64,000 nucleotides of DNA from Rhizodiscina lignyota (lineage: Eukaryota; Ascomycota; Dothideomycetes; Aulographales; Rhizodiscinaceae): positions 1,178,001 to 1,242,000 of the forward strand of contig ML978121.1 in NCBI GenBank assembly GCA_010015805.1, written 5' to 3'. This document shows, piece by piece, positions 1 through 64,000 of this stretch; position 1 is the first letter of the stretch, and every line of letters starts with the position of its first letter. The notes under the pieces are model-generated. The model saw nothing but the letters and a program-made list of their open reading frames with translations, was not told the origin of the DNA and did not search any database. The position numbers and the translations under genes are program-made.

Positions 1-1
1 A

Positions 2-1325
2 GTGTGGTGCTCAGAGCACGCCTACGAACACGGATTCCTTGACCACCCTGAGGAATGGGCAAACCTTGGACAGGGCGCACCAGAGGTGGAAGATGATATT
101 GAGGGATGTTTCGAACGCCCGCACACCATCAATGTCTCCATGAGCGGACGTGAATATGGTCCCACCGCTGGCATTAAACCTCTGCGTCACGCAGTTGCGA
201 ACCTCTACAATGAGCACCACAGGCAGGGAAAGGATAGCAAATACACCTGGGAGAATGTGTGCATTGTCCCTGGAGGACGAGCGGGGTTGATCAGAATCGC
301 GGCGGTGCTTGGACAGGCGTATCTGGCATTCTTCATGCCCGACTACACCGCCTACAACGAGATGTTGAGCCTGTTCAGGAACTTCTCCACGATTCCTATT
401 CCCCTCAGCCGCGCCGACAAATACCAAATCCACCCAGCCAAGATTGCCGAAGAAGTGGCTCGCGGTACAAGTGTGATATTGACCTCGAATCCGAGGAATC
501 CCACAGGTCGCATGATTGTGAAGCCGGAGCTGGCAGAGATCCAGGACATCTGCCGCGATCGCGTGACGCTGATCATGGATGAGTTCTACTGCGGCTATAA
601 CTACACCACCGACTGCGATGGGTCCGTCGTCTCAGCGGCAGACAACGTGGAAGACGTTGACCGGGACGACGTCATCATCATTGACGGGCTCACGAAGCGC
701 TTCAGGCTTCCCGGTTGGCGTGTGGCTTGGGTTGTCGGCCCCAAGGAATTCATATCTGCCATCGGAAGCTGCGGCTCATACCTAGATGGTGGCACCAACG
801 TCCCCTTCCAAGAAGCCGCTGTCAGCATGCTGGAGCCCACGAAAGTTCGCAATGAGATGAAGGCTCTCCAATCTCACTTCCGTGACAAACGAGACTACGT
901 GATGGGAAGACTCAGGAAGATGGGTTTCAACCTGCCCTACACTCCGGACAGTACCTTCTATCTTTGGCTCAACCTCGAGCAGCTGCCGGAAGGCGTGAAC
1001 GATGGCTTGAATTTCTTCAACGCCTGCTTAGAGGAGAAGGTAATTGTCGTACCTGGAATCTTCTTCGATCTGAATCCATCGAAGAGAAGGGACTTGTTCG
1101 ACAGCCCCTGCCATCGTAAGTTGCACATGAGTGGCTTGTATTCAGCTGAATCTGACGATCGTCACAGACTATGTTCGTCTATCGTACGGACCGCGTATGG
1201 ACGTGCTTGAGAGAGGTCTCGACGCCATAGAGCGCATCGTGAAAAAGTAAGGAGAAACTCGAATCCAAACTCGGTTAAATGCTAACTGGTACTTACTTTA
1301 TAGATATGGACTGAAAGATGCTTAG
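2..1325 (+). CDS. PLP-dependent class I/II aminotransferase, 5' truncated by window edge
   Basis: Fold-type I pyridoxal-phosphate aminotransferase. The frame is open to the left edge of the window, so the start lies outside. Exons 2-1115, 1168-1246 and 1304-1325 give 404 visible residues. Intron 1 (52 bp) and intron 2 (57 bp, branch site TGCTAAC) restore the C-terminal RLSYGP-type segment and a terminal YGLKDA; without splicing the frame ends in unrelated residues. Visible hallmarks: NPRNPTG (substrate/cofactor loop), DEFYCGY (Asp/Tyr that contact PLP), and GLTKRFRLPGWR, where the Lys codon at 695-697 is the expected Schiff-base lysine and the later Arg binds phosphate. The family includes aspartate, kynurenine and ACC-synthase-like enzymes; the amino-acid substrate cannot be read from the sequence. 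It is convergent with the next gene. Confidence 0.9.
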
Positions 1326-2123
1326 ACGGTGGAATAGCTGAAGCAGCTGGCGAGTCGGTAGAAACCTGCAGGCACATGATTAACCCAAATGGGATTCGAT
1401 ACATAGCTGAATACCAAAATACATGACTTTTCCTTTCCTTCTGCTCTATCCTGTTTGTTCACGAACATAGTTTGCGCAGTATCAACTCTTGAGCTTATAG
1501 TTAGTGGAGAGTGGTAGTGGGAGTCGGTAGTCCGACCGAGCTTCTGAACGTCGCGAGCATGTTAGTCAGTCATGTTGCGATTATGCTAGGATCCTTTCCA
1601 AGTTCCAACCGGCTTAACCTTCAGCATCAAGGTCCGACAACTACCAGGTATAGAGCTCGACTTGCTTCATGTTCTGCTGCGGTCTTCATTACTTCAAGCA
1701 ATTCCTCTGCCTGTCATTAACCCTTTTCCCTTCCATTTCTCTCCCTTGTCAATTGAAATGACACTGCTCTCTTGGAGGAGATTAATCATCTCCAAGGCAT
1801 CAAAAACGCAAGGGCATGGGATGAGTTACGCAAGCACGAGCCATAGACACTGCAGAGCGAAATATCTTACGCGCACGCATCTCACACGAACACAGGAAGC
1901 ATCAGCCACATCCAGATTCAATTAAATAATTCTACAATGGAAAAAATAAAAATAAAATATGAGACTAGTCCGAATCTTTCCGTGGTCATAACGATGCACG
2001 CTCGCTGAAGGCATCCACGTGCCAGGCCGAATATCCATCAATCCTCTTCGCACGAGAATGAATGCCCCCCGCAAAAACCCAAGCCTATGTACAGTACAGT
2101 GCCATGAATATGAATGTAACGCT
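1326..2123. other. Intergenic region between convergent genes
   Basis: This 0.8-kb interval holds the 3' ends of two convergent genes. An A/T-rich run at about 1937-1961 could provide 3'-end signals. Short open frames here lack coding character and no RNA gene was recognised. Confidence 0.5.
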
Positions 2124-5081
2124 CTACATCTCCTCACCGAAGAAGCGACTCGCAGACATGATGTCCTCATCGCCGTTCGCAAAATCCCAGCCAACGATAG
2201 TCGGGTCCTGTGAACAGCAGATGATGCGGCGGGCATCGAACTGCAGCTTGAACACCCTTGAATTGGTTCCAGCTTGAACGGCAGCTGCATGGTGATGATG
2301 GTGGTGGTGATGGTGGACGTGGACGGCTCCGGGGTTGGGCTGGCTCGTTTGACCTGGATTTTGCGGGTTTGGCAGTTGCTGACCATGATGCGGGAGTTGG
2401 GTGGTCTGAGATGCAGGCACTCCTTGCCCTGCCTGTGCTGCATTTGCAGGACTGGGGTGAAGCGGGAGCTGATGCTGTTGTGTAGGCGGTGGAAGTATTT
2501 GCAGCACGGGTTGCGTGGGAGGAGCAGGCGTGTGATGATGAGCTGAGGCAGTGGAGGGTCCAGCAGTTGAAACAGATGCAGTTCCTGCTCCGGTTTGTTG
2601 GGCTGTTGAAGACGAAGATGATGCAACAGCCGCCATAGAGCTAGTCGATGATCCCGCAGCAGGGACATTCGATCCAGGATTAGCGTGTGCATTTGCGCCT
2701 TGCTGGTTAACGACTTGATGTGCGTGAGCAATCGTGTTGTGCGCTTGAGCAATTTGCATTTGCGCTTGCTGCACCAAGGCATGAGCCAAAGCTGGATTTG
2801 CAGGATGGGCTGGCTGTCCTTGAGCACCAGCATGGTTTTGGGCGTTGCCGGCTTGTGCGCCATTTGTACCAGCTTGTTGGTTTCCTTGCTGTCCATGTGC
2901 TGGGAAAGTCCTAGGCCTTCCACCAGCGGCTAGCACTGCTTCCCATTGATTCAGACGGTGCAATGGGAGCCAACGCCCTTCATGATTCTTCCTCCAGATA
3001 ATGACAGTCTCGTCATATGAACCAGACACTATTCTAGCCCATCGAGAGCCACCACCACCGGGAGGAATCTTGGCGCCCCAAGCCTGGATGTCTCTTGGAT
3101 TACTGGATCCATTGTTGCGCGCATGGCGCTCTTCTCGAGTTAATGTTGCAGGTACCGAGCCATCTAATTGAGCTTGGAAGTACTGGCGGTCTATCTCACG
3201 AGCCTCTGCTTCGAGTTCTTCCTCATTGCCAGGGAAATCGCCAAAGCGGGCTTGGACAGTTCGCACGAGGTTGCTATGACCCCTCAGGAGAGCGACCTCA
3301 GCACCGGTCACACGGTCGAATATACGGACACTATCGTCGCTGCTTCCACTGACGATCCTACGCCCATCGTATTGAACACACGCGATGCCTTTGAGATGAC
3401 CAGTGATTGTCTTAAGGCAGTGACCAGTCTTGACGTCCCAGACTTTGACCGTGCGGTCTCCTGATGCAGACACAATTTGGCCATCAAGGACCTGAATCGC
3501 ATTGACCGCAGCTGTATGGCCGTGCAATGTCATAAGCAGCGAGAATGGTTTCAGCGGCTTTATCGAGTGTAGAGTCTGAGAGTTAATCACATCCTCTGCG
3601 TTCACAATGTACGATGGGAACCGCGCTGAAGTGCTCACTGGAGCCGGGTAATCTTGGTCTCCTGGGAGAAGTTGTCGTCGGTTCCACACTTTGATGGTCT
3701 TGTCCTTCGAGCAAGTGATCAAAAACCGATCGTCAAAACGAAGGTTCAAAACTGATTCGGTGTGGGCCTTTTCCAACTTGTGGATCAGCTGACCGGTAGA
3801 GAAGCGCCATAGAAGCACGTGGCAGTCGCTTCCTCCAGAAGCAACAAGGTCATGTTCTGGTCTCTCATCAAATTGGAGGCAGAGTACAGACGCATCATGC
3901 CCCCGCAGTACATGCGTTAATCTCTGAGTGTCGAGGTCCCAAATCCGAATTGTGTGATCACGGCTGCCGCTAACAAGGTGTGTCGCCGAGTATTGTATTG
4001 TATAAACGCATTCTCCGTGGGCTTCGTCTGGATGAGCTGGGTGGGGCAACTGAAAATTCTTGAACTTTCCAGTATTCCAGTTTTCCTCGAGTCTTCGTTT
4101 TTGCTTGTAGAGGTACTGCCAATTCACTTTGGCATCTTCCCCGGGTTCTGCTGTGAGAAGTGTAGGTTTTACGGGGGGTTGCAATTGGTCGAACGTTGGT
4201 AATGGCGTTGAAGCCGACATGGGTTCGTCGCCAGTTGGTGGTGACGCGGGTGTGTCAAAGGCAATGTCTTGCATCCTGTCCTCAGCTCCACTCATAGGGC
4301 TATCATCAGCCTCGACTTGGTCGGATTGCTCTGCCCAGCCATGATTGGAATCTTCGGCCTCTTGTGACGACCCGCCCTCACCGAATAACCTTCGTTCACC
4401 GGCTCGTTTCTTGCTGATGTGACGGTCAATGTCGGTGACGGACGGACGGAGACGCATTTTGCGCTCCTTGGACCCTCTACTACGAGCCTTCTCGGCCGCT
4501 TCGTATGTCCTTATCCGTCGTATATCTGGCACCCACCCTTCCGAGCCAAAGAGTTTCCGCCATAACCGACTATCTGTCGCGCGGGACCTCCATGTTTTGG
4601 ACAAGGTCGAAACTCGCAAAAGCGTCGGAGGGTCGAGATAGCGCAGCACGTCAAACATTATCTCGGGTGGAAGGCGCAGGACGGGGTCGATGTGGAGGAG
4701 AGGGTTAAGTCTATCAACAATGGCGGCAATTGACGACGTTCGCAATGACCGGAGAACAATATAAGCAAATTCTGTAGCGCAAGCATATCAGCACCGTTCA
4801 CCATTAACATGATTCGTGGTAGCCATACCACTCCTTTGTTCTTCGGTCATGACCATCAGCCATTCAGGGAGGATGCTGTCAGTGTCCTGATCCATAACAT
4901 CGTCCATGTTGGAATCGCCACGGAAGGCAACGTCGCTTGCTCCACTCTGACTCCGAGTATCCTCGGAATAGCCCTCATCCAGTCTGAATGGCGATTGTCC
5001 AGGCATCATGAGGTTCTTTAAGGCCGCCAGGGCCGGGTTGGCAGCGTATGAGCTGCGGGGGTCCGAACGAAAGGGCGTCAT
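2124..5081 (-). CDS. F-box/WD40 repeat protein (Slimb/beta-TrCP/FWD-1-like SCF substrate receptor)
   Basis: Predicted substrate receptor of an SCF ubiquitin ligase. Exons (minus strand) 5081-4829 and 4771-2124, total 966 residues. The 57-bp intron has donor GTATGG and acceptor CTACAG; joining gives QRS-EFAYIVLRSL, which continues into a dimerisation-like helix region before the F-box. The F-box is at about residues 119-165 (LPPEIMFDVLRYLDP). Seven or so WD40 repeats follow, with GSRDHTIRIWD, CSKDKTIKVW, ASGDRTVKVWD, GSSDDSVRIFD and GSYDETVIIW visible. A long Gln/Ala/His-rich insert (including a run of about ten His) separates the last canonical repeat from a closing repeat near the C-terminus. 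In Neurospora a protein of this architecture (FWD-1) drives degradation of the clock protein FRQ; equivalence is inference. The start was chosen as the first ATG of the open frame. Confidence 0.9.
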
Positions 5082-6385
5082 GGTTCGGCTTCACGGTGAA
5101 TACGAATGGGGCATTAATCAAAAGGCTTGGTGGAGAAGAAGTAAAATATGACTCGAATGAGACTAATGTCGAATGAGAAAGGCGTTGTCGGTCTCCTGAT
5201 GGATGGAAGCTGCAGTGGAAGTGAAGGTGAGGTTGCCCAACTGTCCCTGTACGGATGCGGTGATGCAATAGCACGTCGGTATCGCTGGCTTTCGAGCGTG
5301 AGCAGAGGCGAGTGGGACGCGGTTGAGATGGAGTTGCTTTGACGAGACGGTTGTGAGGCTGCGAGAAGATGATGTCGTGCGCTTTGCCTTTGCCTTCGCC
5401 TTGGGACTGGTGCAAAACAAGGCTTGTTGATCGCTGGAACCTAGAGCGCCCGTCCGAAAATGGACCGCACCGTCACAATCACAGCATCACCAAACAGTGT
5501 GACAGCGGGCTTCGACGACACATGGAACGGCCAATAAATGTGCGAGAACAGTTTCGCTAAAACAGTTTCCTATGCAAACACCCTATGCGTCCTCGACGAG
5601 CGTTGCACCAGTCTCCCTCGGACGACGGCCAAGGAGGCCTTCACCGTAGCGCGCGGTGGCAGAGGATAGCTGCTCCTGCCCTACATACAGCGCCCGGCGC
5701 TACGCAGCACCCCCGGCAGGGTAGATGTCGTATGGAGCGCCCGCTGGCACTCCTAGCCGAAGCTCCGGGACCCGATAGCGGCGGCGAATAGGTAAGCAGC
5801 AGCGCAACAAAGAAGGCGTGCGGGCGAATGGTCGCTCTGCTGTAGCCGCCACAGGGAGCGCGTGAGCTTGGAATCTATTTTGCGGGCGTCGACTGCGCGA
5901 ATCGCGACCCAGCTCAAGGCCACCTTTCGCAGCGATCGAAGACGCGTAGAAGTGCAGAATCGTGGAAGCCAGTGCAAATTTAAAGTTGGCTGCCCGACGG
6001 CGGTACGTGCGAGCGAGCATAGGCGGCTGCCCCTAGCTTTGTAGTGTAAGGTATAGCGCCAAACAGCAGAGCAACCTCACTTTCCTCCTAAATCACCACC
6101 ACCACCACCCTCCTCCTCGTTCATTCCCCGCCGCCTCTACGCTCCATTCTCCCTCCACAACCCCGTTCTCGCGCCTCAATCCGCCCCGGACGCTTGCCTC
6201 GAGCCTCGAACACCCGCGGCCACGCGACTATCCTTACCCGCTTATTACCTGCTGTCGTGCTCCTTGTTGAAATCCTGGCTCGCACGACCGCCCTCCACAC
6301 GGGCGTGCAGGCGCATCCGCGCTCCTGATCCACAAAGACTCCTGAGAAATTCGCCGCCGCGCTGGACTTCACTTCCTCGTAGACG
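5082..6385. promoter_or_regulatory. Divergent promoter/leader interval between F-box/WD40 gene and CDC24
   Basis: About 1.3 kb separates two divergent start codons. The CDC24-proximal 300 bp (about 6070-6380) is strongly pyrimidine-rich on the + strand, with repeated CCACCACC and CTCCTCC tracts, as expected of a fungal 5' leader. Several short upstream ATGs occur but none has coding character. No gene was found. Confidence 0.5.
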
Positions 6386-9300
6386 ATGGAAGTCGCTTCA
6401 AGCGCATTCGTAACCCGCCCTCACACTGCTTCGACGCATGGTCGACTCCCAAATTACGGAGCTTCACATCCGCCTCTGATGCATAGCCAGAGCCACCAGA
6501 GCCAGTCGAGCTCTTCACAATACTCCTCCTTCTCCGGATACACCCCCCGATCTTCCGCCTCAACCGCTCCTACCTCTGTCTCCACTCTTGGGCCGCCCTC
6601 TTTATCCACCCCTCCAATCCCAAATGGCCAGCCATTGCAAGCGACCAACAACGTCCTCAACAAGCGTGCTGGACAGGAGAGCTCTCTTTTCCAGATCTGC
6701 TTAAACCTCAGACAACGCCTACGCAATGTGCCGGGCTTCGAGGAGATTTTACTGGACGAAGAGGAGGATGCCGATGACGATACCGATCCGGTGACACTTT
6801 TGTGGAGGACATTTCGGAGGGGATACCCATTGATGACCATATACAACGCTTTGAGTCCGCAAGTTCTTTTGGAAGTGGACGACAGCAGGGTCAAAGATGT
6901 GAAACGGCCTCAAGCTGCGACTTTTAAATTCTTGCAGGCTTGCATGAAAGACCTCAGATTTGCGGCTGAAGACTGTTTTATCATTTCTGACCTCTATGGC
7001 GACGACACAACTGGTTTCGTCAAGGTACGCAAAATTTTGGAATACGCTTCAATTCTATAATTGAGTATTGCGCAAGCCGTATGGGATCACTGACATGAGG
7101 TATAGGTAGCACGAGTAGTAAATCGAGTGCTCGATACTCTAGTCCAACGAGGCGTCATCGACCCCGATCGAGATGATGAGGCAAGGTCATCAGATGTTGT
7201 TTCAAATGTTAAACGCTCGCAGCGTGAGCACATCATCGATGAGCTAGTCAAGACCGAGCGAACCTATGTGCAGCATCTGGAACTTCTCCAAGCGTTCAAA
7301 AAGCTCGTGGAAGAAAAGGGTATCATCACGGGCGACGCTGTCCATGACATCTTCCTCAACTTAAACGCATTGCTCGACTTTCAGCGACGCTTTTTGATTC
7401 GGATTGAACAGACGAACGCCCAGCCCGAAGACGACCAGAACTGGGGCAAGCTCTTCGTTCTTTACAGGGATGCGTTCAAGGTTTACGAGCCTTATATTGC
7501 GAATCAAAAGAAGTGCGAAGAGGTTGCAATGTATGAATTTGAAAAGCTTAAAGAAACTGGAGGCCCACCAGAACTACGCCAGATGGTCGAATCTCCAACC
7601 GTGCTCTCCTCATTTCTGCTCAAGCCGTTCCAAAGATTGGCAAAATATCCTCTTCTCCTCAAGGTAAGGACCTTCTCACCCTTTCCAGGTCTGGTTCTGA
7701 TGCATTGTAGGAATTACGAGACAAAGGTGGTTTAGATGATGAAAGAAAGGAAGACATCTCCGTCGGCATTGAGGCGGCTTCTGCCGTGTTGCAAAGGACC
7801 AATGCCGCTGTTGATCGCGAAGAGCGCATAGAAGCAGTCGAAGAGCTGAAGGGCCGGGTAGAAGATTGGAAGGGTCATAAGATTGAGGCGTTCGGCGAAT
7901 TACTTCTCCACGGCACTTTCACTGTATTAAAGGGGGACACTTCTGCGCCCAAGGGAAGCGAGCGTGAGGTAAGACTTCAAAATTCCTATACTCATCTTTG
8001 TCGCATTGATTGACGTGATAGGTGCAGTACAAGATTTACTTGTTCGAAATGATCTTGCTCTGCTGTAAAGAGATCGATATCACCAAGAACAAGAACAAGG
8101 GAAAGAGGAACGACGTTTCAGGAAAGCCAAAGCTTCAGCTGAAGGGTCGAATCTTTATGCAGAACGTCACGGATACCTTGATCATGCAGAAACCAGGTAT
8201 GTGCAGATGGACAGCTTTTTAGCCCTCAAGACTCAAGCTTATCCGTCGCAGGCTCGTACACATGTCAAATATTCTGGAAAGGAGACCCTGGCATCGAGAA
8301 CTTCGTCGTTCGTTTCCCAAGCGAAGAAACAATGAAGAAATGGGCCGCACAAGTAGACACGCAACGACGTATATGGAGAGACGCAGCCAGAGCCAGTAAC
8401 CAAACACGGCAAACCAGCACATCCGCGACAGAGTTCACCTACATGAAGGACCAAGGAGCACTGATAAATCCGTATCAAGAGGAGGACGATGGCGATGAGC
8501 TCGACTACGACGACGGTGCGTCCACACCGAATCAAGGCTATGGCTACATGGGCACAAATGGGTCCAATTCAAGTCTCCGATCGCGAGCTGGAACGGGTGA
8601 CAGTATCTTTCCAAACCAGAACGGCCAGCGAATACCTCCTCCTCGATTCCCAATGCTCAACGACGTGCCTCAACCAGCGCTGCAACTACAAACACGGCAG
8701 CTGGCCAGCTCAGCTAGTACAATGTCTCCGGCGGATCGTGGGGTAGAATCGTACTTCTCACCCACCGCAGAGTCACCAATATCAACACGCACCAGTTCGT
8801 CCTCCAACGGAATGTATCCTTTCACCCGACAAACGAACTTGCCAAACGGTTGGCACCCGGACGACAATGCTCGCTTTACTGCTCCCGCCATGGGCCGTAC
8901 AACTCCGCAGAACAATGCTCGTGGAACGCAACGGCCTTCTTTACCACCCACTTCTCATTCAGCTCACAGCGGCCTGTCTCAGGCTCAGGCCCGGTTACGA
9001 TCGGCAAGCAGCCCAGACATTCAAAATCCCGTTCAACGAGGTGCTCAACCGCCTGTGCCCGATGTGCCCGTCCCTCCATTCCCTACTCACTTCGCCTATA
9101 CTCCGTCTCTAGCCAACCGGAGCCAACCGAATTTACCCGGCAGCCAGATGTCAATACCAACAAGGTCAGCCACTCAATCTCCAACGATTCAAAGAGAAAG
9201 AATGATGCAACCGCGCAGCCATCCGACAGAACAACCTCCGTATTATGACCCTCGATACGGGGCTGTTTCACGCGGAGCGCAGGCTTATGATCCATCGCGT

Positions 9301-9681
9301 GCATATAGTTCGGCGCAAGTCGATTCGAGACGACACTCGCCTCCGTCGCAAGTATCAACGCCCGGTGTGCAGGAGATGGCTACACCGACTCAACTCAAGG
9401 TCAAGGTCCACTGCCCTTCGGCAGGCAGCTCAATGACGCTTGTGGTCGGCACAAACATCAGCTATCAGTCGCTCAAGGACCGAATTGACGCAAAACTACA
9501 GCGATCGACAAACGTGTCGTTGAGCAGCGGCGCAGTGAAACTCAAGTATCTGGACGACGGAGACTACATCAGTATCCAATCGGACGAAGACGTTCAAACG
9601 GCGTTCGAGTCATGGAAGGAGCAGCAGCGGGACCACATCTCAGCTGGGCAGCTGGGTGAAATAGAGCTATACTGTCAATAG
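6386..9681 (+). CDS. CDC24: Cdc24-type Rho guanine-nucleotide exchange factor for Cdc42
   Basis: Activates the GTPase Cdc42 at sites of polarised growth; cytosolic and cortical. Exons 6386-7024, 7106-7663, 7711-7968, 8022-8196 and 8252-9681 encode 1019 residues; the four introns are 81, 47, 53 and 55 bp. Domain order matches Cdc24: Ser-rich N-terminus; CDC24/calponin-like domain (about 90-213, with NALSPQVLLEVDD); DH domain from about residue 250 (ELVKTERTYVQHLELLQ, then FLLKPFQRLAKYPLLLKEL); PH domain (YKIYLFEMILLCCKE); a long disordered Ser/Pro-rich linker; and a C-terminal PB1 domain (about 925-1005) with the acidic OPCA motif LDDGDYISIQSDED, known in yeast to bind Bem1. Length and order are as in other filamentous ascomycetes. 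Nothing is broken. Confidence 0.97.
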
Positions 9682-10843
9682 ACAGCCGACTTCTGCCCGA
9701 GAAAGATCGGCTAAATGCAGCAATACGGCGTTTTCGGACCATTCCATGCACATGGGTGGGAGGCGTTGTGGGGTTTAAGTTTTAGGGTATGGCGTTTGGG
9801 AATCGCTCACATACACATCCTCTTCGGCCCTTAGGGGCCTTCGGCGTATACTCCGCATGCAGGGACCATTGGGATAGGAAGGGCCCACTGCTGCTTTATG
9901 CTCCCCTTTTTAATCATAGCGCCTTTGCTCCCGCTCTTCTGCCTCAAGAGCTCATCTGTGTTTTCCATATTCAGCTTCGAAATGCAAGGTAGAGGTGGAG
10001 GATCGGTTCACAAGACAAGGCGGACGAGTGACGATGGAACGAGTTTACGGTCAGTCGCTGCTCCAAGGGTATCTTTGACTGTTTGACATTCCAAATGCAA
10101 TGTATCTGAGTAAAAATAAAGGAGGCGTTGCGCATCCCATCACCTGCATACGAGTCTTAAGTAAGCGGCTCTGGCGTCTCCGTGTGAGCTCGCGTTTTCA
10201 GGGATAAATAAGCATAACGGGTAGATGGGTCGAGACGCAAGATGATGGCACGGCCGAACGCCCACCGCCTCGTTTTTCCGCAAAGCATTTCCGCCTGCCC
10301 TCTTTGTGTCTTAATGTGGCGTTTAACGTGGGAGCGGGCGGTGTGCAATCGACGTTGCGTCGGAGGTCGAGCGCTGCACCTAAAGAGCAGCAGCAATCGA
10401 CGATGGCAACGCCCATTCACTGGCGCGAGGATCCAAGAATACACAAGAAAAGAGCGCGCATGGCAGCTGCAGCTCATCTGTCTCGCGTGAGCCGCCCGAG
10501 CGTTGCCCTACGAAGGTACAGTGGAGCGGGCACCCCAGACGAAGGATTCGGAGCCGTTGAGTGCGCTCTTCCTCACCTCCAACGGCAAGCAGCCGTTCTT
10601 TCCCGAGAAATGCACTGCTCCCATTCGGCCGTCATACATATACCTTCTACTTTACCCACTAGGTTTCGTCATGTCCCATAAAGCACTCTGACCTTTCTTT
10701 CACTTTCTTTCTCAAATTTCTGCTTTGCTACTGGTGACTGTTTGACGACCGTTGGACTATTTGAACGAGCCCACCACACTGAATTTTGCCCTGGTATAAA
10801 ATAAGTTTCGAACGGCGCTTCCAGGCGCGCCATCGCCACCATC
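9682..10843. other. Intergenic region between CDC24 and the NRAMP gene
   Basis: This 1.16-kb interval has the CDC24 3' flank and the promoter of the NRAMP gene. A CT-rich tract (about 10688-10735) and a TATA-like box precede the NRAMP start. No further gene was recognised. Confidence 0.5.
10795..10801 (+). promoter_or_regulatory. TATA-like box upstream of NRAMP gene
   Basis: TATAAAA lies 43 bp before the ATG at 10844, just after a CT-rich tract. Position suits a core promoter with a very short leader; not tested. Confidence 0.35.
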
Positions 10844-12786
10844 ATGAATTGTCCATCAAGGGTCGATGCCGACCTACTGAACGATGGACACAATCAAAAT
10901 CCGCCAGCTCTGGCGGCGGATCTCACAACTAACAGCGACCTGAATCACATTGCGAATTCCAGGCGACAGAGGGGTCACAAATTAGACGACGAAGACCCTT
11001 CTATCACGGATAGGATACCGAGCGAGTTATCTGACACGGTTAAAGTTCCCAGCCACGGCGATGGAGGGGCGGAGGGGGGGCGGGAGGGTGGTGATCAGAA
11101 GAGCCAGGCACTTGGTGATGATGTGGAGATTTCAAGGGCCAGCACCCCCAAGCCAGACGACCACCGCTCTTCCTCCGGAGACTCCAACAGAGGTTTTGGG
11201 GCCTATTGCACGACCTCCTTCGACAATGCTCGCAGAGTCTGGAGACAATTTCGCCGCTTCCTGGGCCCCGGTGTCTTGATCAGTTGTGCGTATATCGACC
11301 CTGGCAACTATGCGACAGACGTTGCGGCGGGAGCGTCCTACCGTTTCAAGCTCCTTTTTGTCATCCTCATGGCAAACGTCTTTGCCATATTCCTCCAGTC
11401 TCTTTGTGCCAAGCTGGGATCCGTTACTGGTAAGAACCTGCCGGAGATGTGCAGGGAGCACCTGCCACCTTGGCTGAACTATGTCCTCTATTTCTTCAAT
11501 GAGGTGGCGATTGTAGCCACCGACATTGCGGAGGTAAATCACCCTCGATCTGTTGGAATCGTAGATGATCCCGCTGACACGTTGAATGATAGGTAATTGG
11601 CTTCGCGATTGCGCTCAACCTTCTGTCGCAAAACACCATCCCTCTGGCCGCTGGCTGTGCGATCTCCATTGTCAGTGTGATGTTCATTTTGTTCTTCTAT
11701 AAGCCATCTGGGACTATGAAAGCGATACGCGTTTTCGAAGCCGGCGTAGCTCTTCTTGTATTTGGAGTGGTCGTCTGCTTTTGTATCCAGTTGAGCTTGA
11801 TCAAGGGCACCAATGTCGGCGAGGTATTCAAGGGATACCTCCCTTCCTCTGCGCTTATCCAAAAGAAAGGGTAAGTCGAGTCGAAAACTACTCCGGACAC
11901 ATAGCTCACAGATCCCAGATTGTATCAGGCTTGCGGTATCCTCGGTGCCACGGTTATGCCTCATTCTCTCTTCTTAGGTAGCGGACTAGTCCAATCTAGG
12001 CTTCGAGACTTTGATGTTCGCGAGGGCATCGTTCCTGCGACAGACGAGGTAGATGAGAAAGATACGAGAAGCATGCCAAACCATCAGCCCTCCCTCGCAG
12101 CCATCCGCGCATGCCTGCCGTACTCGATTGCTGAGCTGGCCCTCTCTTTGTTTTCTTTCGCTCTCTTCGTCAACAGCGCCATCCTGATTGTCGCAGGAGC
12201 TGCGCTGTACGGTACACCCGGTGCTGACGATGCAGACATCTTTGGCATCTACAATTTGCTCTCGAGCTCCATTGGAAAAGCCGCAGGTATCATCTTCGCT
12301 CTCGCGCTGCTCCTTTCTGGCACCTCTGCGGGCATCGTCTGTACCATGGCAGGCCAGATGGTCAGCGAGGGCCAGCTGAATTGGAAGATGCAGCCGTGGA
12401 TGCGAAGACTGATCACCCGCACCATCAGCATCATTCCCAGCATCATCATTGCGGGAGCTGTGGGTAGAGAAGGGCTAAGCACCGCGCTCGTCGCAAGTCA
12501 GGTCATTCTGAGCTGTCTCCTTCCGATTGTCAGCGCGCCTCTAATCTACTTCACTTGTCGGGCCAAGTACATGACAGTCGGTGAGGAAAGAGTTGGCCCC
12601 GGCGAGAGATCTGAACTGAGGCCACTTGGGAACGTTGCTGCTGCTGCGGAGGACAACACGTCTGTGATGCAGGGCGTATCGCTGAAGAACAGTTGGATCA
12701 CTACGACTGCTGCCGGTATCATTTGGGCTATCATTACCCTCATGAACGTCGCGGCTATTGTCTTGTTGATCATCGGCGGGAATTGA
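10844..12786 (+). CDS. NRAMP-family divalent metal (Mn/Fe) transporter, Smf-like
   Basis: Proton-coupled uptake of Mn2+ and related divalent metals across plasma, vacuolar or endosomal membrane. Exons 10844-11533, 11593-11870 and 11919-12786 encode 611 residues; introns are 59 and 48 bp. The first 120 residues are a hydrophilic, probably cytosolic tail. The NRAMP core follows with the metal-binding DPGN (152-155, in YIDPGNYATDVAAGA) on TM1 and MPH (336-338, in ATVMPHSLFLGSG) on TM6; about eleven hydrophobic segments can be seen, ending in a C-terminal TM helix. Both motifs are intact, so a functional transporter is likely. A strong ATG context (CATCATGAA) supports the start. Which of the Smf1/2/3-like roles it plays cannot be told from sequence. 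Confidence 0.95.
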
Positions 12787-13713
12787 GCGGGGGAAGCGGA
12801 AAGAGGTGAGGCTCAGGCAGAGTATGGAAGTAAGGATTGAACGACAATGGCATTGCAACCCTTTCACCGAGGACTCAGGAGAAAGTGGGCCTTGCATTGA
12901 TGACCAGCATAGAATGAAGGCCTATAGACTCGTAGCTGTTGCTGGGCGAAGGAGATTTGCACGCTTTCTCCCTTGGCCTGCTATGACGACAAAATATATA
13001 GACCGGAACGCCCTTAGAAATAAGACACTCCTTTGCATCCACATGAGCATCAACTATGCACGAAAGAGAACAGAAGGCACGACATGATGTCGTGGAGATA
13101 AGCGTTCATGTCGTCGTGGTCTCGACCATCATGTGCAGGCCACTAGACCCAGTTCAGCAACCATGATCCAAATCTAGAAGCATCTCCATGCTTGGCTTTA
13201 GGATCGGTATGGAAGAAAAAGAGCACAGATTCGATGAGTAGAAGGCTCAGAACGTTATACTTTGCTACCGGTCGCCTTGCGTTCGTAGTCTTAAGACCTA
13301 TCGCGTCTCGCGCGAAGCTTGCGCGCTGTTTGAGCAACGGCAGACATGCCGCCGATCAGGCAGTGTTCCACCAAGACACCTCGAGTGACTTGAATGCTTA
13401 ATCGTCTACTTGTAAGGTATAGATGTCGCGTCGTCGAACGTTATTGCCAATATTCCAAACTTCGCGGTAGACTGACACGCCGAGCTCGACCCGACATGAG
13501 GAAGCAACACGGAAAGGCTCGAAAATCTTAACCTTTCTTCGAGTCGATGCCTTGCAATTGTATTTGCTGATTCTGTAGAGTGCTCGTCATGTGACTTGTG
13601 CTGCATTCAACCCAATTCAAGTGTCGTGGGTCTTGGCAATTCTGAGCGCTAGACTGGGCAGGCTGCCTACTCTACCATCTTCTAACCGCTGGAATTCCTA
13701 CCGGCCAGAATAC
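12787..13713. other. Intergenic region
   Basis: Between NRAMP and the HET-domain gene. The HET-gene frame is open upstream of its first ATG to 13591 but contains no earlier ATG, so this part is taken as leader. Nothing else recognised. Confidence 0.45.
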
Positions 13714-16371
13714 ATGTATCATCAAGCGTCTTTCGCGGCATCTACTGACAACTTTCAATACGAGTCACTTCCTACGCCGACCTCGATTCGTCTCATCAAA
13801 GTCCTGTCCCCAGCCAATCCACCAGATAGTTTGCAGGTGGAGCCAAATGGAGCTCCAATCCCCCACTTGATTCAGTGTTCAGTAGAGACTATCGATCTAG
13901 CTGAGAGGGACCGTCCGAATTACTACGCACTATCTTATACTTGGGGTATTCCATTCCCCGAGACTTGGCCCACACCCAGTCAGACGAACGACCGCGCCAC
14001 CGACTATGATCCAAACAACAAGCTTCCTATCTTGTTAAATGGAAAAGTCATCTTCGTCACCAAGAATCTCTACGAGTTTCTACGCCGAGCTGAAGAAAGC
14101 GCATCGAATTCAGGCTGTCAAGAACCCAGTGGGTGTATGGTTTGGCCTGGTGATGACATTGAGCGAAGGATAGCTCCGTACAACAAGACGCCGCTGATTC
14201 GTGCTGCGGAGAAAGGTTACTATGACTACGTCTCGGATTTGATCCAGCGTGATGCAGACGTTAATGCTCAGGATAGGTTTGGTCATACTAGCCTCCATTA
14301 TGCTGCTGAGAACGGTCATCTGAGCGTGACGAAGCTGTTGCTTCGGGCGGGAGGGGATCCCACAATCAAGGACACGTCAGGCTCCACGCCCCTCGATACA
14401 GCGGAACAAGTCTCCCAACATAGAGGATTTGATCGGGAAGCGATCTGTCGTGCTCTTTGTGGGTCCGGCAAGGACGAGGCAGAGAGTAGCAGTACTGATG
14501 AAGCGTCTCTGTTCAAACATCACCTCTGGATAGACGCTATGAGTATCAACCAGAACGATGTGCCCGAGAGAAATGCTCAAGTAACACTGATGAAACGAAT
14601 CTACGAAGAAGCTGCAGGGTCAATCATATGGCTTGGGCCAGAAGACGAACACACCAAGATGGCTAAGCATACCACCACACTGATTTGCCGCGAAGCAGGA
14701 GACTGGTGGCTCAGTATGGCCTTGAATTTGGACGATGGGCACGAATCCAGATACAGCGATCCAGATGTTGAATCGAAACAGTTTGCAGCGCTAAATGGGT
14801 TGCTCCGGCGGACGTGGTTTAAGAGAATTTGGGTGATCCAGGAAATTGCAAGAGCAAAGGAGTTGCATGTCTTCTGCGGGAAATACAGATTCCCGTGGGA
14901 GGTACTGTTTGAGTACGTCCATTACAATTGCTCCCCAACCGCATTGAGGCAGTTAAAACGCACACGCCGCTTCCAGCCTGTCAAACCGCTTAGTCTTAAC
15001 AACGACATTGTTACAGACCAAATATTCACTATTCGCCTCATTACACGTGCAGATACCTGGGAGCGCAACTGCATTCAACTACATGGAAGGGAAATGGGCA
15101 AGAGCATTATTCGGAGTCTCCCCGAGAGGGAGCACCTTACGCTAGGCAACCTCTTGGTTATGGTCTGGCGGTTCAAAGCTACAGAGCCAAGGGACAGGAT
15201 CTTCGCCTTACAAGGACTCTTAGCTCACACAGCAGAAATAACCGTTGATTATGAAAGATCGATCAGTGAGATATACACAACCGCTGCACATCTTCTGATG
15301 GAAGGATCGAAAGGGCCAATCGCCGTTCCCCCGCTCTTCGGTCTTACTCTAGTAGAGCCAACAAGGATTCTGAGGCCAAAGGATAGCTTTTATCTTCCAT
15401 CTTGGGTCCCTGACTTCAACATGTACAACCCAACTGTGGCGTTTTTAAGGAACCACTATGCAGCGGGCACAGCACTACCGTTTCAACTAGACACAGGTGT
15501 AAGGAAAGATACTCTTCATCTGCAAGGCATACGTTTTGATGTCATTGACCTGTGTGAAGAAAGAGACAGGAACGTTGAAGAGAAGGTTGCGCATTTCTTT
15601 CAGCCCAAGCCAGAAGCATCTCACGTGCACGAGGAATTTCTGTATCCGCGCCCATTGTTCTGCCCCCGGAGCTTTTTCGGTATTGGATTAAGCTTGAGTC
15701 CCAGCTATCCCGGTGGAGGAACGAGAGTCGAGGCACTCTGGCGCACCGCTACTAACGACTCTATTGGGAGGGACTACTCAGGCGTTAGCGACACTTACGA
15801 TACAGCTAAGAACTCTTTCCGAGACTTCGTTCGTTTCCTTGTTCGAGATCGGGCACCGCGTGATGTCGTTTTGCGGAACATGATCTGTCAGCTGGCTGCA
15901 GATGATGCTTCGAATTCGCTGCCGGCCTCCGACGAGTTCATTCAAGATGGTATTCCGCCAGAGCAGAGGCGATATCATGACGTATCAGATGCTCTTCCGT
16001 GGGACACTATTTGGCAGCAAACAAATTATAACGTTGCTATTGACCTCTTGTTATGGTCACCGGCCTTAGTCAATCATCCTCAGGGCGAAGTGTTCTTCAA
16101 CGACGCGATGTACAAGTACTACCGTTGGCGTCGACTTTACAAGACTTCGACAGGATATCTAGGACTCGGGCCAAGAAGTGTTCGGCCGGGAGATGAGATT
16201 TGGCTGATTGCGGGGGCGCAGACGCCGTTCGTGCTTAGACGAGTCAACTCGAATATCTCACAAGATGGCAGAAAGTTCGAGCTGGTCGGGGAGACCTACG
16301 TCCACGGGATCATGGAAGGTGAAGCGGCAAAGGGACGCGAAAACGATGTCGAAGACATTACGCTTATATAG
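13714..16371 (+). CDS. HET-domain (heterokaryon incompatibility) protein with ankyrin repeats inserted in the HET domain
   Basis: Predicted non-self recognition/programmed cell death factor. A single exon encodes 885 residues from the first ATG (13714). The HET domain begins with YYALSYTWG (from about residue 70) and ILLNGKVIFVTKNLYEFLRRAEE, then is interrupted by about 110 residues containing two to three ankyrin repeats (about 157-235: TPLIRAAEKGYYDYVSDLI, HTSLHYAAENGHLSVTKLLL, STPLDTAEQ). It resumes at LWIDAMSINQNDVPERNAQV and IIWLGPED, followed by FKRIWVIQEIARA and the usual RDRIFALQGLL block. The C-terminus carries the common GDEIWLIAGAQTPFVLRR tail of HET proteins. Introns were not needed. 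HET and ankyrin modules are often found in one protein; having the repeats between HET blocks is less usual. Target and allele partner are unknown. Confidence 0.9.
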   Translation: MYHQASFAASTDNFQYESLPTPTSIRLIKVLSPANPPDSLQVEPNGAPIPHLIQCSVETIDLAERDRPNYYALSYTWGIPFPETWPTPSQTNDRATDYDPNNKLPILLNGKVIFVTKNLYEFLRRAEESASNSGCQEPSGCMVWPGDDIERRIAPYNKTPLIRAAEKGYYDYVSDLIQRDADVNAQDRFGHTSLHYAAENGHLSVTKLLLRAGGDPTIKDTSGSTPLDTAEQVSQHRGFDREAICRALCGSGKDEAESSSTDEASLFKHHLWIDAMSINQNDVPERNAQVTLMKRIYEEAAGSIIWLGPEDEHTKMAKHTTTLICREAGDWWLSMALNLDDGHESRYSDPDVESKQFAALNGLLRRTWFKRIWVIQEIARAKELHVFCGKYRFPWEVLFEYVHYNCSPTALRQLKRTRRFQPVKPLSLNNDIVTDQIFTIRLITRADTWERNCIQLHGREMGKSIIRSLPEREHLTLGNLLVMVWRFKATEPRDRIFALQGLLAHTAEITVDYERSISEIYTTAAHLLMEGSKGPIAVPPLFGLTLVEPTRILRPKDSFYLPSWVPDFNMYNPTVAFLRNHYAAGTALPFQLDTGVRKDTLHLQGIRFDVIDLCEERDRNVEEKVAHFFQPKPEASHVHEEFLYPRPLFCPRSFFGIGLSLSPSYPGGGTRVEALWRTATNDSIGRDYSGVSDTYDTAKNSFRDFVRFLVRDRAPRDVVLRNMICQLAADDASNSLPASDEFIQDGIPPEQRRYHDVSDALPWDTIWQQTNYNVAIDLLLWSPALVNHPQGEVFFNDAMYKYYRWRRLYKTSTGYLGLGPRSVRPGDEIWLIAGAQTPFVLRRVNSNISQDGRKFELVGETYVHGIMEGEAAKGRENDVEDITLI

Positions 16372-17593
16372 TGCTCTTGTCGAGAACCAAGTGGAAGGGC
16401 CGTACGACGACGAAACGCGCAGAGTAAGTAAACTCTGAGCATCCAGCTGGTACGGTCGAATTCTAGAATACATGATTAGCAGTGAAGATTGAAGAAATAT
16501 CTCATTATGAGCAGCGTGGTGTGTTCCTCTGCCCGAACTGTCGAGCAACTATGCATTTGTTTAGCGCAGAAGCTTCGGTAAATTGCTCTGGAGTTGGATC
16601 GTACGGACATGAAGGGAAAGCCGTTGGACGACGTTCTAGAAACTCCTGCAAGAATTCCAAATCGTTGAGCACAGCCACAACTCTCGGCCCCTGCATGAAA
16701 GATTGCAGACTAGTGTGCTAGAGCATGCGAGTGCCTCCCTACCTCCGATGTACAAGCCTACAACATCCCCACGCGATCTTACACTCGTTTCCAAATCTCC
16801 ACGCAGAGACTGCTGTGCCGTGCCGCGTCTCCGTCGTCAACGTGGTGTCACGCTAGGTACGCGATGTCACATGTTACTCATTCGCTTTCGATCTGGCCAA
16901 TCACAGTGTCTAACGTGGGAAGGCGACACGTCGTGATGGCAAAGGTGCGCGGCATGAAGAGTTGACTCATCTTTATGACTCCTACGAGTGTAACGGCATC
17001 CGAAAAAGGGAGTTCGGTAACGCGAGAGATTTTCCGTCGTTAGGCAGTAGTCATTACGAAAATTGATGCCTCACGAAGACCCATGTGTGCCTTAATGCGA
17101 CGCCCGATGGATGTCTGACAACGTGTTTGATGGTGAGAAGGGTTATCCAAGCTCGCACGATCGTCGAGCATACGGTTCGATGGTTGCGAAGTCCACTCAA
17201 CAGCAGTACCAGCACTTGAGATGGCAACTATCCGCGCTCGGAAAGCCGACGCATGCAACGTTCCGAGGCTATTCGACTACGAGCCTTGATAAATGAATTC
17301 ACACAACATCTACAAATGAGTGTTTCACATTACTATAGCTACTTGAAGAGCGGAGGAACAATGGACAAGTACAGTGACAAATTTAGGAGAGTACGGAGTA
17401 TAGAGCATTCTATGAGCCTCTGGGTATCTGAGCCAAGGAAAGTATGCAATGATAGTATACTCGAGAGTAGCGAATGTTCGACCGTGAATCATAATCCCCT
17501 CTTGCATCATACAACTTCAGCAACGCCAAGCACAGTCCCAGATTCCCACTTCTCGCCTCTCGACCTGCAAACTCAATCTCCACCGGTTCCCCC
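16372..17593. other. Intergenic region
   Basis: 1.2 kb between the 3' ends of two convergent genes (HET protein and C2H2 protein). Scattered short frames, including one at 16482-16721, show no family resemblance. No RNA gene seen. Confidence 0.45.
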
Positions 17594-20500
17594 TCACACT
17601 TTAGCCATCAGCAGCTCCTCTAGACGCTTTAATCGCTCGCCCTGAGACTGTACTTGCTCCTCAAGCTCTCTGTTCCTCTCATCACGGTTCGTAAGCTCCG
17701 TCTTCAGCCTGCGAATTTCCTCACGAGAATCTGGCGAATCCTCGTCACCAAACCTCTCAGGCTTCACGATACTCCCATCTCGCTTCCGCTTCGTGACATC
17801 CGTAACAGTATCCATGGTGCTCTTGCGGCTGTTGAGATGCGAGTCTCTCTCTAGAGATGAATAGCGCCCATCAACCTCTTCTTCAGTCTTTGCTGCGACG
17901 GCGGTCGTGGAGGCCTCGGAAATCGATTCTGTACGTCGATGAACACGGCGCATATGCTCCTGTAGATTTTCCTTGCGCGTGAAGCCGCTACCGGTATGAC
18001 GCTTACAGTTTGGCTCTGGACAGAACAAACGTTTGCCGGTACCACCGTGCATGTTGTGCACTTCGCGCTGATGCCGTAACAGCCCGCCGCTGTATGTGAA
18101 GCCTTGGAGTTTCGAGCATTCAGGGCGTTCGCATCTGTACGGTCTTTCGTGTTTGTCCATGTGCTTCCTGCCATAAAAATTTAGCAGGGTCTTAGGTAAG
18201 ATGAGGAATCATGGATTAAACTTACCCCCATTCGCATTTACGATCGAACGTGAGATTCTTACACCCGGCATTTACTTCACATACCATCTTGCCTTCGGAG
18301 TTGCGAGGAGGGTCACCATCTCGCTTGAATGTGTAGCCGCGGCGCGGAGAGAAGCCATATGGAGAGATCGAATCTGATGGTGCAGGAGATGTTGATTCCT
18401 CTGGGAGCTCTTCAGGCATGTTGGACGTTGTAGAGGGGTGATCGGAAGTTACTGAGATTCTCCTTCTCTTTGAAGTAGGCTCTTCTGAAGCTGATGGTTC
18501 TGGTCTCGTACGATCCTGCGACATTACTGGTTGTTTAATGTGTAAGCCCATTTGTGCAGTTGAAGGTCTTGTGGCTGGTTGTGAGCTCTGTTGGAAATGT
18601 TGGGCTATAAACGCTGTTGTGTCACCCGGCGCAGAGTGTGGCGCTCCAAAAAGATTTGACGTATAGTTTGCCTGAGGAGACGTGGCATATGGGTATATAT
18701 CGTATGCCTGCGGCGCAGCAGCCTGAGCGGCTGTACTAGTCACTAAAGGTGTGCGTTCGCTTTGGTCGGGTATGAGTCTGATATCAGGAACTGGAACTGG
18801 AACAGAAGCCGGCCCGATCAGATGACTACGTCGACTTGATTGTGGCGAATGAGCTCGGGTGGCGGGAGATGATTGAAAATCCTGACTCCGGCGTGCGTTG
18901 TCCTGGTGCCATGCATTGATGTTGAAAGGGCTTTGGCCTTGAGCGGGAGCATTGACTTGGCCTGCAACCTGGTGCCAGAAGTGCGTCGGGCTTTCGAGCG
19001 ATGGGTTGGGCGAACGAGATGCATTATACTCCGCATGTTGCCGGCTCTGCTGAGGCAGGTACGAATCTAGGCGGAATGACCAGTCAGTTCTCAAAATGCC
19101 ACTCTACCCCAGACGTGTACCTTGAGTGGTGACTCACGTTCCCCGTAGTCAATCGGCGAGAGCGATGCTTCGCTGCCTACTGAGAGACTGAGACGCTGCC
19201 GAGGCTGTGCAGGGATCTCGTTGAGAGGATCTGGATCCCGGATCACATCGGTGGCGAGAGCTAAGCCACAATTCCCAACGTCACTTCCGGCACTCCCACT
19301 TAAAAGCATGTCAATGTCACCAGATCCTGTCGCTAGAAGCGCCGCATTAACGTCTTCCAAAGTCTGCTGGCCATACGCGAGGTCTTCACCTGCTGTCAGC
19401 AAAATGAGCCGGGTATATCCGAGACAGGCGCAGCACTTGCGTGTACTTACAAGCTCCATCTTCCGGACGAAACGACGAGTTCAAGAATCGCGCGTTTTCC
19501 GGATCGCTGAGGAAGTTGCCCCGCGACACATGCGAGGGATTATGAGGCCCTTGCTGTGATTGCTGTCCTTGAGACGAGAGAGGATCCCGATTCTGTTCGA
19601 ATCGACGTTGCGACTGCTGCCCTTGAGTTAAAAGAGAACCCCGATCGCGTCCGAATCGATGTTGGGACTGTTGCGCGAACTCATGCTCGCCTTGACCCTG
19701 CGAATTGTAAAACATCCAACATACACCCCACAGCACAGCTAAAGAGGGTTTGATGCTCCATGGCCACGTAGTACTTAGTGGCCTTCTATTGTTTGAGAAT
19801 TCCGAGCACCACTGCCGGCCACCGAGCTTACCTTTTTGCTTCCATTCAGCGTACCATGCGGAGGAATTGGCGACGACAAACTTGGCAAGTTTACCGATAA
19901 AGGCTTCCACTAGGCTCTGCCGGATTCGTAGGAGCAGATGCTCCAGATCAGCGGCAGTGTTTTCCTCGTAGAGCGACTCGTCTCGGGCATGGCCTCTCTG
20001 TAGCGCCCATTCGTGCCGCAGAAGGTGTAGTACTGCTAACGCGTCGTTGACGAATGCTAGATAGCGGCTGAGTTGCTTGAGACCTAGATGATGGATCTTC
20101 ACCTGCTTCTTGCATTGAAGGAACAAATTGTTGTCCGCGGAAACAACTGGGAAATCCGACAAGTCGAGCAGCCTTTCGTTTACATCCTGCGTAATCCCAT
20201 TCAGGTTTTTGCTGTCTCGAAAGGTCTTCAATAGCCTATTGAACAGTCAGTCCGAGGCTCAAGTATAAAGTTCAGAATGGTGTACCGTCTAAAGTGGCGA
20301 CTACCCGTATCAAGACAATGTGAGTTCGTGTTACCACGGCTCCTCCAACCACGACTCTGTCGGTGATGACTCTCCCTCTCATTACGACAAGCAGGACTTC
20401 CCGCACTGCAACGAGTGGTTGATCTGCGGTACTCTGAACTGGGTTTACCAGTAGCGTCAATCGCCTTCCAGCTCAAGCATCTTTCAACCTGCCTCTTTGC

Positions 20501-20983
20501 ATCTCCTGTAAACAGGTGTAAAAACTTGACGTCATCATCGCCATTGTCGTGCTCTTCGCCATGATGGTGGTGATGATGAGGATGGCTGTACTTCGCATTC
20601 GTATTCGCATCTTTCCCCTTTGCGTATATTCTCGTCTCAAAGCTCTTGGCGACACGTAGAAGCCTCACTGCCACGTGCAGATCCGTACTTGGTAAAGAAT
20701 TCGAGCTTGGCATTGGCGACATCGACAAAGTTGGCTGAGTTGCGAGGTCTGGCTCGAGCTCCAAATCATGGTCGGCGCCACGCGGATTCAACTTGAGAAT
20801 CATTCGGAAGATGAGCGATGACCATAACCTAAAAAAATGAGAAGAGAGTAAATCCTAATCACTGAATTGCCATTGTATAGAAGTCGCGCAAAAAGCAGTC
20901 AAATCAAATCTAATTCTAATGCGAGCGGATTCCAAGACCTTATGGATATGTAACACGCTCACCAAGGCTTACCTGCACCCCAT
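17594..20983 (-). CDS. C2H2 zinc-finger protein with conserved fungal N-terminal region and C-terminal coiled coil
   Basis: Probable DNA-binding regulator. Six exons on the minus strand: 20983-20973, 20828-20286, 20235-19451, 19392-19138, 19066-18226 and 18167-17594, encoding 1002 residues. Introns are 144, 50, 58, 71 and 58 bp; all junctions keep frame. The first coding exon is only 11 nt (MGC plus two bases), chosen because the frame of exon 2 extends to an AG acceptor upstream of its first internal ATG, giving MGCRLWSSLIF before MILKLNPRG. Residues 1-450 look globular, with a His-rich loop; the middle is Gln/Ser/Pro-rich and disordered. Three C2H2-like fingers span the exon 5/6 junction (CEVNAGC...HMDKH; CERPEC...HQREVH; CPEPNC...HMRRVH), followed by a charged coiled coil (REEIRRLKTELTNRDERN) at the C-terminus. 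Acceptor of exon 4 could instead be 3 nt downstream (19389). Biological role unknown. Confidence 0.88.
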
Positions 20984-21783
20984 CTCAACAATCTAAAGTA
21001 ACTGCGCCACAGATAGAGTCCTGAGGTATCGATATCGTTCTCTGAATCTGCCTTGATTTGTATTGTTATGCTGTTACGAGACGATGGCGTTGTCCCATTG
21101 GCCGTTCCGAGTCACAAAACTGAAGGCGGAACGCCAGCACAGCCGCAATGGCACAAGCCACTAGGCAGCCACACTGCCTCCTATTTTCATTCGACAGCAC
21201 CCAAGTCAGTCTCGTAGGCAGAAGTATTTCATGGCTGTGCGATCGAATCAAATACCGCAAGCACCCGAGGAATCGGCGCGATCGAAGTGAAGATACTATT
21301 GCCTTTCTTGCAAGGCAACCGAGACCGTCGCTGACCACTCCGCTGTCACTTGTGAAGGAAATTCAGCCCTTGCACCCAGGTGCGCATGTGGTCACAGACG
21401 CTAAGCAGATACCTTCACGGATTTCCAGGAGCGGCACAGGTCGTATAAGCGGATCCCGCGAATAATGGAACATACACTCGCTCACTCGTGACAGCCTCTA
21501 CTCAGACATTTAAGCCATTCGCGGAACCTATTTCGATGCACAGCAGACTACGTATCGCAGGAAACTCGGGTTAGGATTTCTTTAGCCTGCATGATTTGCA
21601 TTGAATAACAGAATTTTCGATATACATCGGTCGGGCAATCTGCACAACCCGTATTCAAGACTGCTAAGTCCAACCAGGATATATGTCGACCGGCTTGAGA
21701 TCTCTTCTAATATAATGCAGTATCATGAGATCCCACCAGCAGTTACTACCAGTGAGAAACTCTCTCTTTTGATTCCATTCTCA
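20984..21783. other. Intergenic region
   Basis: Promoter side of the C2H2 gene and 3' flank of the flavin-reductase-like gene. AT-rich around 21590-21780. No gene recognised. Confidence 0.45.
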
Positions 21784-22689
21784 TCACTCCACGTTCTCGA
21801 GTATTTGCTTGACCTTCTCAGTCTCTCGCAAATGCCGGAATGCCATCGGGCGAAGAGCCTCAAACCCATCGAACAAGCTGCCATAAGTGATGCCTCCGCC
21901 TCGCCACATAGGCCGCAGTACCTCAATTTTCAAGGTCTCTGTCTTCTCATCGATTGCATCTTCCCTTACGTGATAGAGGACCGCTTCGCATAACACTAGC
22001 GTTGCCGTTCTCACTGGCGAGCCATCGGCATTCTGTCTGTTCTTCGAATATATCGGCACTGTACTGTGCACCTTGCACTCCATACTAAAAGCCGCCTCAG
22101 CTGGATGTGGGGGCTTCACTAATGTGCTCTGACGAGGATGCAGACCGGCCAGCGGCCATTCCGATTGCTGTGGAGGCGTGTTAACAGCACAGAAGTTTGC
22201 GGCCTCGAGATACCAGTCGCTAATGATGCTAATGCATAGCTCGCCCGTCTCGATACAGTTGCGCAGAGTATCCTTGGTTTCGTCTCCAACAATTGAGACG
22301 GTGTAGATTGGTGGATCGGGAGATACAGCGTTGAAGTAAGAGAACGGAGCGATATTCTGACAGAGACCATCTTTAGAGACTGTGCTAACGAATGCTATAG
22401 GCCGTGGAACGACAGATGAGATGATGAACTTGTAGTTTTGTGTCACAGTTCGAGAAGGATCCTGTGGGTTAATGGAGACCATCTTATGTTGCTTCCATTC
22501 GTCGTTCGATGCGCCATCACCAGGCTGCCACTGTGGATTTGGTGACTTCGAATATTTGTATGTCTTTGATGAGTCGTACTCTTCTCGTGAGGCTTCTACT
22601 GCTGCCCAGTCTGCATGAGGATTGCGCTTGATAAGCGCTTCTTTGTCGAACGCTTCAACGGGATCAGTTGGCTGAATAGATGAAGACAT
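21784..22689 (-). CDS. Flavin-reductase-like / FMN-binding split-barrel protein
   Basis: Predicted FMN-binding protein of the flavin reductase (DIM6/NTAB-like) family, 301 residues, one coding exon. The conserved split-barrel is visible: YKFIISSVVPRPIAFVST (strand with Pro-Arg-Pro), followed by NIAPFSYFNAVSPDPPIYTVSI (the N-x-APFSYFN motif that lines the FMN site) and DTLRNCIETGELCISII. A start at the ATG 22689 was chosen: upstream sequence fits a 67-bp leader intron (22761 to 22695, donor GTGAGT, acceptor GAG), so the longer open frame beginning at 22761 is intronic. Members bind or reduce free flavin, sometimes for partner oxygenases; no partner lies next to it here, so the physiological reaction is unknown. 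Confidence 0.88.
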   Translation of the reverse strand: MSSSIQPTDPVEAFDKEALIKRNPHADWAAVEASREEYDSSKTYKYSKSPNPQWQPGDGASNDEWKQHKMVSINPQDPSRTVTQNYKFIISSVVPRPIAFVSTVSKDGLCQNIAPFSYFNAVSPDPPIYTVSIVGDETKDTLRNCIETGELCISIISDWYLEAANFCAVNTPPQQSEWPLAGLHPRQSTLVKPPHPAEAAFSMECKVHSTVPIYSKNRQNADGSPVRTATLVLCEAVLYHVREDAIDEKTETLKIEVLRPMWRGGGITYGSLFDGFEALRPMAFRHLRETEKVKQILENVE

Positions 22690-24361
22690 GTTTCCTCGAT
22701 AGATCGTGCCCGGCAATAAGAGAAGAGAGTAAAACCAAATGAAATATGGATCAATACTCACTTCTCATGCAATGAGCGAAGAGTCGTCTTACATCTGCAA
22801 GTGTGCTCCGCAAAGGATGAGGGTCTAGAGTGGTTATTTCCTATTGCCGAGGCACCAATGCCTCCCTGCACAGCAGATAATATTTGTGTATTCACATAGA
22901 CCACTGAAATACATCTACAGATTACAAGAGATCAGATTTTTGGCGTGCGTGCAAAAACCATTCTCGGCCCAGATATTAGCATCATAGCCCAAGGGGAAGA
23001 TGGCGATTGGTTATCGGTCTCCTGCTATGAGATGTTAATAGGACACGGACATTGAAAGTGCCCTTTCCTACGAAGGAGCGAGTTTTCGGCGATCGAACAA
23101 GATCTGTAACGACGTCCCTTTTTATGACAACGAGGAGTAAATCTTCTAAGGCAGGCTGGGCGAGCTGCTCCCTGATAACCTTAAATGCAACTGTACCTAC
23201 GCGAGGAAGCTTCTTGGAAGTGCCAGGGGTATCTTCAACAATGTGGCTCCGTAGACTGTTCGCTCGCTGGAAACGAGCGTCTTCGCGACGCCGGATTGGT
23301 CCACTGCTGTAGTTTTGGTCCGGTCTCGCCCAACCAGCGAGTGGGATGGTTGCTTTAGGAAGAAGCCGAAGGCCAGGTATTTGGGATTCAGAGATAGGGT
23401 ACTCTATCCCGTAGGAGCGGCACTCGCGTAACTTGAGATCAGAAACTCATGCTCGGTATACATGTATGTAAACTGCGCGAGACATAGAAAGCTATTATAT
23501 CGGCATAGAGTCCTAATCCTGCCAATGTTTGAAATACGTCTTCGAGTTCGAGGGCGTGAGCAGTCGCAAAAGGTTTGAGCCTTGGCACGCTTGGCGAGCA
23601 ATTTCGGCTCGAATTCTCTTTTCTGGTCAATCCCTTCTACGATACTGACTACATTACTCGACGACGAAGAATCTAGACGACGCTGAACTCCGACGTAGCG
23701 CTCGGATTTCCGCGGCGCGTTTAACTAGACGCCGATATCGTTGCCTTGGACATTTTACGCTTAAGTCGCCTTAAACCGAACACTTTAGGACAACTTCCGA
23801 TGGATTTCTGACAGCAAACTAATCTTCTCTCTCCGCAGTCATGTTCCTTACTTGTGTCAGATCATCACGAAAGCCTCCCATGTCAATTATTCTACCTGTG
23901 AAAGTCCCATTTGCAATAGATCTTGTCCTCGGTGTGGCTCGGCATGTCTCCGCTAGCTATTGCTAATCAGCGCTCATGTGCGAGCACGTCAGAATGGATC
24001 CCGCACCCGTTATCTCTCCCTCCCCCAACTGCATAATGGAAGCCGTCTAGCCGCCTCAATGCGGGCGGCGTTTTCTTGCTCTCAGTAAATTTAGAGACTT
24101 CTGCCCGTGGATGACGGACGTTCCCTGCTGCCGCCGGCCAATTGCCGTTTACGTACCCCTCCAGAGGCCGAAGATACGTACTTCATCTTTGTGTTATATT
24201 CGCCTTCCGATTTTTAATCGAACACTCTGCTCGAAGAAACCATGAGCACTCTCAGGCATTCATTTAATTACTAGATCTCTCTCATTTACGGTGGCTTTCA
24301 TCAACATTTAATCATTTGAGCCCTTTCGCTAAAAGTCAGCTGCCAATCCGCCAATATCAAC
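22690..24361. other. Long intergenic region between divergent genes
   Basis: 1.7 kb between the flavin-reductase-like gene (minus) and the MDR oxidoreductase (plus). It contains a start-less open stretch on the minus strand (22982-23446, listed separately). Otherwise it seems to be promoter sequence; GC-richer around 23990-24180. Confidence 0.4.
22982..23446 (-). other. 155-codon open stretch without ATG, possible gene relic or exon
   Basis: Between a TGA before 23446 and the TGA at 22984-22982 the minus strand is open for 155 codons with no ATG. The translation has normal residue composition (for example FKVIREQLAQPALEDLLLVVI and KGTFNVRVLL) rather than shadow-frame character. No family was recognised and no convincing upstream exon was found. 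It could be a decayed gene fragment or an exon of an unannotated gene, or chance. Confidence 0.25.
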
Positions 24362-25764
24362 ATGTCCGACATCGCTTTAAAGAGCCCTCCGCGGGGCGAG
24401 AAGAGGAAACTTCGACGATCTGAAAGGATACAGGATGCTGTGAAACGACGGAAAACCCGTGGCGCGACAAGCTACGAAATTATACCCAAGGATATATCAA
24501 AGCGAACACCGATCGTGAAAATTACCGAAATAGCCACGCCGCCCCCCTCGATACCTCCGACTCCCAGCACCCAAAGTGCTCTTATTGTCGCCAGAAAGGG
24601 TGAATATGAGGTTGTCAACGACTTCCCCTTGACTCCTTTGCAACACGAGGATGAAATCATGATCCGTGGTCACACGGTTGGCCTGAATCCAATCGATTGG
24701 AAGTCAGTAGCCTTTAACTTTTGCCTACCTGATTTCCCATGGGTAAGTACCACCCGACCACAACTCTATATCAGAGTCCTAACAATCTTCGAAAGGTTAC
24801 TGGTCGAGAGATGGCCGGAGTCGTTGAAAAAGTCGGCAAGAATGTCTCGCACGTCCGCCCCGGAGACCGAGTCTGGACAAGCACCTACTACCGCGACGTA
24901 CGGGCCGGCACCTTCCAAGAATACGTAATCGTCCCTCAACATACCGTTCTACCTATCCCAGGGAACATATCATTTGAGGAGGCATCGGTTCTTGGAGTTG
25001 CGGGACTTACAGCCGCAATGACGCTGTGGAAGTGGATGGAGATTCCAATGCCAGGTAACACGTCCGCCGCAGGCCTACCATCTCCACCACAGACTCCTGA
25101 AGAACGTGCAGAAAACTCGACTGTACCGTTTGGGACCCTCTCTGCAGCCTCAGCCGCTGCTTTATCGAAGCAGACGGAGGCCAAGAACTCCAAAGGCTGG
25201 GTTCTTATCTGGGGTGGCAGCACAGTCACTGGCCAGTTTGCGACGCAACTTGTAAAACTCAGCGGCTTGAGAGCAATTACCATCACTTCAGGGCGTACAG
25301 CCGCGCTATCAAAGTCACTGGGAGCGGAGCACGTCATTGTCCGCGACGGGCTCGATTCATCGGATATTCTTGCTGAGATTGCTAGAGTCACTCAAGGTCA
25401 CATTACCCACGCAATCGACATTGTAGGCGAAGCAACTGCTGCACTGGTTCTTCGGGTTCTTTCGTCGGATCTACAACGAAAAGTCATGGGCGACCAAAAA
25501 ATTCCGTTTGCTCCTTTGGCTTTCATGAAGGCTAATCAAGAAGTTCCCGATACAGTCTCGGTGGAGAATGTGGAGATGAAAAGGTTCATATTGGACAAGG
25601 AGTCGAACAAATACGCTCTCGAGTTGAACCGTCTTCTTGAAAGCGGCCAGCTACAGTTGCCCGAGCTCGAAGTAGTGGAGGGAGGATTCCATGCTATCCC
25701 TAAAGCATTGGAGTTGCTGAAGAAGGGAGACATGGGAGGTCGGAAACTCATCGTAAAAGTCTAG
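24362..25764 (+). CDS. Zinc-type (MDR) alcohol dehydrogenase / enoyl-reductase-like oxidoreductase with basic N-terminal extension
   Basis: Medium-chain dehydrogenase/reductase of the fungal ToxD-like group; probably NADPH-dependent. Exons 24362-24742 and 24796-25764 encode 449 residues; the 53-bp intron joins FPW to VTGREMAGVVEKVG. The catalytic fold begins near residue 73 (SALIVARKGEYEVV, then GLNPIDWKS). The coenzyme-binding region carries WVLIWGGSTVTGQFATQLVKLSG, a variant of the Gly-rich Rossmann motif. No structural- or catalytic-zinc cysteine set is evident, as usual for this group. Unusual is a ~70-residue N-terminal extension with a dense basic cluster (KRKLRR, KRRK between residues 14 and 31), which resembles a bipartite nuclear localisation signal; no in-frame ATG lies between it and the enzyme domain, so the extension seems real. 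Substrate unknown. Confidence 0.88.
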
Positions 25765-26236
25765 TGATTCTTCTGGCGGCTCTCCTGCGTTGCATTTTCG
25801 GCGTTCAAGCATAGCGTTATCTGTTTCACGTAGACATCGGATGTGACTTTAAGCATGGCGAAATGTAAAACATTTCCTACCTCTACCTGGGCTGAGAGAC
25901 GCTGTTCCGGCCATCTTCTGATGATTCTCTGTGCTGGCTCTTGTAGAGGCGTGTGCGCGTTTTGCACTGCATAGAAGCTCTATCACCGCATCGCACACCA
26001 TACAGCCAATTTCGCAGTATGAAGCACTAATATCTACTACGCTCTGAGGGCCTATGCAGCAACTATAGTCTGGTAGCACAAGCTGCTCAATCCACAATCC
26101 ATGTGTAACCAGAACCGTGCTAATCGCTGATTACATAATCCATAGGGCTGAATTGGATACCTTGTAGCGTGGCGCAAAGAAGTTGAAAGTGTTGATGAAG
26201 GTGGAGTGTTAGCTCTAGCTAGCTATATTAAACACA
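25765..26236. other. Intergenic region
   Basis: 472 bp between two genes on the same strand; 3' flank of the MDR gene and promoter of the Rogdi-like gene. Nothing else seen. Confidence 0.5.
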
Positions 26237-27379
26237 ATGTCAACAGAAGTTTGGCCGCCAATATCAGCTCCCCAATTGGCAATAGAGGAGGACGCTACAT
26301 TGGTAAATTGCTACATCAGTGTCTGGCTCGGACCAAGACTAACATGCTCTTCGCGAACATAGGCACGCGAGCTCCAATGGCTCCTCGAATCACTCCAGAG
26401 CACACTGCAGTCACTGAAATCCGGACTGGAAGAATGTGCTGCTCTCCTCGCTCCGGTTGAACCGGGCTCGACGCTCGTATTATCGTCCCATCGCTCCGAG
26501 AATGTCAAAGGCACGGTGACCAGAGTGGGCACGAGGGTAGTCAAGGGCGTAAGTGCTTCGCCCAGAAGACGATATTTACGGAATTATAGAACTAAATTAA
26601 CCTCGCCACAGAATGTACAATTGCGACTTCAGACCCTCCCACCACCGCGAGGAGCGCCAGCTTTCCCACTCGTCGTGTCATCTGCGCCTCAGGCTCCCAC
26701 CCTCGTTCTCGACCAAATCGTCTCCGTTCGTACGCTTATCAATTCGTGTCTTGACATTGTGGATGTCAGTACTTGGACCGGCGATGCGAAGAATGCGGAT
26801 TTTATCTCTGGGCAGCTGCGACTGCTGGAAGAGAATATTCGGGAGGCGAAGGGCACGCTGAAGGGCGGGCCAGACATCCCCAACCCATGGTGGGAGGACC
26901 CGCTAGATGAGAATGTACGTATTGCTTATGGACTTCTTGTTGCTAACGCAACGCATGAGCAGCATATAGCTGACGTTGCTTCGCTGCAGATTTTTGACCC
27001 CCCACTACCTCATTATCTATCGGTCAATGTAGCCGTTGCAGAAGCGGCACTCGTGGTCACAATTCGTACCCTCTCCGCATCTTCACCCCAGCCATCGACA
27101 CCAGAGACACATCAGTCAACCTTCGTACCTAATTTCGGCCTACGAGATCGCCTTGCCGTTGCCCTCGGAGCAACGCGACCGCCAACGCATGACGAGATAG
27201 ATCAAACATTTACATTTCGCGGGGAGCAAGTTTCGGTAAAGGAGAAGGTCAGGGTGGAGAGCCAGGATCCTAGCTTAATGGCCGCTCTGGCAAAGCTCAG
27301 TAGTTTGGAGAGGGTAGTTAAAATGAGTAGGCAAGCTCTGGCAATCGTTATGGGGAGAGACACGAGCGATGACGACTAG
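26237..27379 (+). CDS. Rogdi/RAV2-family protein (V-ATPase assembly, RAVE complex)
   Basis: Fungal relative of Rogdi and yeast Rav2, a subunit of the RAVE complex that reassembles V1 and Vo sectors of the vacuolar H+-ATPase. Exons 26237-26302, 26363-26548, 26612-26914 and 26963-27379 give 323 residues. Introns: 60, 63 and 48 bp. The first exon (22 codons) and second exon carry the family signature ELQWLLESLQSTLQSLKSGL followed by ALLAPVEPGSTLVLSSHRSE and VTRVGTRVVKG, continuing to LPPPRGAP. The third intron is in frame (48 bp) with donor GTACGT, branch GCTAAC and acceptor CAG; splicing brings DEN next to HIADVASLQIFDPPLP, as the family shows. Several leucine-rich helices explain the older leucine-zipper name. 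Start supported by family N-terminus. Confidence 0.9.
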
Positions 27380-27880
27380 TATGATAGACGCCATTCACGG
27401 TAGCACGAAATGAAGATTGAGAAAAGGCCCTTTCAATTCTGATGTACAGAAGAAACACAGCAGCATCAGTGAAAAGTGAGACTCGCTAGTGTAGGCTTCC
27501 TCAATGGTACAAAAGGCTGTCCTCGCCGTTTCCGTCGAAGCACCATTCAATGCTGCAAAAAGGCTCATGCCGAATGCCATCTCTCCTCACAAGCATTTAC
27601 ATGCGAAACAAAAAATTGAGACCAGTATGCTCCACCAAGGAAAATGTGGGTCTCGATTCGATGCAAGATATCCGGAACTCCTCTTCTTCTTTTCAACTTT
27701 TGACGAAAAAGGCGAGGATTCAATGATTCCCTCTTCTATCCGCAAAATGATCGAGAGCCGGTAAATTGTATGACCATGTAGACGATGCCCGTGGGGAATT
27801 GTCTAGCCTTGACGACCGTGGCTGCTCATTCATCATTCATCATTTCTCCCTCATCTCTCTGGCCCTCATCTGCCATCACT
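27380..27880. other. Intergenic region between convergent genes
   Basis: 500 bp between the 3' ends of the Rogdi-like and eS27 genes. A T/C-rich stretch (about 27830-27880) lies just beyond the eS27 stop. No gene seen. Confidence 0.5.
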
Positions 27881-28336
27881 CTACTTTCTCCTGAATGAGC
27901 AGCCCTCCGTCAGCCGAGCCTTGCCTCCCGTCGGTTGGCATAATACTTGTGAGCAGCCGGCGCAGACGACGACGGTTTGGGCGTGTGAGAAGACGGTCGT
28001 GATCGTGAAGCAACCAGGGCACTTGACATCCATGAAGAATGATCGGGGACCGGGTACGAGCGTCTATAAGAATATATTAGGCTTTGTGCGTGTTGGAAGG
28101 ATATTGATAGGGGCAGTTAGGCGTACCTTCAGCTTGTGCTTGCGAGCTTCCGCCTGTGGCGTAGGGTTGAGGAGATCAACGGCGAGAACCTGAAGATAAC
28201 GTTGTTAGACTCATGCTCAACATTGTCGCAATGATATTTGATTCGTTTGATGGATCTTCGTATGTCGTGTGCTTGTTGCATAGGGGGTGTTCGCCACGAG
28301 GAGCGGTCGGAGGTTTGGGGGTCTGAAACTCACCAT
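27881..28336 (-). CDS. RPS27: 40S ribosomal protein eS27
   Basis: Small-subunit ribosomal protein eS27. Three coding exons on the minus strand: 28336-28334 (ATG only), 28189-28127 and 28063-27881, for 82 residues. Introns are 144 and 63 bp. The protein is essentially canonical: [21 protein letters not shown], then [17 protein letters not shown], a zinc-binding set C-x2-C...C-x2-C (CPGC and CAGC), and [15 protein letters not shown] at the end. It was missed by simple ORF calling because the exons are short. The intron directly after the start codon (ATG|GTGAGT) is a layout seen in many fungal ribosomal protein genes, where leader introns tend to raise expression (known generally; not shown here). 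Confidence 0.97.
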
Positions 28337-29994
28337 CTTGACGGATTTGAGTCGTTAAAGGTATTGAAGGCGACGGAGAGGTTGTTTCTGAAAGCTTCGA
28401 GGGTAAAGAAGGTATTCAGCGAGCGCTGTGTTGAAGGCGAGGGTGGAGAGAGGTGGTGATTAGAGGAGGGGAGCGGTAATAAGGTTGCAGCAATTTTGCA
28501 CTTTACCGTGTGTGTGTCACGTGTTTTTCGTGGTTCGTGCGCAACTCTGGAAGCGACTTCGAGACTTCCTGCCTCCCGCGCAGCCTCATTTCTATTTCGA
28601 TGACAACAACACATTTGACTCACCATGCCACAATTAATTAAACTCTACTCAGTGCACCAATAGTCCTGACTCATTTTCAGAGGCTGTGCTTCGTATGATC
28701 GATTTCGAGTGATTGAAACCCTCCCCGGCGAAGAGAGTAACTCGGAAAGCGCGGATCGAAATTGCTTGTTTGGTGTCCGGCCACGACAGCTGCTAAAGAG
28801 ATAGGTGATCATGGAAATTATTTGCTGCCTCCCTACCCATATCCCTCATCCTACTCACTTTGGGGCCTGCAAGTGGATGGAAGCCCATTTTGATATGGAG
28901 AGCGCAGACTTCGACAGTGAAAAGGCTGGCGTCGACGAAGGCTGTAACCACTCAAGGCGAGGAGGAGTGAAATTATATTTGAAAGCTGAATTCTACGTAC
29001 TTTGTGTATTATAACAGTAACAGACTCGTTGAAACAACTTGTGCTATGTTATGGAGGCTCACACTAAAGCCGCCGAGCAAACTGCAAACACATGTGGGTG
29101 GCAGCTCTTACACTTCAAGGCAGGTGAGAGTATCTCTGAAAGCTCAGTTATGTGCTCTTTGGAGTGTGCTAAATAATAGCGAGCCATTGGAAAACTTGCA
29201 CTCTTTATCGATCATAGATGATCCACATAATTGCTGTTCATCGTCTTGAAAGCTGCGACCAAAAAGTTGGTCATCCTTGAGGAGGACGCCTACAGTGCAG
29301 GCCAGGCGATCGCTTCGTGTTCGACAAAATAAAGGGAGGGTGAAGCAGGGTCTTCGGCCAAGCGTGCACCGAACAACTTCAACCCCCTTGGCTTAAGCTT
29401 GAAAACTCGCAGACTCGTGGTATTCACATTCGAATCTGCTACCATGAAGGTTTATCTTTCAATTTATTGTATAAGCGATCTACTTCTTTGACCCCACGAA
29501 GCAGACTTCAGAGGGAGATCGAAGTTACTCTAGTCTTCATTAATTGCCCAGGAGAGTTTGCGCTTAACGACTTATGCCAGGCCTTCGGTGTCTCGTGGTA
29601 TGATGTCACACTGCAACGGTAGCATTTGATTCCATCTGTCGACACTCGAACCTTGCATATTTGGATTCAATCTCTTTGGGTAGTCACTAAATGACTCGCA
29701 GGATCATGGACCGTATAGCGAAGCGGAGAAACTGTCAGCGACGGCGCTGAGCGGACGAGAACCCGCAAGCTGGTACCATTTATCCATTGAGGGCCATGAT
29801 CGTCTTTCGTCCCCTCTCCTATGCTTCCTACTTGCCAGAATCCTTCTAGCGCTGTCCACTAACCGTGCTGCTCACGATGAAGGTATACTTGAAAATGAGA
29901 TACAAGGTCGCAAGTCCGCCCTGGAGGTGCACTGCATACCAATTGTTATTCAAAGTCACTTCGAGCATTGCGTTTCAAAGACTTGCGTTTCGAT
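28337..29994. other. Long intergenic region between divergent genes
   Basis: 1.66 kb between the eS27 start and the GDSL esterase start. Contains an isolated copy of the 42-bp motif of the inverted-repeat family (29111-29152). Otherwise no gene or RNA was recognised. Confidence 0.45.
29111..29152 (+). repeat. Solo copy of the internal motif of the 225-bp inverted-repeat module
   Basis: Ungapped alignment with the motif inside the modules at 42642, 45978, 50236 (reverse) and 60126: core CAGGTGAGAGTATCTCTGAA against CAGGCGAGAGCATCTCTAAA. The flanking inverted repeats are not recognisable here, so this is a decayed relic or a chance partial match. Confidence 0.4.
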
Positions 29995-31187
29995 ATGTCA
30001 AGATTTTTCCTCTTCCTTTCCGCCGCTACGGTGATTTCATTTGTATGCGCTTCGTTGGAGAAGAGCGACTCATGGAACCTTGGTCACATGAAATCTCTGG
30101 TCACATTTGGCGATTCATATACAGACATAGAGCGTCTGTCTTATTTGATCAATCATAACGGAAGCCTTCCACCCATCGGATGGGTCCAGCCGCAGGTAGG
30201 TTTCGACCAACTGGTGTATCCGGAAAGAGTTTCGTCTCTGACTAATGCTCATCGAACAGACATCTCCTGCCTCTGATGGAGGTCGCTCGTGGCCGGAATA
30301 CGTATCACAGTACACAGGATGCAATCTCTATGACTACGCGGTTGCTGGGGCGGTTTGCTCCAACAACATAACGCCGAAGTACTTCGACGCTATTCACCGC
30401 AACATGCCCACCGTATTGGAGTACGAGGTGCCTACGTATCTTACTGAAAGTAAGCTCATTACGAACGGCACGGAGTTCCTTGACATTCCTGCATCAGAAA
30501 CAGTCTACTCCATTTGGATCGGAACGAATGACCTTGGAGAATACGCTCTGTTAACAGACTCACAAGTGCCCGGAACGAATATGGTCGACTTTGTAGATTG
30601 CGTATACAATTCTCTAGACGGGGTCTACAACAACGGCGGACGATACTTTGTTATCATGAACATCGGACCATTGCAACTCAGTCCGGAATTTGGCTTTCCC
30701 TGGAACGGAGCAGTGGGCGAGAACCATTACTGGCCCGACAAGCCGAGCAACATCACTCAAATAGCATTCCGTATGTGGGAGAGCGTGGTCATGGTAAACG
30801 ACGACTTCAAATACCGCACACCATTTGAAGTCCTCATCTCGAAGCGATATGCAGGCGCAAATTTTGCAGTCATGGACACGTACGGCCTGGTAAGTCCAAG
30901 TCCATTGAGAATGTCAGCCACAGAAAGCGGGCAGACTGGCTAATAGTGAATTGCAGATTTCAGACATGTGGCATAATCCCTCGGCGTATCTGAATGGGAC
31001 CGCTCCGCTGAACGTGACCGGCTTCGAAACTTACTGCCCGGCAAACCAGACTTGCACGATTCAGAATGCTGATTCATACCTGTGGTATGACGAGGTTCAC
31101 CCATCTGAGCAAGCATTCCGGAAAGTTGCAGAGGAGTTCGTTCGAGTGGTGCAGGGAACAAGCGTTTGGGCCACTTATTGGGGATGA
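29995..31187 (+). CDS. Secreted GDSL/SGNH esterase (CE16-like acetylesterase)
   Basis: Predicted extracellular carbohydrate or lipid esterase. Exons 29995-30195, 30260-30889 and 30957-31187 encode 353 residues; introns are 64 and 67 bp. Residues 1-20 form a signal peptide (MSRFFLFLSAATVISFVCAS). The SGNH blocks are in place: TFGDSYTD with nucleophile Ser41, the GTND block (IWIGTNDLGEY), and a C-terminal DEVHPSEQAF with Asp322 and His325. Several N-glycosylation sequons (NGS, NIT, NGT, NVT, NQT) suit secretion. The first ATG of the open frame in front of the signal peptide was taken; an upstream non-ATG frame was ignored. The substrate, plausibly acetylated plant polysaccharide, is inferred from the family. 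Confidence 0.92.
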
Positions 31188-31278
31188 TAATTTCCGTGTC
31201 AGCGAGACTAGTCCCATGTCATGTGCAATTTCAGCTCTCTTGGACGAGGAGTAGAGCTAGACGAGCGTAGCCGTAGTG

Positions 31279-32140
31279 CTAATTCTTAAGCCATTCATCA
31301 AACCATCGGATGGCCTGGAAGTATGCACTTTCCATCGCAAACTTCTTTCTCTTGTCGCTCAGATCCGTGCGGACTGCAAAGCCGTGCTCGACGGCGCCGT
31401 ACAGTGTCAGCTGATAAGGTACACCGAGCTTCAGAAGGATCTCCTCGCTTTCATGACGGTTCTCGGGGCTCATGACGTGATCGATTTCCGCGGCAGCAAT
31501 GCTCAAAGGCCCCCGAATGGCTTTCAGCTCCTCCCGCACGACCAAACTCGGATGCGCGATGAAGCCAGCATCGAGACCTTTGCCCTCTGCAAGGAAGCGT
31601 ACCACGTACTTCCCGCCGAAGCAGTAGCCCACAGCACCAATTTTCTTGACGCCAAATTCGCTTCGCATCGCTTTAATGGCGGCGTCGACGATGGAGTCTA
31701 TCTGCTCCTTCGGGTGCTTTGGCAGCCACTTCTGAAAGTCAAAAGTCGCGCCAGGGGAGAAGGCATCTGTTGGAACGGGGTCGCCGTGGAAGATGTCAGG
31801 CATGACTACAAAGTAGCCTGCATGAGCCATACTATCGGCGAGGCTATTTCGACAGTTAGCGTCCATCTCCGTCGTGTGGGATAGACTGAAAGGCGAAGCT
31901 TATACAGTCGGTTGTTCACAAATTGCATGCCGAAGGCGTCACAAATGTAAACAATTCCATATTCGGTCTTCTTATCGGGAGGATACGACAGATATGTCTC
32001 AGCTAGTGGCTGTTAGAGCCGTTTATGGGAAGTCCTCTATGCAATGGCTTACTTCCGGCGATGTCTTTGAACTCTCCAATCGACTCGCCGTCATGCATCA
32101 CTCCGCTGATGCAGCAGGATCCAGGGGCCTTTGAAGTCAT
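31279..32140 (-). CDS. Dienelactone hydrolase family protein
   Basis: Alpha/beta hydrolase of the dienelactone hydrolase family. Three exons on the minus strand, 32140-32053, 32002-31906 and 31843-31279, give 249 residues; introns are 50 bp (branch TCTAAC) and 62 bp (branch GCTAAC). The family N-terminus is rebuilt by splicing: GSCCISGVMHDGESIGEF, then YGIVYICDAFGMQFVNNRL joined to LADSMAHAGYFVVMPDIFHGDP. The Cys-His-Asp triad typical of the family is present: Cys135 in GYCFGGK, Asp182 in AAEIDH and His214 in VEHGFAVR. Fungal members often have unknown substrates; some hydrolyse lactones or esters. It is convergent with the GDSL gene, their stops less than 100 bp apart. Confidence 0.93.
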
Positions 32141-32806
32141 TGTTGCAAGACAGTTCGTTCAGATGAAAGGCCTCAGAATTCGACTTCAATTCAGAGTTAA
32201 ATCTGAGGCCGTACAAGACGATGACTCATTTCGAGGTATGCATCAGGAAGGGAACGAGCTGAGATGAAGAATGCTTCCACAAATGAGAGCCGAGTACTTT
32301 CGTCCGGTTTCGGCAAAGACTACATGTATCGATGGAGCCACCTTCAAACAAGATAATGACACTGGTATGGATTCCTGTTTATCGTTTTCCATCAACGCTA
32401 CTGCCAATATCTCAGAATAGACTCAACTCACTGCGTTGGTGAATTTTATGAATTTACGAACCGTCTCACCAACTGTTGCGGCATGTAGAGGAAAGTTGGC
32501 GACTTGCACAGTGACCACTAGCTCTTCCAGCCGAGTACGTGGTGACGATGGAGCGGTACTATCCCATAGAGGCGAACAGTATATACCATCAATTACTTCC
32601 AGAGGATAACGTATGTACAGCCCAAGTTGCCTTGCAGTTCACATCCCTTCTCTCAGCTCAGCCCAAACTGACGCCGCGATCATAGGGGCGCATCATCTGC
32701 ACGGGTAGCAGTCGCATCTCTTTGTGAGAGAGCTTCCAATGATGTCACTGGAAGTTGCCGAGTCCCAGTTTCATCTCAATAGACACGTCGAACCCTCAGG
32801 AAGCTT
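32141..32806. other. Intergenic region
   Basis: 666 bp between two minus-strand genes: promoter of the dienelactone hydrolase and 3' flank of GTR2. No gene seen. Confidence 0.5.
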
Positions 32807-34173
32807 TCAGCGAGGAAATACCTCCTTCATCGCGGCTTGGAAGACCCCGACGTTGTAGTCGATTAGTGCCTTCTTATCCGACGGGCTGTCGTCGCCCATG
32901 AGACATATTAGAGCCAGATACCTGCATCACCAGTCAGCTCTCATATTTACATCCTTGAGTGGTCGGATGATATCGACATACTTGTTTATCTCCCTGAGAT
33001 ACAGGTAATTATTGCCCTTCCTCTCCATCGTGATCAAGCTCTCCGCATCCTGATTTCCAGTCTCCTCAACTGCCACCGCCTCACCAGGAATAGCCTCGTC
33101 TCCGCGACCATAGCTGCTTTTTTCTATCAGATTCCGATCCCAGCCGTAGATTTCGCTCACATCGACTACAACATCAATGTAGTCGGAGCATATCTCGTAG
33201 CTTGAGCTGTCTGTCGGACTCGTATCAGTGGCGATGTAGATCTTGCTCAGGACATCAAAGAGATAAGCCTTCTCGATCCGGCAATTACTGCAAAGTGAGT
33301 TGAGCAAGCTCTCCAAGGTCGGAAGTTCTGGTATCAGCTTCTGAATGACTTTACTGAAAGCTTCGAAGATCGAATGGTCGTATATGCTCGTCTGGTAGAA
33401 GCTCACCGGCGCATTTTCGTAACCGGCATCGCTGAGCTCATCTTGCACACGTTGGATGATGTCGCGAAATGTGTCGCTTCTGTAGTCGTCGCTTAGCCCG
33501 TCTACCTTGTGCACAAATACCTCCACGTTGATTGCGGGATAGTGTTGCTGTAGGTTGAGGATGGTGGTGTTGAGGCGGGCTATGGCGTCGAGGTACTCAT
33601 CTTGGGCGTCGATGACCCAAATAAGAGCACCAATCTCGTCGAAGATGTTTTCGGTGTCGAATGCGGGATCGAAATAGTCAACATGCCCTGGGAAATCCCA
33701 CACTTGAAAGTCCATGAAGGAGCTAACAGAGAGTTAGTAAGCCATGTGCATAAAACATGACAAGGCCGAACTAACTGCATGGATTCCTTCTTTATCCTGG
33801 TTGTGGTTTCAAGATAGAGTGTTTCGCTCGGAGGAAGCTTGTGGAAGACAACGCTTGAGATTGATGACTTTCCGCTTCTGCGTTTCAAAAACATAAGTAC
33901 TGATTCTATGTTGGCAACCACATAATATTACCTTCTCTGGCCCATCAATAATAACCTTGGTTTGTTGTCTCCGATCTTGCCATTTGGTAATCTCCCTGTA
34001 TGGTATCGAGGTACGAGTGGACTCGAAGGTGTATCTGCATCTTGGAGGTCCTGAAAGTAGCGTTCAAGAGTTAACCTTGCACCTGGCTGGAACTGCTGCA
34101 ACGGCTGTTCGTGCTGATTTGATTCACTAGTGGAATCGCCTCGAACTGCATCAGACGGGCTTGGGGACGCCAT
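32807..34173 (-). CDS. GTR2: Rag-family GTPase Gtr2 (RagC/D homologue)
   Basis: Partner of Gtr1 in the vacuolar heterodimer that signals amino-acid sufficiency to TORC1. Exons on the minus strand: 34173-33932, 33877-33776, 33722-32982 and 32921-32807, total 399 residues. Introns are 54, 53 and 60 bp. Intron 1 splits the P-loop; splicing yields LLLMGQRRSGKSSISSVVF (G-x4-GKS at residues 78-85). Then follow TTRIKKES, the switch II-type DFQVWDFPGHVDYFD, ALIWVIDAQDEYLDA and VFVHKVDGLSDDYR (NKxD-like HKVD). The C-terminal roadblock-like domain ends LYLREINKYLALICLM and IDYNVGVFQAAMKEVFPR; the last exon is recovered only through the 60-bp intron. Intron 2 uses donor GTTAGT. Start taken at the only ATG before MASPSPSDAV. 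Confidence 0.95.
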
Positions 34174-36147
34174 GAGGAACAAACAAAGGCAAAATGACGG
34201 AGAGGTAAACAAAGACAGTTCAAGGAAAGGATGTCGTGCACCAAGCTCCAGGATGCTATCGCTCCAGGATTATTGCTGCCTCCTCCGTTGAAGTGGATTC
34301 TGGGCTCCCCATGGCAGATCGTTGACGATGTCGAGTTGAGGTGGATCAAAGTCAAGCTACAGCACGCGACCAGTCGGTGCGAGCATGTGATGATTTGTGC
34401 GGCGGATATGGGAAAGTGAGGAAGTCGCGAGACTGCACAAGGGGCCCAGTCAAGAGTTGGGAGTGCAAAGGACTAATTTCAAGAAATAAGGTGTTGGTGA
34501 TTCACCACTAGTGCAAGCAACGTTCCACGAGGCTTCCCGCGCGGCGATTTGCTCGATTGGGTCGAATCAAGTTGCAGTTGCAGATTGATTGGGTAGCACT
34601 CGCTCCCGGACAGCCGGCCGTGAGGCTGTAAATTCGCGAATGCGGAGTGGGTGAGTGCCTGGTTGAGTGGAGGCTCTGGGATGTGCTGCGACGTCGATCC
34701 TTGGGCCGATGATGCGAGGGAACCAACCTAAGGAGGCGGCAGCCACGAGATCACCATCCCACCGCCAGTATGATGGAAAGTTGAGGCAGCCGGTCCAGAT
34801 CGGTAAAAAGCTGCGTAGGGCTGAGGCGTATGCAGGGTCGCTCTTGCTTGGGATTGCGTGGTGCCGCGTGGGACGAAATCTCGGTGGGAAAAAAGCAAAA
34901 GGGAGTGATGAAGCTTGACACCCGAGCGGCGAGCCGCGCAGGAGGAAATCTGGCTTACCATTCTCTCTATTAAACAGCGTACCTGGCGCACCTCCACGCC
35001 CAGTCGGTGGCAGCAAATGCTGCCCAATCTGCCGAGAAACGACAAACGTCGAACAAGCAAAGGGTCAAGCCGGGTGTGGCAGCGTGGCCGGAGCAAGGGG
35101 AGCGGAGCAACAACTCCCACTCGTGCCTTCCGCAGTGCCAGTCGTTCCTGCTCCTGGCCAGCTTCTTCTCGTGCCTTCGGACTGAGTCGGTGGGCGTGCG
35201 GCAGCAGGATGAGACGCAAATGCCGTGCTGCTGTCTTGGGGCCGAGGGGAGGGCCTGAGAGAGGCTCTCGCTGCGCTGTCTTGCGACTCCAGGGCCGGCT
35301 TCACGCCGAGGATGACGTTCGGGCGCTGGCAAAATGAGCAGGGAGAATGCGCTGGCGAGGACAGACGCACGCCGGCGGGTCAGAGTGCTCTGGCTGTGGC
35401 GGAGCGCGGAAAAGCTGTGGTGAGCACGAAGGCGTTTACAGGTGGATGAGATGAGGTTACGCTGCAACTACGAAGGGTCTTTCGCGCGCCAGCGTGCATT
35501 ATCGATAGCCGCGAAGCAAGCTCCGCCGGTACCTAGCTACGTGCAACGCTGCACCGCGTCACCCAGACGCCATCGCTGCCATGGCACTGCGCGCATGTGA
35601 TGATACGGACTGCTCTGTCCTCGCACTGAGAACGGAAGTTGTACGGACGCCAGGATTGCCCCATATGACGGGGTGGAACGCAAAAACAACACACGAGCGC
35701 ATCCTAGCCGCACAGCGTCAAAAAATCCAGAAAATGACGCAGCTTCGCAGCGGAAATAAGCCCTCCGCAGCGGCACTAATGACTCGGCACTGGATAAATT
35801 GACCGCTACTCGACCCTCTGCGCAGCGCCACCATGCACTGCTCATCCAAAGGATTTCGAAGTCGTTCCTGAATTTCTAATTCGGCCTATCCCGACGAATG
35901 GGCGACAGGTGGACCGGGCCGCACCCTGGCTCTCTCACCGAAAACGAAGGCCAACCAGCATCCGCGACACGCTCCATTTGTGCTAGAATTGGGCATCCTA
36001 AGAACAGTACATGAAGCCCACTCCCGACCACTTTGACCGCCAGACAAAGCAAACGCGGAGCTTGCCACCCGCGACCGGTATCCGACAATCCCAACGCCAT
36101 TACCAGAGCGAATTATACCCTACCAAACGCCGAAAATCCAGGAACCA
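34174..36147. other. 2-kb gene-free, GC-rich interval
   Basis: Lies between the GTR2 start and the stop of the APP1-like gene, both on the minus strand. Many overlapping frames on both strands arise from high GC; none has a recognisable domain, signal peptide or consistent splice pattern. Most likely a long GTR2 promoter/leader, or an unrecognised non-coding transcript. Confidence 0.35.
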
Positions 36148-37404
36148 TCAGCCTTTGACATCCTTGCTGCCGACCAGCGCATCCACATACTCGTATACCT
36201 CTTCAGGCTTTTCAAAGATGTAGTAGATATCGTTCGGCACACCCTTGAAAGCCTTCTCGAACCGCTCGTCGCTGTTCTTTTCCGTCTCGTCGATTTCCGC
36301 TACTCCAGTCACCTTCCGGATGAATATCTTCCCAATCCATGACGGGTCTCGTCTGTACATCTCGGCATACGCTTCCGGGTCACTCTGCGTGCTGTCACCG
36401 AGGCAGACGAATTTTCGATTCGGGAACCACTTATGCACCTTCATCATTCTGTCGACCTTGTATGCTTGCGTGCCTTGAGTCAGACTCGCTAGGAAGCCGC
36501 CCAGGTTCATCCAGCTGGCGTCGCGCAGAATGAGAGTCCCAGCTGGGTAGTACTGCTCGCGGAACTCTCGCAAGAATGGGTACAGATTGTACGGAGATGC
36601 GGAGAGATACCAGAACGGTGGGTTTGACAGCTTCTCGTTGAGATGCTTGTAGAGCTCTGGCATGCCCGTGATTGGCGTGAATGGCTCGGCGAATGTAGTC
36701 TTCAAGATGCCAACGGGCGAAGAAGTCATGGTGAGCTTGATAGTATCGTCAATGTCGCTGATAACCGCCCAGCCGCTGGGTTCAGCGAAAGTTGTCCGGC
36801 ACGGAGTTGCTGATTGTATGCCGACTGCATTGAAAACCCTCGTGTCTCCGTCTGCACGGTCATCCCAGATGTTTACCAGTTGGCTGCTAATCCCATTCTC
36901 ATCACTGGGACCAAGCTGGGTTGAGCCGTTTGGATTGATATCAACTGAAACGGTATGCGCCGGCAGAATTGAATCCAGCAAAGGCTGCAGTCGTTCGGCG
37001 ATAGTCTTCTCTTGCGCATCTCCGGCACCTATGCCAATCTTCTCCGCCACGTCTGCAGCAATCTTGCTGACATCTTCTCCGCTGTTCTTAATGAAGTATG
37101 CTATGACGAACTCGGCTTCCCACTGCTCTGCATCTGCGTGCGGCGGACGATACGCGGTATTATCCAGCAACCAGACACTGTCTTTCGCAGGGTCGACGCG
37201 ATGATGGATAGGGTTCTTCTGGCCGAGCCAGGAAGTGAATGTATCGATGAGGTCCGCCCGTCGTCGCGATGGGAGGGCAGGCATCGTCGCTTCGAATTCG
37301 GGGAACTTATTGTGGGCGCGAAAGTCTTTCTCCTCTTGCGTCTCTTCGTGAAGCTGGCGCGCATGCGGATACGCATCTGCCAGATTCCCTGCGAGAGACG
37401 CCAT
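36148..37404 (-). CDS. APP1-type phosphatidate phosphatase (DUF2183 catalytic domain)
   Basis: Predicted Mg2+-dependent phosphatidate phosphatase related to yeast App1, which acts at cortical actin patches. One exon, 418 residues. The catalytic signature DIDDTIK (residues 217-223, within WAVISDIDDTIKLT) is the haloacid-dehalogenase-like DxDxT motif. It is followed by GMPELYKHL, PFWYLSASPYNLYPFLREF and KFVCLGDSTQSDPEAY, the conserved phosphatase core of this family. The N-terminal 200 residues hold the usual APP1 upstream region (DTFTSWLGQKNP, FNAVGIQSATP). No signal peptide or TM segment, so it is probably cytosolic and peripheral. Nothing is missing. Confidence 0.92.
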   Translation of the reverse strand: MASLAGNLADAYPHARQLHEETQEEKDFRAHNKFPEFEATMPALPSRRRADLIDTFTSWLGQKNPIHHRVDPAKDSVWLLDNTAYRPPHADAEQWEAEFVIAYFIKNSGEDVSKIAADVAEKIGIGAGDAQEKTIAERLQPLLDSILPAHTVSVDINPNGSTQLGPSDENGISSQLVNIWDDRADGDTRVFNAVGIQSATPCRTTFAEPSGWAVISDIDDTIKLTMTSSPVGILKTTFAEPFTPITGMPELYKHLNEKLSNPPFWYLSASPYNLYPFLREFREQYYPAGTLILRDASWMNLGGFLASLTQGTQAYKVDRMMKVHKWFPNRKFVCLGDSTQSDPEAYAEMYRRDPSWIGKIFIRKVTGVAEIDETEKNSDERFEKAFKGVPNDIYYIFEKPEEVYEYVDALVGSKDVKG

Positions 37405-38505
37405 CTTCGTTTTAAATCGCGGCGCTGTACTTTCTGTGGCTTGTGAGGTCTTCAGGTGGGGCTCAGAATCGAGTCAGAGAAGTCAGAAGGTGAGTGCACA
37501 GCTCTAGGCAGAGATGGAAATAGGCAGATGATGAACAGGAAGTTGAGCACGCGGTGATGGCGAAGCAGAGACAGTACTGCCGGGAGAGAGGGGGAATATG
37601 ACCTGCTCGTTAAAGTCATGTTGGAGCGGAGGGCGAATAAGAGCTGAGCGCAGCTGCGTCGTGTGCTGCAGGGAAAAAGGCGCGAAGCACGAGGACAGCC
37701 GCACATTCGAGCTGAAGACCAGGCCTGAAGAGAGACAAAAGTGCCCATGGAATGTGCATATTTACCTGAATGATCAGCCGCAGTGCTCAGCTTGCCAGAG
37801 CAGAGAACACGGTGAGAAGTGTCTTTTGACTTCAGTCAAGAAGGGGCTTTCCTCCACGTCCAGCATCTGAGGTCGCTTCTTAGCGCAAATTTAGCGCGAC
37901 GCTGTGCCGAGAGCAGCATCTTAAAGGATAGTCGTGTAATAGACAGATAAATGCTTATCATTTCTTCTTTTAATTCTCTAGAAGCTTCTCAGTACTCAGA
38001 AATAGAGGCAACGCAGGTTGCTGGTAAATATGCCACCAAAAATGTACGCTTGTGACGCTGTTTTGTGAGAGCCTTCCCCCCGCCGTGCTAAGAGCACGGC
38101 TTCATGTTTGCTTAGAGCGCCTATGTAATGCACCGAACAATAGCAAGGTCTACCCCTGCTGTCGCAGGTGCCATTCTAGGACTTCTAATAGTAGAAAGTG
38201 CAATTACTACTATCTATACTATAAACGAGTGACGAGGTATAAGATAGACGGCATCTTTATTGACAACGAATTTCACGATATAATGTTCAAAACAGGGCAA
38301 ATTCGAAAGTTTTGGCAACAAAGAGCCTGAATATGAAGATGTAGAGTCCCAAGCGAGTGAAGGGCCCTCGAGCTGTTTATATACACGAAATTGAGCTGTA
38401 TTGCAGCATTGCTGCCTCCGAAAGATGCCGCTGCGTCTGTCCTTGAGTCACTTCAGAAACTAGTGACCCGCTCGTCGACATTTATCTCCACCAACTTTTC
38501 TAATA
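37405..38505. other. Intergenic region, AT-rich toward 38.5 kb
   Basis: Promoter of the APP1-like gene on the left. From about 37900 the sequence becomes AT-rich with many short runs and no coding character, marking the left edge of the accessory island. Could contain decayed repeats, none identified. Confidence 0.4.
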
Positions 38506-41500
38506 CTAAGGACAAGTATTACCTCCGCAATTATCGTTGCACCACTCTGTACACAAAATCTGCCCTTCACAGCAGCTAACAGCGCATGTTAAGCTCCCAA
38601 TGTCTACTCCCCTATCAATACAAGACTGGAACGGTGTCTCTGTCGCTGGTGGTTCCCCACCGCCATCACATAAACAAGCCTCTGCGACAAACGTGCATCC
38701 AGCCCCACACGGGTTCGAGCCTGCCGCCGGCGTCGAGGGTGTTGGCGGAGACGTAGAGGACGTAGGCGAAGGCGAAGGCGAAGGCGGAGGCGAAGGGCTT
38801 TCAGGACTGCTCGGAAACGTAGGTGTGCCTGGGATAGACGGCGGCGTGAAAAGTTGCGAGATGTTGTAGATTTCGCCTTCAATCGACCAGACACCTCCAA
38901 ACGTATTTTGCGCTTTGAGACAGGTATCGATGATCGCATTCAAAGCCTCCATACAATGCGGCAGAGGATGCAGTGCGATATTGTCAGTTCGCTGGATGTC
39001 CAGGCCAATAGAACCGGTACTGAAAGTGATATGGTTCGGCCCTTGGCTAGAGTCAAACGAAGTGTCGCAATTCCGCGTAAGAGCATCGTTTGGAGTCAAG
39101 GCGTTAGCAATATCAGTGCCAGAGAACTCGTTGTTGTTGATGGGATCTCCACACTTAAGATCACCAGTAGGGGTCGCAGCGGGCGAATCAGTTGGTGACG
39201 ATGGATCTGAGGCGGTTGATGAGGGCTGAGACGCGGGGCACGCTTGTCGTTTCTGGTTATTCTGGTTACCAGGAGGGGTGGGGACGCGCTGGTTATCGAA
39301 GCTTCCCCAGTCGTCAGTAAAATCTACTGGGTTGCTCTCAATTTGCAGACGCCATCTGGAATTTTGGCAGGGAGTTCTCCTCTGATCTGCCTCATATTGT
39401 ATGACCACTTTGCCTGTTGGGTCCTGGAAGTTTGGGTCATTTCTAATCGCCTCATAAGGTAGAATCGTTCCCCGAGTGTTGAGTAATTGCTGGAGGGTGT
39501 TCTGGATTTGGTCAACCTCATTTTGATACTGCAGCCTTTGTGCGTTTATAGGGCCCCCTGGTCTGCCACTGGGAGTGACGATAAACGCTTTCGGGCTGAA
39601 CACCGAATTAAGAATTTGGCCTGGACCGGTAAAGTCGGCGATGCCAAACTGAAAGGTGTTCGTACCGTCTCCATGGGGAAGCGTATTGATAACATCGTGG
39701 AGGAAAAGTGGAGAAGGGGTAAACTGCTCGTCTATTACAAAAGATGGGTTCTCCCAGAAATGAGTAACAAAGGCTCCCATTCGAGATACCACTATAACGG
39801 AGGTACAGCCGTAGAGGCCCGTCACACCGGTGACTAGATTTTGATCGTTGAATTGCACTGCTGTTGCTGTAGAGACACCTAGTGTTCCGGCTGCGTTCAC
39901 CCCGTGTCGTACCAAGTTTGCAGAATTCAACGACAACAGCAGTCTGATGAACTCCCCAGCATCGAGTCCGGAGTCCTGGGCAGTGACCATTTGACGCTTT
40001 GAAATGCTGTGCAGAGGGGACGTCGTCTCGTTATCTGAAGTAGACAGTGGGTCGGACGATTTCAGAACTGGCTCTGGAATAAACGTGGAGCTTCCAAGAG
40101 CCCGTTTCGCCGGTGGCCCTGGATTGGCAGTCTCGACAGGAATGTCTGGAATTCCGCCAGCGTCTGTAGTGCAGCTACTACAAGATACACCTGCAGGTGC
40201 CGAAGGATGGTCATTGTTCAGGCACACAGGGTTTGTTGCAGCACATAAGGCAACGCTGCTGGTCGTGGTAGTCGTTGTCACTGTAGTCGCACTGCACAAC
40301 CCAGTGGTGGATGTACACGATGTAGTTGATGTAGAACAGTCGGTGTCAGCTGTCGTACTGGACGGGCAAACGAGGGTAACAACACAGGACGACACCGGGG
40401 TCGTGGTTGTGCAAGAGGAAGAACTGGAACTGGAGGAACTGGAACTGGAACTGGAGGAACTGGAACTGGAACTGGAAGAACTGGAACTGGTGTTCCCGCT
40501 ATCGTCGTTGTTATCATCCCCGTTATCGTCATCATCGCCGGAATCTGGAACGTCGCTAGCATCTGGGAATAGTTCTGGTACGAATGCCGCTGGTAAAACT
40601 CCGATCGGAAGAACAAGTTCGAATGCAGAGGTGATTGTTACAGTTACAGGTGAACCCCCTAAAACAGTGATTAGTTACACTTACGACGTCGATTCTCTAG
40701 AACAGGAACATACCTAGGAGCAAAAGTAATGCAAGCGGTGCAGCATCATCAATATCAGGCAGGTTATCCCGCTGGTCTTTTGGAAGTGTCTCTTTTGTAA
40801 AGGCTGCTGTTTCTGTGGGGTTTGACGGATTTGTAACCACGGCAGAGGACGCAATATGAGCAGGAAGATTCACTGATATTGAGGTGCTGGTGAACGTGGA
40901 TGTAGGCGGATGCAAAGCTGGTGCAACTGTGACTATCACCCCAGGCCCATCAGATTGCGATGATGGATCAGGCGAGGGCGTTGGGAGCGAAGGAGCGTTC
41001 GGAGGAGGCGTTACTGGCGGGGAAGGGCTGTTAGTTGGAGGGTCCGTAGGTGCGGGCTCAGTTGGAGGGTCCGTAGGTGCGGGCTCAGTTGGAGAATCGG
41101 TAGGAGAGCTTCCGGTCGAAGAGCTGTCGGTTGCCGTAGGTACAGCAACTGTGCTCACAGGAACTGTCTGACCTCCAATTACCAATCCCGAAGTGATGGC
41201 AGAAATAGTAGTAGAATCGATTACGAGTACGGGGCCTCCAGCAGAAAGAGTATCCGTGGTCTGCGATCTAGGAAGACTAAATACTCCAGGAGAAATTTCC
41301 ACAGCAGTGATTGTAAACGCGTTCCCAGCGGTACCAGTCAAGGTAATCAACTCTCCTGCTGTACTTGAGAGTGACGGATCGGATGGGGAGCTTCCCGTTG
41401 GAGAAGGCGCGCTGTCCCCTGGGTCTGAAGTTGGATCGGGAGGGAAAATCGGTGTAATGCTACCAACATCGGTCGTAGACACAGAAGTGTCAGAGGTCGA

Positions 41501-41638
41501 AATCGGATCGGAGGGCAGAATTGGCGTGATCGTATCATCGGTAGAGCTTGGATCGGATGGTGAAGGAGAGACAGGATCCTGGGCAAGTGCTGCCTGAACT
41601 CCAAAGAGAAGAAGAAGATAGCTGAGTTTACAAATCAT
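38506..41638 (-). CDS. Large secreted Ser/Thr/Pro-rich cell-surface protein
   Basis: Exons on the minus strand 41638-40714 and 40658-38506 encode 1025 residues; the intron is 55 bp (donor GTATGT, acceptor TTTTAG). Signal peptide MICKLSYLLLLFGVQAALA, then a Ser/Pro/Thr-rich region with a 27-bp tandem repeat (APTDPPTEP), a hydrophobic stretch at the exon junction (PLALLLLLG), an Asp-rich run, a 25-serine tract and a Cys/Thr-rich segment. Kex2-like KR sites occur (PAKRAL, ISKRQM, QKRQAC). The central part looks folded: LYGCTSVIVVSRMGAFVTHFWENPSF is a segment I associate with secreted fungal proteins of unknown function. The C-terminus is a Pro/Ser linker plus two Cys-rich clusters (CGAGCTFVAEACLC; CAVSCCEGQILCTEWC). 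Cell wall or extracellular role is inferred. The start ATG is the one opening the signal peptide. Confidence 0.75.
40414..40488 (-). repeat. 25-serine tract encoded by AGT/TCC alternation
   Basis: On the coding (minus) strand AGT and TCC codons alternate, with occasional TCT, giving 25 uninterrupted serines inside the secreted protein. The 15-bp period (GGAACTGGAACTGGA on +) suggests slippage-driven length change. Confidence 0.8.
41041..41094 (-). repeat. 27-bp perfect tandem duplication coding for Pro/Thr-rich repeat
   Basis: Two identical 27-bp units, each encoding a permutation of APTDPPTEP in the secreted protein; a diverged partial unit follows on the + side. Confidence 0.8.
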
Positions 41639-42641
41639 GCCTTCGACAAATATGAAGATAGGAGACAATGAAAAGAGAAAATCCAAATTGAGACCTAAGG
41701 AAATATGAGAATAGGAAAATGAAATAAGGAAAACAAAGCAAGGGAATACGATTTCAGAAGATGTGATGCGAAGCTTGAATGCGAAGCACTCTCATTCTTA
41801 GGGCTCAGAAAGATTTTATACCTTTCTTCTAGTGGGCTCGTTTAGTTCTGTCATGAAATAGAATATCCGAGTCTGAGATTGATTGAATAGGTTGAAAATA
41901 GAACGGACGGAAACATGAAGTCCTCATACTCAACGTTGACAGTTCTGCGTAGAAAGATGAAGCCATAGTCGGAATAGTCGGTAAGATGACAAGAGTTGTA
42001 CATCGCTAAAAGAGTCGACTCCGATCAGAATATCGTGTGCAAGACCTCGCGCTAGCACACATGTGGCGCCTGTTGCCTGTCTGACGAGTTAGTAGTAGGT
42101 GTGAGTGGCAGTGTAGTGTCAAGGATGACAATAGTGCTGATGCGACGTGCTAGAGCAATTTCAGGGGCGGACCGTCACAGGAAGCTTTCCCGTAGTTTTA
42201 CTACACGCCAAGCCACCTATCAGGATTAGAGCTTCCAGCAATTGCCTTAACAAGCATAGTGGCAGGGTTGAGCATGAGTTTGAACTGACCTCGTTCGTCC
42301 ATCGTTCGTCCACGAGAATGTCTTGCGCTCACGTCCACACGACGGCGTAGGATATCAGCGTCCCTTATCTAGTCGCTTGGCGGGCTTGCGCTAGTTTGTA
42401 AAGTGGAAGTCGGGGCGGATGGCGGTAGTGGCGAGTCAGTCCTCCTCAGTTGATCCCAAAGATACTCCGTATCTTTGTGAGCTTCGCCAAAGATAACAAG
42501 GGTCAAAATGTATGAACTGCTCGCCGGATCGATGTCAGTCATCACTGTTGTCTACAGAATGACGGCTCTTCACGATCCCGCCGGCTGTCAGCGAGCGATT
42601 CGAGAGCACGAATGTTGAGACGTAGTTAAAAGTAAGTTGTG
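41639..42641. other. Intergenic region
   Basis: 1 kb: promoter of the secreted-protein gene on the left. A short perfect hairpin, AAAGATAC-TCC-GTATCTTT, lies at 42458-42476. No gene recognised. Confidence 0.4.
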
Positions 42642-42861
42642 TTCTTCAGCAGGAGCTAGAGCATCTCTGAAAGTTCGACTAAATATACACCGGAATGTAT
42701 TTATCTAAAACACGCAGTAAGGGCATTCTTCTGTTCTTCTGTACCATCAGGGATACTCGATCTTCCTGCCGTTTATAGTCCGAAACAAACAACTGGAGCA
42801 CGAGGATATACATCCTCGTAGTTCTATATATTGTAGCCACGACTCAACTATTTTGTCACCC
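42642..42861. repeat. Partial copy (A) of the inverted-repeat module, fused to the GIY-YIG relic
   Basis: Right end GACTCAACTATTTTGTCACC (42841-42860) matches the ends of the copies at 45920-46142 and 50072-50296. The internal motif is at 42642-42683, followed by the shared ATTTATCTAAAACAC. The left inverted repeat expected near 42585 is not visible, and about 55 bp of extra sequence separates motif and right end. It overlaps the 3' end of the GIY-YIG pseudogene frame. Confidence 0.55.
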
Positions 42862-44874
42862 ACTTGATCGGGTCGCATTTCAGGACCCACCCGAACCAAG
42901 TCGATGATGGATTGACAGAACATCCCTGCATACAGCTTTGGCGCGAACGGGATGGGATTTCCATTGGCATCGTAGTCATCTACCCATCCTGGAAATTCCA
43001 GCCATACAGTGAGCTCACGATCATCTGCAGTGGTGAAGATCGCTTTCATGGCTAACAGATGGGCATTCTCGTAGCGGGCTGACACCGGGAGGTGCGGTGC
43101 GAACCTGTGCGGGTGGGGCTCTGGACCCGGTGCGATTTCTGCCTTCAGGAGGTAGTTGACGGGTTTTCCGAGCTCCACATCCATGCCAGCTTGCTCCAGT
43201 GCCCGAAGGGTGTACTCATTTACGCGCAGGCACAAGGGACCATAGTTGATGGTGATGCTTCGTTTCCTGTAGTATAAAAGTGGTGTCGCGAAGCCCCGAA
43301 TGCCGACACCAAGGAAGGTCCATTTGTTTGTTGATAGATCTTCGTAGATGGGAATGGCTTTATTGGTGCCTATGTACCCAAGAGCAGCCCTCATTTGGAA
43401 TACTTTGTTGGTGGTGCTGGGTGGCACAGATTCACTCTTGGTGAGCGTGCGGACCAAAGAATTGGGAATGATCTTCGTCAACCTGTTCAAACGAGATTCC
43501 GTGAGGGCAACATCCGCGAATGCATTCAGCACCACCATCATCGCAAATTCGAAAAGGTAGAAATGTGAGCTTGTGAGCGAAAACACACGCTGTCGATTCG
43601 AGAAATGCGAGCGGAAACCAATCGATGGTGCGCCCGTAGTCGCGCCATATGTCGTAGAGCACCTTTTTCTTTCCCTTCTCAGGCGGAGTTGTGTTGCTTC
43701 CAACGTATGATAAATCCCACCTCCGTTTTACCGACGTAGAGGTGATGCATCGTGATGGTACCGCCTGTGAGGAGCCCCGCATAAATACCGCAGTCGGTAT
43801 TTGTTCCCTTCGCTGTGTCTTTTGAGGCATTTCGAAGCGTTTCCAGATTCCACGGCTCTCCAGTGCTCAGAGCTGCGGCGATCCCGTCAGGCATGGCCTC
43901 CACTAAGCTTTCTGCCAGGCTCTCGGGTGTGGTCTCGCGGACGATTTTGCTCGAAGAGGCCGGGAGCAGTTTGTGGTTGTCGCGCATCAAGCTGAACAGT
44001 TCGCAGAAAACCTGCTTGATGAACAGCGGAGGAGTAGGGGAAGAGTTTTGTATGTTGGACGTTTGGACATTGGATGAAGAGGATGGCTGATGGCTTGACG
44101 AAGAGTGGTGGCCGGTGAAGGATGAGGTTTGAGCAGCTGAAAAGGTGGGTGAGGGTTAGCAAAGGAAGTTCGGGCGGTTGGGTATGGAGTTTAAGTGCCT
44201 GGGATTGACGCCCGAGCGTCGGGAACTTGAGCGTCGGAGAGCTGAGCACTGGAGGCGCGAGTATCGGAGGAAGAGGAAGACATGCCACCCGAAAGAGGAA
44301 CCTGAGCCTTAGAGAGCTGAGCACTGGATGCCTGAGTATGGGACGAAGAGGAAGAAGACAGGCCACCAGAAAAAGGAACCTAAGCAATGGAGGCCTGAGT
44401 ATGGGATGAAGAGGAAGAAGACAGGCTACCAGAAAAAGGGACCTGAGCGCTGGAGACCTGAGCATTGAACGAAGAGGGAGGCTGGCCACCTGAAAATGGC
44501 TGTTGAGCGCCCGAGACCTGAGCATTAGATGAGGAGGGAGGCTGGCCACCTGGAAAAGGCACCTGAGCGCTCGAGACCTGAGTATTAGATGAGGAGGAAG
44601 ACAGGCCACCTGGAAAAGGCACCTGAGCGCTGAAGGCTTGAGCATTGAACGAAGAGGGAGGCAGGCCACCTGAAAAGGTCACCTGAGTGTTGGAGACTTG
44701 AGTATTGAACGAAGAGGAAGGCAGATCACCTGAAAAGGGCTGTTGAGCGTTGGAGGAAGAGGCTTGGGTGCTTGATGTTTGATTTGGAAGACGTGGTCGC
44801 TTCGTGACAAAGCGGTCCATAGTATTCTTCTGTGTACTTGGAGTACGGGGAGCAGCTCTCTTGAGTGCTACCAT
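42747..44874 (-). pseudogene. GIY-YIG nuclease family gene, copy A (broken)
   Basis: Paralogue of the copy at 48.6 kb, about half identical in protein by eye. Start ATG at 44874 (MVALKR...), N-terminal TMDRFVTKRPR motif, then a Ser/Gln-rich region made of 60-bp repeats. The nuclease core CGIYAGLLTGGTITMHHLYVGKTE, a later Arg, and LFEFAMMVVLNAF (catalytic Glu and Asn) survive. The gene is broken: TAG at 44382-44380 where sister repeats have CAG; a stop-containing segment around 44200-44150; a frame change near 43690 (after WKQHNSA) and another near 43605. The C-terminal third (42747-43600) is one open frame with RFAPHLPVSARYENAHLLAMKAIF. The frame runs on into the inverted-repeat module. A 5'-leader intron (donor GTAAGTC, branch TACTAAT, acceptor GCAG) lies just upstream at about 44927-44884. 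Not likely to make an active enzyme. Confidence 0.75.
44215..44775 (-). repeat. 60-bp minisatellite coding for a Ser/Gln-rich repeat
   Basis: About nine diverged copies of a 60-bp unit on the minus strand, each encoding a 20-residue pattern like SAQVPFPGGLSSSSSNTQVS. One unit carries the TAG stop noted in copy A. The sister gene at 48.6 kb lacks this array at the same place. Confidence 0.85.
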
Positions 44875-44889
44875 GGTGATAGCCTGCAT

Positions 44890-45683
44890 GTGAATTAGTA
44901 AGATTATGAAGAAAGGAGAGGTGTAGACTTACTGACGCAAGACAGACGGCACAAGTTGGAAGTCAGGGAAAAAATGAAGTCGGATCAGCTCTTTCGGAGC
45001 AGACCGCCTTTTCGAGACTTTGAGGTGTAGCACGATGAATGGGACTCCAAGGACAGTTTGGAGGAACAGTTGACAGCAACAATTGGGAGGTGATGTGAAG
45101 CGTAATCGTATAAGGCCAGATGGCAGTAAAGTAGCTCTGAGGAAGAGCAAGAGGAAAATTCGAGTGCGGAGGCAAATAACTGCGTGCGCATCGCGCCAAG
45201 AGGTTGGGAGGGAAGGCGCGTAGGGGGAGACATCGTCGGAAGGAAGGTACGAGCCAGGACCCACGTAAGAGGATCCTGTGACTTGTTTAAGCCGTCCTTA
45301 GGGATCTAAGGATGTAAGTTAAAGGTGAGACTCAATTAAGAGATGATCTAAAGGGAATGTAGCTTCAACGGTTGTAAAGAGAGGAGTCAGTCGAACTTTA
45401 CTGTACGATAACTAGACTAATTTATCTAGCTATCGTAGTACTTAGAGTCATGTTGTCATGAATCCATGAGAAACATTAGCCAAAGTGAATGCGTCAAGAA
45501 AGGTAAGAGGCAGAATCTCATTCTCTCCCGGTACATGCCCTCTAACACCGCTAAGAGATAAAGACCCTACCGAGCAGACACCTACTCGACACTAGTGACA
45601 TCCATTTCATCGGAGGAGAGTGCACGCTAGAAGTAGAATTAGTAAATGACTAGACAATGGGAGAGAGGGCATACCCAAAAGAT
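44890..45683. other. 5' flank of GIY-YIG copy A
   Basis: Contains the leader intron of copy A and a pyrimidine-rich leader (minus strand) that resembles the leader of the 48.6-kb copy. From about 45300 it is AT-rich without features. Confidence 0.4.
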
Positions 45684-46190
45684 TATGAAGAAAGGGAGAG
45701 GTGTAGACCTACGGACGCAAGACAGGCGTCACACGTTGTAAGCTAAGGGCATCCGTGACAGCATCGTTGGCAAAGGCGTTCAGTATGACTATGAAGGCAA
45801 ATTCGAACAGGTAGAAATGCGGCGTTGTAAGAACAGTCGCGCCCCCCCAGTCGTGGTGAAGACAGCTTTGATCGCTAGAAGGTAGTGCGCTGTGGGATAT
45901 TAGGCTGACACTGGCACGCGGGTGACAAAATAGTTGAGCCCGATTAATTGAACACGCGCAGCAAGGGCAAGTTTAGCTCTTCAGCACAGGCGAGAGCATC
46001 TCTAAAAGCTCGATTTAATATATATTAGATAGTATTTATCTGAAGTACACAGCTTTAGTGTGTATAATCTATATTAACGGAGGAGTATATACATCTTCAC
46101 GCTGAGATGTATTACAGCCACGACTCAACTTTTTTGTCACCCACTTGACTGCCCGGTACCTGTGGAGCGAACCGATTTGATGTTCTCGAC
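45684..46190 (-). pseudogene. GIY-YIG family fragment, copy C (scrambled mosaic)
   Basis: Pieces of the same family in altered order on the minus strand: RFAPQVPG (about 46185-46145), then an inserted 223-bp module, then VPVSA and YLLAIKAVFTT (45919-45862), then HFYLFEFAFIVILNAF (about 45820-45765), and finally a copy of the leader-intron region of copy A (45738-45684). In an intact gene the FEFA block precedes RFAP, so at least one rearrangement happened. No usable frame remains. Confidence 0.65.
45920..46142. repeat. Inverted-repeat (MITE-like) module, copy C, 223 bp
   Basis: Left end GGGTGACAAAATAGTTGAG (45920-45938) and right end CTCAACTTTTTTGTCACCC (46124-46142) are inverted repeats. 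The internal motif is at 45978-46019, 58 bp from the left end, as in the other complete copies. It splits a coding fragment related to RFAPxVPVSA of the GIY-YIG family. No open frame inside; AT-rich. Clear target-site duplication was not found. Confidence 0.75.
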
Positions 46191-46470
46191 ATTGGCAAGT
46201 TATCATTAGATATAGAAGTAGAATTTTCTATAAAACTAGGTTTCCAAAGATAGAATCTGTCCTACCCTATATAAAATAGTCTGCAAATTAAAATTCAACC
46301 CAAAACACGAAAGAGTTTTTGGTATTAGTCCTTACCTCTGATTCATTGAAATATTCTGGATTAGTTGTATAAGGATATATATATGATTTTTAATTTCGAG
46401 GTAGGGTGAAATAGGCCCTTTAGCGCAATGCGAGTCTGCTCTTCTTCTTTTAATAAAATTAATTGCTAAT
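46191..46470. other. AT-rich spacer
   Basis: Very AT-rich, featureless sequence between copy C and the tRNA-like unit; may be RIP-decayed repeat. Confidence 0.35.
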
Positions 46471-46544
46471 GTCCCAATAGGGTAGCGCGTTGGTTTTCGG
46501 TCAAAAAGTCCACCAAAGGTTGCGCGTTCGAATCGCGTGAGGGT
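46471..46544 (+). tRNA. tRNA-like unit, probable tRNA pseudogene (anticodon-like TCG)
   Basis: The T arm GCGCG-TTCGAAT-CGCGT (B-box-like GGTTGCGCGTTCGAATC) and an anticodon stem TTGGT/ACCAA enclose a loop beginning TTTCGG, with about ten extra bases that could be an intron after position 37. TAGCGCG resembles the 3' half of a D arm. A run of nine T follows within about 15 bp, the usual pol III terminator. The 5' acceptor strand (GTCCCAA) pairs only partly with GAGGGTC, and the D arm is short, so it is probably a decayed tRNA or tRNA-derived element. Confidence 0.4.
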
Positions 46545-46955
46545 CGAATAAATCTTTTTTTTTGTGCTGTTTTTTCTTTCTTCTTTTGGGTTTTTTTTTC
46601 TAGAGTAAAATTTCTATTGCAGTTGCGATTCGTTTGGATTTTACGGAGCGAAAGTGAGCTGAGCGATTGTCAGAGTGCATTTTTGACTATTAGACAGGAC
46701 TCTTCAAGTTTCTAATAGAAACAATTTTGCGAGATCCCGAACTGAGACTGCTGTTGGATAAGAGAAGATCATCATAAACGACATCCACGACATAGATAGC
46801 AAATGTAAGCCAGCAACATTTCTAAACTTGGCCTCCTGGTTTCCGAGGCGACTCTATCCTCGAACCAGGATCGATCAAGTCGCATAACATATTTTCCTTA
46901 GCTCTAATACACCGAAAGCTATTCTCCCTAGCTCCGCCATACAACTAGTCAAAAT

Positions 46956-47201
46956 TTATCTTCGACAAGAGACCAAGTGCGCAGGCCTCGAGATAGAATT
47001 CGTCTTGGACGGAGGAAACGACGTCTTGGTTCCATCGGACGCGGGGCTTCTCGCTCTTTTCCGAGCCTCGTCTTCCTCAGCACGTCGCTTGTTTTGGGTA
47101 TGTCCTCCTACTACTTCTATCCAACGCATCACTTGCTGACCGGGCCATAGCGAGTCATCGCCTCCACAGGAACAGGTGGAGCCGTCTAGCCGGCTGTCCA
47201 T
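46956..47201 (-). CDS. Small hypothetical open frame
   Basis: 81 residues with ATG, a CSCGG stretch and a charged segment (KRRAEEDEARKRARSP). Not recognised; may be a gene fragment in the island. Reported only because its composition is unlike neighbouring shadow frames. Confidence 0.2.
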   Translation of the reverse strand: MDSRLDGSTCSCGGDDSLWPGQQVMRWIEVVGGHTQNKRRAEEDEARKRARSPASDGTKTSFPPSKTNSISRPAHLVSCRR

Positions 47202-47519
47202 GAAGGAGGGAGTATGGCAAGGCGGAGCGAGACTTTATCGGCGTTTGATGGATGGGGAACGGAGTAAGAGACTACCTTTTTGTTTATCTTAGGCAGATAC
47301 CTTTACAGTGCTCAGGCTGTAAAGAAAGTCTAATCTAATTCCCCTCTCCTATCTTTGCACTTCTTAGACCGCTTCACTTCGTAGACCGTTCGAACCTGCT
47401 CGAAGCACTCACTGCTCACCTCATTTCCCCCAAAGCCAAAGCCCCAAACCTCCTCCGACTTCGCCAGCATATTACGCCGCAACCGGAAGGTTCTCTGTAG
47501 CCAGTAGCTTCGGCTGTAC

Positions 47520-47930
47520 CTACCGCCTTCTTCTTGACTACTTCTTCCTCACGTCAAATACCCGGATCAACTCCTCCTTCGCCCCAGGCGCCTTCTTACT
47601 CAACTACTCCTTCCACAGTGCCTGGCACCTTCTTGGATCAACTCCTTCGCTTCAGGCGCCTTCTTCCTTAACTACTTCTTCCTCCCGTCAATCACTCGGA
47701 TTAACTCCTTCGCTTCGGGCGCCTTCTCCCTTGACTACTTCCTCTACTGTGCCTGGCGACTTCTTGGATTATCTCTTCTTCTCTTCAGGCACCTTTTCGA
47801 TCGACTACTTCCTCTGCTGTGCCTGGCGACTTCTTGGATTAACTCCTCCTTCGCTTCAGGCGCCTTGCGGCTTGACTACTTCTTCCATTCCGCCTGGCGA
47901 CTCTTTGGATTGACATCTTCTTCCTTACTT
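47520..47930 (+). repeat. Degenerate tandem repeat of about 60-90 bp
   Basis: Recurring blocks such as GTGCCTGGCGACTTCTTGGA and TTCGCTTCAGGCGCCTTC alternate with TTGACTACTTC, five or more times with drift. It lies upstream of GIY-YIG copy B. Coding role doubtful. Confidence 0.6.
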
Positions 47931-48592
47931 CTGGCGGCTCAAGTCACGCGCAGAATAACAAGAATAACGCCTCCAACTCCTTAGATAGTTTCCGACTTTC
48001 CAATTCCTCACGTAGTAATTCGCCTCCTAAATAGTACTCAACTCCTGCTTACAATTCAACAGGTTTTCCGTCCGTCCATCGCTCGAGGCATCCGAGAGCT
48101 CATGGCCTCGCAAGCCACTACAATCCATTCCAAGGACAACCAACCCCAACGGCAACCCATCGCAATGCTGCAAGAATCTAGTGCAGTGCAATCCATCTAC
48201 TTGCGTCTTGTATTTAGCTCCAATGTCGTCCACTATGCATTGCGGTTTTTTCAACTTCAACGTGGTGGTGCCGCCTCGTGCCTCCCTCGCATCGCGCCTT
48301 CCCTTCCAACTCTCTCGAGCCCCTAGCGCGTTTCGTCTCGCGCACATCAAATCTTTTGTGGGAAGATGGCAATGTACTTATCCTCTTTGTCTGTTTCTTC
48401 GCCTCCGGTGCTCTCTGTCTCTCGGCGATCTCTTCTTCTCAGCTCCAGGGCAGCTCCAGGACGTTAATATTGTCGGCACTCCTCCTTGTACACTCTCCAT
48501 CCAGTTCAGCTGCTTGCGCGCTCTGGATCGTATTTGTAAGTCATCTGCCCTCTCGTCACCTTAATGGTCTAGCTAACTCGACTAGCTGCAAG

Positions 48593-50071
48593 ATGGTGGC
48601 CATGAAGAGGAAGAATGGTCAGAGTACCTTGGATTCTTTCGTTGTCAAGCGTCCACGGGCTACTACCGACAATGTCGATGTACTTCTTAATCAAGCTTCC
48701 CTCCACGCGGACTTCCACGGCCTTGATGTCGCCAATAATGAACTCCTCTCTGCATTCAGCACTGTCGTCACGCCCGCCGCTCAGAAGTTCATGACCCCTT
48801 CTATCGCGACTCCTGCCTTTTCGATTCATAATACATTCCTCTTGCTATTCAAGGCTCTTCGGAATGAGAGAAAGAGTCTGCCCGGTCCAATGGCAGACCT
48901 TGCACAGCGCGAGCTTCCTGAGCAGCTGGCAGACTGCTTAATTGCAGCTATGCCGGGTGGTCTGATTGAGGTGATGAGTGCTGGTCGCCCGTGGATCCTG
49001 GAAGAGCTGAGAGACTCCTGCTACCGCTCCAGGAAATGCAACAAAACGGATTGCGGCATATACGCAGGCTTGCTCAAGAGTGCCGTGCGTCATCTTTATG
49101 TCGGAAAGACGGAGGTAACGTTCATGGCCAGGACCAACCAGCACATCGCGAGCAAGAATGCCGGCCACGAGAAGTTCTTCTATAATGTCTGGCGAGAGAG
49201 CGGTGCCAGCGTGGATTGGTTCTGGCTTGCCCATTTGAACAGGCAGAGAGTACTCTCGCTCACGACTACGCACTTCTTTTACTTCGAGTTCGCTCTCATG
49301 GCAACGCTCAATGCCTTTACCGATTCGGCCTTGACCACTGCGCGGCTCGAAAAGTGGTGTCGCCTCGTACCCGACCCGCTCTTAAGGATGCTCTCTGGCG
49401 GCAAGATGGTTCCCGACTCAGCCTTGGGCAAGATTCAGCAGATGCGTGAGGCACTCAAGTACAGAGGGACCAATGTCAGCATCCCCTTGTGTGAGGACCG
49501 AAGCGAATTCAATCTTGCCTATGGAGCTACCGGAGTATGGCAAAGCGCCACGTTGACCCAGACCAAGAGAGGCAAGAAGACTACCAGAGTCTTTCAGCTT
49601 TGCGTCGGCGCAATCCGTGTGAATCTCTACGAGAATGAGATCGCCGCGCTAGAGAATACTGGTATCGTTATACCACTGAAGAAGTCGGTCATGTACCTGC
49701 TTCAAGTCGAGATTGCTCAGGGTCCCGTGCCTCATCCCCAGCGGTTTGCCCCTGAAGTCCCTATTTCCACCAGGCACGAAGACGCACACTTGCTTGGCAT
49801 CAAGGCAATCTTTCAGACCGTCGACAACCGCGATGCAGGAATCTAGTTACGAATGCCGCAGTTATAGAATGTTTACGACGAGGACAGCAACGCCATCCCA
49901 TTTGCCCCTACTATTTACCGGGCAATGCTCTGCATGTCGGTCATTGACGTAGTGCGCGCTGGTCCTGGCAATCGCTCAATCGTGCTTCCTTCAAACCGAG
50001 GACATGTCAAATGCACTAGCGGCGAAGCGACAAAGCACATTCAGTTCAGAACTGAGAATAACTCCGTAAGT
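48593..50071 (+). pseudogene. GIY-YIG nuclease family gene, copy B (two nonsense codons, otherwise open)
   Basis: The frame from ATG 48593 runs 417 codons to TAG 49844-49846; a second TAG is at 49865-49867; then the same frame stays open to 50077, inside the next repeat. N-terminus: QSTLDSFVVKRPR, with a PCNA-box-like Q-x2-L-x2-F and a basic cluster. Catalytic set of a GIY-YIG nuclease: G155-I-Y157, HLY169VGK, Arg180, Glu232 and Asn240 (FEFALMATLNAF). The C-terminal domain has RFAPEVPISTRHEDAHLLGIKAIF and, past the stops, AIPFAP. Position by position against copy A the segment between has equal length, with Trp in A facing the first TAG, so both stops look like point mutations (TGG or CAG to TAG). 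A truncated product with an intact nuclease core could still be made. Not a known named family to me. Confidence 0.75.
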
Positions 50072-50296
50072 GGGTGACAAAATAGTTGAGTCGTGGCTGT
50101 AATATATCTCAGCATGAGATGTATATACTCCTCCGTTAATATAGATTATACACACTAAAGCGGTGTGATTTAGATAAATGAACTCTAGTATATAACTTAT
50201 CGACCTTCCAGAGATGCTCTTGCTAGCATTGAAGAGGAAACCTCAATTCTACTAAACATGTTCAACCTTCACAAGAGTCAACTATTTTATCACCCT
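50072..50296. repeat. Inverted-repeat (MITE-like) module, copy B, 225 bp
   Basis: Left end GGGTGACAAAATAGTTGAG (50072-50090); right end GTCAACTATTTTATCACCC (50278-50296) is its inverted repeat with few mismatches. The internal motif lies on the minus strand at about 50236-50194, 60 bp from that end. Same layout as copy C, in opposite orientation. It abuts the end of the GIY-YIG copy B frame. Confidence 0.75.
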
Positions 50297-51338
50297 CGTG
50301 CCGATTTCTCCGGAACTAATCGAATGAATGTGCTGGCTCCTCAGCACGCTGACAAGCACAGCCCAGGCAAGATATGTTAGTGCCAGAAGGCTTGTAACTT
50401 CAATGTCTAGACCCTGCATAGAGAGCTCTAGACTTTTAATAAAAGAAAGTTATAGACGATAACTATCTTTATTGCTTCTAAGAAGCTTCTATCCCCCTTG
50501 CGGCTAGGCATTCCCTGCCTTGGTAAAGAAGTACCCGTATCACAGGGGCCCTAGCACAGTGATTTATTCCATTTTCGGTGAATCATCCCTGGAGCTGGGT
50601 ACCTTAGCCCCCAGGAGTTTAGGTACTAAAACCGGGAATGCCAGGTCTAGCCGCAAGGGATATACTACGTTAATAAGTTTATATTCGAGGCTATTAGAGA
50701 GTAGCTTACCATGTCTACCTTAGAAATTATTTCTTGATACTACGAAAAAGAGATGTCGTCTTACTATTTGTGTGGAGTTAATAATAGAATATATTACTTA
50801 TAAAGAGAGTTGATTTCTAGTAAAGGACTAATTTATAAAGCTATTTAATTCTAATTACGTTCGTCAAAAAAATATTTAGCGGACCAATAGCGAATTTATA
50901 GAAACTTAAGTAGCTTTAAATAATAAGTCCATATGTTGCTAGAGATGCCCCGGATGTTCAACTCACACGAAGACGGCAAGGCACTAGCGGCACTTCCGTT
51001 CAATCGCATGCTCTATCAGGCAATAGGGTGCATGTCTATCATCGATGTCGGACGGGCCAAGCTAGGGAAACACGTATGTAAATTAACCGTTTTATGTAAT
51101 CTGACGTCGACAACCGCACATGGTCTTCGGTAGAGGCCGAGATTGACGCTTCAGGAACCCTATGTGTCATCTCCACAAACAATTTTCATATAGAAACCGA
51201 AATCCAACCACTTGATCAAAACATATTCTCCAGCTTTGCATTAGTTACATATAATATGGCTGCGACATCTCAAAAGCAAAGAGTCGGCTTCCGCTAAAGA
51301 CCATTTCACGAGCGCATCACAATTACAACTCCGACAGC
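50297..51338. other. AT-rich region with decayed repeats
   Basis: About 1 kb between the module and the F-box gene; includes the hairpin element at 50495-50659 and very AT-rich sequence (50700-50930) suggesting RIP. No intact gene. Confidence 0.4.
50495..50659. repeat. 165-bp element with 13-bp perfect inverted ends
   Basis: CCCTTGCGGCTAG at 50495-50507 is the exact inverse of CTAGCCGCAAGGG at 50647-50659; GCATTCCC recurs inverted just inside with a 5-bp offset. Could be a small MITE or hairpin-forming relic. Confidence 0.55.
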
Positions 51339-53310
51339 ATGCTCGCAGATCTCCCCTTCGAGCTCCTATCTCAGATAGCTCTCCATCTTCCAACCGCCCA
51401 ATCATTCTACTACCTATCTCTAACGTGCCGACGGCTGTGCCAATTCGTAGCGGAAGATGGGTGGCGAACATTCGCACAACACAGATTTCCTTCAATCCCC
51501 ACGGCACCTCACTGGAAAGAGGCATCTCATGCTCTGTCAACGCTGTCACGAAACTGGGATCGAAGAGCTCTGGCTGCTCGATACATCCATCCCGACGGCT
51601 TGATTCTCCGCCTACCAGAGGGACAAAGAGCGCAAAAATGGCAGAAACCGCAAGGCCAGAGCATGGGATTTCAGCCCGTCATCGATGCGTACGAAGAATG
51701 GGCAAGCGACCGTTGGGCATCCAGAAGAGAGGTCCTGACATTCAGTGCAGGAGCCGAATTACTGTTCCGAATTAAAGACCGCGGCTTAGAAGCAGCTCCG
51801 GGATTCACTCCACACAACGCAGATCATCGACATCCAGATTCTGAACGATATCCGGCAAGAGTTCACTGGGTAGTCTACAAACCGCCCGAAGCAAGACAGG
51901 GTTTAGATGATGTCACATGCTTGAGACTCCTCAGGTCCCTGGACTCTGTCCGCCTGAATACAGCAGCAGAAAGCTACGAGAAGCTGATCTTCGGAACGGC
52001 AAAAGGCGATTTGAAACTTGTGAGCATATCCTTGCTCGAGGATGCTGGAAACGGGAGCGATGTCACCAATGCGACTTTTGCTACGAATCAAAGGCCGGTA
52101 CGGTCCATGGACTTGATTCCAGATGGCTCACGTCTAGCTACTTGCCTGTCTGATTCTACCTTGGCCCTTTATCCCGTGCCAACGGAAAATGAGAATCAGA
52201 GAATCACACCAAGCAGTGAAGTAGATGTTCTTGGCGGAAGAACGGCTGGACCGCCGAAGAGACTATGGTCTACACGGTGGCTATCATCAGATCGACTCGC
52301 TGTCGGACTTGGTCCATGTGATAAGCCGCTCCATGTTTACCAGGTTACTGAATCAGGCCTCGATGCCGAGCCAATTCGAAAATTTGGAATCGATGGCACT
52401 GAGTGGGGATGTGATGATCGAATAGATCTTCGTCCGGAAGCCGCAAAGCGGATATCGTCTGTATATCCAATTGTCACGCTGCCGGCAACGTCAGAAGCAG
52501 GGCATGCTGCAGGCAATGTTTTTTTGACAGGCTGCTATGATGGGATCATAAGGTACATGTGCTCCCCCAAGCTCGCTAGTCACTGCTAACGGTAAACATA
52601 GATTGCACGATTTGCGATCTCCACATGCCCATGTGAGTAGCTACTGGGATCCAATCGACGATTCTGCCATCTACTCTCTGCAAGCCTTTGGACGAGAGAG
52701 ACTCGCAGCGGGAAGCGCGCAGAGCTGTGCCGTCAAGTTCTTTGACCTCCGCGTTTCCGGTGGTCGAGCGTATCACTACTTGGATATTCGGCAAGCCAAA
52801 TCAAAATCAAGTTCCACACTTCCTCGAAATGATTCCTTTAATCGACACGGGCCAGACCGCCGTGGTTGGAACCTGTTCCTTGCTCCCCGACCAGGAAATG
52901 TAGAGAATAGCAGAGGCTCTCGCAGGCATCCCTATAATGCGGGTCGTCGAGAAGCACAGAGGGCCGCAGAGTCACCAATATACTCACTCTGCAGTCCTGC
53001 GCCTTATTCGCCGTCTCTGTTTGCTGGTATCGAGAACAATATTGTACAGATCGACTTCACCAGCACGACAGACAAGCATCCAGATCCGCTATTGTCGAGC
53101 GAGCTGTCCGAACACCGTAAATCAGGTCATGTCGATCAACCGACATGGGACTCGGGCGGAAGGGTTGTGAATCTGGCAATGTACGAGCACACCTTGACAG
53201 GCGGGATAGATCTAAAGGTCCAAGTAAGTCCATCGGAGGCGGCAAATCGTCGTGGAATGCTGGAGGGCTACGATGACCGATGGAGAGAAAGCCCGAAATG
53301 GCGAAGGTAG
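51339..53310 (+). CDS. F-box protein with beta-propeller-like region
   Basis: Predicted substrate adaptor of an SCF ubiquitin ligase. Exons 51339-52552 and 52602-53310 encode 640 residues; the 49-bp intron has branch GCTAAC. The F-box starts at residue 3: LADLPFELLSQIALHLPTAQSFYYLSLTCRRL. The remainder carries weak WD40-like blades (YEKLIFGTAKGDLKLVSI, VRSMDLIPDGSRLATCLSDSTLALY, GNVFLTGCYDGIIRLHDLR, LAAGSAQSCAVKFFDLR), so a propeller for target binding is inferred rather than certain. The first ATG of the frame is used. Target unknown; the protein differs clearly from the F-box/WD40 protein at 2.1-5.1 kb. Confidence 0.85.
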
Positions 53311-53793
53311 TATAGAATTCTTTAGTATGACACTTCCGAGGCCTATTCAGAAGGTTTCCAAGACTCTCAAAATCGAGTAATTTGATCATCTGTGCCCATT
53401 GACTCTAAATTCTGAATAAGAGAGCGCAGCATAGACTCAGCGCTTTAGTACAAATGCCGCGCCGTCGACGCTTCACAAACATTGTATTACTCGGCCAAGA
53501 ACTGCCTACAATTGCCTTTATCTATATCGCGTAGCTTCGATTACAACATCAACAGGAACTGGTCTTGTATGCCTTCACACTCTACGAGTGTCGTGTTGCT
53601 TATTCGAGATGTGCAACTAACAACCCTTATGCATGGTTGTGCAGCTTCAATTACAACGACTACAAGAACTCTACTCCTCTGCATTCACGCTTCACGCACA
53701 TCGTATTGCACGACAAGGAATTGCTCTCTATATCAAGTGTCGATTCATACTAGACTTCTCTAGCGTGCTGTATCGCTCTACTCAGCTTCTCTT
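53311..53793. other. Intergenic region between convergent genes
   Basis: 483 bp of 3' flanks. Contains loosely repeated TTACAAC...CTACAAGAACT-like phrases around 53540-53660. No gene. Confidence 0.4.
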
Positions 53794-56328
53794 CTATTCC
53801 TCCTCTACCTCTACCCTGCCCTCCTCCTCACCTTCCTCTATGCCCTCAACCTCTTCTTTCTCCGCCATCTTCTTTTCTCCCCACCTCGCGTCTCTCCGCT
53901 CCGGGTCACCAATCACCGCCACCTCCCACCTCCACAGTGCCTGTACATCGTGCGGGTCCTCACCTGACGACGGCTTGGGTACACGCAGGTCGCCCAGGCC
54001 CAGCCGCATCGCGAGCGTGGGAATGTCTTTGACATTCCATGTACGGGCCATCGGGTGATCCGGGTTTGCTTGCACATACTTCAAGACAGCCGTCAGCGGC
54101 CCCGCATCGTCACCCTGCGGCCAGCGATGTGGGACCACGCCTCCCCACAAGCGGTACAGTGGCATATCTGTAGAACGAGTGTTCGGGAGGCAGTTTGCGA
54201 ACCAATTTGCGGTTCCCATGTAGTGCGTCTTTTGCCACTGGCCATCCTTGTAGCACGGGCCCCAGGAGGTCGCCGTTGTGGAATTTTCATTTGGTACGGA
54301 GCCGCGCTGGCGCCATTCGCGGATGCCAAGAATACGGGTAGCACCATCGGTAATGCGCTTCGTCGTGAGGGCTTTCTTGACCATGGTGTTGTCTGTCAAG
54401 CCACGGGCCCAGTTGATAATTTCTGCCATTGTCACTGCCTTATACCCATTGGCATGAAGGCGTGTGACCACCCACGAGAGAAGCGTGTTCTGCGGAATGA
54501 AGCTGAAGAGACGTTAGTATGCGGCTCAAAAAGTTCAAGCATGGTGATTACTTACGTGAGGATTTCCATAGCGGTAACATCCATGTCTGGTAATTCTACA
54601 CATTCCAACACCATTTGGGGGCCGCCAAACTGGCGGATACCCCTTTTGCTTGGTTGCCAATCCTGCGTCCTGTTCCCCACTTGCTCAACCTCATGCTTGC
54701 GTTTCTTCCCCGTGGGCGCAGGACGGGAGACCAGACTTTCGTTTCCCATTCCCACCGCGTACTCTTGGAATGGCTTGACACGGTGAGAGCCAGTGCCTAT
54801 TCCCAGTACCTGTGTCGTATCTTTCTTACCCTTGGGCTCTCCTGGACGAGCAAGATGTTGCGGGGTATGGAACGGAGAACCAAGGGTGGCTTGGGTCGGA
54901 TGTTGTTGGTTGTCTGGTGTGCGGGGGTTGGCATGCGCTTGTGGACGGGTTGACAGCTGGTTATCGGTAGTGTATGCAATTGGATGTACCTGAGGAAACG
55001 CCCATCGATAGTTACTGTCACTCCTGTCGACATTGAGATCCTGTTTCTGAGCCGTTGCTAGAGTTTGTGGTGGTTGACGGGAGAACTTCAAGTTTTCGTT
55101 TACCCATATGAGGGGTGGCGGGGGATCATTAGCGGTATGCACGTTCGGCTGGAGTTGAGGAAGGTGCCCAAGAGGGTTAGGATCTGTCCTATCGCCATGA
55201 TGATAGCGGATTGGATTGTTATTTGCGGGCTCAGGGTTGCTCCTGGGCTCTTGCAGTGGCCGAGGACGCACGGAGAACTCAAACTCTGGCTGGCTTTGGA
55301 CATTGCTGTACTGATATGGATCGGCGGCGACAACCGTCACTTGTCGAGGACTGCAGTGTGTGTTTCTGAGTCGGCAGCTGTGACATGGCCAATTCATATC
55401 GCAAAGCTGTTGTTCTCCATGCCTCTCGCATGGATAACACGGATACATCAATGCGAATCGTAAACGGTAGTGACTGCCATGGTCATCCTGGGGAGGGAGC
55501 TCTGTAGGATATACACCATGGATTGTATACGACATATATCCTATTATTTGTGACGATTCGTTGTTGTTTGCAGTACTGACATTAACGTGGTTGTCCCAAT
55601 GAGTGATGGATGCGTGGTTCGAACTGGACATCTCTGAAGGATCACCTCTAATAGTCTCTGGGGCTTCCAGAGCTGTTTCAAGAGGTTGCAGAGCGTGTTG
55701 TGGCGCCTCACGCCCCAGGTAACTGTGGAGACCCAGAGCCCTAGAAAGTCTAAGAGAGGAAGAGGGTACGACAGTATTATCCAACTGGCCAGCGCTCTCA
55801 TGGTCAGGCGGGTAACGAAGGGTCACAGCCCTGTTGTCTTGATCTTGAGCATGTGTCCAGTGGAATTGCCCCGACAGCTGTGGAATATCTGCTAGGATAT
55901 TAGGATAGGAAGCTGTGAAGGTGCCTGCGCTTGGAGCACCATAAGCATGTGTCGGTGGCAACGAAACCGGGAACTGGTGCGTTTGCGTCTGATATTGGGA
56001 GCTGTAGTGAGACGCTTCACGAGGTGCTTGAGAGTATGCCCATGCTTTCTACGTGTTAGCAATATGTACTACTACTCAGTGGCTTGAGAGCTTACCTCCG
56101 AAGTGAGTATCATCGCGAGGATTATACAAGTCCCGGGCAGAGACACGTGGCGATGGAGAGAGCGCCCGAACTAAATCATCGCCGTGAAAGTATCGCCTAG
56201 CCCGAGGTCCATGACGATGATTGCATACCTTCAGGATATGAGGTTTCCACATCCTGCTCGACGCCTGCACAAGGTTGAGGGATGTTGGGCTCGCCATCCT
56301 CAGAATTGAGGCCTGAGCTGCCCGCCAT
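53794..56328 (-). CDS. Unrecognised 790-residue protein with a six-cysteine cluster
   Basis: Proposed exons on the minus strand: 56328-56229, 56170-56096, 56044-54556 and 54502-53794. The 53-bp last intron is firm (GTAAGT...CTTCAG; frame kept). The two 5' introns are less sure: keeping frame into exon 3 requires the AAG acceptor at 56045 rather than the nearer TAG. The N-terminal two-thirds is Pro/Gln/Asn-rich and disordered. Within it, codons 55439-55353 encode C-x2-C-x8-C-x5-C-x2-C-x5-C, close to but not the standard spacing of a Zn2Cys6 cluster. A basic stretch GKKRKHE lies further on. The last 230 residues look folded (LLSWVVTRLHANGYKAVTMA, NWFANCLPNTRS, WNVKDIPTLAMRLGLGDLRV) and end in a Glu-rich tail. 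Possible nuclear regulator; no family assigned. Confidence 0.65.
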
Positions 56329-58326
56329 TTTGGCGTGGTGTTAGAACGGAAGGTGAGTGGCTGTAAAGCTACACGAGAAAAGCGGCGTGATTCAAGAGTC
56401 CAAATACTCAGGAGGGAGGAATCTGGGACCAGTGTGCTTAGTTTGTCAAGGTGAAGTGAAAGCAGATAAGCTGTGCTGGTTGCCAGGTGAATTTCATTCA
56501 GCCTGGAAGTTTGTTGTTGTTCAGGTGTCGGAGAAAAACAAGCGGCGGCACGCTATGGGCGCGAGGCGATGAATAGCTGAGCAGGATCACGTGCTGATTT
56601 CGTTCTCTTAACACGTGTTAAGCTCCAATGTATTGCGGAAGCTTGTAAAGGCCAGCTCGCCAAGCGAAGTAAACAAGCTTTTGATGACGATTCGGAGGTT
56701 TTGAGGGAGCGTAATAGAATGAACGACTCGATGCTTGAGTGCTAGAGTACGTCTCTTTCGAGTTTGCGTGTTCTAGGTGATACGATAGAAAAGTAGCGTG
56801 GGTGCGTAGTTAGAGGAAACAAAACGAGATACTAACACACGTACCAAGCAAGAGGTGATGACAAAAGCAGAAATGTTCTTGAAATACAGTGCAGAGATAT
56901 TCCCATCTATGGAACATAATACAAGACGTTCCATTGAAAACTAAAAGTGTCATTCATCAGTGGCAACGAAACACGAACGAACAGAAAACAGCAGTTATCA
57001 GTGCAGGATACAAAACCTTCATCCCTAGGGTACCCCGTCCCAATAACCCGGCACGGATATGTAGGTCTTGTGTCCCTCTAAAACATCTGCCCGAGGATGT
57101 CCATGCCTTACAGCTATAGATCATCTCGTAGCGTCGTCGAGAAATCCTAATATCGAGCTCTATTTCAGAGTCTTGCAGATGGCGCTGATTCGACTCAGCC
57201 TATAAAAAGTGTAATTGCGTTCGAGGAGGTGACACGCTCCCTCGGGGCGTTCTTCGTTGGTTAAGACGACGGCCGTTCTAGATGTCTCCTCAAACGCTGA
57301 AATTCTCCGTGCAAGAGTCCTGGAATAATTTGATAGCATGCATTGCTTTCGGTCATCGAGTCATCGACGTCGTTCAGGATATGCTGTTGGTGAGCACCAC
57401 CTGATCGATGTGCGGAGCCCACACGAGAGGTTCCATCAGCCACCTACCGCTGTTATAATCTTATGTCCCCCCTCAGTAGCCGTAAAGAATTGTTTGGTGC
57501 TTGTAAGGGAGCTCCTGTGCTTCACCTCTCTCAGTAAGAGGAGACGCGAAGGCAAAGATTGTGGTTGTTTGAGGAGAGCACGTAGAGCGACCACTGTCGG
57601 TGCTTGTCTCCGGCGTCGACATATCGTAGGTCCTCCTTCCCTCTTGCTGTCAAGCTTTAATAACTTAGAGTTAATGGTTCGTGGGGACATGATGAGAGGT
57701 GCGGTCGGTGATTATGTATCGAGACGGAAAAGGGAGAACAGTATGGCAAGCGGAGGGACTAGGCCTGGTACTGGACGGCGGCCTTGAATATTTCTAGAGG
57801 TTATTCTGTGCATAAGTAAGTGCGCGGTTGCTTCAGTTATCCTTCTTCTGCCGCTAATTGGGCTCTCCTTGAGCATCTGGACGGACATGTACAGCGGATG
57901 GAGGTTGAGAACTGGGGTCACTCTCTACCTCGGCGAGCAGCAGCGGTTTCTTACATTACGATACCCCTATTCAGCATCTCCACTACTCACCTCCCTAAGA
58001 GTCGTCTTCGTTCTACAAATCAGTTCTAACCATGATTCTAGAACAAATCATGGCCTAGTTGCTATCTTATGGTCTGAGTTCACCGTTGAGACGACGCATG
58101 GGCAGTTCTTTCATCTCTTTGCGATGTGTAGTGAACATATATCGCATGTCCATTCATAGCCTTGATATCTTCTAAATGAATACACGCAGGACGACAGTAT
58201 TTCCCCTTACCAGACTATCGAAAACGACATGAAAACGTGCATAAGCGTCGCCCGATTTATAAAACAGCTCATGTCGCAGCACTCGGCGGCGTACCCATCC
58301 TTTACTGGCCGACTTGTCATGGAAAT
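56329..58326. other. 2-kb region without recognised gene
   Basis: Promoter of the preceding gene and 3' flank of the GST gene. Open frames at 57338-57787 and opposite are mutually overlapping and lack domain or splice support. Possibly a non-coding transcript; nothing firm. Confidence 0.35.
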
Positions 58327-59086
58327 TTATTTTCCTCCGCCAACTTGCGCTACGATGCCAGTGTAGACATCCCAAACCGGTTTGCTCACCCTCTTCCAGC
58401 TTTCCCTCCCACTCACTTCCTCCCACCATCTCTTCACGTTCGGATTTGCCTTGATGGCCTCATCCTCCCCAGTGACCGACAGGGCCAAAAACTCCGGCAA
58501 AAAGCTGATATCGGCCAGACTGAACGTCTCACCTCCCATATACTTCTGTTTCGATAGAATTCCATCCACGACTGCAAGAGTAGCCGCGACACTCTTTCTA
58601 CTCTTCTCTATGACTGCTTGGTCGGGGATCATTCCCATGAGCGGCGCATGCGTAAGCTGGAAGAAGAGCTGTGTCACATCTGCGTCCAATTTCTGCGCCT
58701 CGATCGCAAGACCTTCCTCAAAGCGCGCGAAAGCGGGATACTTATCGGTCGATGGGAGCAGCGATGGCGACTTGTCGGCGAAAACGGTTGCCAGGTAACG
58801 CGCAATTGGGCGCGATTCGTACATTGGTCCAGCATGCGGGCACTCAAGAACTGGCACCTTCCCCCAGGGGTTTTTTGAGAGCATCTCTGGAGACTGAGCG
58901 TATACAGCTGTCAGTGAGGAGCTAATTACATACAGTGTGGACAATGAGAGAGGGGCGGACCTTGTGCTCGCCCTTGACCAGATCCACGACTATGGGTTCA
59001 TGCTCAATGTTCTTCTCGGCGAGGACCATATCAACTCGCAAACTGTTGTGAGATAGAGGGCTTGTATAGAACTTGATTCCGGCCAT
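58327..59086 (-). CDS. Glutathione S-transferase
   Basis: Cytosolic GST, 230 residues. Exons on the minus strand 59086-58961 and 58893-58327. The 67-bp intron has a less common donor GTCCGC and acceptor CTCAG; joining KGEHK to SPEMLSKNPWGKVPVLE rebuilds the thioredoxin-like N-domain, with the glutathione-contacting KVPVL and YESRPIARYL (the usual E-S motif) present. The N-terminus MAGIKFYTSPLSHNSLRV carries the candidate catalytic Ser/Tyr region. The alpha-helical C-domain includes KYMGGETFSLADISFLPEF, a typical N-capping/hydrophobic staple segment. Class (fungal, theta/phi-like) is tentative. Substrate, if any, not inferable. Confidence 0.92.
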
Positions 59087-60069
59087 TTTGAATTTATTTT
59101 AGGAAGTGTTAATTTGGAGAGTAGGCTGGCCTGCTCGTAACGGAGCTTGAATGAGAGAGTCGCACTCACGAGACAAAACACAGAAAGGAGCAAACGCGAG
59201 AGCAGTTGACCTAAGGTAAAATGCTTAGACGATAATTTTTTGGGGTGTCAACTTGGAAACTTAAATAGTGGCACCTCGTCGTATCAGCTTATGTCCCATA
59301 GCTCGTATGAACTGTTCGCCGAGCTGGAGACTCAAATATCCCCTTGCTTCGTGCTTTCTGAACGAACCAAGTCACCAGTAACTTTCGGCGCCCCAGGTTA
59401 GCTCTTGACCAACTGTGCGACTGTGGTAATTAGGCGCTTCTTGCGAGCATTACCAGGGCAAGGGTGCTCCAAGTTCTGTCCTCCTTCGGGGCAATCCTGA
59501 CATAAGCGCTATCTAATGCGGAATGTAGGAACTGCGAGAAGAGAAATCGGACACGGCGAGACTATAAAGATTCTCTGGATATACTATCTCCGCGGCGGAC
59601 ATCTTGCACGATTGAGAGGATGGCGGTGAGGTGAATGGCAGCTGTAATTCAGAGGTCACCAGGATTTCATACGGCCGGGTAAGCAAGAAGGAAGAGGCGG
59701 TACGGCTAGTTTAATAGACTGGCGGAAATGTTCCGCTAGGTCGCGCGAGTGTATTTACCAATTGAGAAAATGAAGTCTTTCTGAATCCTATAGCTACTTA
59801 CCATTTTCTATTTCTAGACAGCCGTAAACAAATGATCGTCTTGTGGCATAAGCCCACCATTATGCCTAGCGTTCTTCTGAAACTTGAGTATCGTATTCGG
59901 AAGGAGAACGTCATATCCAGGTATGAATGTAAACATGCATAAGAGGCTCGGGCCTTTAAACGAGTATAATGTTTACTTATCGAGGTCTCCCTCGGGTAGT
60001 TAAAGAAATGATATGAGTCGTTCATATCTGGTTCTCCAAGTTCAACATAGATAAGTAGCCGGCCTCGAA
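59087..60069. other. Intergenic region
   Basis: Promoter of the GST gene and unassigned sequence, partly AT-rich. No gene. Confidence 0.4.
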
Positions 60070-60297
60070 GGTGACAAAAGGTAGCTCTTGATGAAGGTGG
60101 AAAGGCCGTAGAAAACCTGGCATTGCTCTTCAATCGAGGTGAGAGCATCCTCAAAACTCTTGGTTTAACATGATTCGCCCAGTGTCTGTCAATTTTGTAC
60201 AGCTCCAATGAATATGATTAATCTTAATCAAAGGGACTGTGCACTGTGCACCCTATATGTCGGAGCTGTCGGAGCTGTGGGATACCGGTTTGTCACC
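60070..60297. repeat. Degenerate copy of the inverted-repeat module, 228 bp
   Basis: Left end GGTGACAAAA at 60070-60079, right end TTTGTCACC at 60289-60297, with the internal motif (CTCTTCAATCGAGGTGAGAG...) at 60126-60168, 56 bp from the left end. Size, spacing and orientation match copy C, although the ends are shorter and mutated. No GIY-YIG coding remnant flanks it, so the module exists independently of that gene. Confidence 0.55.
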
Positions 60298-60359
60298 TGC
60301 AAGCTCCCACACCACGTTCATCTGTAATAGAATAGATCTATTAAAAAAAACACAATCTC

Positions 60360-61031
60360 TCATGTTTTCCCAGCCCGTTCCGTCCATAATCTTTCGATGG
60401 CCAAGTTCGTCCCTTCAACAATTGCTTTCCACTCCGTCTCGTGAATGCGTTGCTCTAGCGCCTCTAAATCATCATCGCGAGGATGTTCAAGATCAATCTC
60501 CCGAACCAACAGTGGCTCCCCTTCATCTACCGCCCTAATGACTTTGTGAATCATGACCCCTGTCTTCTCGAGCCCTCCATCCATAAATTTCTCATGCGCT
60601 CGCTGGATCGCATTTGCTCCATTGAATTGGCCTGGCAGCGCCGGATGCAAGTTGATGACCCATACACCCTTTTCCTCCAATGGTTTCAGACACTCGTCTG
60701 AGAAGATGTGCATCCAGCCCGCGCACACGACCAGGTCTGGCTTGTCTTTCAAGATGAGCGCCGCCAGATCTCTGTCGTACTCAGTACGAGCAGCCGCGAC
60801 TCCAGTATCGTCAGCTGGATGTCGGTCTTTGTACGCCTTGAGGTTGTGGTATTCAGTGGAAATGCCGACTTTCTTTGCACGCTCCAGTCCGTACGCGGCG
60901 CGGCGGTTTGAAATGACGCGTACTATGCTGACCGGTTCTACATATTTAGACGACTGTTGTGCATCGATGAGAGCTTGGAGATTCGTGCCGGAGCCGGATA
61001 TAAGGATTGTTACTCGTGTTGGCTGTTCCAT
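60360..61031 (-). CDS. ADE8: Phosphoribosylglycinamide formyltransferase (GAR transformylase)
   Basis: Third step of de novo purine synthesis: transfers a formyl group from 10-formyl-tetrahydrofolate to GAR. One exon, 223 residues, cytosolic. The phosphate-binding SGSGTNLQALI (12-22), ISNRRAAYGLERAKK, and the catalytic HPALPGQFNGANA with Asn127 and His129, plus Asp169 in AVDEGEPL, match the PurN/Ade8 family. TGVMIHKV precedes the catalytic Asp as expected. ATG at 61031 opens MEQPTRVTILISGSG. Divergent from the DapA-like gene. Confidence 0.95.
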   Translation of the reverse strand: MEQPTRVTILISGSGTNLQALIDAQQSSKYVEPVSIVRVISNRRAAYGLERAKKVGISTEYHNLKAYKDRHPADDTGVAAARTEYDRDLAALILKDKPDLVVCAGWMHIFSDECLKPLEEKGVWVINLHPALPGQFNGANAIQRAHEKFMDGGLEKTGVMIHKVIRAVDEGEPLLVREIDLEHPRDDDLEALEQRIHETEWKAIVEGTNLAIERLWTERAGKT

Positions 61032-61787
61032 GATGTCCGCAGGCTGATGTGATTCTGAAGAGATACTGGACTTTGGACGGAAGAGTCCAAGTTTGGTAGC
61101 AAATGAAGGAATACCAAAAATCTGGATCTTCGATATAATATGCTTCTTTCCGCGTTATGGCGGTGTTATGCAGAAGAATGCAAACTTGAGGTTGATGCAG
61201 TCTTTGAGAAATGCTCCGCTTCCCAATTTCAATGGTAGTATCAACGTTCAATACAGCCAACCAATGATGACACAATACAATCTAGTCGTCAGATTGCCGA
61301 GTTTTCTTTTGTTGGAACCCTTCAGGCTGATGAGGCTCAATGGAATAGAGTTGTGGCTGTCTGAGCCACGCGAAAAAAAAGGACTAAAGACCTAAAAAAA
61401 AATTACAGTGATACAGGGACCGCGCTCTACAAAGTAGAGACTCTCAAGGCGGTGGTTTGTAACGTTTGGTCAAGAAAGAACATGATAGGCACCAACCTTC
61501 AAATACAAACGTCCATCTTGAAATGGCCAATTGATGAATTCAAGATGGACGAATGTGATGTGGGCTGGACTTCAATGTCCAATCTGTAACTCCCTAATCC
61601 ATATCGAGTTTTAGTGGCGACATTGTAGTGGGGCCATTTTCCTACTCTTGAGGCGGAAACCTTTGCGCCGATGTCGCGGCATTTCTCCTCCGGCATTCAA
61701 CCCGCAATATCATCCGGGTGTGTATGAAGACAACTCTCACGATGCCTTCAAACAGTTCTCCACATCCTGCCCGACCCAATTGCCAAT
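61032..61787. promoter_or_regulatory. Divergent promoter between ADE8 and DapA-like gene
   Basis: 756 bp between two divergent starts; includes A-rich runs at about 61370-61400 (possible nucleosome-free tract) and the direct/inverted phrase TTGAATTCATC/CAATTGATGAATTC near 61500-61550. No gene. Confidence 0.4.
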
Positions 61788-62943
61788 ATGACGACAAACG
61801 GTTCAAACGGCCACCGTAACCCAGTCCCACCCAGCGGCATCTGGTGAGTGCACCTCCACCTGAACCCACGAGACTGGCTGGAATGAATTCGATTCTTACA
61901 TCTACCCAGGGTGCCAGCTGCGACATTATTCGATCCACAGACCGATGAGCTCGTGCTCGATGCTCAAGCAAAATACTACTCCCATCTGTCGAAGACTGTA
62001 TGTCCATAGCATCAAATCTCCTCACCTCTCGCGGGCTCGTTTATGTCCATCTCGATGACCTTCTACTTTGCAATACAAGAACATATCCTAACAGCATTGT
62101 CAGGGCCTCGTAGGACTCGTTATCCTCGGTACCAACGCCGAAGCCTTCCTGCTCACGCAATCCGAGCGCAAAGCCCTCATCTCGGCCGCTCGCAAAGCAT
62201 GCGGTCCCACCTACCCCATCATGGCTGGCTGCGGCGGGCACAGCACAAAGCAGACCCTCGAGCTGCTCTCCGACGCGGCGGAAGCAGGCGCCGACTACGC
62301 ACTGGTTCTGCCGCCTGCGTACTTTGGCAAGCAGACCACAACGCAGGTCGTTGAGCGCTTCTTCGACGAGGTGGCGAACCGCAGCCCACTACCGATTGTG
62401 ATATATAACTTCCCGGGCGTATGCAATGGCGTGGATCTAGATTCAGATCAGATTGCCAGACTGGCGAAGAAACATCCGGGCAAGATTGTCGGCGTGAAGC
62501 TGACATGTGGCGTAGTGGCGAAGATCACAAGGCTGTCGGCAGAGCTGCCCGCAGACACCTTCGCTACGTATGGCGGACAGTCTGACTTCCTGGTCGGCGG
62601 GCTGGCAAGTGGTTCTGCGGGGTGTATCTGCGCGTTTGGGAATGCGTTCCCCAGAACAGTGGTTAAGATTTATGATCTGTGGAAGGCTGGGAAGCACGAT
62701 GAGGCGCTGAAGCTGCACCACATTGCTGCTTTGGCGGAGAGGGGGACTAAGGGTGGAATCGCGACTGTGAAGTATGCTGCAAGCCTTTACAGCGCAGGGA
62801 CAGGGAAGGGACAGGCCGGGATTGAGGGAGTTGAGAAGTTGTTACTACCAAGGCATCCGTACACTGAGCTTGGGGATGAGGCTAAGAAGACGCTAAGGAG
62901 CATTATGGATCCGTGCTGGGAGGTTGAGAAGAGTCTGATGTGA
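61788..62943 (+). CDS. DapA-family aldolase/synthase (dihydrodipicolinate synthase-like)
   Basis: Class I aldolase-type TIM barrel. Exons 61788-61843, 61910-61997 and 62104-62943 give 327 residues; introns are 66 and 106 bp. Splicing recovers WVPAATLFDPQTDEL at the start of the barrel and GLVGLVILGTNAEAFLLTQSE, the carboxylate-binding G-T-N/T-x-E loop. Tyr149 in VIYNFPG and Lys180 in GVKLTCG are the catalytic Tyr and Schiff-base Lys. Fungi do not use the bacterial diaminopimelate lysine route, so members act as 4-hydroxy-2-oxoglutarate or 2-keto-3-deoxy-sugar-acid aldolases (for example in galacturonate breakdown); which one is not decidable here. Possibly cytosolic or mitochondrial; no clear targeting peptide. 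Confidence 0.92.
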
Positions 62944-64000
62944 GAGGAGAAGAAAGGGAAGCAAAATAGCGTTTTATGAATATTCCCATGATTGGGTATC
63001 AGACGCTCATTAGAGCGGGTTGAAGACATAATTTGTGGCCAACACCGGGTCAGCACTCTTTATCAAGAGCAATGCATTTCCAGTAGAGTTATGGTGCGAC
63101 TGCTCCACTACTGGAATCTCATCACAATAGCATAGTAGATGTGATTTTCAAGAATCGAATCTCATTGAATGCTATCCACTAAGCTTATGCAAAAGGCGCA
63201 TGAAACCACCTTTGTGCGATCGTTCAGAAGATCCGACCACGCTCACGAGCTGCTACACCGCTCCTTACTCCCCAGCAAAAGTGACTATTTTTTTCTATAT
63301 TGTTTTTTCTTTTTGGATTTCCATTTTCTTTTTGCTTTTCACAATCCTATTCCCTCCTTGCGATACGCCGGTGGCGTTCGCAGCCCACTTTACTCCGTAA
63401 ATCCGCCTTGTCCTACAGGAGATCCGAGAGGTGTCGAAGGAACCCTGATTGGAACAAGTCGTACGTGTATACCGAAGTGAACAAAGAAGGGATCTAGTGA
63501 ATGCAGCCTTGCCAGCGCCTTGCCGATGCAGAGGGTATCATTCCACGTACGATCCTAATCCATGCCAACGCCGTGTACGTTCGAAAGCCGATAGGTGAGA
63601 CACGATAAGTGTCATGTGCACAAATGCAGTGCATTGGGTGATGAGAGGCGTACATTGTCGATCGTGTTCCTCAACAAATTGAATGGAGAACTCAATTTGG
63701 TTCCGTTCAGAAGACACAAGAATTAAAGGAAATGAAAGAGGTCAAGCAATTGGGGTATGTGAAAATCGGCAGGGTGGCAGATAGCACATGGGAAGCAAAG
63801 CAAATTAAGCCAGCTACTCGCCGGCGGGGGAAGATGGGAAAGAGGGCTATTACGGGGGTTCTGTGGTTAGTATTTTTCCAGCCCTGATAAGCTCTTGCAA
63901 TTGAAGAGCGTATCAAAGCATGTAGGTGGGGTTGTGCGTTCTGACTTGCACGGCGTGCCGACGAAGACTCGCTGCTTACAGATTCAGGATCTTTGTCGGG
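62944..64000. other. Right-end region without firm gene
   Basis: T-rich 63290-63350 and otherwise unremarkable. On the minus strand a frame is open from 63707 to the window edge (passing DKDPESVSSESSSARRA); it could be the 3' part of a gene beginning outside the window, but has no recognisable domain. Confidence 0.3.

Follow-up and report, generated by a model that had tools for sequence, protein, structure and literature searches.

A decayed, low-copy nuclear gene family likely to encode a GIY-YIG type endonuclease in the fungus Rhizodiscina lignyota

Results

Five damaged copies of a gene family, four of them clustered

The window analysed is a stretch of 64,000 nucleotides (positions 1178001-1242000 of contig C1) from the 33.4-Mb genome of Rhizodiscina lignyota (29 contigs). 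Protein searches of this genome retrieved five copies of a gene family, designated A to E; since copy counts from such searches are lower bounds, the family comprises at least five copies. Four of the five (A, B, C and E) lie in a single 8.5-kb cluster, while D, a fragment, stands alone at a distance of 1.2 Mb, and damage is apparent in every one of them (A, B and the fragments C, D and E). The DNA of copy B is single-copy, matching itself alone across the 33.4 Mb. The GIY-YIG piece of copy A gave two further weak matches in the genome (C7:770999, E 0.22; C1:1731855, E 0.56). The features are as follows (window coordinates unless a contig is named).

42615..42866, minus strand: MITE copy, beginning at the end of the A-B alignment
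42873..44874, minus strand: copy A, a broken gene with frame breaks and stops; N-terminal start and motif, GIY-YIG and C-terminal pieces
44884..44932, minus strand: putative leader intron of copy A (GTAAGT ... CAG)
45679..46174, minus strand: fragment C, rearranged A-like pieces, namely leader (89% DNA identity), helix with Glu and Asn, and PVSA piece
45915..46147, minus strand: MITE copy, beside or inside fragment C
48536..48585, plus strand: putative leader intron of copy B (GTAAGT, GCTAAC, TAG), directly before the ATG
48593..49846, plus strand: copy B, 417 open codons up to the first TAG
49847..49975, plus strand: remainder of copy B, with homology to A past the first in-frame TAG and a second TAG inside
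50068..50300, plus strand: MITE copy, directly after copy B
50933..51067, plus strand: fragment E, C-terminal part of another copy
C1:2453685-2454071: fragment D, GIY-YIG part kept, three stops

Tandem repeats of 71 bp (5.2 copies, 47564-47923) separate C from B. The cluster is flanked by open frames at 36148-37473 and 51255-52589 that resemble ordinary host genes, possibly phosphatase-like and F-box. A possible P450 adjoining fragment D found no confirmation in Pfam or PDB and was dropped. Intron signals of the fungal type are present in the genome, in which 151 HET-domain matches were counted, against none in 14 control genomes; both features are as expected of a filamentous fungus.

The first-pass annotation of this DNA had delimited a gene at 48593..50071. 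That interval does contain copy B and its homology to A up to about 49975, but its last few bases are MITE sequence, as the MITE starts at about 50068. Copy B consists of an N-terminal motif (approximately residues 10-22), a GIY-YIG type domain (approximately residues 150-245) and a C-terminal domain. Reading back from the sequence located Y157, Y169, R180, H184, E232 and N240. The two boxes are GIY155-157 and YVG169-171 in B, GIY and YVG in A, and GVY and YVG in D; the central Arg and the C-terminal Glu (R180 and E232 in B) are the same in the pieces of A and in D, where the counterpart of H184 is also present, and the Asn corresponding to N240 recurs in A, C and D. Thus, of the earlier statement that Y157, Y169, R180, E232 and N240 stand in the order and spacing of a GIY-YIG nuclease, the order holds, being read back and recurring in A and D, and the spacing needs a correction: Glu and Asn are 8 residues apart in copy B, as against 15 in I-TevI.

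Both A and B start with MVA-x-KR and have an intron-like GTAAGT...AG sequence directly before the ATG. All three parts of the protein were said to be conserved in copy A; they are indeed all present, but spread over broken frames, the GIY-YIG region itself being split by frame breaks. The linker of A holds 60-bp tandem repeats (7.2 copies, 44317-44755), and its long C-terminal frame ends in MITE sequence, which begins near residue 245 of the tested piece. Over 365 aligned codons, B and A differ by 0.44, 0.32 and 0.69 at the first, second and third codon positions, with an amino-acid identity of 0.458, whereas 500 reshufflings averaged 0.242 and did not exceed 0.293; the synonymous rate is saturated and could not be calculated. 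The differences by codon position, together with an identity above that of the reshufflings, therefore indicate that protein constraint acted long after the split, and that A and B diverged under it. Amino-acid identity between B and D is 57%.

Assignment to the GIY-YIG superfamily

Searching the six frames of the window for G[IVLY][YF]-x(8-14)-Y[IVL]G-x(6-10)-R-x3-H gave two occurrences, one in A and one in B; 40 Markov windows of equal length gave none. With copy B, Pfam returned GIY-YIG (PF01541) as the sole family at E up to 10 (17.5 bits, E 0.0051; 20.2 bits and E 7.4e-4 for the domain alone), and the same family ranked first for D, with 18.5 bits and E 0.0026. All these scores fall below the curated cut-off of 22.6 bits, a practical threshold rather than a defining residue. 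The copy A piece gave no Pfam match at E up to 10, and a PF01541 profile search of the genome at E up to 0.001 returned two places, neither of them A, B or D. There was no match in NCBIfam, and PHROGs offered none below E 0.35. A single-sequence search of the PDB found nothing, and a profile of B, D and A retrieved a ribosomal protein alone (E 1.4) and no GIY-YIG chain; once the related sequences G1 and G2 described below were included, the five-row profile gave, up to E 10, a weak match to just one PDB chain, I-TevI (1mk0, E 0.063). AlphaFold2 models of B to the first stop and of the domain alone were unusable (pLDDT 35.2 and 38.9), the single-sequence model being all helix.

Overall, the assignment of the family to the GIY-YIG superfamily is likely. 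This upholds the initial description of a gene family of GIY-YIG type whose copies A and B retain a short N-terminal motif. It also upholds the absence of an assignment for the C-terminal domain, for which no family came near threshold in Pfam, NCBIfam or PHROGs. A prokaryotic or viral origin was considered and set aside, no relative having been found in viral contigs, genome contigs (close relatives only), phages or plasmids.

The N-terminal motif

Copies A and B both retain the motif T[LM]D-x-FV-x-KRPR beside a poorly conserved linker, a contrast which suggests that the motif has a function. It had been described as close to a PIP box, with docking on PCNA as the proposed consequence. A short motif is kept in both copies, but Q-x2-L-x2-F exists in B alone: copy A has no Gln at the PIP position (one sits a residue off), and F-V replaces the aromatic pair in both, so that neither A nor B contains the conserved pattern Q-x2-[ILM]-x2-[FY]-[FY]. 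Shuffling B produces the loose pattern in 18% of cases, or in 1.2% if it must fall within the first 30 residues. PCNA docking is thus not supported, and KRPR as a putative nuclear import signal is a reading at least as good.

A distant sister subfamily

One of the two PF01541 places in the genome, G1 (C3:2836580; 22.9 bits against the cut-off of 22.6), led to a second subfamily, which also includes G2 (C3:2421216; 35% identical, with one TAG within the match that may be intronic) and the fragment G3 (C5:565206). This subfamily is apparently less damaged than A-E. In a profile-profile comparison (hhalign), B/A/D and G1/G2/G3 aligned from before GIY through R-x3-H with a score of 34.8 (P 9.6e-4), a value reached by none of 150 column shuffles. 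The C-terminal parts of the B-type and G profiles, compared alone, scored 23.1 (10.6 when reversed), and 2 of 200 shuffles scored as high, one of these being an unexplained shuffle at 134. First comparisons of B, or of a piece of copy A (A4), with G1 were not significant; with HMMER, G1-G3 were missed by the B/A C-terminal profile at E up to 5, and the reverse search with the G profile reached the C-terminal part of copy A only at E 2.7.

G1 and G2 resemble B in the stretch before GIY, the GIY-YIG domain and probably the same C-terminal domain, all in the same order. They differ from it by very low identity, by the lack of a noticeable TLDxFV motif and by a six-cysteine cluster near the C-terminus, C-x2-C...PECK...C...GRPCSWT, which is common to both (L065, minus strand, and L002, approximately 2785-2960; in G1 across a presumed intron). 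Its spacing is somewhat like that of a fungal zinc cluster; the G2 piece that includes it received no Pfam name. In G2, Gln replaces the central Arg, and the place of N240 is taken by Gln in G1 and Glu in G2, with Asp and Asn three residues further (by eye). We conclude that G1, G2 and G3 form a distant sister subfamily of A-E, newly found here, and that they are a more promising object than the A-E locus.

The MITE family at and near the loci

The repeated sequence at the locus is a dispersed MITE of about 235 bp. Its terminus occurs at 150 places with up to 2 mismatches (control 0) and at 85 places with 0-1 mismatch, which collapse to at least 71 elements; when 40 of the 108 candidates were scored with a profile, 45 matches resulted. 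Within the window, the only repeats of at least 60 nt are this MITE and tandem arrays. MITEs lie in or beside three of the copies (in the 3' part of A, at C and after B), and none was found in 9.5 kb around fragment D. Their insertion points differ along the protein, at about residue 390 of B for C (tentative), 462 for A and 492 for B; the position inside fragment C is tentative because the far-side piece is a 7-residue match with E 1.4. The 3' sequence shared by A and B was considered as the end of an element and rejected, the same terminus being dispersed genome-wide. Of 23 MITE loci, 19 are bordered by direct repeats of 5-11 bp (7-9 bp in 10 of them; counted without a chance control), which suggests that the MITE is an ordinary DNA transposon.

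Among 28 other exact-terminus loci, no clear GIY-YIG flank was seen beyond the MITE-coded residues of A, two matches apart: L025 gave one weak match (E 0.042, 36 residues), and at L026 the match extends from the MITE part into the flank. In a proximity test (within 5 kb of the 85 terminus places with 0-1 mismatch), a strong terminus was near one of the five GIY-YIG loci versus 6 of 150 HET-gene places, and the MITE as partner of the nuclease was discarded as the main reading. A weaker profile at 25 bits or more matched the A-E cluster, G1, G2 and G3 but not D, hence four of five GIY-YIG loci. The background of approximately 77 kb, a small and non-random sample made up of the rest of the window, L001, L048, L049 and L060-L063, gave no match at this level and two at 22-23 bits.

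In G1, the presumed intron (L002:1125-1500; C3:2836204-2836579) splits GIY from YVG and has MITE-like sequence inside (33 bits); judging from its sequence, it looks as if an inserted element had turned into an intron. By eye, it is flanked by a near-repeat, AACGACAAG / AACGATAAA. MITE-like stretches also stand in a row 3' of G2 (L069:2113-4304; C3:2418612-2420803), the best scoring 147 bits and the others 6-28. That a two-branch nuclear GIY-YIG lineage, undescribed as such, would work with or on the 235-bp MITE, cutting its target sites or mobilising it in trans, is a speculation to which we give hardly any credence.

Discussion

Origin and fate of the family

With a probability of about 0.7, we consider copy B to be a decayed member of an old, low-copy nuclear fungal gene family, likely with introns, that codes for a GIY-YIG type endonuclease. 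Its decay would be rather recent, since 417 codons are still open. Going by its KRPR cluster, the intact protein would have been nuclear and may have cleaved DNA through the mechanism usual for GIY-YIG enzymes (Tyr, Arg and one metal held by Glu), the C-terminal domain possibly picking the DNA substrate or a partner. The copies presumably arose through local duplication and were then lost by drift, which would fit a dispensable repair, defence or selfish nuclease. RIP was considered as the cause of decay and rejected, RIP indices being ordinary. The genes at the A-E locus are relics. A lineage with an unassigned C-terminal domain and a six-cysteine sister branch would bring a further architecture into the superfamily, and would offer a candidate for a role in repair, in defence or in selfish behaviour.

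The first-pass annotation had suggested a selfish or mobile nuclease, and the cluster could accordingly be a graveyard of insertions of a nuclease spreading by homing or transposition. GIY-YIG enzymes are common in selfish elements, according to a 2006 survey (PMC1564403); the copies found are all broken, fragment D lies apart by 1.2 Mb, and a low copy number is compatible with an extinct element. However, B is single-copy DNA, four of the five copies found are clustered, and the several near-identical dispersed copies of an autonomous mobile element were not found. The difference between A and B at 69% of third positions argues against recent spread. In the six reading frames of 42.0-51.3 kb, Pfam matched no family at E up to 1, mobile-element domains (transposase or reverse transcriptase) included, although with low sensitivity, as the scan also missed the GIY-YIG domain there. 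Moreover, the 3' repeats belong to the dispersed MITE, the window holds no long repeats beyond it and the tandem arrays, and the putative leader introns beside the ATG resemble those of an ordinary gene. We therefore regard spread as a selfish element as unlikely.

An ordinary host nuclease of repair or recombination, docked on PCNA through its N-terminal motif, would account for the conservation of T[LM]D-x-FV-x-KRPR next to a poorly conserved linker and for Q-x2-L-x2-F in B; against this stand the misplaced Gln of A, the second aromatic missing in both copies, the frequency of the loose pattern in shuffles of B and the breakage of every copy found, which implies that the gene is not essential here. 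We hold this explanation to be quite improbable. Still less probable is an unrelated protein, not a nuclease, with a chance GIY/YVG pattern: Pfam scores under the cut-off and the failed models would be expected of it, but the pattern is absent from 40 Markov windows, the residues are kept in A and D, and Pfam, the link to G1 and the I-TevI match agree. The reading as an old nuclear family that codes for a GIY-YIG type endonuclease is thus the one we retain.

Comparison with known GIY-YIG systems

Among the literature matches listed, GIY-YIG work concerns largely mitochondrial introns, with some phages and Penelope elements, and, judged by titles and the openings of abstracts, none of them describes a nuclear fungal family of this kind, which may nevertheless be annotated elsewhere already. 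The 2006 survey names as groups with eukaryotic members, among others, Slx1, COG3680 (ankyrin, LEM), Penelope, MutS fusions and a few unorthodox homing types (PMC1564403), and reports that the C-terminal Asn is absent or replaced by Asp in some families. By its sequence, copy B falls within the motif definition of the superfamily; none of the accessory domains of these groups was matched in B. Penelope GIY-YIG is treated in PMC4522978, and mitochondrial GIY-YIG genes in PMC5844311 and PMC4226871.

Penelope-like elements share with B a GIY-YIG endonuclease in eukaryotic nuclear DNA; B differs in that no reverse transcriptase was detected in 42.0-51.3 kb (by the low-sensitivity scan) and that its DNA is single-copy. 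The T5orf172 (PF10544) proteins have a GIY-YIG-like fold, and four PF10544 matches lie in long open frames of the genome, but B has none at E up to 10. SLX1, of which the gene at C10:422275 (L001) is presumably the genome's own representative, is, like B, a eukaryotic nuclear GIY-YIG nuclease. According to the survey, Slx1 has a C-terminal RING-type finger and lacks the C-terminal Asn (PMC1564403), whereas B has no RING-type Pfam match and keeps this Asn. The NUMOD homing endonucleases differ from B, in which Pfam finds no NUMOD at E up to 10. I-TevI, the sole PDB match of the five-row profile, shares with B the order GIY ... YVG ... R-x3-H ... E ... N; unlike it, B is nuclear, likely has leader introns, places Glu and Asn closer together and carries an unassigned C-terminal domain.
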